Of a DNA stretch of 64,000 bases, positions 1 to 64,000 are shown one piece after another. The position numbers were made by a program, and so were the translations under genes. Below the pieces are notes generated by a model. That model was not told the DNA's origin, ran no database searches, and saw only the letters and a program-made list of their open reading frames with translations. The DNA is from Balamuthia mandrillaris (lineage: Eukaryota; Discosea; Longamoebia; Balamuthiidae). The stretch covers positions 1 to 64,000 of the forward strand of contig JAVKOQ010000152.1 in the NCBI GenBank assembly GCA_031835245.1, written 5' to 3'. The number at the start of each line of letters is the position of its first letter. The first letter of the stretch is position 1.

Positions 1-344
1 GTTTTATGTTGTGGTGTGTAAGAGAAGCAGTGTGAAGAACCGAATATAGGAGGAGAAGACGAAGACAAAGAAGAAAGAAGAAAACGAAGAAGAAGAAAGA
101 AGAAGGAGAAGAAGAACAAGAACAACACGAAGAAGAACAAGAAGAACAAGAACAAGAAGGAGAAGGAGAAGGAGAAGCAGAAGCAGAAGAAGAAGAACAA
201 GAAGAAGAAAAAGAACAAGAACAAGAACAAGAACAAGAACAAGAACAAGAACAAGAAGAAGAACAAGAAGAAGAAGAAGAAGAAGAAGAAGAAGAAGCAG
301 GGGGGGGGGGGGGGGAAGAAGAAGAAGAAGCAGAACAACAACAA

Positions 345-379
<35 letters not shown>

Positions 380-558
380 AGGAGAAGGAAAAGGAGCAGA
401 AAATGAAGAAGAAGAAAGTGATGAACAAGGAGAAAGAGAAGAGAAGAACAAGAAGAAGAAGATAATGAAGAACAAGGAAAAGGAGGAGATGCACAAGAAG
501 AAGCATAGAAGAGAAGAGAACGACAAAGACGAAGGAAAAGAGAATTACGAAGTTCTAC
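1..558. repeat. GAA/AAGAAC simple-repeat tract in a truncated intron
   Basis: Almost the whole stretch is purine-rich on the + strand: GAA runs, AAGAAC hexamers around 205-260, and an uninterrupted run of 16 G at 300-315. It begins at the splice donor of the riboflavin-transporter exon (minus strand, GT at 557-558) and runs off the left edge, so I read it as intron. On the gene's sense strand the tract is pyrimidine-rich (CTT, GTTCTT, C16). The long leucine/valine-rich reading frame it produces on the minus strand is a repeat translation and not a protein. No other gene is visible here. Confidence 0.75.
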
Positions 559-1042
559 GCGTGTACTGTTGCAGCACGACATAAAGGAACGGCAGGACGT
601 TGCCCAGCTGAATAAACACAACGAGGTAGGAGGCCGTCGCTGTGCCTTCCGGCAGCTCTTTGTTGAATATCGGCAACTTGTTTTGATGAGTGAACAAAAA
701 AAATGAGGAGGAGGAACGGAAGCGATTAGGTTTGTTTGTTGATCATACCTCCATGAAGAGGGAGTTGACGAGCAGCCACGGAGCGATGCCGACCATGAAG
801 AACAAAAAGTGCATGCACCACGAAGACCATTCGAATCGTCGTTTAGTTTGGATTCGAATCCAAGTTGTCTCCCGCTTTGCGCTCGCAAGATGAGCTTCCA
901 TCCTTGTCTGTCCTGTTCCTTCTCCTCCGCCTCTTGGCGTGGACGCTGCGATCAAAGGGGAGGCAGGAGAGAGCTCCTCCTCCTGGCTCATCTCGTTTGT
1001 TTTTTTTTTTGTTTGTTTGTGGTATTTCACGTCGTCCCACAT
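559..1042 (-). CDS. Riboflavin transporter (SLC52/RFT family), 5' part only
   Basis: Two exons can be read. The first (749-1042) ends in a hydrophobic segment, FLFFMVGIAPWLLVNSLFME. The second (559-676) reads LPIFNKELPEGTATASYLVV and continues GNVLPFLYVV. Joined across a 72-bp GT-AG intron (677-748) they give MELPIFNKELPEG, the conserved motif between the first two membrane spans of SLC52 riboflavin transporters, which carry riboflavin across the plasma membrane. The next donor is at 557-558 and the rest of the gene lies beyond the left edge. The start is uncertain: the first in-frame ATG is at 1042, with others at about 973 and 901. The N-terminal extension before the first membrane span is not typical of the family. 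The family call is good; substrate is by homology only. Confidence 0.7.
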
Positions 1043-1218
1043 GAACTCACACCCCAAAAAGAAAGGGTTCGAAGCCAGACTCTCTCTCTCTCTCCATCAA
1101 GATGGTTGCTTTCGTGTTGGATCCTCCTTTGTTGCCTTCCTGCACATTCTTTTCCTTTGTGGAGTGGGTTAACCCATCATGTGTGCTAGAAGGCACCCAA
1201 CCTTGTTTGTTCTTTCCA
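1043..1218. other. Spacer with CT tract
   Basis: Short intergenic region between two minus-strand genes. It holds a CT tract at about 1079-1094 and overlapping short ORFs with no recognisable product. I see no gene here. Confidence 0.5.
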
Positions 1219-2376
1219 TCACAGGAATGGGGAGGAGAAGGAGAGATGATGCTGAACAAGGAGCAAGAGAGGCAGCAGAGGCAAAGACGGTTGGTCCCAC
1301 AAAGGAACCAACGTGGGTGGGTGCTTTTTGTGACCATCCAATGCTAGCTTCATCATTGCACACATGAATGTCGGCTCTCTCTCTCTCTGTCTCTTCAGGC
1401 TCTCTCTCTTACCCATTGGAGCACTTCCAAAGCGACCTGCGTGGCGGCATTCGAGGCGGTCTCCTCCTTCCAAAGGCTCGTGTCTTGGAATCGGGTGGCC
1501 CATTGCAACACCCTTAGCCGGGCTTGGATAGCGTTGGCACAAGCCCGCTGGTCCCAAAGGGCAGCCATTTGCTCTGGCCCATTTCAGCACCTCCAGGTGG
1601 CCGTTCCTTGCGGCGTCGGTGCAGGTCCGTTGGTCCCAAGCACAGCCGTTCTCCTTCGCCCACCGCAACACCTCTAAATGACCATTCTTGGCGGCAACGG
1701 CGGCAGTTCCAGCATCCCAAGGGCATCCATTCGCTCTGGCCCACTGCAGCACTTCCAAATGGCCGTTCTCTGCGGCCTTCGTGCAGGTTTGTTGGTCCCA
1801 AGGACAACCTTGTTCCCTCGCCCATTGCAACGCGTCCAAGTGACCGTTTCTTGCTGCCTCTGTGCATGTTTGTTGGTCCCATGGGCATCCGTTTTCTCTC
1901 GCCCATTGCAGCACATTCAAACGGCCCTTCTCTGCAGCGAAGACGATGGTCCGCTCATCCCAAGGACACCTGTTCTCTCTTGCCCACTTCAGCACTTCCA
2001 ACTGGCCCTGTGCAGCAGCAAACGCACAAGTCCGCTCATCCCAAGGACATCCGCTCTCCCTGGCCCACTTCAGCGCTTCCAAGGTTCCATTCCAAGCGGT
2101 TGCCAGACAGGTCTCTTCCTTCCAAGGCCAACCGTTTGCTCGCGCCCAGCGCAACGTATTCAAAGAAAAGGCAGCCCACCGCAGGGAGAGCTTTTGTCGG
2201 AGGCCAGCCGGGCTGCAGGCGTACCATCGTCGGCAGGTCCTGGCCGCCACCGCAACCTCTTCTTTGGGTAGGTTCCCCAGGACAAGAGAGAGCAATTCCA
2301 CCGGCAAAAGCTCCTCCACCCAGCAGCAGAGAGTTTGGGGTCCTTCTCCATTGCAGTCCCTTCCAGCAAAAGCCAT
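1219..2376 (-). CDS. F-box protein with WARxNGCPWD repeats, frameshifted near its C terminus
   Basis: The ORF codes 385 residues. Residues about 20-50 (ELLPVELLSLVLGNLPKEEV, then ARTCRRWYA) look like an F-box, the Skp1-binding module of SCF ubiquitin ligases. After it come at least eight repeats of about 26-27 residues with the core WARxNGCPWD and GHLEVLKW, an ankyrin-like repeat abundant in amoebae, brown algae, oomycetes and giant viruses. In the eighth repeat the motif reads GCPLGP instead of GCPWDQ because of one extra A in the run at 1556-1558 (+ strand). In the neighbouring frame repeat-like sequence (CPWDQRACANA, then VLQWATRF and VLQWVRERA) continues to a TGA at 1395-1397. So the last ~105 residues of the open frame are probably not native. 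Either a young frameshift or an assembly error. Confidence 0.75.
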   Translation of the reverse strand: MAFAGRDCNGEGPQTLCCWVEELLPVELLSLVLGNLPKEEVAVAARTCRRWYACSPAGLRQKLSLRWAAFSLNTLRWARANGWPWKEETCLATAWNGTLEALKWARESGCPWDERTCAFAAAQGQLEVLKWARENRCPWDERTIVFAAEKGRLNVLQWARENGCPWDQQTCTEAARNGHLDALQWAREQGCPWDQQTCTKAAENGHLEVLQWARANGCPWDAGTAAVAAKNGHLEVLRWAKENGCAWDQRTCTDAARNGHLEVLKWARANGCPLGPAGLCQRYPSPAKGVAMGHPIPRHEPLEGGDRLECRHAGRFGSAPMGKRESLKRQREREPTFMCAMMKLALDGHKKHPPTLVPLWDQPSLPLLPLLLLVQHHLSFSSPFL

Positions 2377-2731
2377 TCTTCCAGCCTAGCAGTGGTACCT
2401 GGTTGTTTTCTTTTCTTTCTTCCGAACACTTTTCTTTTGTCTCACGTGGAAGAATGAAATTACGAAATTTTACCTGGAATATTTTTGGATTATCGACGAA
2501 TAATCGTCATTCTATCGTTATTTAGGATAATTTTGGGATATATTAGTTTTAATTATTAATTTTTTACTATTTATTATTTTATCCAGAAAATTATCCTCTT
2601 TGACGATAGAAATAATGATATTTCATCAAATTTAAGAATTTTTCTCAGCATTCATCGGAGATCGATCGCGCCCCTTCAGCAAAGAAGAAGTGAAAGAATC
2701 GTCTCTAGGGGAGCATGTGGTACGCCAAGAC
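2377..2731. promoter_or_regulatory. AT-rich divergent spacer
   Basis: This separates the divergently transcribed F-box/repeat gene and the sulfotransferase gene. About 2440-2640 is strikingly AT-rich with ATTTTxGGAT-like repeats (for example ATTATCGACGAATAATCG near 2488). It likely holds both promoters. I recognise no specific factor site. Confidence 0.4.
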
Positions 2732-4076
2732 ATGCACTCTTGGAAGCTTTGCTTCGTTGCGCTGATTCTCCTCACTGGGTTGTCTCCCTTCTTCTTGCGG
2801 CATCTGTCATCCTTCGGCCCATACGCGCCTTCCCCGTCGGCTCCTCCTCTCCTCGTACTTCGCTCCATTCCTTCCTCCGCCTCCATCCCTGCCGACTGGC
2901 AACCCGAGGCAGGGCTTATGCCTGAGAACATCATGCGTTGGTTGAACGTCACTTGGGCAAACGAAAGAGGTGACGGTCTCCCGTTCCTCGTGTTCCTTCA
3001 TATTCCTAAGACCGCCGGCTCCTCCATCAAACACATCGTCAAGGAGATCTGTGACAGGAGCGGTGAAGTGTTGGGTCATCACGAACGGTACGACTTTCTT
3101 ACCTTCTCTGCAAGAAAGCAGAGACTGTTTTGTGGCCTCAGCGCTCACTTGGGTAAGCTTTTTGCTCTGTTATTAAGCGAGATGAAACAGAAGAAACATC
3201 AGATAGAACTAAAAGCTTGTGTTTAATAAAAAAGGTTATGGAATTCATGAACAACCTGAATGGAAGCTGCCAGACAGAGAAGTGGCCTACATAACATTCC
3301 TTCGAGACCCCATCAGCAGAACCATCTCTCAATACAATTTCTCATCCAAACGACTCAACCAGTCCGACACCACGTTCGTTCTCTTGTCAATGATCTCCTT
3401 TCCTCTTCTCTCATTCTCTTCTCTCTTTCCACTCCCTTGTGTTCTCTTCAAGCTCGTTTTCAATACATCGCTAATGTCAAAGAAACAAACCTGCAGAGTA
3501 CCTTTAGACGCGTGGTTAGATAAACAGGAGCACCAGCCCTTCTCTCCATGGGCCAATCGCAATCCCGCCGTCTCTCAGCTTACTCGCTTCTGGAACAGCG
3601 AAACCGAACGCGGGGCTCTCTCCTTTCCTTCTTCTCCATCTCGCCCTTCTTCATCTGCTTCTAACAACACATCAACAACAACCACCAAAGACGATCTTCT
3701 TATAGCAAAGTATCGCCTCGTGCATGACATTCAAGTGTTGGGGCTCGTGGAACGTTATCAAGAGTCCATCCAGGTGATGGCCTTCAAGTTTGGTGCTCAA
3801 AGGATCTCTGCCTTCCGCAGCGTGCAGCAGAACAACCCCTCCACCACCAAGGCTGGATCGAAGATGAGAGTGGAGGACTTGAGCGAGGAGCAGAGAAGAA
3901 GGATCGTGGAGGAGAATCGGTTGGACGTGGAGCTGTACGAGTTTGCAGTGCGCCTGTTTGAGGCGAGGTATACAGCGATGGTGAAGGCGGTTCCTGCAAG
4001 AAGGCTAAATCCGAGCAGGGAGACATATGAACAGAAGAAGATGCAGAAATGGGTGAAACGGAGGAATAAAGGATAA
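2732..4076 (+). CDS. Type II membrane sulfotransferase (Sulfotransfer_2-like)
   Basis: Predicted Golgi carbohydrate sulfotransferase using PAPS. Two exons, 2732-3152 and 3235-4076, join in phase 1 across a GTAAG...AAAG intron and give 420 residues. The start is the first in-frame ATG, which puts a hydrophobic signal anchor (LCFVALILLTGLSPFFL) within the first 25 residues. The 5'-phosphosulfate loop is seen as FLHIPKTAGSSIK (residues ~91-103) and the 3'-phosphate motif as FLRDPISRTISQY in exon 2. Serine-rich low-complexity sequence and a hydrophobic stretch (LLSMISFPLLSFSSLF, ~3388-3435) interrupt the second half; the latter could be an unrecognised in-frame intron, although the frame stays open. 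The C terminus is basic (KKMQKWVKRRNKG). The acceptor sugar cannot be told. It ends 16 bp from the end of the convergent PARG gene. Confidence 0.82.
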
Positions 4077-4092
4077 TATTTTCTTCAAAGTG

Positions 4093-7070
4093 TCAGTCAG
4101 CAGAAGACAACGATTCTTCTTGTGGAGAGTAGGACGGAGAAGAATATTTCTCCACAAATAGATGGAATAGATTTGGTTTCTTGAAGCGGGACGCCCACGT
4201 CAGGATATCGCTATACACTTGTCCTTTATAGTTTCGGATAAGAAGAAGAAAAGAAGAAGAAGAAGAACAAGAAGAAGAAGAAGAAGAAGAACAAGAAGAA
4301 GAACAAGAGCAGGAAGAAGGAGAAGAATAACAAGAAGAATGAAGCACAAGAACTAACCAACTGTTAAACGATGTTGGGCGCTGAGACTGGCTACTTGTTC
4401 AATCTGTTCCGTCAGTGGGGCACCTTCATACTTCTCTCCAAAGGTGAAGTACAACAATTCTCTTCCTGCTTCAGACGCAGCAAGAGCCTGTTGGAAGAAC
4501 TTAAGTGATTTGTCTCCTCCAAACGCTTTTGGAGTTTGTTAATATAGTTCTTCTCATTTGTTGAAGGGAGAAGAAGGAAAAGAAAAGGCAGAAAGCAGAA
4601 AGACGATAGCATATCGCAGAACGAACCTCCACAACCCCAATTTCCAGTGGCCACCGCCTTTTCCCGGATTGTATTTCCCTCTTCTTCTTTCTTTTGGGTT
4701 TCTGGCCCTGCTTGCTGTGTCTCGGATGGCTCTTCTTTTTCCTTTTCGCTTTCTTCGTCACTCTCCTGCTTGTTCTTGTCGCTGTTCCATTGGAAGAACG
4801 CGCAGTAGGCCTTGTCCAGGTCACGAAGCACAATGTGACGGCTCCATTGGGATCCTCCAAACGCCACAATTGCATCCATCGCCACTATAGATGTTGCTAT
4901 CTGTCCATTTGAATCTCTGTTGAACAAAGAGTTGGAGAGGTGTCAGGTGGAACAGGGGAACAGAAAAGCGGAAAGAACAAACCGTGGAGTTGCATCTATA
5001 TAGTCGCCAGCATAACGCATGTTGAAACCGTAGCCAGCATAACTGCTGTAACGCTCCGCTCCATCAATGAAGATGACCTCCTCTGGATCCATCTTTGCAC
5101 AGAACAACCTATTTGTAAGGAAGAAACGATGTAGATAAGAAAAGTGAAGAACGAAGAACGAATGGAAAGAAATAAGAAAGAGAAAGAACAAAGACATACA
5201 TTGAAGCCATACACTCTGTCTTAATAGCAAATAAAATCTCTTCTTGTACACATCCCTACCCAGCAATATGAAATAAATACATCAGGCAACGTGCAATAGA
5301 GATCAAGAAGAGAGGTAACATACACCGTGAAGAACACCTCCACCGATGTACTCATTCGCAAAGTCGGCGTGCAGCTGCGCAGGTGAGTCCTCGATAGTGC
5401 CTCGCTGAAAGGCGCTGATGGAACCTTCGGGAAGGAATGGCTTTGTGCTGTCCTCCCATCTCACCGGATGGTGCAATGCTTTCCGTCTGAAAGTTACTTT
5501 TCCCTCTGGCACTATTAAACAGGAGGTTAACAACGAAGATTCAAACAAAAAAGAGAGAAAAGATTGAAAGATTGAAAGAATAGAAAAAGAAAAAGAACCA
5601 GATGGGGCTGAGATAGATAGATAGAAAGATTGGAGAGACGCTGGAATAGTGAAGTGAAGAAGAGAAGAGAACGAGAGAACTAGAAAGTGCGAAAGAAGAG
5701 AAGAAAGAACAACAGAGCAAGAAGGAGAAGATAGCAAACTCTTTTCAGCAATGCGGTCAAAGTAATGCATAAGGCAACGAGAGATTCCTCTGCCTCCCAT
5801 CCCACCAGCGAACAACAGCTTAAAGTCAAAGTCAGGAAACCTCACCCTGTCCCCCGAAGAGCTGAAGAACCACTCAGGAGCCACCCACAACGTGCCAAAG
5901 AAGCCATTCGCCATCAGACAGGCTATTTGCTCTTGACTCAACGTCAACTCTGAAACGTAATAAGAAGAAGATGATGAAGAAGAAGCACAAGAAGAAGAAT
6001 AGGAAGGAAGAAGAAGAGGCAATGAGTGTGGAGATGGAAAGAGCTCGGGCAGACGTAAGGCCAGTTTTTGGAGGAAAGGAAGAGTGTGGTGGAAGAAACG
6101 GATGTAGTTGGGGTGGTTGGGGTCATGAAACTCGCTGAAAAAGAAATGAGCAGGGACGCCGGATTGGCGAATGCCTTCCATCACTGAAAGGAAGAACAAA
6201 AAAGAAAGATCAGATGGAAAGGAAAGACAGAGACGAAAAGAAACGTCAATAAGGAAAGAAAGGAACATAAGAAAGAAGAAGAAGAAGAAGAAGAAGAATA
6301 AGAAGAAGAATAAGAAGACAAGGAAGAAGAACAAGAACAAGAACAAGATGAAGAACACGAACAAACAAGAGAGAGAGAGAGAGAGAGAGGAAGAGGAAGG
6401 AGAAGAACACAAGGAACAAGAAGAACAAGAAGAACATTAACAAGAACAGAACAAGAACAAGAACAAGAACAAGAACAAGAACAAGAACAAGAACAAGAAC
6501 AAGAACAAGAACAAGAACAAGAACAAGAACAAGAACAAGAACAAGAACAAGAACAAGAACAAGAACAAGAACAAGAACAAGAACAAGAACAAGAACAAGA
6601 ATAGAAACCACGACCAAATAACAAGAAATAAAATGAGGGTACGTACCATGAACCAAGCTGACAGGATCCGGGATGGGTGACTCAAGCAGCTGCCTCATGT
6701 TGCTCCAACTCAGTCGTTTGATCTGGGGCATCATAAACCCTTTCTTCGGGGGAGTCTGGTTCGCCGAGGCGTTCGCCTTTGGGCCTGTCTCTCGTCCCAC
6801 ATGATTGCTTTTGTTTGCCTCGCCAAGAAGGACTGCCTGTTGTTCTTCTGGTTGCTGTTCATTCTTGCTGCTGTTCGCTTCATCCTTCTCACCTGCTTCC
6901 GTTGTTGCTTCTTCTGCTGGTTGTGGTGGAGACGCCAAAGGCAGCACAACAGCTTTGGCCTCGGCTTCGGCTTCGGCTTCCGCTTCCGGGACGAAGCAAG
7001 GCAAGACCACATAGCGACGGCCTTGGAAGGCATCCATCTCCTCTTTGGTGAAGGGTAAATACTGCTCCAT
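4093..7070 (-). CDS. PARG: Poly(ADP-ribose) glycohydrolase (PARG)
   Basis: Hydrolyses poly(ADP-ribose) chains made by PARPs in DNA repair and chromatin signalling. Eight exons fit in phase: 7070-6647, 6183-5740, 5511-5324, 5255-5200, 5108-4983, 4916-4627, 4525-4358, 4223-4093, giving 608 residues. Family landmarks appear in order: LTLSQEQIACLMANGFFGT, KLLFAGG, HADFANEYIGGGVLHG followed across a splice by GCVQEEI (the GGG-X(6-8)-QEE signature with both catalytic glutamates), GAERYSSYAGYGF, IVAMDAI, DKAYCAFF, GNWGCG+AFGGD, ASEAGRELLYFTFG and LTVGQVYSD. The N terminus carries an EAEAEAEA stretch and a Gln/Glu-rich linker; exon 2 has a serine/tyrosine-rich insert and exon 6 an acidic insert (EESEKEKEEPSE). 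The long first intron (6184-6646) contains the AAGAAC hexamer array. Active-site residues are intact, so it should be functional. Confidence 0.93.
6436..6603. repeat. AAGAAC hexanucleotide array in PARG intron 1
   Basis: About 27 near-perfect tandem copies of AAGAAC on the + strand (GTTCTT on the PARG sense strand). It is flanked by GA (6368-6389) and GAAGAA runs (6270-6340) inside the same intron. All minus-strand frames stay open through it (VLVLVL, CSCSCS, FLFLFL), which is an artefact of the repeat. Confidence 0.95.
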
Positions 7071-7636
7071 TGTATTGGCGTTTGCGCAGTTTTTTTTTCT
7101 TTACAATCAACAACAGCGATACACTCGAAAGAAGCTGAACGCAAAACAGCCTTCTTGTGCGACGTTACGCGAAGCTTTTTGGTTATGCGAATGTAACCAG
7201 CTAGCCAATAGAAAATCAGAGAACAGGTGTGCTTTCTCCTCTCTCCTCTCTTTTCTCTCCTCTCTCCCCTCTCCTCTCTCCTCTCTTTGATCTCCCCTCT
7301 CCTCTCTCCTCTCCTCTCCTCTCTCCCCTCTCCCCTCTCCTCTCTCCCCCTCTCTTTCTCTCGTCGGGACAAAAAAGAGTAAAAGTCACATATTTTATTG
7401 GAAGTTAAAACAGACTCTCCCGACACACAGGAGATTCTCCTGTGTTGCTTGGGTGCTAGCCCAGCTATTATAAGTGTGAAGGGGATGGTAAGAAGAAATG
7501 GGGGTAGAGAAAAAAGAAAAGAAAATAAATAAAAAGAAAACAATTTTTCCATCAGATATAAATAAAAGGGATTGTTTTTTAATGTCATTCGACAGTCCAA
7601 AGTCGGCAAACAATTTCATCATCGTTTGGCATGTTT

Positions 7637-7680
<44 letters not shown>

Positions 7681-8306
7681 AACCAGTATCTCCGGTTGTG
7701 GCTCGTCTCTTTTCTAGTTCATGCCTTCACAAGAACCAAAATTATTGAAAGTAAAAAACCAAAGGGCACTTCACTTCACTTGAGGGAAGAGAAAGCGGAA
7801 CAATGAGTGTCACTGTGAACACGCTAACCAAATAAGTGGGCCAGAAAGGGCAATAAGGAGGGACGCATAAACCCCCTTGCCCAGGATCGCAAGGACCAGA
7901 GCCGGAGGGAGAAATAAATCTTATCGCTCCTCCCTTCTAGTCATGCTTGGCCAGCCCTATTTGTTTTTGGGCAAGGCAGAGTCACTCAGAACTTCGTAGT
8001 GAGCAGAAATAAGTGCGGCGGCGTAGGAAGTGTGCAGCGCATTGTCGTGTGGTGTGTGGTGTGTAGTGTGGTTTGAGGAAAAAAACAAAGAGGGAAAGAG
8101 AGAAGAAGACAAAAAAGAAAACTCCTTTTTAAGGTAAGGACCTAAAATCATTCCTGCAAAATTACCTTAAAAAGAAAAAAATTTGAGAAATTTGCATTCC
8201 AATCACTTGTTTATGGTAGCGGTTTTTTGATTTGCGATCGGACTGATCTGATCAATACTTCATCTCTTTGGAATGCAAATTCCAAGCATTCCAAAGAAGA
8301 AAGAGG
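7071..8306. promoter_or_regulatory. Divergent PARG/TTI1 intergenic region
   Basis: Gene-free 1.2 kb between the divergent PARG and TTI1 starts. It contains a CT-rich block at 7235-7365 (CTCTCCTCTCCCC type), a GA dinucleotide run at 7642-7679, and a GTGTGGTGTGTGG stretch near 8046-8070. A short inverted sequence pair, GGAATGCAAATTCCAAGCATTCC near 8270-8292, sits just upstream of the TTI1 ATG. No tRNA or other RNA gene is visible. The promoters of both genes should lie here. Confidence 0.5.
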
Positions 8307-11300
8307 ATGGAGAAGGAGGATGATCAGCTGCAGGTCCGACGCGTGTTCGCTCTTCTCAAGCCCATATGTTCCCAGCTGATGCTGGCGCGACAACGAGAAT
8401 CCAGGTCTGACCTTCTAGCCGCGCTATGCCAAACCTTGCAGCGCGACCTCACCACCGAGGCGGACGCCTTTGGGCTGAGCCGCTGCTTTGACTACCTGCT
8501 CTTCCCTCTGTTTGCCCTGCTGAGGGCCGCTCACGCGCCCTACCTTCTGGACCAAACCCAAAAGGCCCTCGCGTTGCGCGCCATCGAGCTCTCTCTTCTC
8601 AAGTGCGGCGCTCGCTACTGGCAAACAACATCTGCTCCAGCTCACCGGGGTTCGTTTCGCTTGCCCCAAATTTTCTCATCACAATTTGATGTATATCGTT
8701 TTTTTCTTATTCGTTTTCATCTTTTTTTCTTCTTCTAGGACAAGAGGGAGAAGAGGAAAGCAAAACAGAGACAATGGACAATGGGCGGTTGGCGGTGGAG
8801 CTGATGTTCTTCTGCGGCCAGCTGTTGGAGAGCAGCGAGACCCAAGAGGAGCTGCGACAGCAAGCCCTGCTGTGCATTCGAGCCGTAGTCGTGAGCGGCG
8901 GTCTCTCCCCTGCTCTCTCTTTCCGCTCGCCTTCTTCTTCTACAGCAGAGTTTGTGTCACAAGAGAGAGAAGGGCGCGAAAACGTCAAGGATAAAGCGGG
9001 AGGAGCGGCCGTCGTGGCATGGATGTTTTGGTTGGTGCTCGAAGAGACGAAGAAGAGCCAACGAAGGGAGTTGCAACGAACCGCTATCAACACCATTCAA
9101 GCTCTCATATCTGCTTTTGGTAGTCAGCCAACCAGCACCAGCAGTAACACAGATACGGAAGAAGCGAAAGAGAAAGAGAAGGAAGTTAATATTCGAGACC
9201 GCGTCAACGACAATGACCCGTTGATGTGTTGGATAGGTTGGCTTTTGTGTTTCCAGGATTGGTTAGTACTTTGGCGGGGAAGGTCTTTCTAGGAGACTCA
9301 AACAAGGACAGAGCGTTCGTGCTGCCGCTTTGGGCACCTGCGTTGATGCCGTTTGCATGCTTCTCGATGACTTGCTTTACTTTCATCAAGATTCTTCTTC
9401 TTCTTTACCTTCATCTGCTTCAATGGAAGAATTACGAAAATATGCTGCTTCTGTTAGGACAAATAGTATGCAAGAGGAACGAGCCCGTGAAAATGGCGAA
9501 GACAAAATACGACAAACAAAAACAAGCGAAGAACAACCATTTGTTGCTGTGAGGGACCAACGATGGCTCCAACTCACTTCTTTACGCCTTCAACTCCTCT
9601 TTGCGCGTATCTTTTCAGTTTCGAAGGAAATGGTGAGCTATCGTCAAGAGATAAAGCGTTGCCTCGCTGGATCTGCTCTGCGGTTGCTCTGTTCATGTCA
9701 TAGAACTCTCAATGCCGCTGTACCAATGTTCTTGGAAACTTTGTTGTATCTGAGCAATGATGACTTAGCTGAAGTTAGAGAAGAAGCCTCTCTTGCATTA
9801 GTGGTATTACTTTCTGCTTTATGTTCTCCTTCATTTTCGCCTCTTTTGTTTTTGAAAGGCTCGCTTCATTCATGCTCTTCCTTTGTATTTTGTGCAGAAA
9901 TACGCTTCTCTTCACAAAGACGAGTGTTTGGACCAACTCAAGAGCCATACGTTGAAGCTGCTCTCTGGTTTGCCACGGCAAATCCGTGATCCGGATGAGG
10001 CCACCAAAGTGGTCTCTCTGCGCTTGGTACTCAACCACGTAAAAGCCTTGGCCGAACACTGCCCATCCTTCCTCAAATCACCGACGTTTCTTGCTCCACT
10101 ATCTTTTGCCTTGTTCCAGGCTCTCGAGTTTGATGAGTATGACGTTCGTTCCTCTGTTCATACGCCTACGTTCTCTTTACTTTTGCCATCACTGCTGCCT
10201 CTTTCTTCATCGTCATCACCTTCTGCTTCATCCTCACATTCCTCCTCTACAACCAACAACCAACAAACGACGTTCTGCTTTTCTTATCCACGAAAAGTAT
10301 TCCGGAATTTTCGTACCGAACAACCAGAAAAAACTGCAGTAGATATTTGTGCCGTGCTCGGAAGCCATGGCGAACCTCGACACGCCCTCGACTTTTTCTT
10401 GGGCGTGCTGCAAGACATAACAAACACAAGCTCAGCATCAGCATCAGCTTCTTTTTCTTGTTCTTCTTCTTCTTCTTCTTCTTCTTCTTCTTCTTCTTCT
10501 CCTCGGCACCAATACCTCAATCAATGTATCTTTGTACTTAATCACATTATTAGTGGTATCTCTTCCAAGATCAACCAACATCCAGATCGAAAGGACAAAG
10601 GTGCAGAAGAAAACGTTCGGTATGTTTTGGACGGATATCTCTCTCATCCACTTTGGGACGTGCCGGAACAGCACCAACACCAACAACAAGCCGACCTTCT
10701 TTTGTCTCAAAGTCTTTTGTTGGAAGGAATAGGCAACTGTGCTGAGACCTTGGGTCCTTCCTTTCATCCTTACTTGCAAAAAGTGCTGCACCCTCTCTTT
10801 GAACATTTGGGGGGGACTTCTTCAAGCGGTGCTCACTCTCTATCACGCAGCGCTCATGCCACTCTGCTTCGCATTTGCGTGGCCTGCTCGTATTCCTCCA
10901 TCTCTCGTTTGATCGCCGCCAATTCAGACTATCTCATCGACAGTCTCTGCTCTCGGTTGAAGCATCTTCGAATGTATCCTCGTGCTCCGCAAGTACTTCA
11001 TGCTGTGCTTCGGTATTGCCATTATGGAGAGAAAGAAGAACAACAGAAAGAGGAAGAGCACGATGAATTGCTTTTGCCACTTTTGTTGGATGATACAATT
11101 GAAGGGCTGTTTAACGGATTGGATGACTCGGAGAACGATGTGGATATCGTGGTGACGTTGCTTGGCATCTTGAATGGCGTTCTTGGCGCGTTACGCCGTC
11201 TTCCTCCTGCACAACAGGAAGAAGATGAAGAAGAAGATCATCAAGAATGGGAAGAAGCAACAACAGATGAAGGAGATGAAAGAACACAACAAGAACCTAC

Positions 11301-12255
11301 ACTAGAAGGAGAAATAAAGAACAAAGAAGAGGAAGAAAAAGAAAGCGAAGGAGAAATGCATGCGGAACAGATGGAAGAAGTGGAAGAAGAGAATGGAGAT
11401 GTCATCAAACGGAAACAGCAAGTGCAAATGGTGATACGGATCCTGGATCGAGCTCGTCACTTTGCTCCCTCTCGATCACGAGAGGTACGTCTTTTGGTTC
11501 TATCCATACTCCAACGCGGCATCATGCTGCTCAGCACTGATCGCAGGGCCTTACTTCCTACCGTTCACGAGATTTGGCTTCCTCTCACGCATCGCCTTCA
11601 TGATTACGACGATGACACGAACGAGGAAGACGAAAAGAATAAGCAGAAGAGAATGACGATTACGAATGAGAAGAAGATGAAAAAGAAAGAAGATCCGGCG
11701 GTAAAGATTAAAGTTTTAGAAGTGGTGGCGACTATATGTGAGCAAGCAGGCGATTTCGTGTTTCACAAGTTTAAGGAGGACATCTGGCCGGTGCTGGTGC
11801 GGCATCTGTTGCCTGAACAACGAAGGGCTCTCGCGAAGGAACTGTCAATGTACAGTTTTGCAAGGCAGAACGAATCGCGCTTTTCTTCGTCTGCTTCTTC
11901 TTCCTCTTATGTTTATATGACGAGTTTCAAGCTGCAAGACGCCGCTTTGGAATGTGTGGAGGCGATGGTGAGGCACAGCCTTCGAGACTATTCTTCAGCT
12001 CAGTTCAAGACGGAAGTGGTGCGTGCTTGCTTGGAGTATATCCCTCTCCCTTCCTCTGAAAGTGCTATGACGATGACGAAGAACAAGACGGTGAAAGAGT
12101 TGGAGGGCAAAGCCATTTCGATTATGAAGAGAGTGTTGGAGTTGAACCCACCAGAGGAGGTTGTGGAAATGGTGGCTCCTCTCGTGGCAAGCTATCCAGT
12201 TCTTGTTATCACCAACAAGATGAAAGAGGAGGGCAATGGGATGGATCTTCCCTAA
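8307..12255 (+). CDS. TTI1: TELO2-interacting protein 1 (TTI1) homologue
   Basis: TTI1 is a HEAT-repeat scaffold of the TTT complex (TELO2-TTI1-TTI2) that matures PIKK kinases such as mTOR, ATM and ATR. Exon 1 (8307-8649) opens with VFALLKPICSQLM and DYLLFPLFALL, the conserved N terminus. Exon 2 starts at 8739; the last two coding blocks are ~9282-9803 and 9898-12255. Between 9217 and 9300 the frame changes twice. One frame ends in DNDPLM, a second carries FVFPGLVSTLAGKVFLGD and a third begins LKQGQSVRAAALG. The last two together match a conserved TTI1 stretch, but I found no intron that fits both phases, so this gene has either a disabled stretch or sequence errors. The C-terminal half holds an acidic insert (about 11216-11420) and conserved segments KVLEVVATICEQAGDFV and FKLQDAALECVEAMV. 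The start is the first in-frame ATG. Confidence 0.8.
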
Positions 12256-12747
12256 GAAGACTTCGCAACGCAATAGAAGAACAATAATCTTTCTTTTTTT
12301 TCTTTTCTCTCTCTCTCTCTCTCTCTCTCTCGCTCTCTCTTATCCTGCTGCGATGCAATATTTGTCCATCAACAGTGTTGTCGCCACCCTAGGCCGAGAA
12401 GCGGAACCATCTCGTTGCTGACCAGTCTTTCGTTGCACAGTACTGCGATAGTGCGATGGGGCATTCTGTAAAATTAATTGAAGGTGAGGCAACCCCATTG
12501 GTGCCCTCCGCGATGGTCAGCCGTTTGGAGCATGAGCTTCACATGTGAAGGCGTTAATGAACAACGGAGAGTCTCAGATGCAACCGGGGTACCTAGATGT
12601 TCTGCTTGGAAAGGAAACGGTTTGGAAAATGAAAGGAGGAAATGAAACGTGTTTAAACGAAATGTGTTTTTGGTTACAATCCACAACGTTGTTGCAATCC
12701 ACTCACAAAGCAAACACTCGCTTCTGAGAACTCTACCATAAAGTACT
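12256..12747. other. Intergenic region with CT tract
   Basis: Downstream of TTI1 there is a T-rich and CT-repeat tract (12290-12340), probably 3' UTR. The remainder has no convincing ORF. It includes the presumed promoter of the vWFA gene. Confidence 0.45.
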
Positions 12748-13625
12748 ATGGAAAGAATAGACTTTAGTCTGCTGGCTGACAGCGACGTGGACTCTAGGTA
12801 CACCATGGGTGACCGCGCCACTGCCACGACCACTGCCACAGTCACCCGACGCCCATCATCGGGACACAATGAGCGTTATGTGGCCGGCTGGAAAAATCCT
12901 CCCAGGTCTGCCACTTCCTCTGCATCCTCCTCCTCGTCCTCCTCTTCCTCTTCCTCTTCCTCTTCCTCTTCCCCTTCATCTTTGCATGCTCCTAGCGGAA
13001 GGTCCGCTTCCTCTACTTTGCATGGCCCTGACGGTAGGTCCGCTTCCCCGTCCGCTTCCTCTTCCTCCTCTTTGCGTGCCCCTAGCGGTCTCCGACCTTC
13101 CGAGGAAGTTGGCCTCAGCTTCGTCAAGTCCGCCGCCCCTTTTCCGGCACGTTCCACGAGTGCCACTCGCGCAGTATCTTCCAATAAAAGGGAGCGCCTG
13201 TTGCAACGCAACGAGGAGATCAAGCACAGCCTGTTGGCCCTGAAGCGAGCACAGCAGCTGGACCTTTGTTTCCTTATGGACTGCACCGGGTCCATGCAGA
13301 GCTGGATCGATCAATGTCACCAGAGCATCTCGGTGGTCATTCGTGTGGTCCAGGAGCGCTTCCCTTTGCTGAAGGTGCGGGTTGCCTTTGTTGGCTACCG
13401 GGACCACAGCGACCCACCCGAGATCCACTTCGAGGTCTTCCCCTTCGGTTCCCTGCTGGACTTTCAGGCATTTGTTCGCAGGGTACGCGCTCAAGGAGGC
13501 GGCGACGCCCCGGAGGACCTGCTGGGTGGCCTCCATAGAGCGCTCCGCCTAAACTGGGAGCACGAGACCCGCGTGCTGATCCACATCGCGGACTGCCCAT
13601 GCCACGGCCAGCGCTACCACGACGT
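12748..13625 (+). pseudogene. vWFA domain, 5' half of a broken vWFA/alpha-kinase gene
   Basis: VwkA-type proteins join a von Willebrand A domain to an atypical alpha-kinase domain. This piece has a Thr/Ser-rich N terminus with a poly-Ser run (~12930-12990), then a vWFA domain: DLCFLMDCTGSMQSW (MIDAS DxTGS), VRVAFVGYRDHSD, FVRRVRAQGGGDAPEDLLGG, LNWEHETRVLIHIAD and CPCHGQRYHD. The family normally continues with a DSY...G segment; instead homology stops at about 13625, although the frame stays open to 13767 with unrelated sequence (FKRKDARVDNRAPP). The missing continuation (VYSPRKDSYIDGEPHG) reappears at 15495, in a frame that joins cleanly as HDV+YSPRKDSY if 13626-15494 is removed. No GT-AG intron fits that junction. 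Confidence 0.75.
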
Positions 13626-13675
13626 CTTCAAGCGAAAAGACGCCCGAGTCGACAATCGCGCACCCCCCCTGACGA

Positions 13676-13876
13676 TCATCCCACATACTGGGGAGGCGGA
13701 GGAGGGTAGTAGTACTGGGCGGGCGCTGCGGACTTGCGGCCCAGGAGCTTCACGGCTACCACGATGAGGATGACCACCAGCAACAGGCCGCCCAGCCCCA
13801 TGGCCTTCATGGTCTTGGACTGCTTGAATTTTTCTTGCTTGCTGCCGAGGGACAGCGAGGAAGGCGAGATTCCCAT
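13676..13876 (-). CDS. Small single-pass membrane protein with Pro/Tyr tail
   Basis: 66 residues. The N terminus MGISPSS fits a myristoylation pattern (Gly2, Ser6). A basic stretch (KQEKFKQSKTMK) precedes one clear hydrophobic span, GLGGLLLVVILIVVAVKLL (residues ~28-46), and a tail RKSAAPAQYYYPPPPPQYVG. It starts with a normal ATG. It overlaps the open but non-homologous tail of the vWFA frame on the other strand. I do not recognise the family. Domain layout is protein-like, so I favour a real gene over a shadow, but expression is unknown. Confidence 0.45.
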   Translation of the reverse strand: MGISPSSLSLGSKQEKFKQSKTMKAMGLGGLLLVVILIVVAVKLLGRKSAAPAQYYYPPPPPQYVG

Positions 13877-13904
13877 GGTCGAAGCGGATGCGGTTAAAGG
13901 GTCG

Positions 13905-14078
13905 TCACGAGGACCTTGCTGTCTGGGCGCTCAGGTATTTTTTGCAGAACAGGAACAGCAGGAGGATGAAGAGGAAAACCAGGGCGGCCAGCACGGCCAG
14001 CCCGACCCCCTTGGTCTTGAGGCGGGTGTAAGTCGGGTCGCGATCCCTGGTGCGTCGTTCGGGCGGTGGCGCATCCAT
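13905..14078 (-). CDS. Small single-pass membrane protein
   Basis: From the ATG at 14078 it codes 57 residues: a charged N terminus (MDAPPPERRTRDRDPTYTR), then a long hydrophobic span GVGLAVLAALVFLFILLLFL and a short tail (CKKYLSAQTARSS). The frame is open further upstream to 14219, but that part looks like an intron (acceptor CACCCAG at about 14086-14092); an antisense Thr-rich frame at 14207-14425 might be an upstream exon. It is arranged in tandem with the other small membrane ORF 28 bp downstream and has a similar layout. Family not recognised. Confidence 0.4.
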   Translation of the reverse strand: MDAPPPERRTRDRDPTYTRLKTKGVGLAVLAALVFLFILLLFLFCKKYLSAQTARSS

Positions 14079-14780
14079 GCCTTCTGGGTGGCGACGCGGG
14101 TGGGAAAAAAATAAAAGGCGACGGGGCAACGACCGTGACGACCGCCCATGGGAAGCAACGAGGACGACGTCAAAGGAGAAGGGGCCGTCTTTGCCCTTTC
14201 CGCGTTTCATCTTCGCCACTGGTTCTGGCTCTGGTTCGGCTGCCGCGCTGGTGCCTGGCTGGTGATCTCCTCCCTCTTCGGTCTCCCCCTTCCCCCTGTT
14301 CTGGTCACTCGGCAGGTTTTCCCGGTTTTTGGGTCAACTTCGATTGTCACTCGGGGCGTAGTTGTTTTGGTTCGAGGCATTGTGGTTTTGGTGGTGGTCA
14401 CTACCAATACTTTTGTCGCCCCCACAAGACGTTTTGTAGCCCCCCTCAGAAGAGGGTTCGACGCCTAATTTTGAGGTAGCCCTATATAAGGGCATGGCTA
14501 CCCATAAAAGGCACCTCAAAAATGACATCTCGTAATTGCCGATGAAAAATAGCGACCCATATCCAAAAAGGGGTTCCGGCAAATAGGTGCAGCTGGGTCG
14601 AAGTGTGTTCATTTGCTCCAATAAGTAAGATTCCGAGCTGTTGTGTTCGAAATAGGTAAAACAACGAGTACATCTGTTAATGAATTCCTTAGTATAAAAA
14701 GAACACACACACACACACCACAAACACAAAAAACAAGCAACCACCACAAACCTTTTTCATTTACTCCCAGCCAAAACAAC

Positions 14781-15209
14781 ATGAACCAAGCAACATACAG
14801 AACCGTGCTTGTTTTTGTTTCTATCCTGATTTTTCTTTCTTGTGTCCCACCATCTTCTGCTTTTAGTCTTTCTTCAAAAAAGCCCTGCATCTTCGAAAAC
14901 TCCACCTCACTTCTTCAATGTCACTCTGCCCTCGGCCCCGTCAACACCACATTTGACCTCAAGTTCATCCCTTACGGCCTTGTGTATAATGGTCAGGTCA
15001 GCCACATGGGTCTCAGAGATTTCGAGGTAACTGTCACCAATAAAAGTATTTGCCCTGGTAGGCTAGGTGGTGAAAAGGTGTGTTGGTACTTTTTCTTCTC
15101 CGCCAAACCGACAAAGCACACTGCAGAGGGAACCCTGTGGGTCTATGTCGGCATGAAGGGTTTCAGCCAAATGTTCAAAGTTATCTCCTTTTCTTTTCAT
15201 GATAACTGA
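14781..15209 (+). CDS. Small secreted protein, family unknown
   Basis: 142 residues. An N-terminal signal peptide is clear: MNQATYRT, hydrophobic VLVFVSILIFLSCV, and a likely cleavage after PPSSA. The mature part has several cysteines (KPCIFEN, LLQCHSA, SICPGR, VCWYFF), possible N-glycosylation sites (NST, NTT, NKS) and ends VISFSFHDN. A possible polyadenylation signal, AATAAA, lies within 15 bp of the stop (near 15220). The layout suggests a compact beta-rich extracellular domain, perhaps lipid- or ligand-binding, but I cannot name it. It lies inside the insert that splits the kinase gene. Confidence 0.6.
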   Translation: MNQATYRTVLVFVSILIFLSCVPPSSAFSLSSKKPCIFENSTSLLQCHSALGPVNTTFDLKFIPYGLVYNGQVSHMGLRDFEVTVTNKSICPGRLGGEKVCWYFFFSAKPTKHTAEGTLWVYVGMKGFSQMFKVISFSFHDN

Positions 15210-15494
15210 GTTTTATGGAATAAAAAAAAGTTGAAAACAAAAAAACTCCAAATGATGCAGGAATAACAGAGCCAATACATAGTCTACTCCACTCTTTCTG
15301 GCGTCTTCTTCAAGTGTGGTTCATGAGAAACATGAAGAGATAGGGAGCATACTGTTAACGTTATGTCTACTCCTGCAGGGCTGCAGGTTATGTATGGGTT
15401 CGGAACACCGTCCCAGTGATACTCCCTTTTGGTTGCATGGAAATGGAGACCTTTCCCTGCATCAGTATTATGACTGTTCATAGGTCTTATTCAA

Positions 15495-16664
15495 GTGTAC
15501 TCCCCCCGCAAGGACTCCTACATTGATGGAGAGCCCCACGGGCTGACCCCAGAGGTGTTGCTCGTGGAGGTCATGCAGCAGAACATCCACTACTACTTCG
15601 GGAAGATCACCAACCAGACCGACAAGATGGTTGGCGTGTTCAACCAAATCCTTGAGAAAGGGGTGAAGGGGGGTATGCCCATCACCACCCTTCCCATGGC
15701 CAACCTCAACGACTTTATCCTGCATGTGGCCGAGTCCGTATCCAGCTCCCTTGTCATTGAGAGCTGTGTGGCCCTGCGGCTGGACTGCAGGACCCTCAAG
15801 ACATACACCATAGATTCGATGGAGCCGGACTGGGAGGCCTTGCCCGAAGAAACAGTCCAGGTCTTTTACTTCCAGATGCCTCCGGACATAAGGGCCGCAG
15901 TGGAGGAGGACCTGGTGTTGCGCCACAAGACCACCAAAGTGAAGATCGCTAGGCACCTGTTCTCCCAGGGGTCGTGCTGCCTTGCCTACTATATGCTTGA
16001 GACTTAGTATGACAAGCCTACGGAGCTCGTTGCCAAGGAGAGCAAGTATGCTGGCAAGGGCACAAACACCAAGAACGGCTACCTCAGCGACCTGGAGGCG
16101 CAGACGGTCGCCAGCGTTTTCGCCAACAAGTTCAACCAGGTGTGCAAAGGACGTTTCCCTGAAAAGGTCCACTTCACCAAGGTCAGGCTGTTCTCCTTCC
16201 GCAACCGAGAGACCCCGCGGTACTTCACCACCGAGCCGCGCATCCGTGGCGTCTATGTCAAGTACAACAATAACGCGGGTTATGTCGCCTCGAAGCACTA
16301 CAAGGCTGTCCTGGATGCTTTCAGCCACTGGACCTGGTGTATTTCAGGTACATATGCCTATGCGTGGGTATGCATGCGTGAGTGTGGTTGCTGATGCTCT
16401 TTCACCTGCGCACAGGCAAGGAGTTGATCATAGTGGATCTGCAAGGGGTAAACTATATGCTCACGGACCCAGCCATCCACCACCGCCGCCACCCAGATCG
16501 CTACGGCCCCACCAACTTGGGGCAAGGCGGGGATTGACATCTTCTTCCAGACGCACAAGTGCAATGCCGCGTGCAAGCTCCTCCGCCTCGAGCCCCACGA
16601 GCGCCAACCGGGCGTGCCCGCCGACGCCCTGGATGCCGAGCTGCGTTCTCTTGCGCTGGGCTGA
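15495..16664 (+). pseudogene. Alpha-kinase domain, 3' half of the broken gene
   Basis: The piece begins in the end of the vWFA domain (DSYIDGEPHGLTPEV, QNIHYYFGKI), runs through the linker and enters an alpha-kinase domain: ELVAKESKYAGKG, DLEAQTVASVFANKFNQ, GVYVKYNNNAGYV, AFSHWTW, then after a good intron (GTACAT at ~16347 to CGCACAG at ~16415) ELIIVDLQGVNYMLTDPAIH, RYGPTNLGQGG, FFQTHKCNAAC. Two lesions are visible. An in-frame TAG at 16005-16007 interrupts YYMLET/YDKPTELVAKE. An extra G in the run at about 16530-16534 shifts the frame after NLGQGG, and the conserved IDIFFQTHKCN lies in the next frame. Together with the insert upstream this is a pseudogene, unless several sequence errors coincide. 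Confidence 0.8.
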
Positions 16665-16868
16665 CCAGAGCAAATCAAAACACCAATCAAAAATCAGAAA
16701 GGACTTTTTTTATTTGGATCGATTTGCCCAATAAAAATTCAAAGTGGGAGATCATGTCTACAAAAACCCTATGTCCACACAAATTATTTTTGTAGACATT
16801 GTTTGGCGCCAAACAAAATAAAAAAGAAGTGAAAGGAAAAAAAAAAACGTAGAACAGTGCGCCTCACG

Positions 16869-17543
16869 ATGCCGCACCAACATCGTTCTCCCTTGTTGGC
16901 GGCTGCCGCTTGTGGGGGCCGGGGTCGTACTTGGCGGACTGTGGATGCGGCCTTCGTTGCCTTTGGGTTCCTTCTGACACTGCTCATCCTCGGCGTTGCG
17001 CGGCCCACCGCCGCCGCTGGTGCAGCCAAAGAAGCCATTCCTACCAATTTCATCGACCGGGACCTGGCCATCAGCCACCCCACTTTGCTTCTTCCTCACA
17101 TCACTGCCTCCACCAAAGTTTCTTTCACTCTCGAAGCCTACAACGGTTGTTTCAAATGGTGTGTTTGTTTTTTTCCCCTCTTTTTTTTTTCATGTCTAAT
17201 TTCTACTACTATTTTTTTCCTTTTTGTTTCAAATGATTTGATTTTTTTTGTGAGCGATGAATTAAACTGAACCCATAACTCTGTAGGACTTCTCGTAACC
17301 CTGAGATTGCTTCCGTGCGTCCCATTTACTCCGACGAAGCCCCCTCCTCTTCTCTTTCTTCCCCCGACAACACCCACAAACACAGCGATGATAGGGAGCG
17401 AGGCTGCTCCTCTCGTGCGTTGGTCGTGTCGGAGAGCTCAGCTGCCACGGAGCGTCTTTCGACGTGGCTTCAGGCGGAGGACGTGCTCAGCGGCCGTGTC
17501 CTCCGTTGTGAAGTTTTCACTGATAGAATCACGGTTTCGTATT

Positions 17544-17583
<40 letters not shown>

Positions 17584-20500
17584 TATCCACACTTTCGTTC
17601 GTTCTTTTGTTTATAAGTTTATCTTTTATGGGGATAGAACATAGAACTACTGACAACAACGCGGAGCATGTACCGTGATGACATCGAAATGCTCTCCATT
17701 CAAGCCTTTGACAATGATGGTTTGTTTCTCTTCTCTTGTTCTATTTTTTTCTCTCATCTCTTTTGTAACTTCGTTGTGCGTTTCTATGACAGGAAACCTG
17801 TTTTCTACTGTGGAGGGATTAACATTCCAATGGTCTATCATCCCTGAAACCTTTGCACAAGCAAGCAGCGTCCTCAAACTCATTCCGTTCAAGGAAGCCG
17901 GCGTTGAAGTCAGCTCAGTTGTGCTTCGCATGGAAGAAATGGTAGCTTCACTTCACGCTCTCTCTCTCTCTCTCTCTCTGCTTTTCTCATTGACGTTCGT
18001 TTTGTTTCTTGTAAAAGGGCGAGACAACTGGAGTGGTGCTTATACAAGGAGTGGACACTGGCAAAGCTAACGTTGTGGCTAGATTGAGCGAACCTGAATA
18101 TGCTGTACTTATTCATCTTTTACTACTTGCTGTCTCAGATTCTGAACCTGACATATTTGTTTGGAATAAACAGGACTTAGCTTCTGCTTCAGTAGGCTTG
18201 GCTGTATTGGAGCCCTTGGTTATCTCTCCTGCGATACCAATCTACATCACCACTGGCACGGAAGTTCAATACACTCTCTCTACTTTCCATCGTGACGGCA
18301 CACGCAGTACGTTTTCCTCCAGAGAGAGAGAGAGAGAGAGAGTGAAATGCGTGAGAACAGACTAGTGTTGATACAACAAAAATTAACATTCACAAACAAC
18401 AGGAATCAACATGCCTAATCCAAAGTACAATTGGGCGACATCCAACACAGATGTTGCCTCTGTCAATCAAGTGGGTCTCGTGCGTGGTTTGCGGCCTGGA
18501 ATGACCCGAGTGACGGTGGACTACGTCGACATGGCCAACAACGAAGCCAAGGCCGTCGTCAACGTGGTGGAGCCGGCTTATTTGGCCCTGAAGGTGGTAT
18601 CGGAGAGTTCTTTGAGCGGAGAGACCGGTCCTAGCAGCAGCGGCGTGAGCGGGCCTAGCAGCAATTGGTACCTCGTCAAGGGTATGAACTATCATTTGGA
18701 TATTGAAGTCTATGATAAGGATGCTCATAAGCTTTACAACATTGATGTACGTACCATGCTTTGGTTGGGCTTTTGTTGATTATCTTGTTAAACTTTGTTT
18801 CTTTACTCTTTAGAACTTGAACTTTGAGACGTTGATACCCAATCAATATTTCAAAGTTACGGATGCCTCAAAGAACATGGCCCACCATGCTATCACTCCT
18901 TTTGAAACAGCCGATACTGAGATCATTGCCACCTTGACGGAAATACCGGTACATCCAAACATTTGTTTCAAGTTTTAAACATACATTCACACCATTATTT
19001 TCTTATCTTTTTTTTTGGTTTATTTGTTTTATAATCAGGATGCTTCGGGATATCTCACGCGTCTGCCTCAAGGCATTTCAGTCACGCAAGGAGTCATCAT
19101 TACGGAGCCTGTTCGCATCGTGACCGCCAGCAAGACCCTTCTGTTGCCTTGGGACCCTACCATACGTCACTCTTACCAACTAAACGTGACGGGAGGGAGC
19201 GGCATTTACAACTGGTACTCTGCCGATACTTCAACAGTGAGCGTAAGCGCGGCTGGAATCGTGACCGTACAAAAGGAAGGCAAGGCCACTATCATGGCTG
19301 TCGATAAAAAGAACCCTCAGAACCGCGATCAAATTGATGTACGTTCCCTTCTTTTGGCAACTGTTCTTTTTCTGCTCATTTTGTGTTTATTTTCCTGCTT
19401 TTCTTGTGTTATTTTTCCCTCACGTCATGCTCTCTGCAGGTGATTGCGTTACCTGCTGCTCAAGTTGGCTTTTTGCCAGAAACCACAGTGGAAGTCCAAG
19501 TAGGTCATCCGTTATTGCTTCCTGTTGTATTGCAGGATCATTCCTCTCGCCGATTTGACAACTGTAGCGCTTTACCTTTCCAATGGGAGATCAGCGACAC
19601 ATCTGGTTTGTTTAGTCTTTAGTTAAACTTTTCTAATTCTTCTTTCTAGCACCATTTTATATACGTATTAACTTTTTGGCTTCTTAGTCTTCTCTTTGCA
19701 AGATACAGCAGCAGAGTTGGATCCAAACGTGAAAGGCAACCTTAAATTGGAGGGCAGTTGTGCCGTCAAATCCTTCTTTGCTTTGAAGGAGGGTCATGCC
19801 ACTGTCACACTGCGTTATGGACGTTTTTCCAAGGAAATTACTCTCTTTGCGTTTAGCCCTTTGAAGGTTTTGTCTCCTGAAGACACTGCACTTGTTACCC
19901 TTGGTTCCACGGCCACTATCACCGTACGTTCTCGCTCGCGCGCGCGCTCTCTCGCTCTCTCTCGTCCTTTCTCGTTTCTCTTTCGTCGTTTCTCTTTCTC
20001 TTTCTCTTTCTCGCTTTCACCTTGAGTAATTATTTCGTCTTCGTTTTAATAGTTCGAAGGAGGTCCCAATCCTTGGTTGTACGAACCAACTGCCTTCTTT
20101 GCTGAAGTAAAACCCAGCAATCCTTCCACGGTACTCTTTCCCTCACTCTTATGAGAAGCAGAAAAGCTAAACGTATTTTGTTCACTGTATAGGTAAAAGT
20201 CAAAAAGGCAAAGATGGAGTCAGTTCACTCCAGAGCGAGACATAGCTTCTTGTTGACCTGTTTGCAACACGGCGATCAGACCATTGAGATTGTGGTTGGT
20301 AACAGGCCCACTGCAACCAACCCGCACCCAGCTCAAATGAGCGCCACGACCGCATTTTCTTGTAAACCGCCGCATACTCTGTTGCTCTATCCTGCTGAAC
20401 CTCAACGTACACATTTCATCATTTGCTTCTTTTTTTCTTTTCTATTTTTCTTTTTCTTTTCTTTATCTTATGTACTTCTACATATTTTACACCAAACAAA

Positions 20501-21215
20501 ATTAAGATAAGGGAGTGGGAGATGAACAATTGTGCGCAGAATCGATGAAGTATCCTTCGCTGGAGATGATGACCAAAGAGACCAGCCATTTACCAACCAC
20601 TCATCAGACTCGCAACTCTCGTTCCATTCCTTTCAACGTCTCCATTCTGGATGATCAGCGCAGATACTTTGATGACTTTTCTTCTCTGCATATCCTTTGG
20701 GAAACTGAACATCCTGTACGCACCCGTCATATTCTTTCTTGTTTCTGGTTTCTTGTTTGATTTGCATTAGATGTTCTCTCTGGTTTAAATGTTGTTCATT
20801 AACTTTCCAATTGATAACAGGAATTGGCTGAATTTGTGCCAGTCACAAGCGAAGCGCAAGCGGAGAGTCGTTCTATCAAGCACAAACGTGTACTTAAGAC
20901 CCACACGGGGACCGGAACGACCTTTGTCAAGGTTTCTGCTGTGTCCTACGATCCAGCCTTTCTGATTGATACCATTGGGTCGGCTTGCTCTCTCTCTCTC
21001 TCTCTCCCTCTCTCTCTCTCTCTCTCCCTCTCTCTCTCTCTCTCTCGCTTTCTCTCTTGCTTGCCGATGTCTTTCTTTAATTATTTTCCTCTTCTAAATC
21101 TTATCAATTTACTTGTACTTAAATAGAAGCGCACCTCGTTTGGATACTTCGGGACCCTTGACGCGCACCTTTGATCTGCAGCTCGTTAACAACGTTCAGC
21201 TGTCTCCTCCTGTTG

Positions 21216-21258
<43 letters not shown>

Positions 21259-24200
21259 TGGTGTGTTCCGCATTTCCCCTTATCAAACAGCTATATTTTT
21301 TTGTTAACAGGCTTCAGTTTACAATGATCCACGCAACGCGGTTCGCCTGACAACAAGCTTTGGCTCTGGTGTCTACCGCTACCTCACCAACAGTTCTCGT
21401 CTCTGCGACCTCCGTCCCAGCAACGATCTGTCCTACGTGGACGTCGTGCCGCGTCGCCCTGGAGTGATCAAAGTGTCAGTGGAAGACATTTGTTTGGCTG
21501 GATCAGAGCCAGCGACCGCCATTATTCGCATCTCCGAAATAGGGACCATCCATTTGAAGACGGCAGATCTTATTCCTGTCGGAAAGACCACCGAGTTGAA
21601 AGTGGAAGTATTGGACAGGGATGGTTTCCCCTTTGAACCTTCTCAGTATGGTATGATGAAGTTCAACGTGCATGTGGATAATGAGGCTGTTTTGTCGGTG
21701 GAAGATCTTCATGGAAACGAGAGGCAGGGTCAACAAGATGCCTTATCTGGGCGGTATGTGTTGCGAGGAATTGCGTTGGGCATTGCTCGACTGACTGTGA
21801 CGGCTCAGACGAGCAGTGGCGAAGTTATCTCCAGCAATCCTGTTGCGGTTGGCAAGCTCTCTCAATCTCTCTATGTTTATAATTAGCACTTACTCCCCGT
21901 TTGCATAAACTACAATCACAGATACATGTATTTCCTCCACTGAGGCTGAAGCCGAGCAACAGACTGGTGTTGCTCCCTGGTGGCCGCTTCCAAGTACAAT
22001 GGATTGGAGGCGTACGTTTTACCTCTTTTTCACAGTTCCTTGTTTTCTAGTTTGTCCTTACAATTTTTGCTTGCTGTGTATGTACAGCCACCCGTACGCG
22101 CTGACGTCACCTTCCAAGTTGACAATAACACTGTCTGCAACGTCAACACCAACGGTTACGTCACTGCCACTAACGTGGGTACCACCATTTTAACTGCCAC
22201 CGTTCGTGGAGAGCGCAACCTCTGCGATAATGAAGAGCAAGCAAGAGAGGAGAACAACTGTGAAGGCGTTATTTACGGACAAGACACGATCGAGGTGGTC
22301 GTTCGTCATATCTCTTCTCTTCGCATTCACAGCGGCAGCAATCGTCTTCTTGCTGGTAGCGAGATGACAGTACGAGTTGCTGGCCCCGAGGGAGAGACTC
22401 CGTTCACCCTTGGACAGGCTGGCATCGACTTCCAGTGGCATTCTCTCGATTCCACTGTTGCTTTGTTGCTACCTGTTTATCACGAAGCGGGTGTTTCGTT
22501 GGATCAAGAACAAAGCTTCTCTGTGAGAGTGGTTGGCAAAGCTGCTGGAACCACTCGCATTAGCGTTGCCGCTCACAGCGGTGATAATAGTCATCCAAGC
22601 ATCAGCGTACGCCACTTTCTTTCTTAGTTATTCTTGCTCTCTTTTTTGCCATCACCAACATTACTCCTCCTTCGTTCTTCTCAAAGTCCTGGACAAGTTC
22701 TATGCAAGTCACAGTTGAAGAAGGGCTCAAACTTTTGAGCGACAGTTCATTGTTGCTGCCTCCCGCCTCCTACGCCGTAATTCGCACCAACAAAGACGGT
22801 CTTGGCAGGTTGCGCTATTCCATTCTTCGCGGAGCTTGTAAAGAGGAGGAGCGCTTATTGTCCAAACAAGGTCTGCTCACGACTACTACCAATCTCATTG
22901 CAGAATGTACCGGTAACGTTGAGAGTGGAGAGGAAGAGGCCTCATCCTTCCTTCGTGTGGACTCGCAAGGTAATATACATACCACGAGGACTTCCGGACA
23001 GGCTGTTGTCTTTGTAACCGATGAGACTACAGCGCAGTCATTGGTGATCAAAGTGGTAGTCAAACCTGTTCATCATTTGCAGTTGTTGCCACTTCCTCCT
23101 GTCTACCAAGATGTACCTATCATCTCAATTTCTTTCTCTTTTTTTTTTTAATTTCGCTCATACGTTCTAATATTTTTCCTTGAAGTTGCCTCTTGGTGCC
23201 AAGATGGAGTTCCGCATTGTCCTTAGGGATGAACTAGGCGCAGCGTTTAGCGTCTGTTCTGGTCCTTCCTTCCAAACAGAGCTTAACGTAATCGATGTGG
23301 TGAGCGTGTCACAAGGCTCCTCTAACTACACTTTGGCGGTCCGAGCTCTTCGTCCTGGCGAGGCCATTCTTCGTGCCTACACCTCTCAAACCGCTCTTAT
23401 GGATGACTATGTCAAGGTAGATTATCTCCCTTTTTCTTCCTTCCTATTCTTTCCTCTGCTTGTTTGAAACTAATTCGAAAAAAAAAAACAAAAAAACAAA
23501 AAACAGGTGAGGGTGGGACATGCGATCATTCCTCCATCTCCAATGGTGCATCTGGGTGGCAGCGTCCACTTCACCACATCGCTTCAGGAGGACAGAACAA
23601 CTCCTTTCCCAATGGACGTTTGGAGCGTGGACAATCCCAGAGTTTTGAGGTATGTTGAACCGTTCTGCGTTTTTGGGATGGGAATAATCATTTACTTCTT
23701 GATAAATAGCATTCATCCCCGCTCAGGAGAAGCGCAAGCCAAACAACCTGGTGTAGCTCTCGTCTACCACAACAGCACCATCAACACCTACACTGTGGTA
23801 CGTTCCCTCTCGCTTGTTTGTTCTCCGTTCCCTCTTCTCAGCTTTCTTTGTTTGCGACAAACAGGTCAAAGTGAAACAAGTGGATCATGTACATGTGGAA
23901 GTAAACTCTCCATTCATCAGCAACGTGGTGGAGGGCAGTCTCGGAGAGGGTGATTATCGCTTCAAAGTCAAGTTCTACGACGATGACGGCCAACTCTTTG
24001 CTCCCCATGGCAGCCTTCCATTCTCCTCCTCTTCTTCGGTAGATCACAACATCTCTTTGCGTTGTGCTATCGAGGAGAGCAGCGAGTGGGCTTCTGCTGA
24101 GGCTTTCTTTGACACCGAGACAGGAGAGCATTACTGTCTCATTCGGACACGTACTCCGGAGAACAAGAAGGTAACTTTGCTCCCTAATGCTTTATTTCCT

Positions 24201-25150
24201 TTAGCAAAACATGAACTAACTTCTTTTTGCTTTCTCTTCTCCATCTTTCTTGTTTGCTCCCTACTACCTCAGCTGCGAATGCCAGAGCAAGTGCAGTTGG
24301 TGGTGAGCGTTTCTGATGCTGCTCATAGTTACTCATTGGAGCACCGTGAACCGCTCAAATACTCCCCTGCCTTCGTCATCCCTGATGAATACAAATTTGT
24401 ACGTTTTCCTCCTTCCTGTTTGTTTCTCTTCATCACCCGTGCGTTTAAAAAATTGACTTTTTTTTCCCTGTGTTAGGTGGAGCTTTCTCCCAACCGTCAA
24501 ACCAGAGTTATCGAACTACGCAGTACTGCCCCTCTCTTTGTTACTAGCAGCGACCCCAGCCGCGTGGCGCTCAAGAAACACAGCACCGACCCCCACAACG
24601 AACGCGTGTGGTACGAGGTGCAAGTCTTGAAGACCTCCGAGCCCTTCCGCAGCGTCATTTTGGAGTTTCTCAATCCCGTCACGACCCAAAAAGAAGAAGT
24701 CGTGGTCTCCTTTGGTTTTGACCTTCAATTAGTTCCTATTCCAGGAGCTCCTGCTTCCGCTTGCTCCGCCTCTGCTCCTCAGTCCAACTTATCTTATGAG
24801 CCGCGAAGAACGGATACTTATTCTGCGCTTTCGTGGGCGTTGATGGGGGTTATTGGAGTGGTCACCGTTATTTTTGCCTATGTGCTCATGACCAAGAATC
24901 AGAAACCGCAGCTTCACCAGGCAATGCCTTACCCTACTTCCCCGCAACCTGGAGCCACACCAGCCTTCCATCACGATGCTCGTACGTTCTTCTTCTTTTT
25001 GCAGCTTTTTCTTCTTGCCATTTTTCTCACCTTTTGACTTGCGTTTCAAACAAATTAGGGTCTCCTTTCCAAAGAATAAGCACAACTAGACAGGCCACCC
25101 GTATGCGGTCTCCCTATTACTCGCCGTCGCCCTACACTCAGCACTACTAA
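16869..25150 (+). CDS. NUP210: Nuclear pore membrane glycoprotein NUP210 (gp210)
   Basis: A large lumenal glycoprotein of the nuclear pore membrane. I could assemble 27 exons with all phases consistent: 16869-17158, 17287-17533, 17638-17719, 17793-17941, 18018-18104, 18174-18306, 18403-18746, 18814-18948, 19039-19338, 19440-19605, 19703-19923, 20053-20130, 20193-20406, 20507-20715, 20821-20978, 21127-21214, 21311-21847, 21922-22011, 22088-22606, 22687-23112, 23186-23416, 23507-23649, 23710-23797, 23865-24170, 24273-24398, 24477-24981, 25059-25150. That gives 1987 residues, close to the animal protein. Landmarks: N-terminal hydrophobic signal (VAFGFLLTLLILGVA), FTLEAYNGCFKW, FEGGPNPWLYEPTAFF, TVGNRP-like VVGNRPTATNP, RYFDDFSSLHILWE, VFPPLRLKPS; near the C terminus one membrane span (WALMGVIGVVTVIFAYVLM) and a short Tyr/Ser/Pro-rich tail facing the pore. 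Half of the introns start with GTAC. Confidence 0.95.
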
Positions 25151-25257
25151 AGAACACCATCCCATTTTTGTGAAGCGTTTATTTATTTGTTCTTAGTTTT
25201 CTCTCTGCTCTGCTCTGCTCTGTTCGTTTCCTTTTTCTTTTGTGCCAACTGTGTCAT

Positions 25258-26874
25258 TTATTTTTGAAAACTAAATACCTTTTTCAATGCAGCTTCTTCT
25301 TCTCTCTCTTCTGTCTTCAACTTCTCTCTCTCTCTCTCTCTCTCTTCACTTTTTGCGAGACGCAAAGCATTCATCAACAAGGCGGAGCCATGCGAAGAGA
25401 CTTGGGTCGAGTTAATGGCAACCACCAACCCCTTCTTATCTGTTCTCACTGCCACCATCGGCGTTCCATTTCTCCAACTTACCACGCACTGAACCTCTCC
25501 CTCTCTCCCTGTAGCAGGAGCGACTTGCATTGGGAGAACGGTCATCATAGGATAAGAAACCGACGAGCCAGTTCCATCGCAAACCGGTTTGAGCTCCGCC
25601 ACGATAACATCTTTCAGCAGAGGATGAGAGGGATCATGTGCTCTAGCGATGCTCTCTTCTTCCTTTTTGTTCGCGAATGAAAGACGATGATGCTGGAGAT
25701 GACAATGATGACCCGAAGGAGGCAACAACGGGGAATAGAGGCCCAACTCGAAACGACCGCGAGCCAGGGTGGTGCTGCAGCAGCAATTAAATGCGCTCTT
25801 AGTAAAGAGGCCCACCACTACGAGGCCGCCCTCATCGACAAAGTCTGCCAACATGTTGCCAATCTTCACGCTGAGCTCGTCATCGCCATAACGGTGCGGA
25901 GCGTTATACTCGGTGTAGAGCACCACATCGTAGTTTTGGATCCATGACGAGGAAGAAAGGAGCTTCTTATACCTTTTCCTCTGCTTCGACTCAACTTCCC
26001 TTTCTTCAATGCCAGAGAAGTGTTCGTCTTCAACGTCAGAGGAAGAAGCGGCTTCGTCCTGAACGTATTTGTGGAGAAGGTCCACGTGAATGGTGTCCAC
26101 TTTGGAGCCATCCAACAATTGGATGTTTGCCACTTCTGAGGCACTAGACTTCTCCTCCGAGTGGCAGAGATGCAGGATTCTCAGCGGTCCTTCAAGAAGG
26201 CGAAGCGTATTCTTCTCTTCTTCGAACTTGTTCTTCTCCATCTTCATCTCCTCCCTCATTACCTTCAGTTGGGCTGTGAGCTCGTCGATTTGCTGGGTGA
26301 GAGCTTCCATCCTCTTGGCCATTACAGCTAGGTGCTCCTTCAAGACCGCTTCCACCGGTTGGTTCGAGGCTACGCTGTTGTTACCACTCAACTTGTGTTC
26401 AAGCTGGTGCCTGCGAAGAGAGCTCAAGGGAAGCTCCTCTCCGCACCCGCTGTGAGTACAACGAACGAGTTCTCTTCCCAATAGAGTCCTCATTCGAACG
26501 AGCGGATGCCATTCGTACACTTTTCTCCAACAAACCGGACACTCCAACCATTCTTCCTCCTCCTCTTCATCATCTTCTTCATCGTCATCTGTTTCGTAAT
26601 CTTCATCGTCATCGTCATCGTTCGATTCTTCTTTGATAGAACGAATGCAAAGTTCGCAGAAGGAATGCCCGCAGCTCGTTTCGACGATGTTATCGGCTAC
26701 CATGCCACAACGGCCGCAGAGCCAATGCTCGGCGATGGCTTGTTTGTTGAGGAATATCTCGAGCGAGTAACCCCCCTCCGAGCGATCGTGCTTTGCTGCG
26801 TCCTCAACAGGTTCGTTTGGTTTTGGAGTTGATGTTTCGGAAAGCTTTTCTGAAGAAGAAAGAAACGAGAGCAT
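25258..26874 (-). CDS. RING-finger protein with coiled coil and a C-terminal ThuA/GATase-like domain
   Basis: 538 residues, intronless, starting at the first in-frame ATG (MLSFLSSSEKL); the frame is open further upstream without an ATG. A RING-type zinc module is seen as WLCGRCGMVADNIV, TSCGHSFCELCI and, after a long acidic insert (DDDDDEDYETDDDEEDDEEE), LECPVCW. A second Cys/His stretch (RCTHSGCGEELPLSSLRRH..LEH) resembles a TRAF-type finger. A coiled coil follows (MAKRMEALTQQIDELTAQLK). The last 250 residues (YDVVLYTEYNAPHRYGDD, MLADFVDEGGLVVVGLFTK, HPLLKDV) resemble ThuA/glutamine-amidotransferase-like folds, and end in a charged tail. Likely an E3 ubiquitin ligase; the architecture with a ThuA-like domain is unfamiliar. 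It converges on NUP210 107 bp away. Confidence 0.7.
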   Translation of the reverse strand: MLSFLSSSEKLSETSTPKPNEPVEDAAKHDRSEGGYSLEIFLNKQAIAEHWLCGRCGMVADNIVETSCGHSFCELCIRSIKEESNDDDDDEDYETDDDEEDDEEEEEEWLECPVCWRKVYEWHPLVRMRTLLGRELVRCTHSGCGEELPLSSLRRHQLEHKLSGNNSVASNQPVEAVLKEHLAVMAKRMEALTQQIDELTAQLKVMREEMKMEKNKFEEEKNTLRLLEGPLRILHLCHSEEKSSASEVANIQLLDGSKVDTIHVDLLHKYVQDEAASSSDVEDEHFSGIEEREVESKQRKRYKKLLSSSSWIQNYDVVLYTEYNAPHRYGDDELSVKIGNMLADFVDEGGLVVVGLFTKSAFNCCCSTTLARGRFELGLYSPLLPPSGHHCHLQHHRLSFANKKEEESIARAHDPSHPLLKDVIVAELKPVCDGTGSSVSYPMMTVLPMQVAPATGREGEVQCVVSWRNGTPMVAVRTDKKGLVVAINSTQVSSHGSALLMNALRLAKSEEREREREKLKTEEREEEAALKKVFSFQK

Positions 26875-28242
26875 GTTTGTTTGTAGGTTGGAAGAGGATG
26901 GAGAAGAAGAGAGAGAGAAAAAAAAATGTTTGCTGTCTTTGTTGTTTTGTGAATACGAAGAAATAGAAGAAGTGAACCGGCTTTTGCTATTTATGTTAGG
27001 CCAGGGGGTGGATGCGTGGACCAATGGCAGAGAACACTGGTACCCGATGCAAGGAGTGGCGCATTCTTCCTGGAATTCAACAGTACAACCCCTTACATTC
27101 TGGCTTCTTTCTTTTTGTTGCTGTTCTCTTTCTTTGCCGTAAGTTGATTCGCTTACCACCTTTATCCAACAAACCACCAATCAGAAAAAAATGACCGTTC
27201 AGGATGTCCAATCAAAAATCATAAAAAAACCCGAAAGTGCGGAGTTTCATATAATTTTACCAAATCAGTTTCGTGCCTGTTTGCGAAGTTTCCGCGCAAT
27301 CAAATAAAGCAGAGCCATACTTTCAGCACTCGTGTGGGTTTGCTAACGCGTCATGGTGGAAAAAATCGCTGAGGACTGGAGGAGAGCAACGGTTTGCAGT
27401 GAATACATCTTCCTCTGCTTCAACTCGTTGGCTTTGGGCTCTTCCGTTATGTTAACGGCCCAGAGGAGCATCTAGGCACCTTTGAAGCTCTTGTGTTTAG
27501 CTGGCACTCGGATGGTCTTCTAACAGCTGTACGTGATGCAAGCCATTCAAGTAGAAAACGATGTTTTAGTTTCGCGTGTATGCACAGAGTAAATATTCTT
27601 GTTATGCGCCGCATCCCCAATGGTCTAAATTACTCTTTCACGAACTGGAATGAGGTATTTCATTCTTTCTCAGATGGAGAAAAGCTCCCTTTCCTCTAGT
27701 TCAGCTTCTTAAACACAGCTGCGCACAAACTCCTTCTCTGCCATCATTCCAGCCGTTCCTTCACTTCTTCCGGCACCGCCACTAGTTCTCCACAGTAGGT
27801 CTCCTTCTTCTTTTGTTGTCGCTGTCCCAAACTCAAGCCATCAGGCAAGACTTCACAGGTGGTGGAGCGTGCAAAGTGTTGGAGCAGGGAAGGTAGGGTT
27901 TTGCTTTCCTCTCCCTCTCCCTCCTCCATCCCATCCGATGGCAAGCCGGGCAACACTTCGCGTGAAGCCCTTTCAATAGAGTGTCGACATTCCTTATTTT
28001 GGCCATCGTTATTTGTGCAGCGCAACAGCGCATGAGCTGCACATGAGGAGCACATGTGGTCCCCACTTTTCTTTATGGGAATTTTCACGAAGGGACGTGA
28101 AAATTGGTTCCTTTCAAGAACAGAACAGAGCCCCAGCAACCTTCCCCCTAAAGCTAAGTATACTTTTCGCAGAACAATGCCTCTCCCCCTTTTAAAAACC
28201 CCCTTGCTTGTTTCAACACCAAAGTTGTTTTCTTTCCAAACC

Positions 28243-28283
<41 letters not shown>

Positions 28284-28294
28284 CAAACAAATAA
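26875..28294. other. Gene-poor spacer with CA repeat
   Basis: 1.4 kb between the divergent RING and sirtuin genes. A CA dinucleotide repeat occupies 28247-28280, 15 bp before the sirtuin ATG. A minus-strand frame ending at 27744 reads CSSCAAHALLRCTNNDGQNK further up and ends VAVPEEVKERLE; it has some protein-like composition but no ATG outside the repeat, so I leave it unannotated. No RNA gene seen. Confidence 0.4.
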
Positions 28295-29917
28295 ATGGCA
28301 AGCACCGTGGATTCCAAACGGGTGCGAGAGTACAACGAGGAGCTCGTGGACAGGCGGGCGTTTGAGCGGAAGCTGGACAAGCTGGCGGCCATGATGCGGG
28401 AGAGCCGCTACACCGTCTTCTACACGGGAGCTGGCGTCTCCACCTCTGCCGGCGTGGGGGACTACCGCGGTCCCTCTGGCGCCTGGACCAAGCGCAAGAT
28501 CAAGCAGCTGGAGGCCATCCCCGCCAGCAGATTGACCCCCGAGGACAGGGAAGAGCTTAGCAAGCTCAAAGAGGAGGCGGCCCGAGAGGAGAAAAAGGCC
28601 GCTCGCAAGGTGGACATGCTGGACGCCCAACCGACCCCCACCCACATGGCCCAGGCCACCCTGATCCGTCTGGGCCTGGCCCACTACGTCGTGACAACCA
28701 ACTTGGACGGCATCTACCGCAAGGCCGGCCTCCAGGGCCACACCCAGCTCTGCTGCCTTCATGGCGACGTCTACGTGGAGCGCTGCACCGCCTGCGGCTA
28801 CGACTTTGAGAGGAACTACCATGTCCGTCAGGACCACACCCATGTTCACGACCACAAGATAGGCACCTGCAAGCGCTGTGGCAGCGCTCCCCCCAAGCAC
28901 TACACCGGCACGGAGACCCCTGGCCTCAAGATGAAGAACAGCCGATGGGGTGGTCAGCTGATAGGGACCAGGGATACCAACTGCGGCACCAAGGACACGC
29001 ACATCAACTTTGGCGAACACCTCGACCACATGGACTGGAATGAGGCAGAGAAGCACTGCGGCCAGGCGGACCTCTGCATCATTGCCGGCACTTCCATGAG
29101 CTTGCGGCACATCACCCACTTCCCATTCATGGCCAAGAAGGTGGCCCTCATCAACCTCCAACCCACCCCCGACGATGACGAGGCGGACCTGCGCATCTGG
29201 GCCAAGTGTGACCCTGTCTTTGAGGGTGTCATGCAGAGGTTGGGCATCGAGATAGACCCTGTGCCGGTGTGGAGACCCAGGGATGCGGTTCCCTTGAACA
29301 AGATCCCTCGTTGGGTGCATCCTTATTACGCGGAGAAGGCCAAGGGTTTGGAGCTGATGGCGCAGGTTAGGGAGATGGAGGCGGAGGAGAGACGGATGAG
29401 GAGTTTGCAGCTAAACGAAGAGACAGAGACAACGGCAACGGTGGAAAGAACATCCGACAAGAGCAGTAAGAAGAGACAACGGAAAGATAAGGAAAAGGAA
29501 AAGAAGAGCGACGATCGAGAAAAAGAATCGAGCAAGAAACAAGCAACATTGACGTTGCCGAGCCAGCTTTTAGTTGGCAACAAGCACGAGCTTGTGAGGA
29601 GCAGCAGCGGTGACGACAACCGTCATAAGTGGACCATGTTTGTGGAACTCCCAGACGAACTGTTGCAGAAAGGGCTGAAAGCAGAAGACATGATTGAACG
29701 AGTGGAGTACGACCTTCATCCCACATTTTCTCCAAGCAAGATCTCTGTTCCAAAGGCTCCTTATGAGCTAAAGAGACTCGGCTGGGGCTACTTTGATGTA
29801 GGAGTTACCGTTTACTGGCGGTCCGAGCTGAACCAGCAGCCCGCTCGGTTCGATCATTCCCTGAACTTTAGCGCTCCGGTGACCGTCCAAAACGTGCGCG
29901 TGACTTCATGTATATAA
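28295..29917 (+). CDS. Sirtuin (SIR2 family, SIRT6/7-like) NAD-dependent deacylase
   Basis: 540 residues, no introns. The NAD-binding motif GAGVSTSAGVGDYRGP sits at residues 45-60, TTNLDG at 134-139, the catalytic histidine in LHGDVYVERC (His156), and zinc cysteines C164, C167, C192 and C195 (C-TAC and C-KRC). NFGEHLDHMDW and AGTSMSLRH complete the Rossmann core. The helical insert at 61-110 (KRKIKQLEAIP...EEAAREEKKAARK) is longer and more charged than usual. The last ~200 residues are an extension with a Lys/Glu-rich segment (KKRQRKDKEKEKKSDDREKE), suggesting nuclear localisation, then a folded-looking region containing WTMFVELPDELLQKG and GWGYFDVGVTVYW; the latter is YEATS-like in feel, a weak suggestion. 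Expected role: histone or nuclear-protein deacylation. Confidence 0.9.
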   Translation: MASTVDSKRVREYNEELVDRRAFERKLDKLAAMMRESRYTVFYTGAGVSTSAGVGDYRGPSGAWTKRKIKQLEAIPASRLTPEDREELSKLKEEAAREEKKAARKVDMLDAQPTPTHMAQATLIRLGLAHYVVTTNLDGIYRKAGLQGHTQLCCLHGDVYVERCTACGYDFERNYHVRQDHTHVHDHKIGTCKRCGSAPPKHYTGTETPGLKMKNSRWGGQLIGTRDTNCGTKDTHINFGEHLDHMDWNEAEKHCGQADLCIIAGTSMSLRHITHFPFMAKKVALINLQPTPDDDEADLRIWAKCDPVFEGVMQRLGIEIDPVPVWRPRDAVPLNKIPRWVHPYYAEKAKGLELMAQVREMEAEERRMRSLQLNEETETTATVERTSDKSSKKRQRKDKEKEKKSDDREKESSKKQATLTLPSQLLVGNKHELVRSSSGDDNRHKWTMFVELPDELLQKGLKAEDMIERVEYDLHPTFSPSKISVPKAPYELKRLGWGYFDVGVTVYWRSELNQQPARFDHSLNFSAPVTVQNVRVTSCI

Positions 29918-30289
29918 ACGGAAGAGAGTGTAAGCGGAGAATGGTTTTATAAACTTTTGATAAAAGCTTTTTGTATCTCTGTTGCATGCTTTGTTTTTTA
30001 AATCCAGAACGAAAGGCCCAAGAAAGGGAGAAGGTGCCATTCAATCCTTCAAGTCTGTTCACCCATCGTACCAGCTCCATCCGCCTCCTGCTCTCTTCAT
30101 CGCAAACAGGGACTTTTTCTTGCCGACACATCCCTGTCGACAATAATATCCAAATAAAATAATGTCGACAAATGGAAATTTCAAAGAAGGAATGCAAACA
30201 ATGTTGCACCACACACCACAAAAAAACGTAGCAGCAGAACAAAAAGTAGCAGCAGTTTTCTGTCACAGAAGAAAGAAAGACACACAGCG
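29918..30289. other. Sirtuin 3' UTR / chorismate synthase promoter
   Basis: No gene. There is a short inverted pair with the unit TGTCGAC (TGTCGACAATAATATCC...AATAATGTCGACAAA, ~30135-30172), and two AATAAAATAA-type possible polyadenylation signals near 30150. The sequence just before the ATG is A-rich. Confidence 0.4.
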
Positions 30290-30507
30290 ATGAGTTCCTT
30301 TGGCACTGCGTTCAGGGTGAGCACCTTTGGGGAGTCCCATGGCGGGGGTGTGGGGTGCATCATCGATGGGGTGCCACCCAGGATGCCGCTGGTTGCTGCT
30401 GATATTCAGAAACAGCTGGACAGACGAAGGCCTGGACAGAGCGCACTGACCACTGCTGTACTCTTCACTCTTCACACTATTTTGTTTTCCTCACCTCTTG
30501 TTCTCTC

Positions 30508-30539
<32 letters not shown>

Positions 30540-32110
30540 CTCTCTCCCTCTCTCTATTTCAGTGATGAAGCAAGCTAAACTTCTTGTGTTGCGCAGCGAT
30601 CGGAGGAAGACAAGGTCACCATTCAGTCTGGAACAGAGAACGGGTTCACTCTTGGTTCTCCCATCAGTCTCTTTGTGGCCAATAGGGACCATCGTCCTGG
30701 AGACTACGCTGGTTCGTTGCTTTTTTGTCGTCTCTTCGTTCATTGCTCTTCTTTCTTGTTCCTGCTATTGTTGCTGTCGTTCGTCTGCTTCTTCTTCTTG
30801 TTCTTCTTCTTCTTCTTGTTCTTCTTCTTCTTCTTCGTCTGCTTCGTCTTCTTCTTCTTGTTGTTCTTCTTCTTGTTGTTCTTCTTGTTCTTGTTCTTGT
30901 TCTTCTTCTTCTTCTTCTTCTTCTTCTTCTTCTTCTTCTTCTTCTTCTTCGTCTTCTTCGTCTTCTTCTTCTTGTTGTTCTTCTTCTTCTTGTTCTTCTT
31001 CTTCTTCTTCTTGTTCTTCTTCTTCTTCTTCTTCTTCTTCTTCTTTGTTTTGTCTATATTTCTTCTTCTTTCTTTCTTATTCTTTTGGTTAACTTTCTCC
31101 TTCAGAGATGTCACGAGTGCCAAGGCCTTCCCATGCTGATTTTACGTATTTAGCGAAATATGATATCAAATCCGACAGCGGAGGAGGTCGCTCGTCTGCT
31201 CGTGAAACCATTGGTTAGTTCTCGTTTCCTTTTCATTTCGTTTTCATTCTCCCTTTCTTCATTCTCTCTGCTCCCTTCTACTCTCTGCTATCTATGCGCT
31301 AGAGCAAAGTTACTTACACAACTCAAAAAAAAAGGACGAGTGGGAGCAGGAGCAGTGGCCGAGAAATGGCTATACCACCGCTTCGGCGTGGAGATAGTTG
31401 CCTGGGTGAGCTCCATAGGCAGCCAAGACATGTTGACCCCAGCAGACCCCTCCATCATCACTCGTGATGAGGTGGACCGCTCCCCCGTGCGTTGTCCCGA
31501 CTTGGAGGCCTCTGAGAAAATGGCCGAACTTATCACCGAAGCGAAAGCCGAGCAGGACAGTGTTGGTGGGGTCATCACTTGCGTGTGCAGGGGTTGTCCT
31601 GCAGGTTGGGGCGAGCCCTGCTTTGACAAGCTGGAGGCCATGCTGGCCCATGCCATGCTCTCCATCCCGGCCACCAAGGGCTTTGAGATTGGGAGTGGCT
31701 TTGGGGGAACTCGTCTGAGGGGAAGCGCCCACAACGATCCCTTTGTCATGAAAAAGAAGGCCAAGGAGGATGGGGGTGAGAGCGAAAGCGTAGGAAGGTT
31801 GGGCACGGTCACGAACAACAGCGGAGGCATACAGGGAGGCATCAGCAACGGGGAGCCGATCGTCTTTCGAGTGGCCTTCAAACCGCCGGCAACCATCGGC
31901 ATGGCGCAGCAGACCTCCACATTTGAGGGAGAGGAGGCGGTGTTGGAGGCCAAAGGGCGTCATGACCCTTGCGTGGTGCCCAGGGCCATTCCCATTGTGG
32001 AGGCCATGGCGGCGTTGGTGTTGGCGGATGCGGCGTTGCTTCAGCTGGGACGAGAGTGCGCTGCGAGCTCGTTCCCTGCTCCGCACACCATTCGCATCAC
32101 CCGACAATAA
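30290..32110 (+). CDS. ARO2: Chorismate synthase
   Basis: Catalyses the last shikimate step, EPSP to chorismate, using reduced FMN. Four exons join in phase: 30290-30457, 30597-30711, 31106-31213, 31335-32110, giving 388 residues. The family signatures are present: [14 protein letters not shown] near the N terminus, [11 protein letters not shown]+GRVGAGAVA across the third intron, and [13 protein letters not shown] near the C terminus; [16 protein letters not shown] and GFEIGSGF also match. No extra flavin reductase domain is fused. The 394-bp second intron is mostly CTT repeat. It lies within 16 kb of three other aromatic amino-acid genes. Confidence 0.95.
30770..31070. repeat. CTT/GTTCTT repeat in chorismate synthase intron 2
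   Basis: About 300 bp of CTT runs mixed with TTGTTC units on the + strand (sense strand of the gene). All six frames stay open through it, which yields long Ser/Cys, Phe or Lys homopolymer-like translations that are not proteins. It is a sense-strand pyrimidine tract. Confidence 0.95.
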
Positions 32111-32461
32111 CTCTCTCTTTTTCTCGTCTTCTTTTTTAAATAGTTAATGATAATTTTTTCAAAAACGGTCAAATATTTCTAAATTTTGTCTACAAAAACT
32201 CCAAATATGGTAAGGTTTTACGTGTCGACAATCAATTTATCGAAAAAATGCGTAGATAAATCATCGTTATAGCGCAAAGAAAGAAAGCGGTAACAGAGAG
32301 AGACGCAACAGAACCGCAAAACAAAAAAAAAAAAATAACGATTCGGCAGTCTTTGCTTTTCGTTCGAAGGTCGACCAAACGCATAGGAGGAAGGTTTTTT
32401 TTTTTTGAACCTTTGGTGCTGATAGAGACCTTTTTTGCGTTCTTGGTATGGTGCAGCACTC
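32111..32461. other. Spacer before the C2-LRR gene
   Basis: AT-rich, with TGTCTACAAAAAC and GTGTCGACAATC motifs near 32187 and 32222, similar to the TGTCGAC sequences found upstream of chorismate synthase and of UPF3/TrpC. No ORF of interest. Confidence 0.4.
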
Positions 32462-35183
32462 ATGCCGCATCTAAAAGTAACTGGTAAGTTGCGGAGTTCG
32501 GTCTGCTTCCTTGTCTCCCTCTGCTCTCTTTTCTTTGACTCTCACTCTCTTTTCTCTCTTTCTCTCTCTCTTTAACGTGTGCTCGTTATATGACTCGTTG
32601 TCATACTTTTCACTTTTGCAAAGTCGTCAAAGCTAAAAATTTAAAAGCTGCTGATTCTAATGGTTCGTCTTACCTCTCTCCTCTCTTCTCTTCTCTTCTT
32701 CTCTGCTCTTTCTCTCTCCCTCTCCTCTCTTTTGCGCTGTTCTTAAGGCTGATTATCAACAGGACTCAGCGATCCTTACTGTGTGCTGCGTCTCGGCGAC
32801 ACCAAAGCGAAAACGAAAGTTAAGAAAAAGACTTTGAACCCTGTCTGGAAGCATAACTTTACCATGTAATTTCTCTTCGCTTTCTCCACGCTCTAGATGG
32901 CGCTATCCTTGTGTTCGCTCTTTCGCTGTCTCTTATTCTTCTCGTTACCTTCTGGCATTCTCGTCTCTTCTCTGTTCTTCTCTCTCTGCTTGGTTTATCT
33001 CTCCGGTCTGTAACATTTCTTCTTTTTCTTTGTCTTTTTCTTGTACTGCATTCTTCCTCTTGTTCTTCTCTCCTTCTTCTTCTTTATTCTTCCTCAAAGT
33101 GATCTTGCCATCGAGACGTTACATCTGCAAGTATGGGACAAGGACAGAGGCAGCAAAGACGACTTCTTGGGAGAGATACGCGTGCAGCTGAGCGGCATAA
33201 TGCTGGACGGCAGCGATACGTGGTTCACCCTCCAAAACCGACCGGGCAAGGACGACAAGGTCACCGGCGAGATCCTCTTGCAGTTCTCCGCTAGCGAGAA
33301 GAAGAGCGGCTCCGTCATCAAGACTCCACGCTCCAAACGCAGAAACGAAGGATCCATCATCGAAGAACGTCCTCCTTCTCCTCTCGCAACAGTCTCTTCT
33401 CCTTCTTCCTCTTCCTCCTCTGCTTCCGCTTCAAATGGCTCCTCTTCTTCCTTATCTCTTCCTCCAGATGCATTTGTAACTGGAAGCAAGCTCTCTTCCT
33501 CTGCTCAAGCGGCCATCAAGAAGAAGATGGCCGCCTTCATCCAGGACCAATCCTCTCGTCCTGTTCCGTTCGGTCCTTTCGGCTCTGAAGGAAAGATCCC
33601 GATGCTGGACCTGAGTTCTTTGAGCCTGACTCACATCCCTCATTTCATGGCGGAGGAGTTGGCGGGTAAGCTCAAAGGCTTGGACTTGGGACATAACAAG
33701 CTGAGCAACTATCCTCAGCTGAGCCCGTTTTCCAACTTGGAGGTGCTGAGGCTGGAGGGCAACCAAATGAACTCTCTGCCGCCTATTATTGCTTCTTTGG
33801 GTTTGTTGTGTTATTCTTCTTCGTCTTGTTCTTGTTCTTCTTGTTCTTCTTGTTCTTCTTGTTCTTCTTGCTTTCTAACTCAGATCTCACATAGTTAAAC
33901 TTCGTGAGCTTCATCTCATGGGCAACCAGCTACGCTCTCTACCGCCTCAACTGGGCCAACTGACCTGCCTCGAGAAGCTCTTCCTCAACAACAACCAGCT
34001 CTCCTCCCTCTGCCCCGAAATCGGCCAGCTGGAGCGCCTCGAGGAGCTGCATCTTAGCGGCAACCCTTTGGGCAACAGCAGCTTGCCACGCACCATCGGG
34101 CGGTGCACCGGCATGGAGGTCATGGACCTCTCCTTCTGCTCCTTGGAGGCCTTGCCCAATGAGTTCACGCGCATGACGCGCCTGTTGGAGCTCAACCTGG
34201 CCACCAACCGGCTGACCGCCCTGCCGGCCACCATCGGCAGGATGACTCGCCTGGTGAGGTTGGACCTGAGCGATAACCTCCTGAAGGACCTGCCCATGTC
34301 CATCGGCTATTGTGTGAGTATGGAGACGTTGATGTTGGAGAGGAACCCTATCAAGGACACGAAGATGATGCAAAAGTATGGCATTGGCACGGATCACTTG
34401 ATGCAGTACCTTCAATCAAGAATGGAAGGTCAGTCTTTCTTCTTCTTGCTTTCTTCTTCCTCCTCCTCCTTCCTCTTCTTTCCTCTTCTTTCTCCATCCA
34501 CTAACAAAACACAAAAAACAGTATTTTTAGCAGACCATCCAGACTTGGCTCTCGATATCCGAGGAAGCGGAGGCGGTTCCAACAGTAACAGTCGGAGAAA
34601 GATTACCTCCTCCAGAGAGGGCTCTCCTTCCTCCTCTCCCTCTCCTTCCTCTTCCTCCTCCTCCCCTTCTGGCTCTGCCATCATAGACACCAGCTCCATT
34701 TCGGTCGAGGAGAAGCTGAGGCTGGTGAAGAAAGACGCCACCACCCTCATCTCCGATGTCCAGGTGAAGCTCTCCAACTTGAAGAGGTCCCTCAACGCGA
34801 CCACCACGTTGGAGTCGGCTTTGCCTGCCGCTCAAATGATACGAAGGCTTAAAACGGTTCGTTTTTATTTTTTTTTATGTTTCTATATTAATTTTTCTAT
34901 ACTATTTTTTATTTATCGAAAAAACAAAAAAAAATAACAGGAAATGGACAAAGTGAAGCAGCTCATCCCGGCGCATCCAAAGCCAAACCCTCCGCTCATC
35001 CACCAGGGAGAGGACAAGCTCTCCCAGGTCAAGAAGACGGTGAACGTGGCCCTCTACGACCTCGAACTCACCATCAACGACATCCAGAACGCGATGCTTG
35101 GCTCCACGGATCCTCAGGTGGTGGTCCCTCTCGTCAAAACGGTCAAGCTTGTGAGGGAGGAGCTCAACAGTTTGAGACTATAA
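32462..35183 (+). CDS. C2 domain + leucine-rich repeat protein
   Basis: Seven exons join in phase: 32462-32483, 32624-32662, 32763-32865, 33100-33800, 33895-34428, 34522-34856, 34941-35183; 658 residues. The N-terminal C2 domain reads MPHLKVTVVKAKNLKAADSN, then SDPYCVLRLGDTKAKTKV, LNPVWKHNFT and LQVWDKDRGSKDDFLGEI, with aspartates suited to calcium binding. After a serine-rich linker come about seven LRRs of the Shoc2/Erbin type (LKGLDLGHNKLSNYPQLSPF, LRELHLMGNQLRSLPPQLGQ, LVRLDLSDNLLKDLPMSIG). The C-terminal ~200 residues are low complexity followed by helices (SVEEKLRLVKKDATTLISDV, KLSNLKRSLNATTTLESALP). Likely a calcium/phospholipid-recruited scaffold. Start is tentative because exon 1 has only 22 coding bases. 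It ends 38 bp from the TrpC-TrpF gene. Confidence 0.85.
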
Positions 35184-35221
35184 TAAAACCAAATGTGTAA
35201 AATATTTGTGTTCGCTTTACT

Positions 35222-37276
35222 TTAGACAGCAACAGATTTTGCTGCAAGAACAAAAGCACGGATCTTCTCGACATCCTTCTTCCCGTCCTTCTCGTCCTCC
35301 ACTCCGCTCGACACATCCACAGCGAAGGGCTTCACGGCGGCAACAGCCTCGGCCACGTTCTCCGGCGTCAATCCACCAGCTAAGAAAATGGGTTGTTGCT
35401 TTTGTATCTCTGCCGCTATCGTCCAGTCGAAAGCTCTGCCGGTTCCTCCTCTCACTGATGGATCGAATGTATCCAACAATGCAGAAATGATCGTGTTGTT
35501 CTTCTTTGTCGCTGCGTCTTCTTCCTCTTCTAATGGCGCTGTTGCTTCCAAAATGGAAGAGAGAAGATTGTTGGTCTCTCCTCCATTTGCTTCTTTGTTG
35601 TTCTTGACATGAAAAGCTTTGATAGTAGGAACGCAGCAATTGGCAGCGGAGGAGAGGAGTTCTCCTCCAGAGAGCTGAACGAGGTCGAGAGGAACCTCTT
35701 TGGCAATCGCATTGACCCTTTCGGGATCATCATCTGCAAAGACGCCGACTAGCAACGGTCTGTCCTTGTTTACCACTTGTCTTATCTTTCGTGCCCAAAC
35801 GTGAAACCATTCGCTCTTTGCATCTACATCTTCTTTTCCTCCTTCACGTTTCATCGTTATCACTTGTTCTCGGGTTAGCAGTTCTTCTCTGTCCACACCA
35901 TTTTTCCGTTGTCGTCTCCATTGAGAAAGCGCTCGTTGGATCTCGGAAGCACGCTCAACGGAAATGCAACGCCGAGACTTTGTGGCAAAGACCAATCCTA
36001 TAAAGTCCGCTCCAGCCTCGGCAGTTGTTATCGCCATTTCTGGATCCTGCACGCCGCATATCTTCACCAATGCTTTTCTTTCTTGTTCTTCTTCTGCAAC
36101 TTGTCCTCGAAGTTGTTGGATTTTAAGGAATGGATCAGAAGCGCGCATAAGAGCTTCACCTACTAAGACTGCCTTTGCTCCAACTTGTTCAAAGTAGGCA
36201 ACATCCTTTCTTGAAGAAATGCCGCTCAACGCTGCCACCAATACTTCTTCACTCTCGGCTGACGAAGAAGAATCACAAGACATGGATTGAAGAAGGCGAG
36301 CGGTGGTGCCAAGGTCCACTTTAAAGTCGTGAAGGTTACGATTGTTGATGCCAAGGAGACGAGCGCCAATGCGAAGGGCTACCTTGCATTCCTCCTCGTT
36401 GGCAGCTTCCACCAATGGCTCCATGTTAAGTGCTCGACTGCAGCGCAGCAATTCTTTCAATCTGTCTTCATTCTCTGTAGTTGTTTTTGTAGACAAATGA
36501 AACAAGGTTAAGAACACGAAAGAAGAGAGTAGATTGAAGAGTAACAAGAACGATAAACAACAAGAACAAGGGAAAGAAAAAAAAAAGAAGATAACGAAGA
36601 AGAAGCAAAAGAGAACCGAAAGCAGCAACTATGAGCAGAACAGAGTCAGCGCCGTAGGCTCTCGCTTCGTAGACCTGATACTCGTCCAAGATGAAGTCCT
36701 TTCGCAACAAAGCAGGCCGCTCTGCTCCCAGTTCCTCTATGCTCTCTCGGATGGCTTGCATGTCCTCCAATGTTCCTTTTTTATTGATAATTATGGATTG
36801 ATGTTGAAAAATTAGCTAAATAATGCAAAAATCGTAATAATGTCAATAATATTAAATAATAGGAATAAGTGTCGAAAAATATAAAAGTGTCGAAAAATTG
36901 AGGATAAAAATCGAAAATATGGAAAAATTATGAAAGAAGAAGAAAAAAAAAAGTAGACCAAAGATGAACCTTTGAACCACGTTGGCTCCGTCAAGCAGGA
37001 AATGGCAGCAGCGCCAGCCTCAGCGTAGGTTCTGCCCTGCTTGGCAGCGTCTATGTCCGGCGCGATGTCTCCTTTGCTGGGCGAAGCCCGCTTGACCTCG
37101 GCCATGACGGCGGCGTGCCCATCCGCGCTCGCCCGAAGGAGCCTCTGGCGGAGATCCACCAGCGAGAAGCGGTTCAATCGTGCGGGCCGTTGGAGCTCCT
37201 CCAGAGGGACCTGCTGCTTGGCCCGTTGAATGTCCAGCAGCCGCTGGGCGCAGATCTTTTGCAGAATGGAAGTCAT
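35222..37276 (-). CDS. Bifunctional indole-3-glycerol-phosphate synthase / phosphoribosylanthranilate isomerase (TrpC-TrpF)
   Basis: Three exons join in phase: 37276-36970, 36775-36617, 36474-35222; 572 residues. The IGPS half comes first: [87 protein letters not shown] and ALVGEAL-like [10 protein letters not shown]. The PRAI half follows: [72 protein letters not shown] and AVDVSSGVE. It performs the third and fourth reactions from anthranilate to indole-3-glycerol phosphate. The order matches E. coli TrpC-F and the C-terminal parts of fungal TRP1; no glutamine amidotransferase domain is present. An insert of about 40 residues ([20 protein letters not shown] region) interrupts the PRAI barrel. 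Confidence 0.95.
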
Positions 37277-37725
37277 TTTTTTTTATTGTTGAATTATTCT
37301 TCTTTTTCGTTTATTTGTGTTAAAATTTAATTTATGTCGACTTCTAATTTCTGCCGACATCACCGCATGAGGGTCCCTGAATAATGACATCACCTATCTT
37401 ATCGTGACGTCTCGAGTGTCGACAAAAATATAACAGAGGGGAAAGAAGTGAAACATAAAAGAAAAGAGAGAAAGAAGAGAGACGAACGGCCGGTTGTGGT
37501 TTTTTTTTTTTTTTGTTTGGCTCTTCCAGTGTTGCAAGGAAAGGAGCAGTTCTTGTGGCTTCAAGCAGCGTAAAAACTTGCAGGTATTGTTTTTTTTAAA
37601 AAAATCGTTGTGTATTATTATTGTCACTGGAAGAAAAGAGAATTTTTTTAAAAAAATTCTCGTCGATGGACCGCGAACGATCATCAGAAAAAGAAAATAG
37701 GAGCGAAATACAATAGAACCGAGAA
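37277..37725. promoter_or_regulatory. Divergent TrpC-TrpF / UPF3 promoter region
   Basis: Gene-free 450 bp. It contains ATGTCGACTTC (about 37333), GAGTGTCGACAAAAA (about 37414) and CGTCGATGG (about 37660); the TGTCGAC words resemble ones upstream of chorismate synthase and the C2-LRR gene. T-runs are at 37499-37514. Whether the word is a regulatory site is an inference. Confidence 0.4.
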
Positions 37726-39528
37726 ATGTCAGCTGCAAGTGGCGCTGCAAACAACGCACTTAGAGGAGGAGGAGGAGGTGGAAGAGGAGGAGTAAGAGGT
37801 GGTTATCACCACGGCAGACACGCGCCTCAGCGCTCTGCCTCCACCCCTGCGCGTGGCCTCAAACCAGCTGCTGCGACCACCGCCACTAGCACGATCGCTG
37901 CTGCTACTGCCAATGCTGAAGTTAGTCTCTTGTGTTCTCTCCTTCTTCTCTCGTTCTCACCTTCTCCTCTTTCTTATCGTGTCTTCTTCTCTTTCCTTTC
38001 TTTCCATCTAACTCTCTTTTTCGAATAAGACACAGCAAAAACAACAGCAGCAGCAACCAACGAACACATCTGCTTTTACCAGCACACAACAACCCAAGAA
38101 AGCCACCGAAGGAAGCAACAGCACTGCTGCTGCTTCAGCGGCTAACAGCAGCAATAAAAGCGGAGGCAAAAGAAGAAAAACCAAGTTGATAGTGAGGGGC
38201 TTGCCTCCTGCCCTCTCTGAAGAGGCATTTCGTTCTGCTGTCGGCGATGCCCACCTCCAAAACACCGACTACATCTTCTTCGTTCCTGGTCACTCAAGGT
38301 TTCTATCGCTCTTCTTTTGCCTCTGCTCCTTTGTTGTTGTTTTTCTCTTCTCTCTTTTCTGACTCGTTTCATTCTCGTTTTTTTAACAAAAATCGATGAA
38401 GCACAAAGAGGACTGTGTTAGGGTATGCATTTATGAACTTTACAGAGTCAGAGCTGTTGCTTCAATTTGTGCGTAGCTTCAATGGACACAGCTTCATCGA
38501 TGGCAAAGGGAAGCCCTACGTCATCTCCATCGAATATGCTCCCTATCAACGCAAACCTAAACAAAGAAAGAAGAGCGATCCTCGTGAAGGAAGTCTTGAA
38601 CAAGGTTTCTATTTCACTTTTTTTTTTCACAAAGTGTTTTGTCTCCTCTGGTTCTAGCTCTCGTTTTCTCTGCTCTTATCTTTTCGTACTCTTCTTGGTA
38701 AACGTATTTACTGTTTGTTTTCTTTTGAAACTCAATAGATGAAGATTATCTAAAGTTCATCGAAGAAGTCAACAAGGAAGACACAAAGAGCGCGTTGCCA
38801 AGCGCTGAGGTGCAGCTCGAAAAGAGGTTAGCAGAGGAGAGAGAGCTTTTGGAAAAGCACGGAGGACAGGCTCCTCCAATCATGTCTCCTCTTCTTCGCG
38901 AGTTGCTCGAAAAGAAAGCCTTGCGAGCTGCCAAACGGGTTTTTATCTTTCTTTTCTTTCGCTTCTTTACTTCTCTTCTCTATCGCTTTCTTCCTCTCTT
39001 TTCTTTCTATAATTTTTATTTAACTGCATTTCTCCAAAACAAAAACCAAAAGGGGCGCACTCCAAAACGAGACAAACGAGAACGCCGACGACGCCAAAAG
39101 AAAGCGGCCGCATCCTTGGATGGAACTGCTACCGCCGGAGATGACGCGGGCTTGAAGAAATCATTAGCCTCTTCTGCTCCCAAAAAGAGACGCAGCAGAA
39201 GACAACCACTCGGGCGCCAAAGCCGTTCCAACATTCTCAAAGAGGAAGCGGCCTCTGATGCTTCTTCCACCTCGTCACCACAAACACAAGCTAGAAATCC
39301 AAACCCACAACGAGGTCTAAGAATGAATAAGAAACGAGGAGGAGTAAGCGGATCGGCTCCATCGCCCATGTGGTCTCCTGCTGTGCAAAAGAACCTCCAA
39401 CCTGGCGCTATCATGATACAAACTCGTGCCTCTTCCACTGTACGCCTTTTGCCTTCCCTCCTTTTCTCTTCTTTTTACCCTTCTCTCTGTGTTTCTGATC
39501 GCTTTCCCATTAGGAGACGGGCAAATAA
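37726..39528 (+). CDS. UPF3: UPF3 homologue, nonsense-mediated mRNA decay factor
   Basis: UPF3 bridges the exon-junction complex and UPF2 in nonsense-mediated decay. Six exons join in phase: 37726-37920, 38030-38298, 38402-38604, 38739-38938, 39053-39439, 39514-39528; 422 residues. The Smg-4/UPF3 RRM-like domain is seen as KLIVRGLPPALSEEAFRSAV, TDYIFFVPG, TVLGYAFMNFTESELLLQFV, FNGHSFIDGKGKPYVISIEY and APYQRKPKQRKKSDPREGSL followed by EQDEDYLKFIE. A gap-free charged helical stretch follows, then a basic region (KRDKRERRRRQKK). The N terminus is Gly/Arg-rich (GGGGGRGGVRGG) and Gln/Ser-rich. The last exon codes only ETGK before TAA. Confidence 0.92.
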
Positions 39529-39902
39529 GTTAGGGTAACACCAACAAGCGTTAAAACAGGTCTAACTCAACTCCTCCTTTTTTAAATTGGCTGCTCTGTT
39601 GTTCCTCCAACTGTTGGCCACAGAGGAATCCTACCAACAGCGGAAGAAGCGACGAAACTCTTTGCACCAAAACTCGTTTCTTTGTGGTTCGAACGATAAT
39701 GGCAGAGCGAAGAACAAAGACAAAGATTCTGAGAGAGCTTTCCACTCCCATACACGTTTTTGTAATGGTTCTTCTTCAAATACACAACTCTTTCTTCTTT
39801 CTTCTTTCTTCTTTCTTCTTTCTTCTTTCTTCTTTCTTACTTCTTAAAAGTAAAGTTTTTAGTTTACAAAAAGAGAATACAAGCCTTCTCTTTCTTTTGT
39901 TG
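39529..39902. other. Spacer with TTTCTTC repeats
   Basis: Between the convergent UPF3 and ankyrin-protein genes. A run of TTTCTTC units is at about 39789-39845. Short ORFs on both strands are not convincing. Presumably both 3' UTRs. Confidence 0.45.
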
Positions 39903-41576
39903 TTATGCACAGCTTTCTTTCATTTTTGCCATCATTTCCTGCCTCCTTCGTTGTTGTTCTTTCAGGTCGGCCGCAACGCTCTGCCTCAGCGCGTCCAGCC
40001 CTCTGCGCAGGTCGGCCATCGTCGCCACTTTGAAGCCCAACATCTCCACCAGCTGTCCCCTGAACTCCTGGTCCTCCCTCAACAACGTCAGCACCACTTC
40101 CTTCCATCTCACCTCGGAACTTCTCCCTTCTCCGTTTTCTTCGTATCCTTCTTCCTCTTCTTCCTCCTCTTCTTCTCTGTCCACTCCGCTCTCATTTCCG
40201 CTTCCTCTTCTTCCGTTCGTTTGTTGCTGTGGATAAGAGGAAGAAGAAGAAGAAGGAGAAGACGTGGAAGAAGCAGACGGCGACGAAGGAGAAGGAGAGG
40301 AGTGGAGCGAACGAAGAGCGAATTGAGCTTCCTCCTGAGCCAAAAGATTGCCATGACAGGAGGCCCGTTTGTTGCGGCGTTGGAGGTGAGAAACGGTGGC
40401 GGAGGCGAACATGCGGGCGAGCACCTCGTTGGAAGCGGCCAGCTCGGCGGGGGTGAGGCCATCCCGGTTCTTGGCGGAGGCATTGGCGCCGCTCCCCAGA
40501 AGAACCGCCACCAGGTCTTTGTTTTGTTGACGAACGGCCAAGTGAAGCGGTGCGTCTTCATATCTGTTTTTTAAAAAAAATATAAATATAAGAAAGAAGA
40601 AGAAGGAAGAAGGAAGCAGGAAGCAGGAAGAATGAAGAATGAAGAATGAAGAAGGGAGAAAGAAGAATGAAGCAGGAAGAGGGAAGAAGGGAGAATGAAG
40701 AAAGAAGAATGAAGCAGGAAGAATGAAGAAGGAGGAAGGAAGGAGAGGTGGTAGAAGGAAAAAAGAAATGCGTTACTTGTTACAAACATCAACATCGGCT
40801 TGATGGTGAATGAGAAACTGAAGCACTTGTGGGTCGTTTTCTTTGCTGATGGCCATATGCAATGGAGTCTCTCCTTTATTTATTTATTTATTTATTTGTT
40901 GTTATTGCTTTGTTGCAACAAAAAAAAAAAAATGAAAAGAAAAACATAAAAGAAAAAGAAGAAAAAAAAGAAAAAAGAAAAAAGAAAAAAGAAGAAAAGA
41001 AGAAAAGAAGAAAAGAAGAAAAGAAGAAAAGAAGAAAAGAAGAAAAGAAGAAAAGAAGAAAAGAAGAAAAGAAAAAGAAGAAAAGAAGAAAAAAGAAAAG
41101 ATATAAAGGAAGAATGACAACAAACCGTTCTTGTTGGTAGGGTCAGCACCAAGTTCGTCTATCAAGCTCTTGAGGATAAAGAAATAGTCCCCCCGCTCGG
41201 CAGAAGTGGGGAGCGGCATGCGCACAAAGTAATGCAAGACGGTGGAGAGGTCGACGGAGGTGAGGCTCAGGTCGGGTCGACGAGGGCTCTCCCTCAACAA
41301 ATACTGCGCCAGAGCGAACTGGTTGTTGGAGCAGGCGATGAGCAGCGGGGTGAAGCCCGTCCGGTCCTGCGCGTCCACGTCGGCCTTGTGCTTCTCCAGC
41401 AGCAGCTTGAGGAGAGGGAGGTGGCCGTTCTCGGCGGCGATGTGCAGCGCCCGTTGGCCTCGCTTGTTGGTGGCTTCGACGAGGTCGGACCACCCCTCTT
41501 TCTTGAGCCCTCTCTTCACGTCGGAGAGGTTGCCCTCCGCAACGGCCGCGTGAAAGGAGGCGAGCTTCGCATCCAT
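39903..41576 (-). CDS. Ankyrin-repeat protein
   Basis: Three exons join in phase: 41576-41126, 40873-40777, 40563-39903; 402 residues. About six ankyrin repeats span residues ~5-210: GQRALHIAAENGHLPLLKLL, GFTPLLIACSNNQFALAQYL, GETPLHMAISKENDPQVLQF across a splice, and DAPLHLAVRQQNKDLVAVLL, then GLTPAELAASNEVLARMFA. A serine-rich linker and an acidic run ([10 protein letters not shown]) lead to a C-terminal helical region (VLTLLREDQEFRGQLVEMLG, DALRQSVAADLKEQQRRRQE). No enzyme domain. Likely a protein-interaction adaptor; partner unknown. Its start is about 290 bp from the divergent shikimate dehydrogenase. Confidence 0.85.
40920..41100. repeat. AAGAAAAG-type repeat in ankyrin-gene intron 1
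   Basis: Purine tract on the + strand, GAAAAGAA and AAAAGAAGAAAAG units, lying inside the intron at 40874-41125 of the minus-strand ankyrin gene; the sense strand is therefore CTTTTCTT. The second intron (40564-40776) carries GAAGAATGAAGCAGGAA units. A TTTA run is at 40876-40899. Confidence 0.9.
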
Positions 41577-41868
41577 CTTCTTATTCCGTTTTTTCTGTTG
41601 GCCTGCTCTCTTCTCTCTCTATTCTTCCTCGTTAAATTTATTATCGGTGTAAATGGTGGAGCTGTAATGCTGTCGGCAAAATTACTTCAAAATGGGAATT
41701 TTCCAAATAAATCTCAAATTATCAGAAAAATTTTCGATAATCCTAATATACACGCCAAACATTTCGTCGATTGATAATTTTTCGAAAAAATGAGTAAATT
41801 TTCCATTTTTATTGGTTTTTTATTTTTATAAATTAAATTCCATGACGACGTGAAAGGTGAAAGAAAAA

Positions 41869-42849
41869 ATGACAACCAAGAAAGAGTTTTACTTGTATGG
41901 CTCGCCCATCAGCCACTCCCCCTCGCCTCTGCTTCACAATGCCGGCTTCCAGGCCCTTTCCTTGCCCTACCGCTACTCCCTCTGCGAGACCACCGACATC
42001 GAAAAGGTGGTGGAGCGCCTCAGAGAACCCAACACCGCAGGGGGCAGCGTGACCATCCCTCACAAGCAAACCATCATGCCCTTCCTGGACGAGATCTCGG
42101 ACTCTGCCGCCAGGATAGGAGCCGTCAACACCGTCGTCAAGGCCGAGGATGGCCGCTTGTTGGGCGACAACACCGACTGGCTGGCCATCCACGACGCTGT
42201 TCTCTCCAAGCTCACCCACTTGGCAGCTTCTCCTGGCTCACGGTTGGAGCTGAAAGGGAAGAAAGGGTTGGTCATAGGGGCAGGTGGGACGGCCCACGCT
42301 GCCTGCTACGCGCTGTCTCAGCTGGGGCTTGACCTCTATGTCTACAACCGTACCCTGGACAAGGCCCAACGCTTGGTGCAACGCTTTGGTGGCGTGCAAG
42401 CCCTGAGCAACCTGGATGAGCTGCTCTTTGCTTCTCCTGAAGGCAAAGAGCAACAAGGGCAGAGCATGGTGGAGGTGGTCATTGGAACGGTGCCGCCAAC
42501 GGCTGGCTTTGAGCTGCCAGAAGCCATCTTGCAAAGAACCAGGGTGGTGGTGGAACTGGTGTATCACCCAAGGAGAACCCCGCTGATACAGCAAGCATTG
42601 AAGCAAAAGGAGAACGGCGTGAGGATAGAGGTCGTGGAAGGGATTGAGCTGCTGCTCCTGCAAGGGCTCTGTCAGTTTAGGATCTGGACAGAGGGGAAAG
42701 GCAAGCAGGCGGAGGAGGAAGAGGAGAGGCAAGAACGAGCAAAGAGAGTGATCGTGCAGAGGATGTTGAAGGAGTATAGAGGCGGAGAGTTGCTGGAGAA
42801 TCCTCCTTCCACTTTTCTTCCTTTTGTCCCTTCTTCGTCCAATGAATAG
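41869..42849 (+). CDS. aroE: Shikimate dehydrogenase
   Basis: Reduces 3-dehydroshikimate to shikimate with NADPH. 326 residues, no introns, starting at the first in-frame ATG (MTTKKEFYLYG). Landmarks: YGSPISHSPSPLLHNAGF (substrate loop), GGSVTIPHKQTIMP with the catalytic lysine, IGAVNT, LGDNTDW with the catalytic aspartate, and GLVIGAGGTAHAACYALSQL for NADP. VYNRTLDKAQRL follows, and GLCQFRIWTEG near the end is the expected QxxxFxxWTG-like helix. It resembles the C-terminal domain of the fungal AROM protein but stands alone here. A Glu/Arg-rich tail (AEEEEERQERAKRV) is extra. It ends in TAG. No targeting peptide is apparent. Confidence 0.93.
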   Translation: MTTKKEFYLYGSPISHSPSPLLHNAGFQALSLPYRYSLCETTDIEKVVERLREPNTAGGSVTIPHKQTIMPFLDEISDSAARIGAVNTVVKAEDGRLLGDNTDWLAIHDAVLSKLTHLAASPGSRLELKGKKGLVIGAGGTAHAACYALSQLGLDLYVYNRTLDKAQRLVQRFGGVQALSNLDELLFASPEGKEQQGQSMVEVVIGTVPPTAGFELPEAILQRTRVVVELVYHPRRTPLIQQALKQKENGVRIEVVEGIELLLLQGLCQFRIWTEGKGKQAEEEEERQERAKRVIVQRMLKEYRGGELLENPPSTFLPFVPSSSNE

Positions 42850-42955
42850 AAAGAAAGAACCACAACCGTTTCTCTCTCTTCGAGAGAGAGAGAGAGAGAG
42901 AGAGCGAGACTTTAAGAAAAGAGAAGCACAGAGAGGCGAGTGAAAAAAGCAGAAA

Positions 42956-42995
<40 letters not shown>

Positions 42996-43037
42996 GAAAA
43001 AGCCGAGAAGTGTGACGTTGGAGTTTCTTTGTTCACC

Positions 43038-44775
43038 TTAGAGTTGAACACCAAGCTGCTTAGCTACAGTGCCCATGTCCTTATCTCCTCTGCCACTCAA
43101 ACAGATGAGTATATGCTTGCTGGGATCCAACTGACGAGCCACCTGAAGTGCGTGGTAAATGGCGTGGGAAGTTTCCAACGCGGGAATGATGCCCTCCTTC
43201 TGGGTAAGCGTCTTGAAGCCCTCCATCGCCTCCTCATCCGTTACTCCCACATACTCTGCTCTGCCTGTGGCTCGCAACCAAGCGTGCTCTGGTCCCACTC
43301 CTAGTTTTTTTTTTAAGATTTAGTGTTAGAAAAGAAAAACGAACCAAACGCCAAGAAGAAGAACAAGAAGAAGAAAACGAACCAGGATAGTCAAGGCCAG
43401 CGGAGATGCTGTGAGTGCCTTTGATCTGTCCCTCATGATCCTGCAACAGCATAGTGCGAGTACCATGCAAAACGCCAATGGTGCCCTTGCTGCAGGTGGC
43501 ACAGTGCTTATCTCCCTCCATGCCCTCTCCAGCAGCCTCCACACCGATGATCCTCACTCCCTCATCTCCAATGAAAGGATGGAACATGCCGATGGCATTG
43601 CTGCCACCGCCCACACACGCCATCACCACATCTGGCAGCTTTCCATCGTGCAGCTGCTTGAACTGTTCGCGAGCCTCTCTGCCGATGATGCTCTGGAAGT
43701 CACGCACGATGGTAGGGAAAGGATGAGGTCCGATGGCAGAGCCGATGAGGTAGTGCGTGGTTCGGATGTTGGTAACCCAGTCACGCATGGCCTCGTTGAT
43801 GGCGTCCTTGAGAGTCTTGGATCCACTCTCCACGGGCACCACCGTGGCTCCCATCATCTTCATCTTGAAGACGTTGAGGGATTGGCGTTGGATGTCCTCC
43901 GCTCCCATGTAGACCACGCACTCCATTCCCATCTTGGCGCAGACCGTGGCGGTAGCAACGCCATGTTGGCCAGCACCCGTCTCTGCGATGATCCGTTTCT
44001 TGCCAAGGCGCTTGGCCAAAAGGATTTGTCCAACTGTTAGTTATTGTTGTTTAGTTTGGATTGTTCAAATAAACAAAACAAAAGAAGCAGAGAAACAAAG
44101 ATGAAGAAAAGATGATAAGAAAAGACGCACTAGCATTGTTGATCTTGTGAGCGCCGGTATGAGCGAGATCCTCGCGTTTAAACCATATCTGAGCTCCGCC
44201 GTTTTCGCGTGAAAGGCGATCGGCATGATAAATGGGAGTGGGTCGTCCCACATAGGTGTAGTAGGATCGTAGTTCCTCGTGGAATGAGGGATCGTCCTTC
44301 AACTGGCTGTAGGCAAGCTCCAGCTCGTTGAGAGCTCCGACCAGGATCTCTGGTGCATATCTACCTCCAAACTCTCCAAAGTGGGCAGGAAGCAAGTGCG
44401 TATCTCCTTTTCCGTTTTTGCCTGATGATGAAACGAATAGAGTTAAGCAAAGAAGCAAGAAATGGAACAAGACGGTCGAAGACAGAGGATAGGAGAGACA
44501 AACCAGAGGGAGAAGGTGCTTGCAGCTTGTCGTAGAGAGTGGAGGAAGAGCCTTGGGTGAAGTATTCCACGGTCTGTTTACCTACTTGAGCTCTTTGTCC
44601 AGCCTCCGCTTCTCCAATGGCTTTCACCAACTTTGATCCGATCACGACGCCTTCTCCCAGCCCTGCCACTTGATCCTTTTTTTTTTTGTTTTGTTTTTGT
44701 TTTGTGAGACGTGTGCGTGTTTGCTTATTGTTACTGCATCAAGAAGAAAAGACAAAAAGAAAGAAACAAATCAAG

Positions 44776-44811
<36 letters not shown>

Positions 44812-45452
44812 GTTGAAGCGAAAAAAAGACAACAATAACACACAAAAAACGAACCAGTTGTTCTCTAGTTCCAATGCCAAAGCCAATGGCCAAAGGATGG
44901 TGAACATGCTCCCTCACCCTGGCGATATACTCCTCCAGCTCCTCCGAGAGGCTGCTCCGGTTGCCCGTCACGCCCAATAGGCTGATCACATAGACAAAGC
45001 TGTCCGCCACGTCATTGATGTAGTCCAACCGCTGGTTGGAGGTGGTGGGCGCCACCAACGGCACAAAGCTCAGCCCGCACTCCCGAATGTGGCCCCGCAG
45101 CTCCGTGCTCTCCTCCGGCGGCAGATCCACCACGATGAAGCCGTTGACGCCGGCCTCCTTGGCCGCCTCGGCAATCTCGCGGTCGCCGTACTGGTGGAAG
45201 GGGTTGTAGTAGCCCATGAAGAGCACGGGCACGGTCAGCCCTTTCTCTCTGGCTTCCTTGACAAAGTCGAGACACTTTTGAAGAGAGCTGCCCGCTGCCA
45301 ATGCCACTGTTATATATTTTTATCGATTTTTTTTGTGAGCGAAACGTGAAAGAGAGAGAGAAGAGAGAAGAGAGAGAGAGAGAAGAGAGAAGAGAGAAGA
45401 GAGGAGAGAGAAGAGAGAAGAGAGAAGAGAGAAGAAGAGAAGAGAGAAGAGA

Positions 45453-45490
<38 letters not shown>

Positions 45491-45706
45491 AGTACCATTG
45501 TTGCACACTTGAATGGTAGGGCCGTCGGCGAGGGGATCTGTGTGGGGGATGCCGAGTTCGATGATGTCGGCGCCGCCTTCTTGGAGGGCCAGCAACACGG
45601 GCACGGTGTCCTCCAGCGTGGGATAGCCGCCGGTCACGAATCCAACAAACACGGGCCTCTTCTCTGCCCTCTTGCGCTCAAATGTTTGACGTAGCTGCTC
45701 CGCCAT
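43038..45706 (-). CDS. TRP5: Bifunctional tryptophan synthase (alpha-beta fusion, TRP5 type)
   Basis: Final step of tryptophan synthesis. Six exons join in phase: 45706-45496, 45306-44855, 44675-44504, 44421-44131, 44033-43383, 43300-43038; 679 residues. The alpha half has [36 protein letters not shown] (catalytic Glu50 and Asp61), [57 protein letters not shown] and [13 protein letters not shown] linker ([20 protein letters not shown]) leads to the beta half: [37 protein letters not shown] (PLP lysine), [54 protein letters not shown] and [10 protein letters not shown]. Alpha-then-beta order is that of fungal TRP5. Introns hold GA repeats on the + strand (45350-45486, 44778-44811). Confidence 0.96.
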
Positions 45707-46150
45707 TCCCTCTTTCTTTGTTGTGTTTTACTGTTTTGACGCTACAAAGAAAAACAAAGAAAGAAATTATTTTTCTTTTTCGTTTTCCTTGGCACATTGT
45801 TCGGATGCTTGACATTCCGATGCCAATCTGACGAACGCATTTTTGGAGGAGAGGAGAGAGGAGAAGAGAGAGGAGACCGCGAGAGAGCAGAGAGGAGGCA
45901 GGGCGAGGAGAGGAGAGAGGAGAGGAGAGAGGAGAGAGAAGAGAGGAGAGAGGAGAGAGAAGAGAGCAGAGAGGAGAGAGAGAAGAGAGCAGAGAGGAGA
46001 GAGCAGAGGAGCAGAGAGGAAAGAGGGGAGGAGAGAGAAGAGATTTAACAAGAGAAGGAACAAGGAGACAAAGAGCAAGCTTCTGATTTTAAGCGTTTTT
46101 GTTTCGGGAAATTTTAAGTCTTTCAAGTCAACAGTTTATACTTCCATCCA
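45707..46150. other. GA-rich spacer
   Basis: Between the tryptophan synthase start and the 3' end of the RRM/RGG gene, both on the minus strand. Most of 45848-46042 is irregular GAGAGGAGAGAAGAG repeat on the + strand (pyrimidine-rich on the genes' sense strand). No ORF other than repeat translations. Confidence 0.5.
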
Positions 46151-47907
46151 TTACGCAAACTCCACACCACCTCGTGCCGCACCACGTCCTCCTCTGCCAC
46201 CTCGTCCCCCTCTTCCTCCTCTGCCTCCACCCCTGCCGCCGGCAAATGGTGGTGCTCCCTCTCCTCCCCAGCTAGCAGCGTTTGTGTTCGTTTCGGCTCC
46301 CGTTGGTTGTTGTGTTTGTGGTTGTTGTGGTGCAAAACTGCCACCTCCAAAGCCTCCTCGATAACCTCTTCGCGGTGCTCCTCTAAAACCTCCCCGATAA
46401 CCTCCAACAGCTCCTCCTCTATACGTTCCGCCTCGTCCTCCTCTGTAACCTCCTCTTCCTCCTCTGAAGTACCCGTTACTGGAAGGATGACCCGTTCCAG
46501 TAGAAAAGGTACTAAATGGTTGGTGCGCTCCTCCCCGATAACCTCTTCCTCCCCTGCTTCCTCCTCTACCCCCTCTAAAGTGACCGCTGCCACCGCCGAG
46601 TTCTCTTCGCCGGCTGCGGGGACGACTGCCTTGCGGCAGGCACCACTCGATGGAGAGCTCTCGCCCCTCAAAGGAGGTTCCTTGTAGACGTTGCATGGCT
46701 TCTTCTGCGTGGTTTCGTTCCGTAAAATGTACAAAAGCGTGACTGTATATAAAAAGAAAATCAGGGAAAGAAGGGGAGGGGGAGAAACAAGAAAAATAGA
46801 GAGGCAAACCCAAGGGGGAGGTGGGAGAGACTATCAGTGGGAACAATGGCTCGTTCCACCGCGTCTCCAAAGTGTGCCTTCAGGGAGTCAGGTGTGACGG
46901 TCGGGGCGATGCCCTTCACGAACAGAATCTTGACATGGTTAAGAATGCGAGTATCATAAGCTCTAGGTTCTGCCAGAGAGACACTGAGGAAGAAGCCCTT
47001 GAAGGGAGTTTTTTGGATGTTCTTCATGGCCTCAATGGCGGTTTTGTGATCTTCGTAGGTAGCCCAGCCAAAGCCTTTGGAGCGACCGTCGGGAGCTACA
47101 CACAGCTTGAACTTCTTCAACTCTACCTTGGAGAGTTCTTGGAGGGGTTGGAAGATGTCTTGCTCGCTAAGAGTGGGGGGAATGTTGCCCACATAGAGAG
47201 TGTTCTTTGGATCGGCAATGGTGATTCTCACCGTTTGTCTTCAGTTTTCAAAGAGGTCAAGCGGTTAATGCAAAAGGCAAAAGAAAAGAGAAACGCGAAT
47301 AACAAAGGTGAAGAGTGACGAGTAGAACAACACTAAGAAGAGACAAAGCATAAAGAGAGGAGGAGCGAAAGAAAAGGCGATTGCTTTAACGGCTACTTAC
47401 AGTTTTCCGCTGACAGAGTCCTGGAAGCTAGGAGGTTCCTTCATGTCAAGCGCTTTGTGCACGTCCTCCAGGTGGTAGAACCGAACAAAGCCGTAGCCCT
47501 TGGTCTCGCCGGTGTGCTTGTTCTTCACCACAAAAGCGTCCCGCACTGGAGCAACCACCTCGAAAGCCTCTTTGAGCGCTTCGTCGGTTGTGCCGCGCGC
47601 GATTTCGGCCTTTGTTTTTTAAAAAAAAAACGGAAAGTGAGCGACAAAGGTTTCACAAAGAGGTAGCGAAGACGAAAAAAAGATTACTTACCACAAAGAT
47701 GCCGGCCTTCTCGCCGTCTTCCCCCTCATCGCCGTGTTCGCCGTGGTGCTCCTCCTCTTCGTCCCCGTGGTGATGGTGGTGATGGTGATAATCGCCGGCA
47801 CCCTCCTCGCCGACCACCTCCTCTCCCACATCGGTGGCCACGTCGTAGCCCTCATGGCCATCGGAAGACAATTCCTGAGCGTTGGCTTGCTGATGCTCCT
47901 TCTCCAT
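46151..47907 (-). CDS. hnRNP-like RNA-binding protein with RRMs and RGG tail
   Basis: Four exons join in phase: 47907-47692, 47609-47401, 47238-46810, 46742-46151; 481 residues. The N terminus is acidic with a His run (YHHHHHHHGDEEEEHHGEHG). Three RRMs follow: GIFV-AEIARGTTDEALKEAF with KGYGFVRFY; NTLYVGNIPPTLSEQDIFQP with KGFGWATYED; and KILFVKGIAPTVTPDSLKAH with HAFVHFTERN. This layout resembles hnRNP R/Q (SYNCRIP). The last ~120 residues are RGG/YRGG repeats (GYRGGFRGAPRRGYRGGFGG), a typical arginine-methylation and RNA-binding region. Predicted role: mRNA binding, splicing or transport. Confidence 0.9.
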
Positions 47908-48406
47908 CTTTGTTACTTCTTCTTAATCGCACAATGGAGGGGTTATTGCTGATGATGGCACTGACCTCCTTCCTCACTACAATGATACACCAGAAAAAAA
48001 AATTCTAAATGCGAAGACCCGCGCTACACAATCAACGCTCGTTATTAGCGATCACACACACAACACACCCCCACGCACTACACAAAAAGTGGGGGACCGC
48101 CTCTTTCCTTCTTCTTTTCGTTTTTTTTTTTTTCTTTTTGCAACGGATAAAGCTTCGTTTTAAGATTTTCAATAAAAAAAGATTTGAAAACTCGGAGTTT
48201 GGGGGGAGTCAATCGGATTGGAGAGATGATGTCATCGATGAACTGTGACGTCAGCCACAGTTCTAATTCTTTTCTTTGCGCAAATTTTTATTTTTTATTT
48301 ATTCTTTTTTTCTTCTCCAGTTTTTTTCCACCACCAGAGAGAGAAGGAAGCTCCGTGTGCCAGAAGCAGCAAAGAGAAGAGGGGGTCTTTTCAACACACA
48401 AAAACA
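47908..48406. promoter_or_regulatory. Divergent promoter region, RRM/RGG gene and eL27
   Basis: About 500 bp with no gene. ACACAACACACCCCCACGCAC is near 48054 and a T-run at 48120-48133. AT-rich sequence before the eL27 ATG includes TTTTTATTTTTTATTTATTC (48284-48303). A pyrimidine-rich stretch (TTTTTCTTCTCC) sits at 48307-48318. Confidence 0.4.
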
Positions 48407-49250
48407 ATGCCTAAATTGTACGTTTTTTTTTTTGTGTGTTCCGTTAAAATGATCTCTCCCTCTCTGTGTGTTTGATGAGATTAATCGTTTTGTGATTTCT
48501 CCTGTTTGTTAATTTGATGGGTTTTGATATGATTTTTTGTGTGGTGTGTTTTTGCCTTCGTGCTTGATGATGATGATCTGTGTGAACGCACTCGTGATTT
48601 GTGATCTTTTTTTCTCCTCTTTTTTTTCTTCTCCATGTGTAGTGGAGTTATCGTTTTCCCCCTTTTTTTCCCCCTTTGCTCTCCTTTTGTTCTTGTGTTC
48701 CGTCTTCCCCCCAACACTCATCTTTTTCCCCTCTCCGTCCTTTTCTCGCATCCTCAGCTTGAAGCCCGGAAAGGTTGTCATCTTGTTGAACGGCAGATAC
48801 GCCGGTAAGAAGGCCCTCATCGTTGACGTCAACGAGGATGGTTCCAAGGACCGCCCCTACGGTCACGCCATCGTCGCTGGCATCGACAAGTACCCCCTCA
48901 AGGTCACCAAGTCCATGGGCAAGAAGAAGATCGCCAAGCGCTCTCGCGTAAAGCCCTTCGTCAAGGTTTGCCCCTTTCCTGCTTTTCTCTCTTCCTCTTT
49001 CGCTCCTCTTTTCCCTTTTCTCTCAATCTATCTCTAACTTACAGTCCAATTTTTAAAGGTTGTGAACTTCAACCACATGATGCCCACAAGGTACGGCATT
49101 GCTGATCTCGACCTCAAGGATGCCATCAAGACCCCTCAGTCCTTGGACAAGGGACAGAAGCCCCGCACCAGGGCTCAAGTGAAGAAAGCCTTCCAGGCCC
49201 GTTACCTCACCGGCAAGAACAAGTGGTTCTTCACCAAGCTCCGCTTCTAA
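48407..49250 (+). CDS. RPL27: 60S ribosomal protein L27 (eL27)
   Basis: Three exons join in phase: 48407-48417, 48758-48965, 49059-49250; 136 residues, exactly the usual length. The product reads [67 protein letters not shown] and [11 protein letters not shown], all conserved in eL27. Exon 1 codes little more than three residues and is followed by a 340-bp intron, unusually long for this window and rich in T; ribosomal protein genes often keep such a first intron. Codon use is C/G-biased in the third position, as expected for high expression. Confidence 0.97.
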
Positions 49251-49395
49251 GTTGAGAGGGAGTGATCCGCTTATTTTTTGTTTGTTGGTTGCTGCTCTGA
49301 AAAAAAACAAAAAGAGGAAAGACCTTCTCCAGTTCTTTTTCTTTTCCCCACGACGCAGAGAGAGAGTGAGATCAGAAACGCAAAGGAAAGACAGT

Positions 49396-51081
49396 TTAAC
49401 GAAGAGTAACGCCAAGCTTTTCCACTGCCAAGTGACGCACTTGCTCCTGGATTTGGTTGATCTCCTCGTTCGTCAAACTCCTCTCCATCGAGCGGTAGCT
49501 GATGCGATAGCATCTGCTCTCCACTCCTTTCTTGGGGTGGACGAACCGATCCACCTCCTCCACGCTCTCTACCAGCTCGTTGCCAACGCCACGAACCACT
49601 TCGAAGAACGAGTTCTCGTGAAACGCAGAAGAAGCAGGAGCAGAAGGAGCGGGAAGCCAAAAGGCGATGTCGCGTTGAACCAAAGGATACTTGCTGAAAG
49701 GTTTGAACTTGGTGTTCATGTCCAACACTTGTTCTTCTGGCGGAATAGAAGAAGAAGGAGAAGGAAGAAACTGGCTGAGGAATCGTTTGTCTTGCACCCA
49801 GAACAAACGAATGTCTGGAATGCCAAAGAGGATCATGGCCAGTCGTTCCAGCCCGATGCCAAAGGCCCAACCTTTCTTGGCTCCCAAGCCACACTGCCGC
49901 ATGATGTCCTGATGGACCACACCGCAGCCGAGGACCTCCAGCCAGTCCTTGTCCTCGAAGAAGATCTCCATCTCCCAGGAAGGATGAGTAAAGGGGAAGT
50001 AGGCGTCCACCCAACGGATGACAAGGTCGGGGCCAAAGATGGAGCGGACCATGCCCTCAAGCTTGGACTTCATGTCCTGCTCTACTAGTTGCAGGTTGGC
50101 CTCCTCGTTGAGGGACAGTTGGTGAGGTTCAAAGACGCGCACGCCTTCCATTTGGTGAAAAACCTTTTTGGTTTACCAAAGGTGTTTTGTGACAACAATG
50201 AGTAATGAGAAAGAAGCAGAGCGGCCTCGGTAGAAGAAGTAGTAGTAGACGAAGAAGAACAAGAAGAAAGAAAGAATAAGAACAAGAAGTGGAAGAAGAA
50301 CAACAACAACAAGAAGAAGAACAACGCGAGAGAGAGAAGCAGAAAGAGAGAATGACGGAGAAGATAAGAGGCAGCAACAAACCGGTGAGTGAGTCCGATC
50401 GATGGTGTCCCTCCGATACACATCCCCAGTGACAAGAAACGCCCCAACCCCCTCCCTCAACAGCTGGTTCTGATGCGCGCTGGTGTGAGTGCGCAGCAGC
50501 GTCGTTCGGTTGAGGTAGTAGGTGTCGTTGGGGCTGCGGCCGACGTGATCCTCGGGAAAGAGCAGGTCGTCAAAGTTATCTTTCACGCTCACGATGGGAC
50601 TAAAGTTGTCATACGTGCGGAAGAGCGCGCGGTGAGGGTCTTGGGGGTGAGGGTCTTTGCCCTCCTCCAGCGGAAAAGCGGTGAAGTAGCGCTCAATCTT
50701 TCGTTTGCACGTGTTGAGCGGGTGGAAGGGTTGGCGATGCAGGTTGACGCCCAGTCTTTGGATGAGGGAGGCGGGGACGTTGTTGGTCTCGTCCGGGATC
50801 ACATCTTGCAAGAGGGGATGAGTGTAGTGGCCTACCACCAAATGAAATAAAAGAGAGATTAATCGAGCGAGAAAAAAGAAGAGAAGAGAGGGAGGAAAAA
50901 AAAATGTACGAGATGTGGATGAAGACGCAGTTGTGGTGGAGAAGAAGCGGCGATGAGCGAAACGAGAGCCAGGGAGAGTAAAGGCGAGAAGTCCTGGTTT
51001 GGATGGCGCGTGCAGCGCTGGACGCAGGCCGTGATGGCGCCAAGCCATGCGCCAAGGGAGGGTAGCCGCTGCTCCTTCCAT
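49396..51081 (-). CDS. FARS2: Mitochondrial phenylalanyl-tRNA synthetase
   Basis: Charges mitochondrial tRNA-Phe as a monomer. Three exons join in phase: 51081-50910, 50831-50383, 50163-49396; 462 residues. The N terminus is rich in Arg, Ala and Ser without acidic residues (WRMAWRHHGLRPALHAPSKP), as in a mitochondrial presequence. Class II core motifs: HPLLQDVI, YDNFSPIVSVKDNFDDLLFP, TSAHQNQLLREG, FLVTGDVYRRDTIDRTHSPV+FHQMEGVRV, WVDAYFPFTHPSWEMEIFFE, WLEVLGCGVVHQDIM and AFGIGLERLAMILFGIPDIR. The C-terminal anticodon-binding (FDX-ACB) domain is seen as FSKYPLVQRDIAFWLP, VEEVDRFVHPKKG and YRISYRSMERSLTNEEINQI. Length and order match the animal and yeast mitochondrial enzyme. Confidence 0.96.
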
Positions 51082-51233
51082 CGCCGTTCCCTTCTTTCTT
51101 TTTCGTCGACTTTATTGATCCGGGTCGTCCTTAAAGTTTAAGGTCGTCATGGAAATAAATGTGCGAAATAATTCCAGGAAATCTAATGTTAATTTAGAGC
51201 GTGAAACTACCGGGACCAGAGGTTTGCGGAAAG
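51082..51233. promoter_or_regulatory. Short bidirectional promoter, FARS2 / oxygenase copy A
   Basis: Only 152 bp separate the divergent start codons, so both promoters must share or overlap this stretch. It contains AAAGTTTAAGG and an AT-rich part (AAATAATTCCAGGAAATCTAATGTTAATTTAG begins near 51165). No known element can be named. Confidence 0.45.
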
Positions 51234-51942
51234 ATGGCTCGGGAGAAACCCAAAACCACGAACAACAAGAGGAGGCTTTCTTCTGAGCCGACCACTACAG
51301 CACCCGCACCCCGTAAGAAGGTCTCGTCATCATCATCATCCTCCTCTTCCCAAGCCGCGTACAGCAACGTCGGTACCATCGATGGCTTCCCCGCGGAAGT
51401 GGCCGCTCACCTCATCGGCTTTCTGCCTTGGGTCGATCGGCTCAGCCTTCGTTGTGCCAGCTCCCTGTGGCTGGCCTTGGTCCATGGCGCTTGCCCTGCT
51501 CTTCGCAGGGACGTGAAGGTGGCCGCGTTACGCGGGCTCTCCAGAAACCTGAAGCAGGAGAGCTTGTTCAGTTGCGGGGGCACCACCCGCCTGACTGAGC
51601 CTCTCCAACTGTTCTTCAACAGGCAACAAACTACGGGAAAAGAAGAAAAGCGATGTGGCAAGGGCAGTTGCCAGTTTTTGAGCTTCCCTCTTGTCGAACA
51701 CCGAAAGAACGGCCAAGGAAGAGGCGCACTTCTGGAGGAGGAAGGGGAGGCGTTGAGGGAGCTGATAGAGTGCTGTTCGCCAGCCACGTTTGGGAGAGGC
51801 AACAAGGAGGTCTTGGACTCCAGCTACCGTGATGCCTTGCAGCTCTCCCCTGATTTGTTCACCACCAACTTTCATGTGTCAGAGTATGATATCCTTGACA
51901 AGGTCTGTTGCTCGCCTTTTTACTCTCTATCTTGTATCTCTG

Positions 51943-51980
<38 letters not shown>

Positions 51981-53225
51981 TTCTTACACGTACCCAAAAC
52001 ATTTCTCCTACAGATAAAACGAGTGATAGCACCAAGAAGTTGGAGAATACGAGCAGAGCTGTACAAACTGAACATCTACGCAGCGGGCGGGCACTTCAAA
52101 GCACACGTGGACACTCCTCGCGGGGATGGCATGTTCGGCTCCTTGGTGGTTTGCCTCCCCACTTCCTTCAAGGGAGGACAGTTGCTGGTCCGCCATTCTG
52201 GCCGCCAAGTTGTTTTTCCATTGGGTGGCGACAACGAATATGAAGAAGAAAAAGAAGAGGAAGGAGGGGAAACGGCATGTGGAGTCAAATGGGCAGCATT
52301 CTATTCGGACTGTGAGCATGAGATACTTCCTGTGACGGAAGGCCATCGAATTACTCTCACCTACAACCTTTACTCCGATGTCAAAACAGTGGAAGAAAGT
52401 AATGTGACGGAGAAGGGCACCTCTGTGGAGGACAAGCAAAAGAAGCAGTATTTGGATGGAAGCAACTACCAGCAATCGGTGAATGTGGCACTTGTCAGAA
52501 GAAAGCTGAAGGGTTTGCTGCTAGATGAAGATTGCTTCCCCGAGGGCGTTACGCTAGCCTTTCAGTGCAAACACAGCTACGCGTGCGAGGAATTCTCACG
52601 AGCTCCGGATCCTTCTTCCTTGCTCAAAGGCTTCGACGCTTTGGTACATGAAGCAGCCGTCAGTCTCGGTTTGAAGACTTCACTGAAGTGCTTCTTCACG
52701 CATCAGATCGAGTGGTTTAAAGCCTCAGGACCATCAGTGCTACTCATGTGTGACACCTTTCCCAAAGCAGTCTCCCTCCTTCCAGACCTGTGCGTTGGCA
52801 ACGAGGCTGACTATACCGACCTCCAGTTCCTTCGTGACACTTTCCCATCTCTCCAAGTGTTGGTGGACGCCATTCCGTTGAACCCAGCTTCTAAAGACAA
52901 AGAGGAAGAGGAAGAAGAAGGAGAAGAAGAAGAGGAAGAAGAAGAACAAGAAGAAGAAGAAGAACAAGAAGAAGATGATGATGAACAACACCAAGAAGGA
53001 AAAGAAGAAGATGATGGGCAGGAAGCAGAAGATGACGAGGAGGAAGAAGAACTGCGCAACCTTCCAAAAAAAGCGGTGCAGTGGTGCACGGACAAACCGG
53101 TGGTAACCAGGGACACCCTGGTGGCAGTGACGGCCGCCTGGGGCAACGAGCCCTCCGTTTCTGGCTTTTACGTCTCCGCTTTACTCCTCGTTGAGATGCC
53201 TTGTTGGGGTGAAAGGTCGCCCTGA
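51234..53225 (+). CDS. F-box + 2-oxoglutarate/Fe(II) oxygenase, array copy A
   Basis: Two exons, 51234-51902 and 52014-53225, join in phase 0 (ILDK+IKRVIAPRSW); 626 residues. Exon 1 has an F-box-like helix pair (FPAEVAAHLIGFLPWVDRLS, LRCASSLWLALV) and LFSCGGTTRLTEPLQLFF. Exon 2 holds a prolyl-4-hydroxylase-like fold: LYKLNIYAAGGHFKAHVDTP (iron His254 and Asp256), MFGSLVVCLPTSFKGGQLLV, FYSDCEHEILPVTEGHRITL (iron His325; Arg335, ten residues on, suits 2-oxoglutarate). After LLKGFDALVHEAA and a long acidic run comes the conserved end KAVQWCTDKP and TAAWGNEPSVSGFYVSALLL. Iron and co-substrate residues are complete. Probably an F-box-recruited oxygenase; its substrate is unknown. The intron is CT repeat. 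Confidence 0.88.
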
Positions 53226-53396
53226 ACAATTTGGCCCTCCACCGCATGCCGAGCCTCTGCTCTCCTCTGTTCGAGCGGAATGAGAAAATAAAGCAACAAG
53301 TACGCCAACAAGTGAAACAAACGGAAGAACACTAAAAATTCGAAACAGCGAAATGATCAGATCATAATTCCATTCACCAATCAAAAATCAAAAGGT

Positions 53397-54002
53397 ATGA
53401 TTGTTGTCGACGAAAACAACCATAAAAGGTGCTCTAAGAGACGGCGCGTCCGGCAAGAAAGTAAGAAATTGAGTAGCAGCGAAGAGGGAAAACTGGTAGC
53501 AAAGAAGAGACGAGAGAGCTGCACGATGGGCAAAGGCAACGACCACGGGAAGAAAGGGAGGGACGGTAGGGAAAGCAACCCAAAACAAAAAAACTCTGCG
53601 GCAGGCGGAGGTGTGATATGTTTATCATTGGAATTCTGACCTCTCTCACTCGTGCGCTACATTGTTTCTTCTGTTCCCAAACAGTGGCAAGCGGCATACG
53701 AAAAGCATTATCATGAAGAAGTTCCAGAGGAACTGGCCGACCTGGACCTGGTCGAAATCATGGCCCTCGTCAACTGCTATGTGGCGATGGCACCATTGAC
53801 AGCAACGATCACTCAACCGCCTTTCTATCCTCTACAACGAGAGCTTTGGGATCGTGGCGGGAGATCCTGTCGGTATGCGCAGCGGAAGGCCCCGCAAGTT
53901 GATCTGTGGATTCTGTTGAGCACCAACCAGCCACCAGCTTTTCGCACTTCTTTCGCTTTTTCTTCTTATCGTCGTCATCATAGCCTCATCGTGAATGGAT
54001 GA
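53397..54002 (+). CDS. Candidate two-exon gene of unknown function
   Basis: Exons 53397-53612 and 53685-54002 join in phase 0 across a 72-bp intron (GTGATA...AAACAG), giving 177 residues. The N-terminal half is basic and lysine-rich (KRCSKRRRVRQESKKLSSSE, KKRRESCTMGKGNDHGKKGR), suggesting a nuclear protein; the second half begins WQAAYEKHYHEEVPEELADL and continues DLVEIMALVNCYVAMA. No family recognised. It lies between array copies A and B but does not resemble them. It may be a real small gene, an exon set of a larger one, or chance. Confidence 0.35.
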
Positions 54003-54158
54003 GAAGGAGGCGGAGGAAGAGGATGATGGGGGTGATGAAGCACAATCACATCAAAAGACTTGCACCCCACCGGCCTAGCCAGTAAGGTGCATCAGTGAGC
54101 TCTTCTTCGGCTCCCTCTTCTTCGCGAAAATTTTCCTAGAAGAAAACTTAGAAGCAGA

Positions 54159-55896
54159 ATGAAAAGAAAACGTTCGTCACCCGCTGCTTCACCTTCACCC
54201 ACAGGAACTCACAAGAAGGTTGCTTCCCAATGCACGGTGGATAGCCTGGTCTGCCTCGATGGTCTTGCTCCCGAGGTGGCCACTCACCTCATCCAATTCC
54301 TGCCTCTGGTGGACAAGCTCAACCTCCGGTGCGCCAGCTCCCGTTGGTTGGCCCTGGTTCACGCCTCCTGTCCCGTTCTTCGTAGAGCTGTGAACGTGGC
54401 CGCATTGCGAGGCCTCTCCAGACGCTTCTCCAGACAAGAGAGCCTGTTCTGCTGCGGTGGCACCACCCCGCTCGCCCAACCCCTCCGATTGTACCTCAAA
54501 AGAGAGCAACAGGGAAGCGTGGCAAAAGGAACCTGCCAGGTTCTCAGCTTTCCGCTGGTGAAGGGCCAACAGAACAAAGTGCAAGGAGAAGGAAAGGCAT
54601 TGAAGGAGGGTTTGGCGGCCGCGTTTGGGAGAGGCTGCGAAGAGGTTCCACGTGCTTTGCAGCTTCCTGCTTCTTGCTTCGCCGTAAACTTTCATGTGGC
54701 TGACATCCTTGACAAAGTTTGTTGCTTCTGCTGCTAGTTCTCTTAGGCGCTTTTACTCCTGTTTACTTTGTTTATTTGTCTTTCTTATCGTCTTTCTCTC
54801 TTTTGGCTTCCAGATAAAACGAATATTATCACCACACAGCTGGCGGATCCGAGCAGAGCTGCACCAGCTGGACATCCACAGCGCAGGCAGCCACCCCGCC
54901 TCTCATGTGGACGCTTCGCAAGAGAATGGCACGTTCGGCACTTTAGTGGTCTGTCTTCCCACTTCTTTCAAAGGCGGAGAGCTGCGCGTCAAACGTGTAC
55001 CATCCCAAGTTCTGTTCCCGCTGAGCAATGATGAAGGAAACGAGAGCAACAACGAAATGGAAGAGGAAGAAGGTCAGGCATCGAGGCGTGAGGTCAAATG
55101 GGCAGCATTACTATCGGGGTGTGAGCATGAAATCCTTCCTTTGATGGAAGGCCACAGCGTCGTCCTCACCTACAAGCTCTACACCGACAACAAGAATGCA
55201 AAAGGCACGAAACAGCAAGAAGAGAGGCAGCCAGATACCACACCGGATGGAGAAGGATACAAAACACAATGCTTTGATATGGAAGCAGTGCGGAAGAAGT
55301 TGAAGGACATACTTGCAGACGACGCTTGTTTTCATGAGGGTATGACCCTGGCCTTTCACTGCAGGAACGTCTATACCTGTGAGGACATGTCACGAGCTCC
55401 ATATCCTCCCTCCTTGCTAAAAGGCTTTGATGCTTTGGTTCATGATGCAGCCGAGAGCGTTGGCTTGAAGACTTCGCTCAGGTGTTTCTCCGCACTGCAG
55501 GCATCCGGCCAGGCCACCCTGCTGATGTGGGAGACCTATCCTTCTTCGGTGAATTGGTCAGAGTGGGGAACTAATGACTTTTGCTCCCAACTTCGGTTTC
55601 TTCTGTGGAACTATCCAACGCCTCGTCTGTTGGTGGACGCCACTTCTTCAGATGGAACCGACATTCCTCTTGGAGGACTCGACGACAAGATGCAAGAAGA
55701 GGTGAGGCAAATGTGGGAGAGCATTCCCAAAAAAGTGGTGCAGTGGTGCACGGATAAGCCAAAAGAGTCAAGCGACACGCTCGTGGCAGTGACAGCAACC
55801 CAGGGCTACGGTTTAGATTCAGGCATTGCAAGCTTCTACGTCTCTGCCTTGCTCCTTGTGGAAGTGCCGCCACGTTTGGGCGAACTGAGAGGCTGA
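54159..55896 (+). CDS. F-box + 2-oxoglutarate/Fe(II) oxygenase, array copy B
   Basis: Two exons, 54159-54716 and 54814-55896, in phase 0 at the same position as the other copies; 546 residues. Exon 1: LAPEVATHLIQFLPLVDKLN, LRCASSRWLALVHASCPVLR, LFCCGGTTPLAQPLRLYL. Exon 2: LHQLDIHSAGSHPASHVDAS keeps the HxD iron pair, and SGCEHEILPLMEGHSVVLTY keeps the distal histidine, but the presumed 2-oxoglutarate arginine (GHR in copies A, C, D, E) is serine here (GHS). The GGHF before the HxD is GSHP. The acidic linker near the end is short (DDKMQEEVRQMWESI). C-terminal motif KVVQWCTDKPKESSDTLVAV and SFYVSALLLVEV is kept. Activity is doubtful or cofactor binding is altered. Confidence 0.85.
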
Positions 55897-55950
55897 GAGA
55901 GAGAAGGCCTATATTAAAAATATTTTTCCTGGAAGTATTTTGTAACGCAC

Positions 55951-56421
55951 ATGGAGGAGAACAGCACCAGCAACGACGACGGAGAACGGAAGGGAGGAAC
56001 GCCTGCCCGGTTCTTCTTCAGCGGTAAAGACTTGTTACGGCTTGCACAACTGCAGCAACAACAGCAACAGCAAGCCTTTGCAATCAGGGAAGCCAAAGCG
56101 GCGGAGGAGGAGGAGGAAGAGGAGGACAAAGAAAGCGTCTTGGCTGCTGCGCTTTCTGCAGACCCCTTTCTGCTGGAGCATGACCCGTTCGAGCCTCTTA
56201 CCCAGGAGGAGGCCGAAGAGGAAGACATTTTCGCTGCGACAACCACAGCAGCGAGAGCGTTGGAAGCGGTGGTTTTAGGGTTTGTTGTTTCGGTGCAGCT
56301 GCAAACTTTTTGTTTGTGAACTCACCCTTTGTGGACGCCCTAACAGAAAGGTTTTTGGAGAGAGCTTGCTAAGGACCAAAAAGAGGAAGCGTTCCTCCGC
56401 CGCTTCCTTCCCACCGGTTGA
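55951..56421 (+). CDS. Small acidic protein of unknown function
   Basis: Two exons, 55951-56271 and 56347-56421, split by a 75-bp GT-AG intron (GTTTTAG...CTAACAG); 131 residues. The product has PARFFFSGKDLLRLAQLQ, a Gln run, an acidic run (EEEEEEEDKESVLAAALSAD), PFLLEHDPFEPLTQEEAEEE, and after the intron a compact ending KGFWRELAKDQKEEAFLRRF then LPTG and TGA at 56419-56421. The ending looks like a conserved helical motif but I cannot name the family. It lies inside the oxygenase array and its stop codon abuts the truncated start of copy C. Confidence 0.5.
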
Positions 56422-56425
56422 TGGG

Positions 56426-58357
56426 ACGTGTTTTATCGACGAGCTCACCCGAGAGCTGGCCGCTCGTGTCGTCCGCTTTCTGCCTTTTCTCGACAAGCTC
56501 CACCTTCGTCAAGCCAGCTCCAGTTGGCGCAACCACGTTCATGGCTCTTGTCCCATTCTTCGGCGGAGCGTGAAGGTGGCTGCTTTGAAGGAGCTGGCCA
56601 AGAACTTCAGACAAGGGAGCTTGTTCAGCTGTGGCGGCACCTCCCCGCTCACTCAACCTCTCCAACTCTTCTTCCACAGCAAGCAAGGCCAAGCAGAGCA
56701 AGGCACTTGCGAGTATTTGAGCTTTCCCCTTGTTGAACAGAGAGGGAGAGAAGGGATGCAAACGGAGGGAGAAGCATTGCAGGAGCTTATGGCGTGCTGT
56801 TCGGCAGCCACGTTTGGAAGAGGCAGAGAGGAGGTCTTGGACCCCAGCTATCGTGATGCCTTGCAGCTTTCGCCTGCTTTGTTCGATACCAACTTTCACG
56901 TTGCGGAGTATGATATCCTTGATAAGGTTTGTTCTTCTTCTTCTCAGCCGTTGCTTGTTGTTGTTCTTCTCTGTCGTTCGGCCTCCTAAGTTATCTTCAT
57001 TGCCTCGCTGGATTGTAGTTTCTCCCATTCTCTTGTCTCACCTTCATTGACCTGTACAGATAAAACGAGTGATAGCACCAAGAAGTTGGAGAATACGAGC
57101 AGAGCTGTACAAACTGAACATCTACGCAGCGGGCGGGCACTTCAAAGCACACGTGGACACTCCTCGCGGGGATGGCATGTTCGGCTCCTTGGTGGTTTGC
57201 CTCCCCACTTCCTTCAAGGGAGGCCAGTTGCTGGTCCGCCATTCTGGCCGTCAGGTTGTGTTTCCATTGGGTGGTGAGGACGAAGGAGGAGACACGAATG
57301 GCAGAGAAGAGGAAGGAGGAGGACAGTTGCGATGTGAGGTCAAATGGGCGGCGTTCTACTCGGATTGCGAGCATGAGATACTTCCTGTGACGGAAGGCCA
57401 CCGAATCACCCTCACCTACAACCTTTACAGCGAACCCGAACGAGAACCACCACCAGGCAAGCAACGCAACAAAGTGAAAGAGCAGGAAGAGAAAGGAGAA
57501 GAGAAGACGACCAATGATAAGGAACAAAATGGAGATGGCAGTGCACAGCAACAAGCGTTGAATGTGGGCATCGTGAGAAGCAAGCTGAAGGACCTCCTCG
57601 TGGATGAAGGATGCTTCCCGGAGGGTGTCACCCTGGCTTTTCAATGCCAGCACAGCTACGCCTGCACAGAAGCCACCGCCTCCCAAGCTCCCAATCCTTC
57701 CTGCTCAAAGGCTTCGACGCTGTGGTTCAGGAGGCCGCAGAGAGCCTCGGCTTGGAGACCTCTCTCAAGTGCTTCTTTGCTCATCATCAGCTATCGCGCC
57801 CGCCATGGTGGGCAGCGGCCGCTCCATACGCCCTGCTGATGTGCGACGCCTTCCCCAGGGCCATCTCCGTTTCGGACTTTGTCGTTTGCGAAGGGGCTGA
57901 CCTTGACGGGCTCACCTTCCTCCTTGAGCGCTATCCCTTGCCGCTCCACCGCTTGGTGGATGCCATCCCCTTCGATGAGGCCCAGGCTCACCCAGGGTGG
58001 CTCCACCGGAGGGCAGAGCGCCTCGTCGAGCTGATGGCTGGCCAGGGGTTCACCAGAGGCGAGGCGCAGAGCCTGCTGTTAGAGCTGGTGGAAGAAGCAG
58101 CAGAAGAAGAAGAGGAGCGCAAACGAGAGGAAGAGAATGAAGACGAAGAAGAACAAGAACAAGAAGAGGAAAAGGACCGCGACGGTATGCACAGGCTTCC
58201 CAAGAAGGCGGTGCAGTGGTGCACGGAAAAGCCGATGAAGGCCAGGGACACCCTTGCAGCAGTCACAGCTGCCTGGGGCAACTCGCCCTGCACGTGGGGC
58301 TTTTACGTCTCCGCCGTGCTCCTTGTGGAGCTGCCCTCTTGGCAACAAAGACGGTGA
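56426..58357 (+). pseudogene. F-box + oxygenase array copy C, 5'-truncated and frameshifted
   Basis: Homology to the other copies starts abruptly at CFIDELTRELAARVVRFLPF, about 5 bp after the stop of the small acidic gene; no in-frame ATG precedes it before a TAG. Exon 1 runs to 56926 (ILDK), exon 2 from 57060. The oxygenase core is intact: LYKLNIYAAGGHFKAHVDTP, FYSDCEHEILPVTEGHRITL. At about 57700 the motif that reads APDPSSLLKGFDAL in copy A is SQAPNPS/CSKASTLWF here, because about 4 bp are missing; the expected LLKGFDAVVQEAAESLGLE continues in the next frame to the normal end (KAVQWCTEKP, TAAWGNSPCTWGFYVSAVLL) at 58357. The first 165 bp of exon 2 are identical to copy A. Confidence 0.8.
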
Positions 58358-58491
58358 CGCCTCTTAGGGGCGCTCGGGCTGGAGCAGGAAGCATGGAAGC
58401 ATGGAAGCAACATGGGTCTTTTCGGGTCCCCAGTCACCTTTTTTTGTTATAACAGAAAGTGAGAGAATAGCGAAGAAGAAGCTCAGATCAG

Positions 58492-60498
58492 ATGGAGAGT
58501 CCCACCAAAGCGAAAAAGAGGAGGAAGCTCTCCAGCAATGACGAGGATGCCTTCCCCCGAGCTGCTGCCGGTCAGGCCTGCCTCGAGGGCCTTCCTCCGG
58601 AGGTGGCCATCCACCTCATCCACTTCCTGCCGTTGTTGCCCGACCGTCTCCGCCTTCGTCAGGCCAGCTCGCGTTGGCTGGCCCTGGTCCACGCCTCCTC
58701 CTCGGCTCTCCGTAGGGGCGTGAAGGTGGCCGCTTTGAAGGAGCTCTCCAAAGAGGAGGGCTTGTTCAGTTGTGGGGGCACCACCCGACTCGCTCAACCC
58801 CTTCAGCTCTTCTTCTTCCACAAGAAGCAGCAAGAGGCACCACGAGATCAAGATGAAGAAGAGGAAGCTGAAGAGGAGGAAGGACTTGATCGACGAGGAA
58901 GTTGCCAGTTTTTGACCTTTCCTCTTCTCGGCCGAGGCAGACAGGTGGGGAGAAGAAGCACAAGAGGAGCGGTGGGGCTGGAAGGAGAGGCGCTGAAGGG
59001 GCTGATAGCCTGCTGCTCGCCAGCCACGTTTGGAAGAGGCAGCGAGGAGGTGCTGGACGGGAGCTACCGGCATGCCTTGCAGCTCTCCCCTGCTTTGTTC
59101 ACCACCAACTTTCATGTGGCACAGTATGATATCCTTGACAAGGTCTCTTTCTCTTTCGCTTTCGTCGTTTCTCTTTCTCTTTCTCTTTCTCTATATTCTC
59201 TTTCGTCGTTTCTCTTTCGTCGTTTCTCTTTCGTCGTTTCTCTTTCTTTTTCTCTTTCTCTTTCGTCGTTTCTCTTTCTCTTTCGTCGTTTCTCTTTCTC
59301 TTTCTCTTTCTCTTTCTCTTTCGTCGTTTCTCTTTCTCTTTCGTCGTTTCTCTTTCTCTTTCGTCGTTTCTCTTTCTCTTTCTCTTTCTCTTTCTCTTCC
59401 TCACCCACTCCAACAAACCCAGATAAAGCGTGTGATAGCGCCACGCAGTTGGAAGGTCCGCGCAGAGCTGTACAAGCTGAACGTCTATCCTCCCGGCGGG
59501 CACTTCAAAGCACACGTGGACACTCCTCGCGGGGATGGCATGTTCGGCTCCTTGGTGGTTTGCCTCCCCACCTCCTTCCAGGGAGGAGAGCTCGTGGTCC
59601 GACAGTCTGGCTCGGAAGTTGTGTTCCCACTGAAGAGCGGCGACGAAACGGAGAAAGGAGGAGCACAGGAAAAGGAAGAAGAGAAGAAAGGAGAGAATGG
59701 TCGGACGGAGTCAGGCTGCAACGTCCGATGGGCGGCGTTCTACTCGGACTGCGAGCATGAGATACTGCCCGTGACGGAGGGTTACCGCATCACCCTCACT
59801 TACAACCTTTACACTGAAGGGAAAGAGGAACCAGAAAATAAACCATGGTGGGAGGAGGATGAGGACGACTTCATTGGCGACGAAGACGAAGAAGAGGACG
59901 AAGAGGACGAAGAGGACGAAGAGGATGAAGAAATGATGAAGATGCTAGAGGAGATGAAGAAGGAGCAAGAAGCGAAGAGGAAGGAGGAGGGAGAAAAAAG
60001 GGAGAAGGCGAATGGGGATGGCAGCCACCAGCAAGCCCTTAGCATGGAGTTGATCAGAAAGAAGTTGGAGGCTATACTTTCTGACGAAGAGTGCTTCCCC
60101 GAAGGCGTTACCTTGGCCTTTCACTGCAGGCACAAGTATTCTTGTGATGAAGTCTCTCGAGCCCCAGACCTTTCCTCCTTGCTCAAAGGCTTTGATGCGT
60201 TAGTAAACGAAGCTGCAGAAATCCTTGGCTTGAAGACGTCCCTCAAGTGCTTCTTTACTCTCTATCTGAAAAGTATGTGCCTGCCGAGCGATAAACCGGC
60301 CCTGCTTATGTGCGACGCCTTCCCAAAAGCTCTGCAAGTCCACGACGTCTGTGTTGGAGAGGAGCTAGACAGTTCTGACTTGAACTTCCTTCGTTTCTCC
60401 TATCCATCACTCCATTTGTTGGTGGATGCCCTTCCTCCCATTGGCGCTGAAGCCGAAACGGAGAGAATGAAGAACCGGAAGGATGTGAAAGAGAAAGC

Positions 60499-60537
<39 letters not shown>

Positions 60538-60784
60538 AGAGGAAGAAGAGGAAGACGATGAAGACTCCGAAGAAGAAAGAAATAAGGCTGCCTTGAAGAA
60601 ACTGCCGACAAAGGCAGTCCAGTGGTGCACTGACCAACCTACGGAAGAGGCCGACACGCTGGTGGCGGTGACCGCCGCCTATGGCAACGAGCCTTCCACC
60701 GCGAGCTATTATGTCTGTGCGTTGCTCCTTGTGGAGATGCCGTCTCGGGAACAACGCGCTAGCTTTGGAGGGTCCTCTTTCTGA
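58492..60784 (+). CDS. F-box + 2-oxoglutarate/Fe(II) oxygenase, array copy D
   Basis: Two exons, 58492-59142 and 59423-60784, phase 0; 670 residues, the longest copy. Exon 1: MESPTKAKKRRKLSSNDEDA (basic, nuclear-signal-like), LPPEVAIHLIHFLPLLPDRL, LRQASSRWLALVHASSSALR. Exon 2: LYKLNVYPPGGHFKAHVDTP, MFGSLVVCLPTSFQGGELVV, FYSDCEHEILPVTEGYRITL, so the HxD...H iron triad and the arginine are complete. Two acidic/Glu-rich inserts ([39 protein letters not shown]) flank the second half. The ending KAVQWCTDQPTEEADTLVAV, TAAYGNEPSTASYYVCALLL matches the family. The 280-bp intron is made of TTTCTC and TTTCGTCG units. This and copy A look the most likely to be active enzymes. Confidence 0.88.
59143..59422. 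repeat. TTTCTC/TTTCGTCG repeat filling the intron of copy D
   Basis: Nearly the whole intron between donor GTCTCTTTC and acceptor AACCCAG is a mixture of TTTCTC hexamers and a 9-base unit TTTCGTCGT, in higher-order groups repeated several times. Pyrimidine-rich on the sense strand, as in other introns of this window. The other copies have short CT introns at the same place, so this one has expanded. Confidence 0.9.
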
Positions 60785-61221
60785 ACCCATGATACGAACG
60801 AGCGACTCTAGGTCAACAGGAAAGAAGACGTCTCTTCACTCATGTTATAAAAGAGCAAAGTTTTTACGAAAGATGTGGGCAAGAGAAGAAGAAGAAGAAG
60901 AAGAACAAGAACAAGAAGAAGAGGAAGCAGAAAGAGAATATTCACAACGCAGGCACCGCTGTGAAGGTATCCTGTGGCAACGAGCCCATCCATTACCGTG
61001 GCATTATCTATTGTCGCTGCACTCTGCTCCTTGTGGAAGTGCCTCCTTGGGTGAACCACGGAGAGCCATTGCGGACAAAGAAAGCGTTTCGCAACGCCCA
61101 TGAAGTGAAAAGCAAGAATAGAATGGACCACTCATAAACCAGCTTTTGCAATTAACGTGTTACAAAAGCAACGTGGGACGTAACCACCAAGAAGGTCAAC
61201 TCAGCGTGGGGGTCACAAAGC
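60785..61221 (+). pseudogene. Relic 3' end of another oxygenase copy
   Basis: In one frame 60960-61055 reads VKVSCGNEPIHYRGIIYCRC followed by TLLLVEVPPW. This matches the shared C terminus of the array (TAAYGNEPSTASYYVCALLL, VEMPS in copy D) but nothing upstream does; a short acidic stretch ([17 protein letters not shown]) at 60878-60940 in a different frame would correspond to the acidic linker. So this looks like the decayed tail of a sixth copy between D and E. The rest of the interval has no gene. Confidence 0.6.
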
Positions 61222-63263
61222 ATGCTCAAGAAGGTTTTTTCACGCTCTGCTGGCTCCACCGACCGTTCACCGCCTGAAGCGGCCAAACCCATCGGGAACG
61301 GCGTCGTCGGTAATGGCCCCCAATTCATCGATGAACTCGCCACGGAGGTGGCCTTTCTTATCCTCAGCTTCCTGCCTCTGCTGGACAAGCTCAACCTCCG
61401 GTGCGCCAGCTCCCGTTGGTTGGCCCTGGTTCACGCCTCCTGCCCCGTTCTTCATAGAGCTGTGAACGTGGCCGCGTTGCGAGGCCTCTGCAGTAGCCTC
61501 TCCGCACAAGAGGGCTTGTTCTGCTGTAGCGGCACCACTCCGCTCGCCCAACCCCTCCAGCTCTTCTTCCACAAACCGCAGCAACAACAACAACAAGAAG
61601 AAGAAGTAGCAGAGCAAGGCACTTGCAGATTCTTGAGCTTTCCTCTCGTTCCTAAGGGAAAAACAACGGGAGGAGTGGTGGAGAGGGAAAGAGAGGCGCT
61701 GAAGGAGCTGATGGCCTGTTGCTCCCCGTTTGGAAGAGGCAGCAAGCAGGTCTTGGACGCGAGCTACTATCATGCCTTGCAGCTTTCTTCTGCTTGGTTC
61801 ACCACCAACTTCCGCCTGGCAGAGTACAATCTCCTTGACAAGGTTTGCTGCTGTTCTTCCTTGTTTGGCCTCTTCTCTTTCATCTTATCTCTTTCTCTTT
61901 GTTGGTTATACTTCCACCTCAGATAAAGCGTGTGATAGCGCCTCAAAGTTGGGGAATACGAGCAGAGCTGCACAAACTGAACGTCTATCATCCTGGAGAA
62001 CATCTATCCTCCTCCTGCAGTAACTTCAACACCCGCGAGGCAGCTGAGAGTGAGGATTGGCTGTTCGCCTCTTTGGTAGTCTGTCTTCCCACATACAGCG
62101 AAGGAGGAGAGTTGCGGGTAAGACATGGGCAGTTTGAAAAGGTTTTCCCGTTCGACAGCAGAGGTGAAGGCAGTGGAGAAGGAGAACCAAGCAAAGAAGA
62201 CAAGAAAGACAACGGAGGCAGAGGAAGTGGCACGACGACCGGATGTGAGCTCAAATGGGTGGCATTCTTTGGAGATTGCGAGTCCGAAGTACAGCGTGTG
62301 AGGGAAGGCCACCGGATTACTCTCACCTACAACCTCTATTGCAACACCAACCGCGAGCCAACAAAGAAAAAGCACAAGAAGCGGACCAAGAAGGCAAAGG
62401 CAAGAAAACAAAAGCAACCGGTCGTGGACGTGGAATGGATGAGAAAGAAGTTGGAGGCCATTCTCATGGACAAGCATTGCTTCCCTGAAGGGGTTACGTT
62501 GGCCTTTCAATGCAGACACAAATACGCATGCGAGGAGGTCCCACAACCGCCCGATCCCGAGTTCATCTCCTTGCTACCCCACACCTATTACAGCTATGCC
62601 GGGACAGAAGCTTTGCCAGCTCCAGATCTTTCCTGTTTGCTCAAAGGCTTTGATGCTTTGGTTTATGAGGCAGCTGAGAGCCTTGACTTGAAGACATCCC
62701 TCAAGTGCTTCTTCGCCCACTATCTGAACAATAGGAAGGATCGACCGCCGGTGTTGTTGATGTGTGACCCCTTCCCGAGAACGGTGAACCTCTCCGATAA
62801 TGACGTGGACAAGGACCTTGGATTCCTCAGCAAAAACTTCTGGTTGCGTTTGCTGGTGGACGCCGTCCCTGGCGACAACGTCAACAGGCACCGAGAATGG
62901 CAAGTGCAACAGCTAGTTCACCAGTGTGGGTTCTCCAGACACACGGCTCACTTGATGGTCAAACACAGCGCAGAATACAAGGAGTATGCTAACGTTTGCT
63001 CACCCGAAAGGATAGCAAGATTGGAGAAAGAACTTGGGCAAGCCCTTCCGAAAAAAGTCGTGCAGTGGTGCACCCACATGCCAATCCACACAACGGACAC
63101 GCTCATTGCGGTCAGGCCAAAGGCAAACAGAGCCTGTTATGTCTCTGCACTGCTCCTGGTTAAAGTGCCCTCTTGGGAACAACGAAGCGGGTTGTCACCC
63201 AACCGGAAAGCCAAAGGCCGAAAGAAAGGGAAGAAAAAGAGAAAGCAAAAGTTCACTTTGTAG
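61222..63263 (+). CDS. F-box + oxygenase-like protein, array copy E, iron site lost
   Basis: Two exons, 61222-61842 and 61923-63263, phase 0; 653 residues with an undamaged frame. Exon 1: FIDELATEVAFLILSFLPLL, LRCASSRWLALVHASCPVLH, LFCCSGTTPLAQPLQLFF. Exon 2 keeps the fold (IKRVIAPQSWGIRAELHKLN, LVVCLPTYSEGGELRVRHGQ, EGHRITLTYNLY) but the iron HxD is replaced: GGHFKAHVD of copy A aligns with GEHLSSSCS here (Ser238, Ser240), and the distal CEHE is CESE. The arginine is kept. An added segment (TYYSYAGTEALPAP) follows the position of APDPSS, the acidic linker is replaced by RIARLEKELG, and the tail is basic (KAKGRKKGKKKRKQKFTL). A pseudoenzyme that may keep binding roles is the simplest reading. 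It ends 10 bp from the convergent SPRY gene. Confidence 0.85.
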
Positions 63264-63273
63264 CTTTCACATT

Positions 63274-64000
63274 TTAATACACTTTGTAACTTTCAGGACC
63301 ATGACAGAGAGTGATTGCAGGGTAAAGAGGACCTTTTACACCATCGCACGTCCAAACTACCTTCCCGTTGTGATGAAACCGCAACAGTCCTATGTCCAGG
63401 TCCAGTTCCACTTGAATGGTTCCTCCTTTGAGAAGCCGACTGCCAAGGTCGTTTGTATTTCGTCTTTGTTTTGCGTTTATTTAGTTTAAAAGAAAGAAAG
63501 GAAGAGAGAAACGACAAGAATGAAAGAACGGAAGACGATGAAGATGACGATGGTAAAAAAACAACATACCTGCTTGTTGAATAGGTAGTGTGATGACCAC
63601 CAGGATAAACACAGAGAGCCCAGGAACCCTCCGCCACTCCCATCATGTCGTTCTCCACGTTGAAGGACGGTCCTACCACACCCACTGCCGAATGACAATT
63701 AGCATCAGTCACTGCTTCTATTGTCCATGATGCTTGCCCTTTGGGTTTGGGTCAGAAAAAACAGAAAATATGAAAGAAGCAGCGGCAGCGCGCAGAAAAA
63801 GCAGCAGAAGCAGAAAGAACAAAGAAGAAGAACGGGAACAAGCAGAAGAGATACCTGAAACGAAGAATTCAGAGCCAATAACTGTTCTGCGATGGATGTC
63901 GCAAGTAGTGCCCGAAGCCACACGCGCAGTGTTGCAGCCATCTGAGAGCAGCACAGTGTTGTGTTTCCTGTTACAATCCCATTTGACAGTCTTGTAGTCT
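63274..64000 (-). CDS. SPRY-domain protein, 3' part
   Basis: Three exons on the minus strand fit in phase: beyond 64000 to 63855, 63732-63570, 63439-63274. Their joined reading is a SPRY/B30.2-type fold: VKWDCNRKHNTVLLSDGCNT, RTVIGSEFFVSASWTIEAVT, CHSAVGVVGPSFNVENDMMG, GSWALCVYPGGHHTTYSTS, TIQVELDLDIGLLRFHHNGK and GVKGPLYPAITLCHGPESYK, ending VY and TAA at 63274-63276. The upstream part, which might hold a RING, B-box or other module, is outside the window. SPRY domains bind peptide or protein partners, often as substrate receptors of ubiquitin ligases. Confidence 0.75.

Follow-up and report, generated by a model that had tools for sequence, protein, structure and literature searches.

The free-living amoeba Balamuthia mandrillaris carries a family of genes in which an N-terminal F-box and a 2-oxoglutarate (2OG) oxygenase of the prolyl-4-hydroxylase (P4H) type appear to be encoded in one polypeptide, a reading supported by profile matches, by the structure of the genes, by a paralogue without an intron and by the grouping of the members in a single clade. 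The P4H-type catalytic module is what is new here relative to the known proteins that combine an F-box with an oxygenase. Five members stand in a row on the + strand of contig JAVKOQ010000152.1, at 51,234-63,263 of the window (the whole stretch of DNA analysed, 64,000 nucleotides). These paralogues are 64-87% identical to each other at the DNA level, with BLAST E-values down to 0, and this similarity is far beyond chance. Exon pairs and splice sites confirm the five same-orientation copies of the initial annotation. Each copy has a single phase 0 intron, starting with GT and ending with AG, at the same place after LDK; the intron lengths in copies 1 to 5 are 111, 97, 133, 280 and 80 nt. The motif before the intron had been given as ILDK throughout. 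Position and phase hold in all five copies, but copy 5 reads LLDK.

All coordinates of the copies are on the + strand. In copy 1, exon 1 (51234..51902) encodes a weak F-box at about 51378-51480 and the N-terminal part of the oxygenase, and exon 2 (52014..53225) encodes the oxygenase core with H-x-D...H and the arginine, an acidic stretch and the C-terminal region (PF13640, E 7e-8, read through the intron). The first exons of the other copies also encode an F-box and the N-terminal oxygenase part, at 54159..54716 in copy 2 (PF00646, E 5.3e-3, below cut-off), ~56321..56926 in copy 3 (PF00646, E 4.8e-4, just below cut-off), 58492..59142 in copy 4 (PF12937, E 1.9e-4, and PF00646, E 0.043, both below cut-off) and 61222..61842 in copy 5 (PF00646, E 2.8e-4, above cut-off). 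Exon 2 of copy 4 (59423..60784) contains the core with H-D-H and the arginine, acidic stretches and the C-terminal region (PF13640, E 1.3e-8). The corresponding exon of copy 3 (57060..58357) has an intact core (PF13640, E 3.8e-8), after which the frame changes at ~57,700 and the remainder to 58357 lies in another frame. Exon 2 of copy 2 (54814..55896) retains H-D-H, with serine in place of the 2OG-binding arginine, and in the oxygenase-like exon 2 of copy 5 (61923..63263) the iron ligands H-D-H have become R-A-S. Three of the five copies have a counterpart among the GenBank proteins: P0005 agrees completely with the present model of copy 5, and P0006 (copy 2) and P0001 (copy 3) have additional predicted introns. 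In copy 3, exon 1 has no ATG before the F-box in its frame, the first one being at 56756, and the start codon used in the GenBank model lies in an exon upstream. An acidic linker common to all copies, as described in the initial annotation, is not found, since only copies 1, 3 and 4 have a long acidic stretch. The conserved end, described as GNEP...YVSALLL, holds in part: GNEP is missing from copies 2 and 5 and reads GNSP in copy 3, and copy 4 ends in YVCALLL.

Besides the F-box, exon 1 encodes the initial ~110 residues of the oxygenase, nearly invariant ones among them, which places the intron within the enzyme. Both of the domains originally assigned, an F-box to exon 1 and a hydroxylase to exon 2, are present; it is the exon boundary that does not serve as the domain boundary. 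On contig C79, an intronless paralogue has both domains in one 629-aa frame. Taken as predicted gene structures, the intron within the oxygenase and the single frame on C79 contradict an assignment of the two exons to separate genes, and that arrangement is rejected.

For the family as a whole, the profile evidence supports an N-terminal F-box encoded by exon 1, with copy 1 weak when taken alone. PF00646 is above the Pfam cut-off in copy 5, P0002, P0004, P0007, C398 and C79. Scored singly, copy 1 and P0003 have no Pfam F-box match; against a small Balamuthia F-box HMM they reach E-values of 0.019 and 0.2, respectively. A profile-profile comparison of the family F-box with other F-boxes of the genome gave a probability of 94.7, against a best of 43.9 in a control of 200 column shuffles. 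A non-F-box fold for exon 1 is thus at odds with the family, given the members above the Pfam cut-off and the shuffle-controlled comparison. In the structure model of P0003 there are three helices at residues 22-54 (pLDDT about 77-80), and a model of the F-box region alone, made from five window sequences, is of low confidence (pLDDT 50.1). The fold-search list for the P0003 model covers residues 77-456, with the F-box outside it. Skp1 and cullin genes are present in the Balamuthia genome.

The oxygenase belongs to PF13640 (2OG-FeII_Oxy_3), which is above cut-off in copies 1, 3 and 4; copies 2 and 5 have no 2OG profile match in Pfam at E<=1. The prolyl-4-hydroxylase-like domain proposed earlier is therefore borne out by a profile for copies 1, 3 and 4 and is without such a match in copies 2 and 5. 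The P0003 model and its fold matches show a double-stranded beta-helix of the prolyl-hydroxylase type. Dictyostelium PhyA is among these matches, and many P4H folds score similarly. A sequence search of the PDB with P0003 returned nothing meaningful (best E 0.41 among 9 rows). Neither JmjC nor Cupin_8 was listed as a match for the exons of the window at E<=1 or for the paralogues at E<=0.1, and the profile scan listed no JmjC domain, CxxC finger or leucine-rich repeats in the window copies or paralogues. The HxD...H triad and the 2OG-binding arginine are all present in copies 1, 3 and 4, the arginine is lost in copy 2, and the triad is lost in copy 5. Only copies 1 and 4 combine an uninterrupted reading frame with the full set of four catalytic residues; some of the copies cannot be enzymes.

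A single clade, with a split support of 97, unites the 11 analysed members with an F-box, in a tree of 56 external proteins (every second of 111) and 11 fused and 11 non-fused Balamuthia sequences, with copy 3 trimmed ahead of its frameshift. Support for the branching order inside this clade is low (31-59 at several nodes), and the C79 branch is very long. An F-box was found in none of the 99 non-fusion homologues scanned, which were taken from 113 listed. No fusion was found outside Balamuthia by a protein search that reaches relatives sharing exact words, and among the best 150 F-box candidates listed for the Balamuthia genome none was seen by eye to adjoin a Cupin_8 or JmjC gene. A viral or phage origin is not supported: tblastn of P0003 against phage records gave no match, and a relative is encoded in none of 11 pattern-matching viral-contig stretches. 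Within the array, 52009..52204 (+, copy 1) and 57055-57250 (copy 3) are identical at 195 of 196 bases, in a region that includes the HxD portion of the active site, and this shared tract is likely the result of gene conversion. The P4H-type F-box fusion appears to be a separate event from the JmjC ones, expanded with gene conversion and repeated catalytic loss.

The best explanation, to which we give slightly less than an even chance, is that copies 1 and 4 are F-box proteins with a P4H-type 2OG oxygenase as the client-binding module. In this scheme, docking to Skp1 within an SCF ubiquitin ligase would fall to the F-box at the N terminus; a specific client would be bound by the oxygenase and hydroxylated in a manner dependent on O2, 2OG and Fe, and the same SCF complex could ubiquitylate this client. 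Where the active site is dead or damaged, as in copies 2 and 5 and in C79 at another locus, the gene would either encode a receptor that only binds or be in decay. Judging from sequence, Skp1 binding is highly probable and catalysis by the intact copies is probable; that one polypeptide serves both to hydroxylate a client and to have it ubiquitylated is a tentative proposal. Several points weigh against the best explanation. Of the five copies in the window, two have lost catalytic residues and a third is frameshifted; copy 1 and P0003 are without a Pfam F-box match; the model of the F-box region alone is of low confidence; and the O2 effect of Dictyostelium JcdI was independent of its F-box (PMC9485057), which calls for caution over a protein that would both modify its target and bring it to SCF. 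An oxygen-gated SCF receptor in one PHD/P4H-type chain that both hydroxylates its client and hands it over for ubiquitylation, with the gene-converting tandem array providing several receptors and the dead-enzyme ones binding clients without O2 control, is rather unlikely.

It is possible, though not probable, that the oxygenase regulates itself. Its clients would then not be SCF substrates, and the F-box would serve only to attach the oxygenase to Skp1, affecting how stable it is, where it resides or how it is itself turned over; a role of this kind is proposed for the Dictyostelium protein JcdI (PMC9485057). There, the effect of JcdI overexpression on O2 sensitivity depended on catalysis and on further domains and did not require the F-box, which may mediate the reduced level of JcdI, so docking and hydroxylation need not share a client. 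However, the dead-enzyme copy 5 and C79 keep recognisable F-boxes, and this is more easily explained if binding and docking matter without catalysis.

There is a small chance that the array consists mostly of decaying tandem duplicates with little present function, left by one useful ancestral fused gene. The frameshift in copy 3, the loss of catalytic residues in copies 2 and 5 and the broken relatives at C684, C237:79543 and C398/C237 would fit this, as would a possible sixth-copy relic between copies 4 and 5 (60973..61050, +), where the C-terminal motif CGNEP...LLLVEVPPW is found in frame 60793-61137, without profile support. Copies 2 and 5, however, still hold long open frames, and copies 1 and 4 are intact, with a dN/dS of 0.15 between them in the catalytic exon (pairwise estimates of divergent copies, dS near 1); the coding sequence is under constraint.

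It is very unlikely that the substrate is Skp1 itself or a different SCF component kept close by the F-box, with the oxygenase acting like a tethered PhyA: Skp1 hydroxylation is known in amoebae (PMC9485057), and PhyA is among the fold matches, but it is only one of many similar-scoring P4H folds and nothing in the sequence points to Skp1. An artefact, in which two adjacent genes were merged into one or a bundle of helices resembling an F-box was mistaken for it, is hardly credible, being largely refuted already by the intron inside the enzyme, the C79 frame and the shuffled controls, even if single F-box scores are marginal in several copies.

If the SCF-receptor reading of copies 1 and 4 is true, the P4H oxygen-sensing pathway would be short-circuited by a single chain that carries both the enzyme that sets the mark and the module that docks on the ligase, and there would be a second route to F-box and oxygenase proteins beside the JmjC ones. 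The intact, Arg-less and triad-less paralogues would be a natural series for asking which functions need catalysis. In P4H-type oxygen sensing (PHD2, PhyA), the hydroxylase marks a protein and a separate ligase receptor reads the mark. The Balamuthia proteins resemble PHD2-VHL and PhyA-Skp1 in their P4H-type fold and, in how they would work, in a proposed link between O2 and a cullin-RING ligase; in those systems, however, hydroxylase and ligase receptor are separate proteins, and PhyA is not known to have an F-box. KDM2A and KDM2B (FBXL11 and FBXL10) do have an F-box and a 2OG oxygenase in one protein, namely a JmjC demethylase with chromatin-reading domains, a CxxC finger and leucine-rich repeats. 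The alias FBXL10 is used in PMC11241480. Unlike these, the Balamuthia proteins have no scored JmjC domain, CxxC finger or leucine-rich repeats. They share the whole oxygenase, including the N-terminal CGG...FGxG...SYR and the C-terminal GNE region, with a standalone PF13640 family ("Fe2OG dioxygenase" or "P4Hc domain" proteins of fungi, algae, sponges and uncultured eukaryotes), but the F-box is absent there in 99 of 99 scanned.

The initial annotation took the pairing for one that had not been described. This must be withdrawn, and a wholly undescribed pairing is ruled out, because Dictyostelium JcdI and JcdH join an F-box to a JmjC 2OG oxygenase (PMC9485057). Proteins of the JcdI/Fbxo13 and JcdH type occur in Dictyostelium, other protists and plants, and Skp1 binding and O2-limited activity have been demonstrated for JcdI (PMC9485057). 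Both groups have an N-terminal F-box and a 2OG oxygenase in one amoebozoan polypeptide, and an O2-linked function is proposed for JcdI and JcdH. The catalytic domain is of the PF13640 P4H type in Balamuthia, whereas it is of the JmjC/JmjD6 type in JcdI and JcdH. JcdI and JcdH are single genes, whereas Balamuthia has a multigene family with dead-enzyme members.

Five two-exon paralogous genes lie on the forward strand at positions 51,234-63,263 of the window, on a contig whose proteins are deposited under Balamuthia mandrillaris. The initial annotation described them as five copies in the same orientation with one phase-0 intron at a common site, and this is what is seen in all five. The introns of copies 1 to 5 (111, 97, 133, 280 and 80 nt) start with GT, end with AG and directly follow a conserved LDK. 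The 111 nt intron of copy 1 (51903-52013) is open in frame, and its retention would preserve the frame. Copy 3 shifts its reading frame near 57,700, either genuinely or through an assembly error, and has no ATG upstream of the F-box in its exon-1 frame; the GenBank model takes one from an upstream exon. This model (P0001) and that of copy 2 (P0006) contain further predicted introns compared with our models, and P0005 is copy 5 as modelled here. For copies 1 and 4, no identical GenBank entry is found among the 120 matches listed of 743 in a protein database search. Between copies 4 and 5, a short stretch at 60973-61050 resembles the family's C-terminal end (CGNEP...LLLVEVPPW), and may be the relic of a sixth copy. 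The array has a phenylalanyl-tRNA synthetase-like gene in its vicinity (49396-50172, reverse strand; PF01409, E 4.8e-32; PF03147, E 1.2e-17).

The fusion of F-box and oxygenase is genuine. The initial reading assigned the F-box to exon 1 and the hydroxylase to exon 2; the F-box is indeed in exon 1, but the oxygenase begins there too, with its first ∼110 residues. Nearly invariant oxygenase residues in a 66-protein alignment are found upstream of the splice site at K189 (G84, P116, A150, F152, G153, D161, Y164, R165, A167, F175 and F179, numbered as in the paralogue P0003), so the intron splits the enzyme and not the two domains. The same exon junction is used in paralogues on contigs C52, C577, C94 and C58/C352. 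In the divergent paralogue on C79 there is no intron at this junction, and F-box and oxygenase-like region form one frame of 629 aa, annotated as a single protein (P0121). Both the intron position and this frame bear out the proposal of a single polypeptide.

Comparison of exon 1 with F-box models, the check proposed initially, places copy 5 and five paralogous sequences (P0002, P0004, P0007, C398 and C79) over the PF00646 cut-off. Copies 2, 3 and 4 have Pfam F-box matches below the cut-off, and copy 1 and P0003 have none. When a profile of 11 fused F-boxes is aligned with five unrelated F-boxes of the genome using hhalign, the probability is 94.7 and the score 37.3; among 200 column-shuffled controls the maxima are 43.9 (probability) and 22.0 (score), with 0.3 for the reversed control. 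The predicted model of P0003 has three helices at 22-54, and the F-box region modelled alone is of low confidence. F-box exons are abundant in the genome: of 889 candidates, the best 150 were scored and all exceed the cut-off. Skp1 (six matches) and cullins (35 matches) are also encoded.

A maximum-likelihood tree built from 78 catalytic domains splits the 11 fused members from all 67 others (ultrafast bootstrap 97), and one fusion followed by duplication is therefore the simplest account. Copies 1 and 3 have a DNA identity of ∼72% overall, and 195 of 196 bases are identical in a tract that covers the HxD segment of the active site (52,009-52,204 and 57,055-57,250), which probably reflects gene conversion. 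A second, local exchange is likely for the F-box exon of copies 2 and 5 (54256-54486 and 61328-61558), where identity is 86.6% over 231 bases and much lower elsewhere. Nei-Gojobori estimates of dN/dS are 0.20-0.23 for the recent pair C94/C352, 0.15 for the catalytic exon of copies 1 and 4, and higher (0.27-0.48) for pairs including copy 2 or 5, values that are rough because many pairs have a dS close to 1.

A search of the Balamuthia genome with exon 1 finds 19 stretches. These include the five window copies, others on C94, C52, C577 and C79, a pair on C58 and C352 that is identical across the 3,441 bases compared, and a pair on C398 and C237 with equal scores and a common exact 500-base stretch. 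There are also fragments (C237:79543, C684 and C250), and stretches on C6 and C125 that cover the enzyme part only. Stops or shifts of frame disrupt the relatives of the fused genes at C684, C237:79543 and C398/C237:31857. In each of two protein database searches, seven of the 120 matches listed (of 743 and of 1,238) are fused, and the fusions listed at the top are all from Balamuthia. The N-terminal region of P0002 as query recovers four proteins, all from Balamuthia. No F-box is found in any of 99 non-fusion homologues from the search with 743 matches, scanned at E≤0.01, nor in any of nine longer ones from both searches at E≤0.1. It should be noted that the database searches recover only relatives with exact words in common, and the fusion may occur in other lineages.

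Related domains occur in other arrangements. Five loci on contigs C16, C208, C127 and C40 (L031, L034, L035, L037 and L038) are single frames ∼930-980 aa long that carry a related 2OG domain and a long uncharacterised C-terminal region and lack an F-box at the start. On C149 (L088:692-1462, forward strand, within C149:1-2500) a separate gene has the reverse domain order: in its 257-aa frame, PF13640 is represented by its latter portion (E 1.6e-9), and an F-box comes after it (PF12937, E 1.3e-13). The frame before this one contains an HxD motif, and downstream, at 1600-2433, is an actin-like frame (PF00022, E 1.8e-21). The region is possibly one predicted P4H-F-box-actin gene; in plants, ARP8 is an F-box actin-related protein. 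On C55, a 2OG domain (11969-12211, forward) and an F-box (13243-13380, reverse) are ∼1 kb apart on opposite strands.

We take the intact copies, 1 and 4, to be F-box proteins with a P4H-type oxygenase as client module, and it is possible that one client is both hydroxylated and ubiquitylated. A self-regulated enzyme is a serious rival because of results on JcdI (Fbxo13) of Dictyostelium, whose effect on O2 sensitivity requires catalysis and not the F-box, according to PMC9485057. The same source describes JcdI as a dioxygenase limited by O2 (apparent Km 22% O2) that binds Skp1 via its F-box, and places JcdI and JcdH in F-box-bearing groups across protists and plants. The pairing of F-box and 2OG oxygenase in one chain, initially not known as a described system, is already described there. 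For Balamuthia F-box literature, titles and abstract openings hold nothing on the fused family, and the main text of two Balamuthia genome and transcriptome papers mentions no dioxygenase, F-box, oxygenase, hydroxylase or ubiquitin. Among the papers listed on F-box with prolyl 4-hydroxylase, fusion or 2-oxoglutarate there is likewise no P4H-type F-box fusion; these literature searches cover few subscription papers. In animals, KDM2A/B combine an F-box with a 2OG oxygenase. The Balamuthia family is real, but it is not a categorically new system. JcdI/JcdH and KDM2A/B have a JmjC catalytic domain, whereas the Balamuthia fusion has a PF13640 domain of P4H type, with no JmjC match in a profile search of window copies and paralogues, and its combination is therefore independent of theirs.
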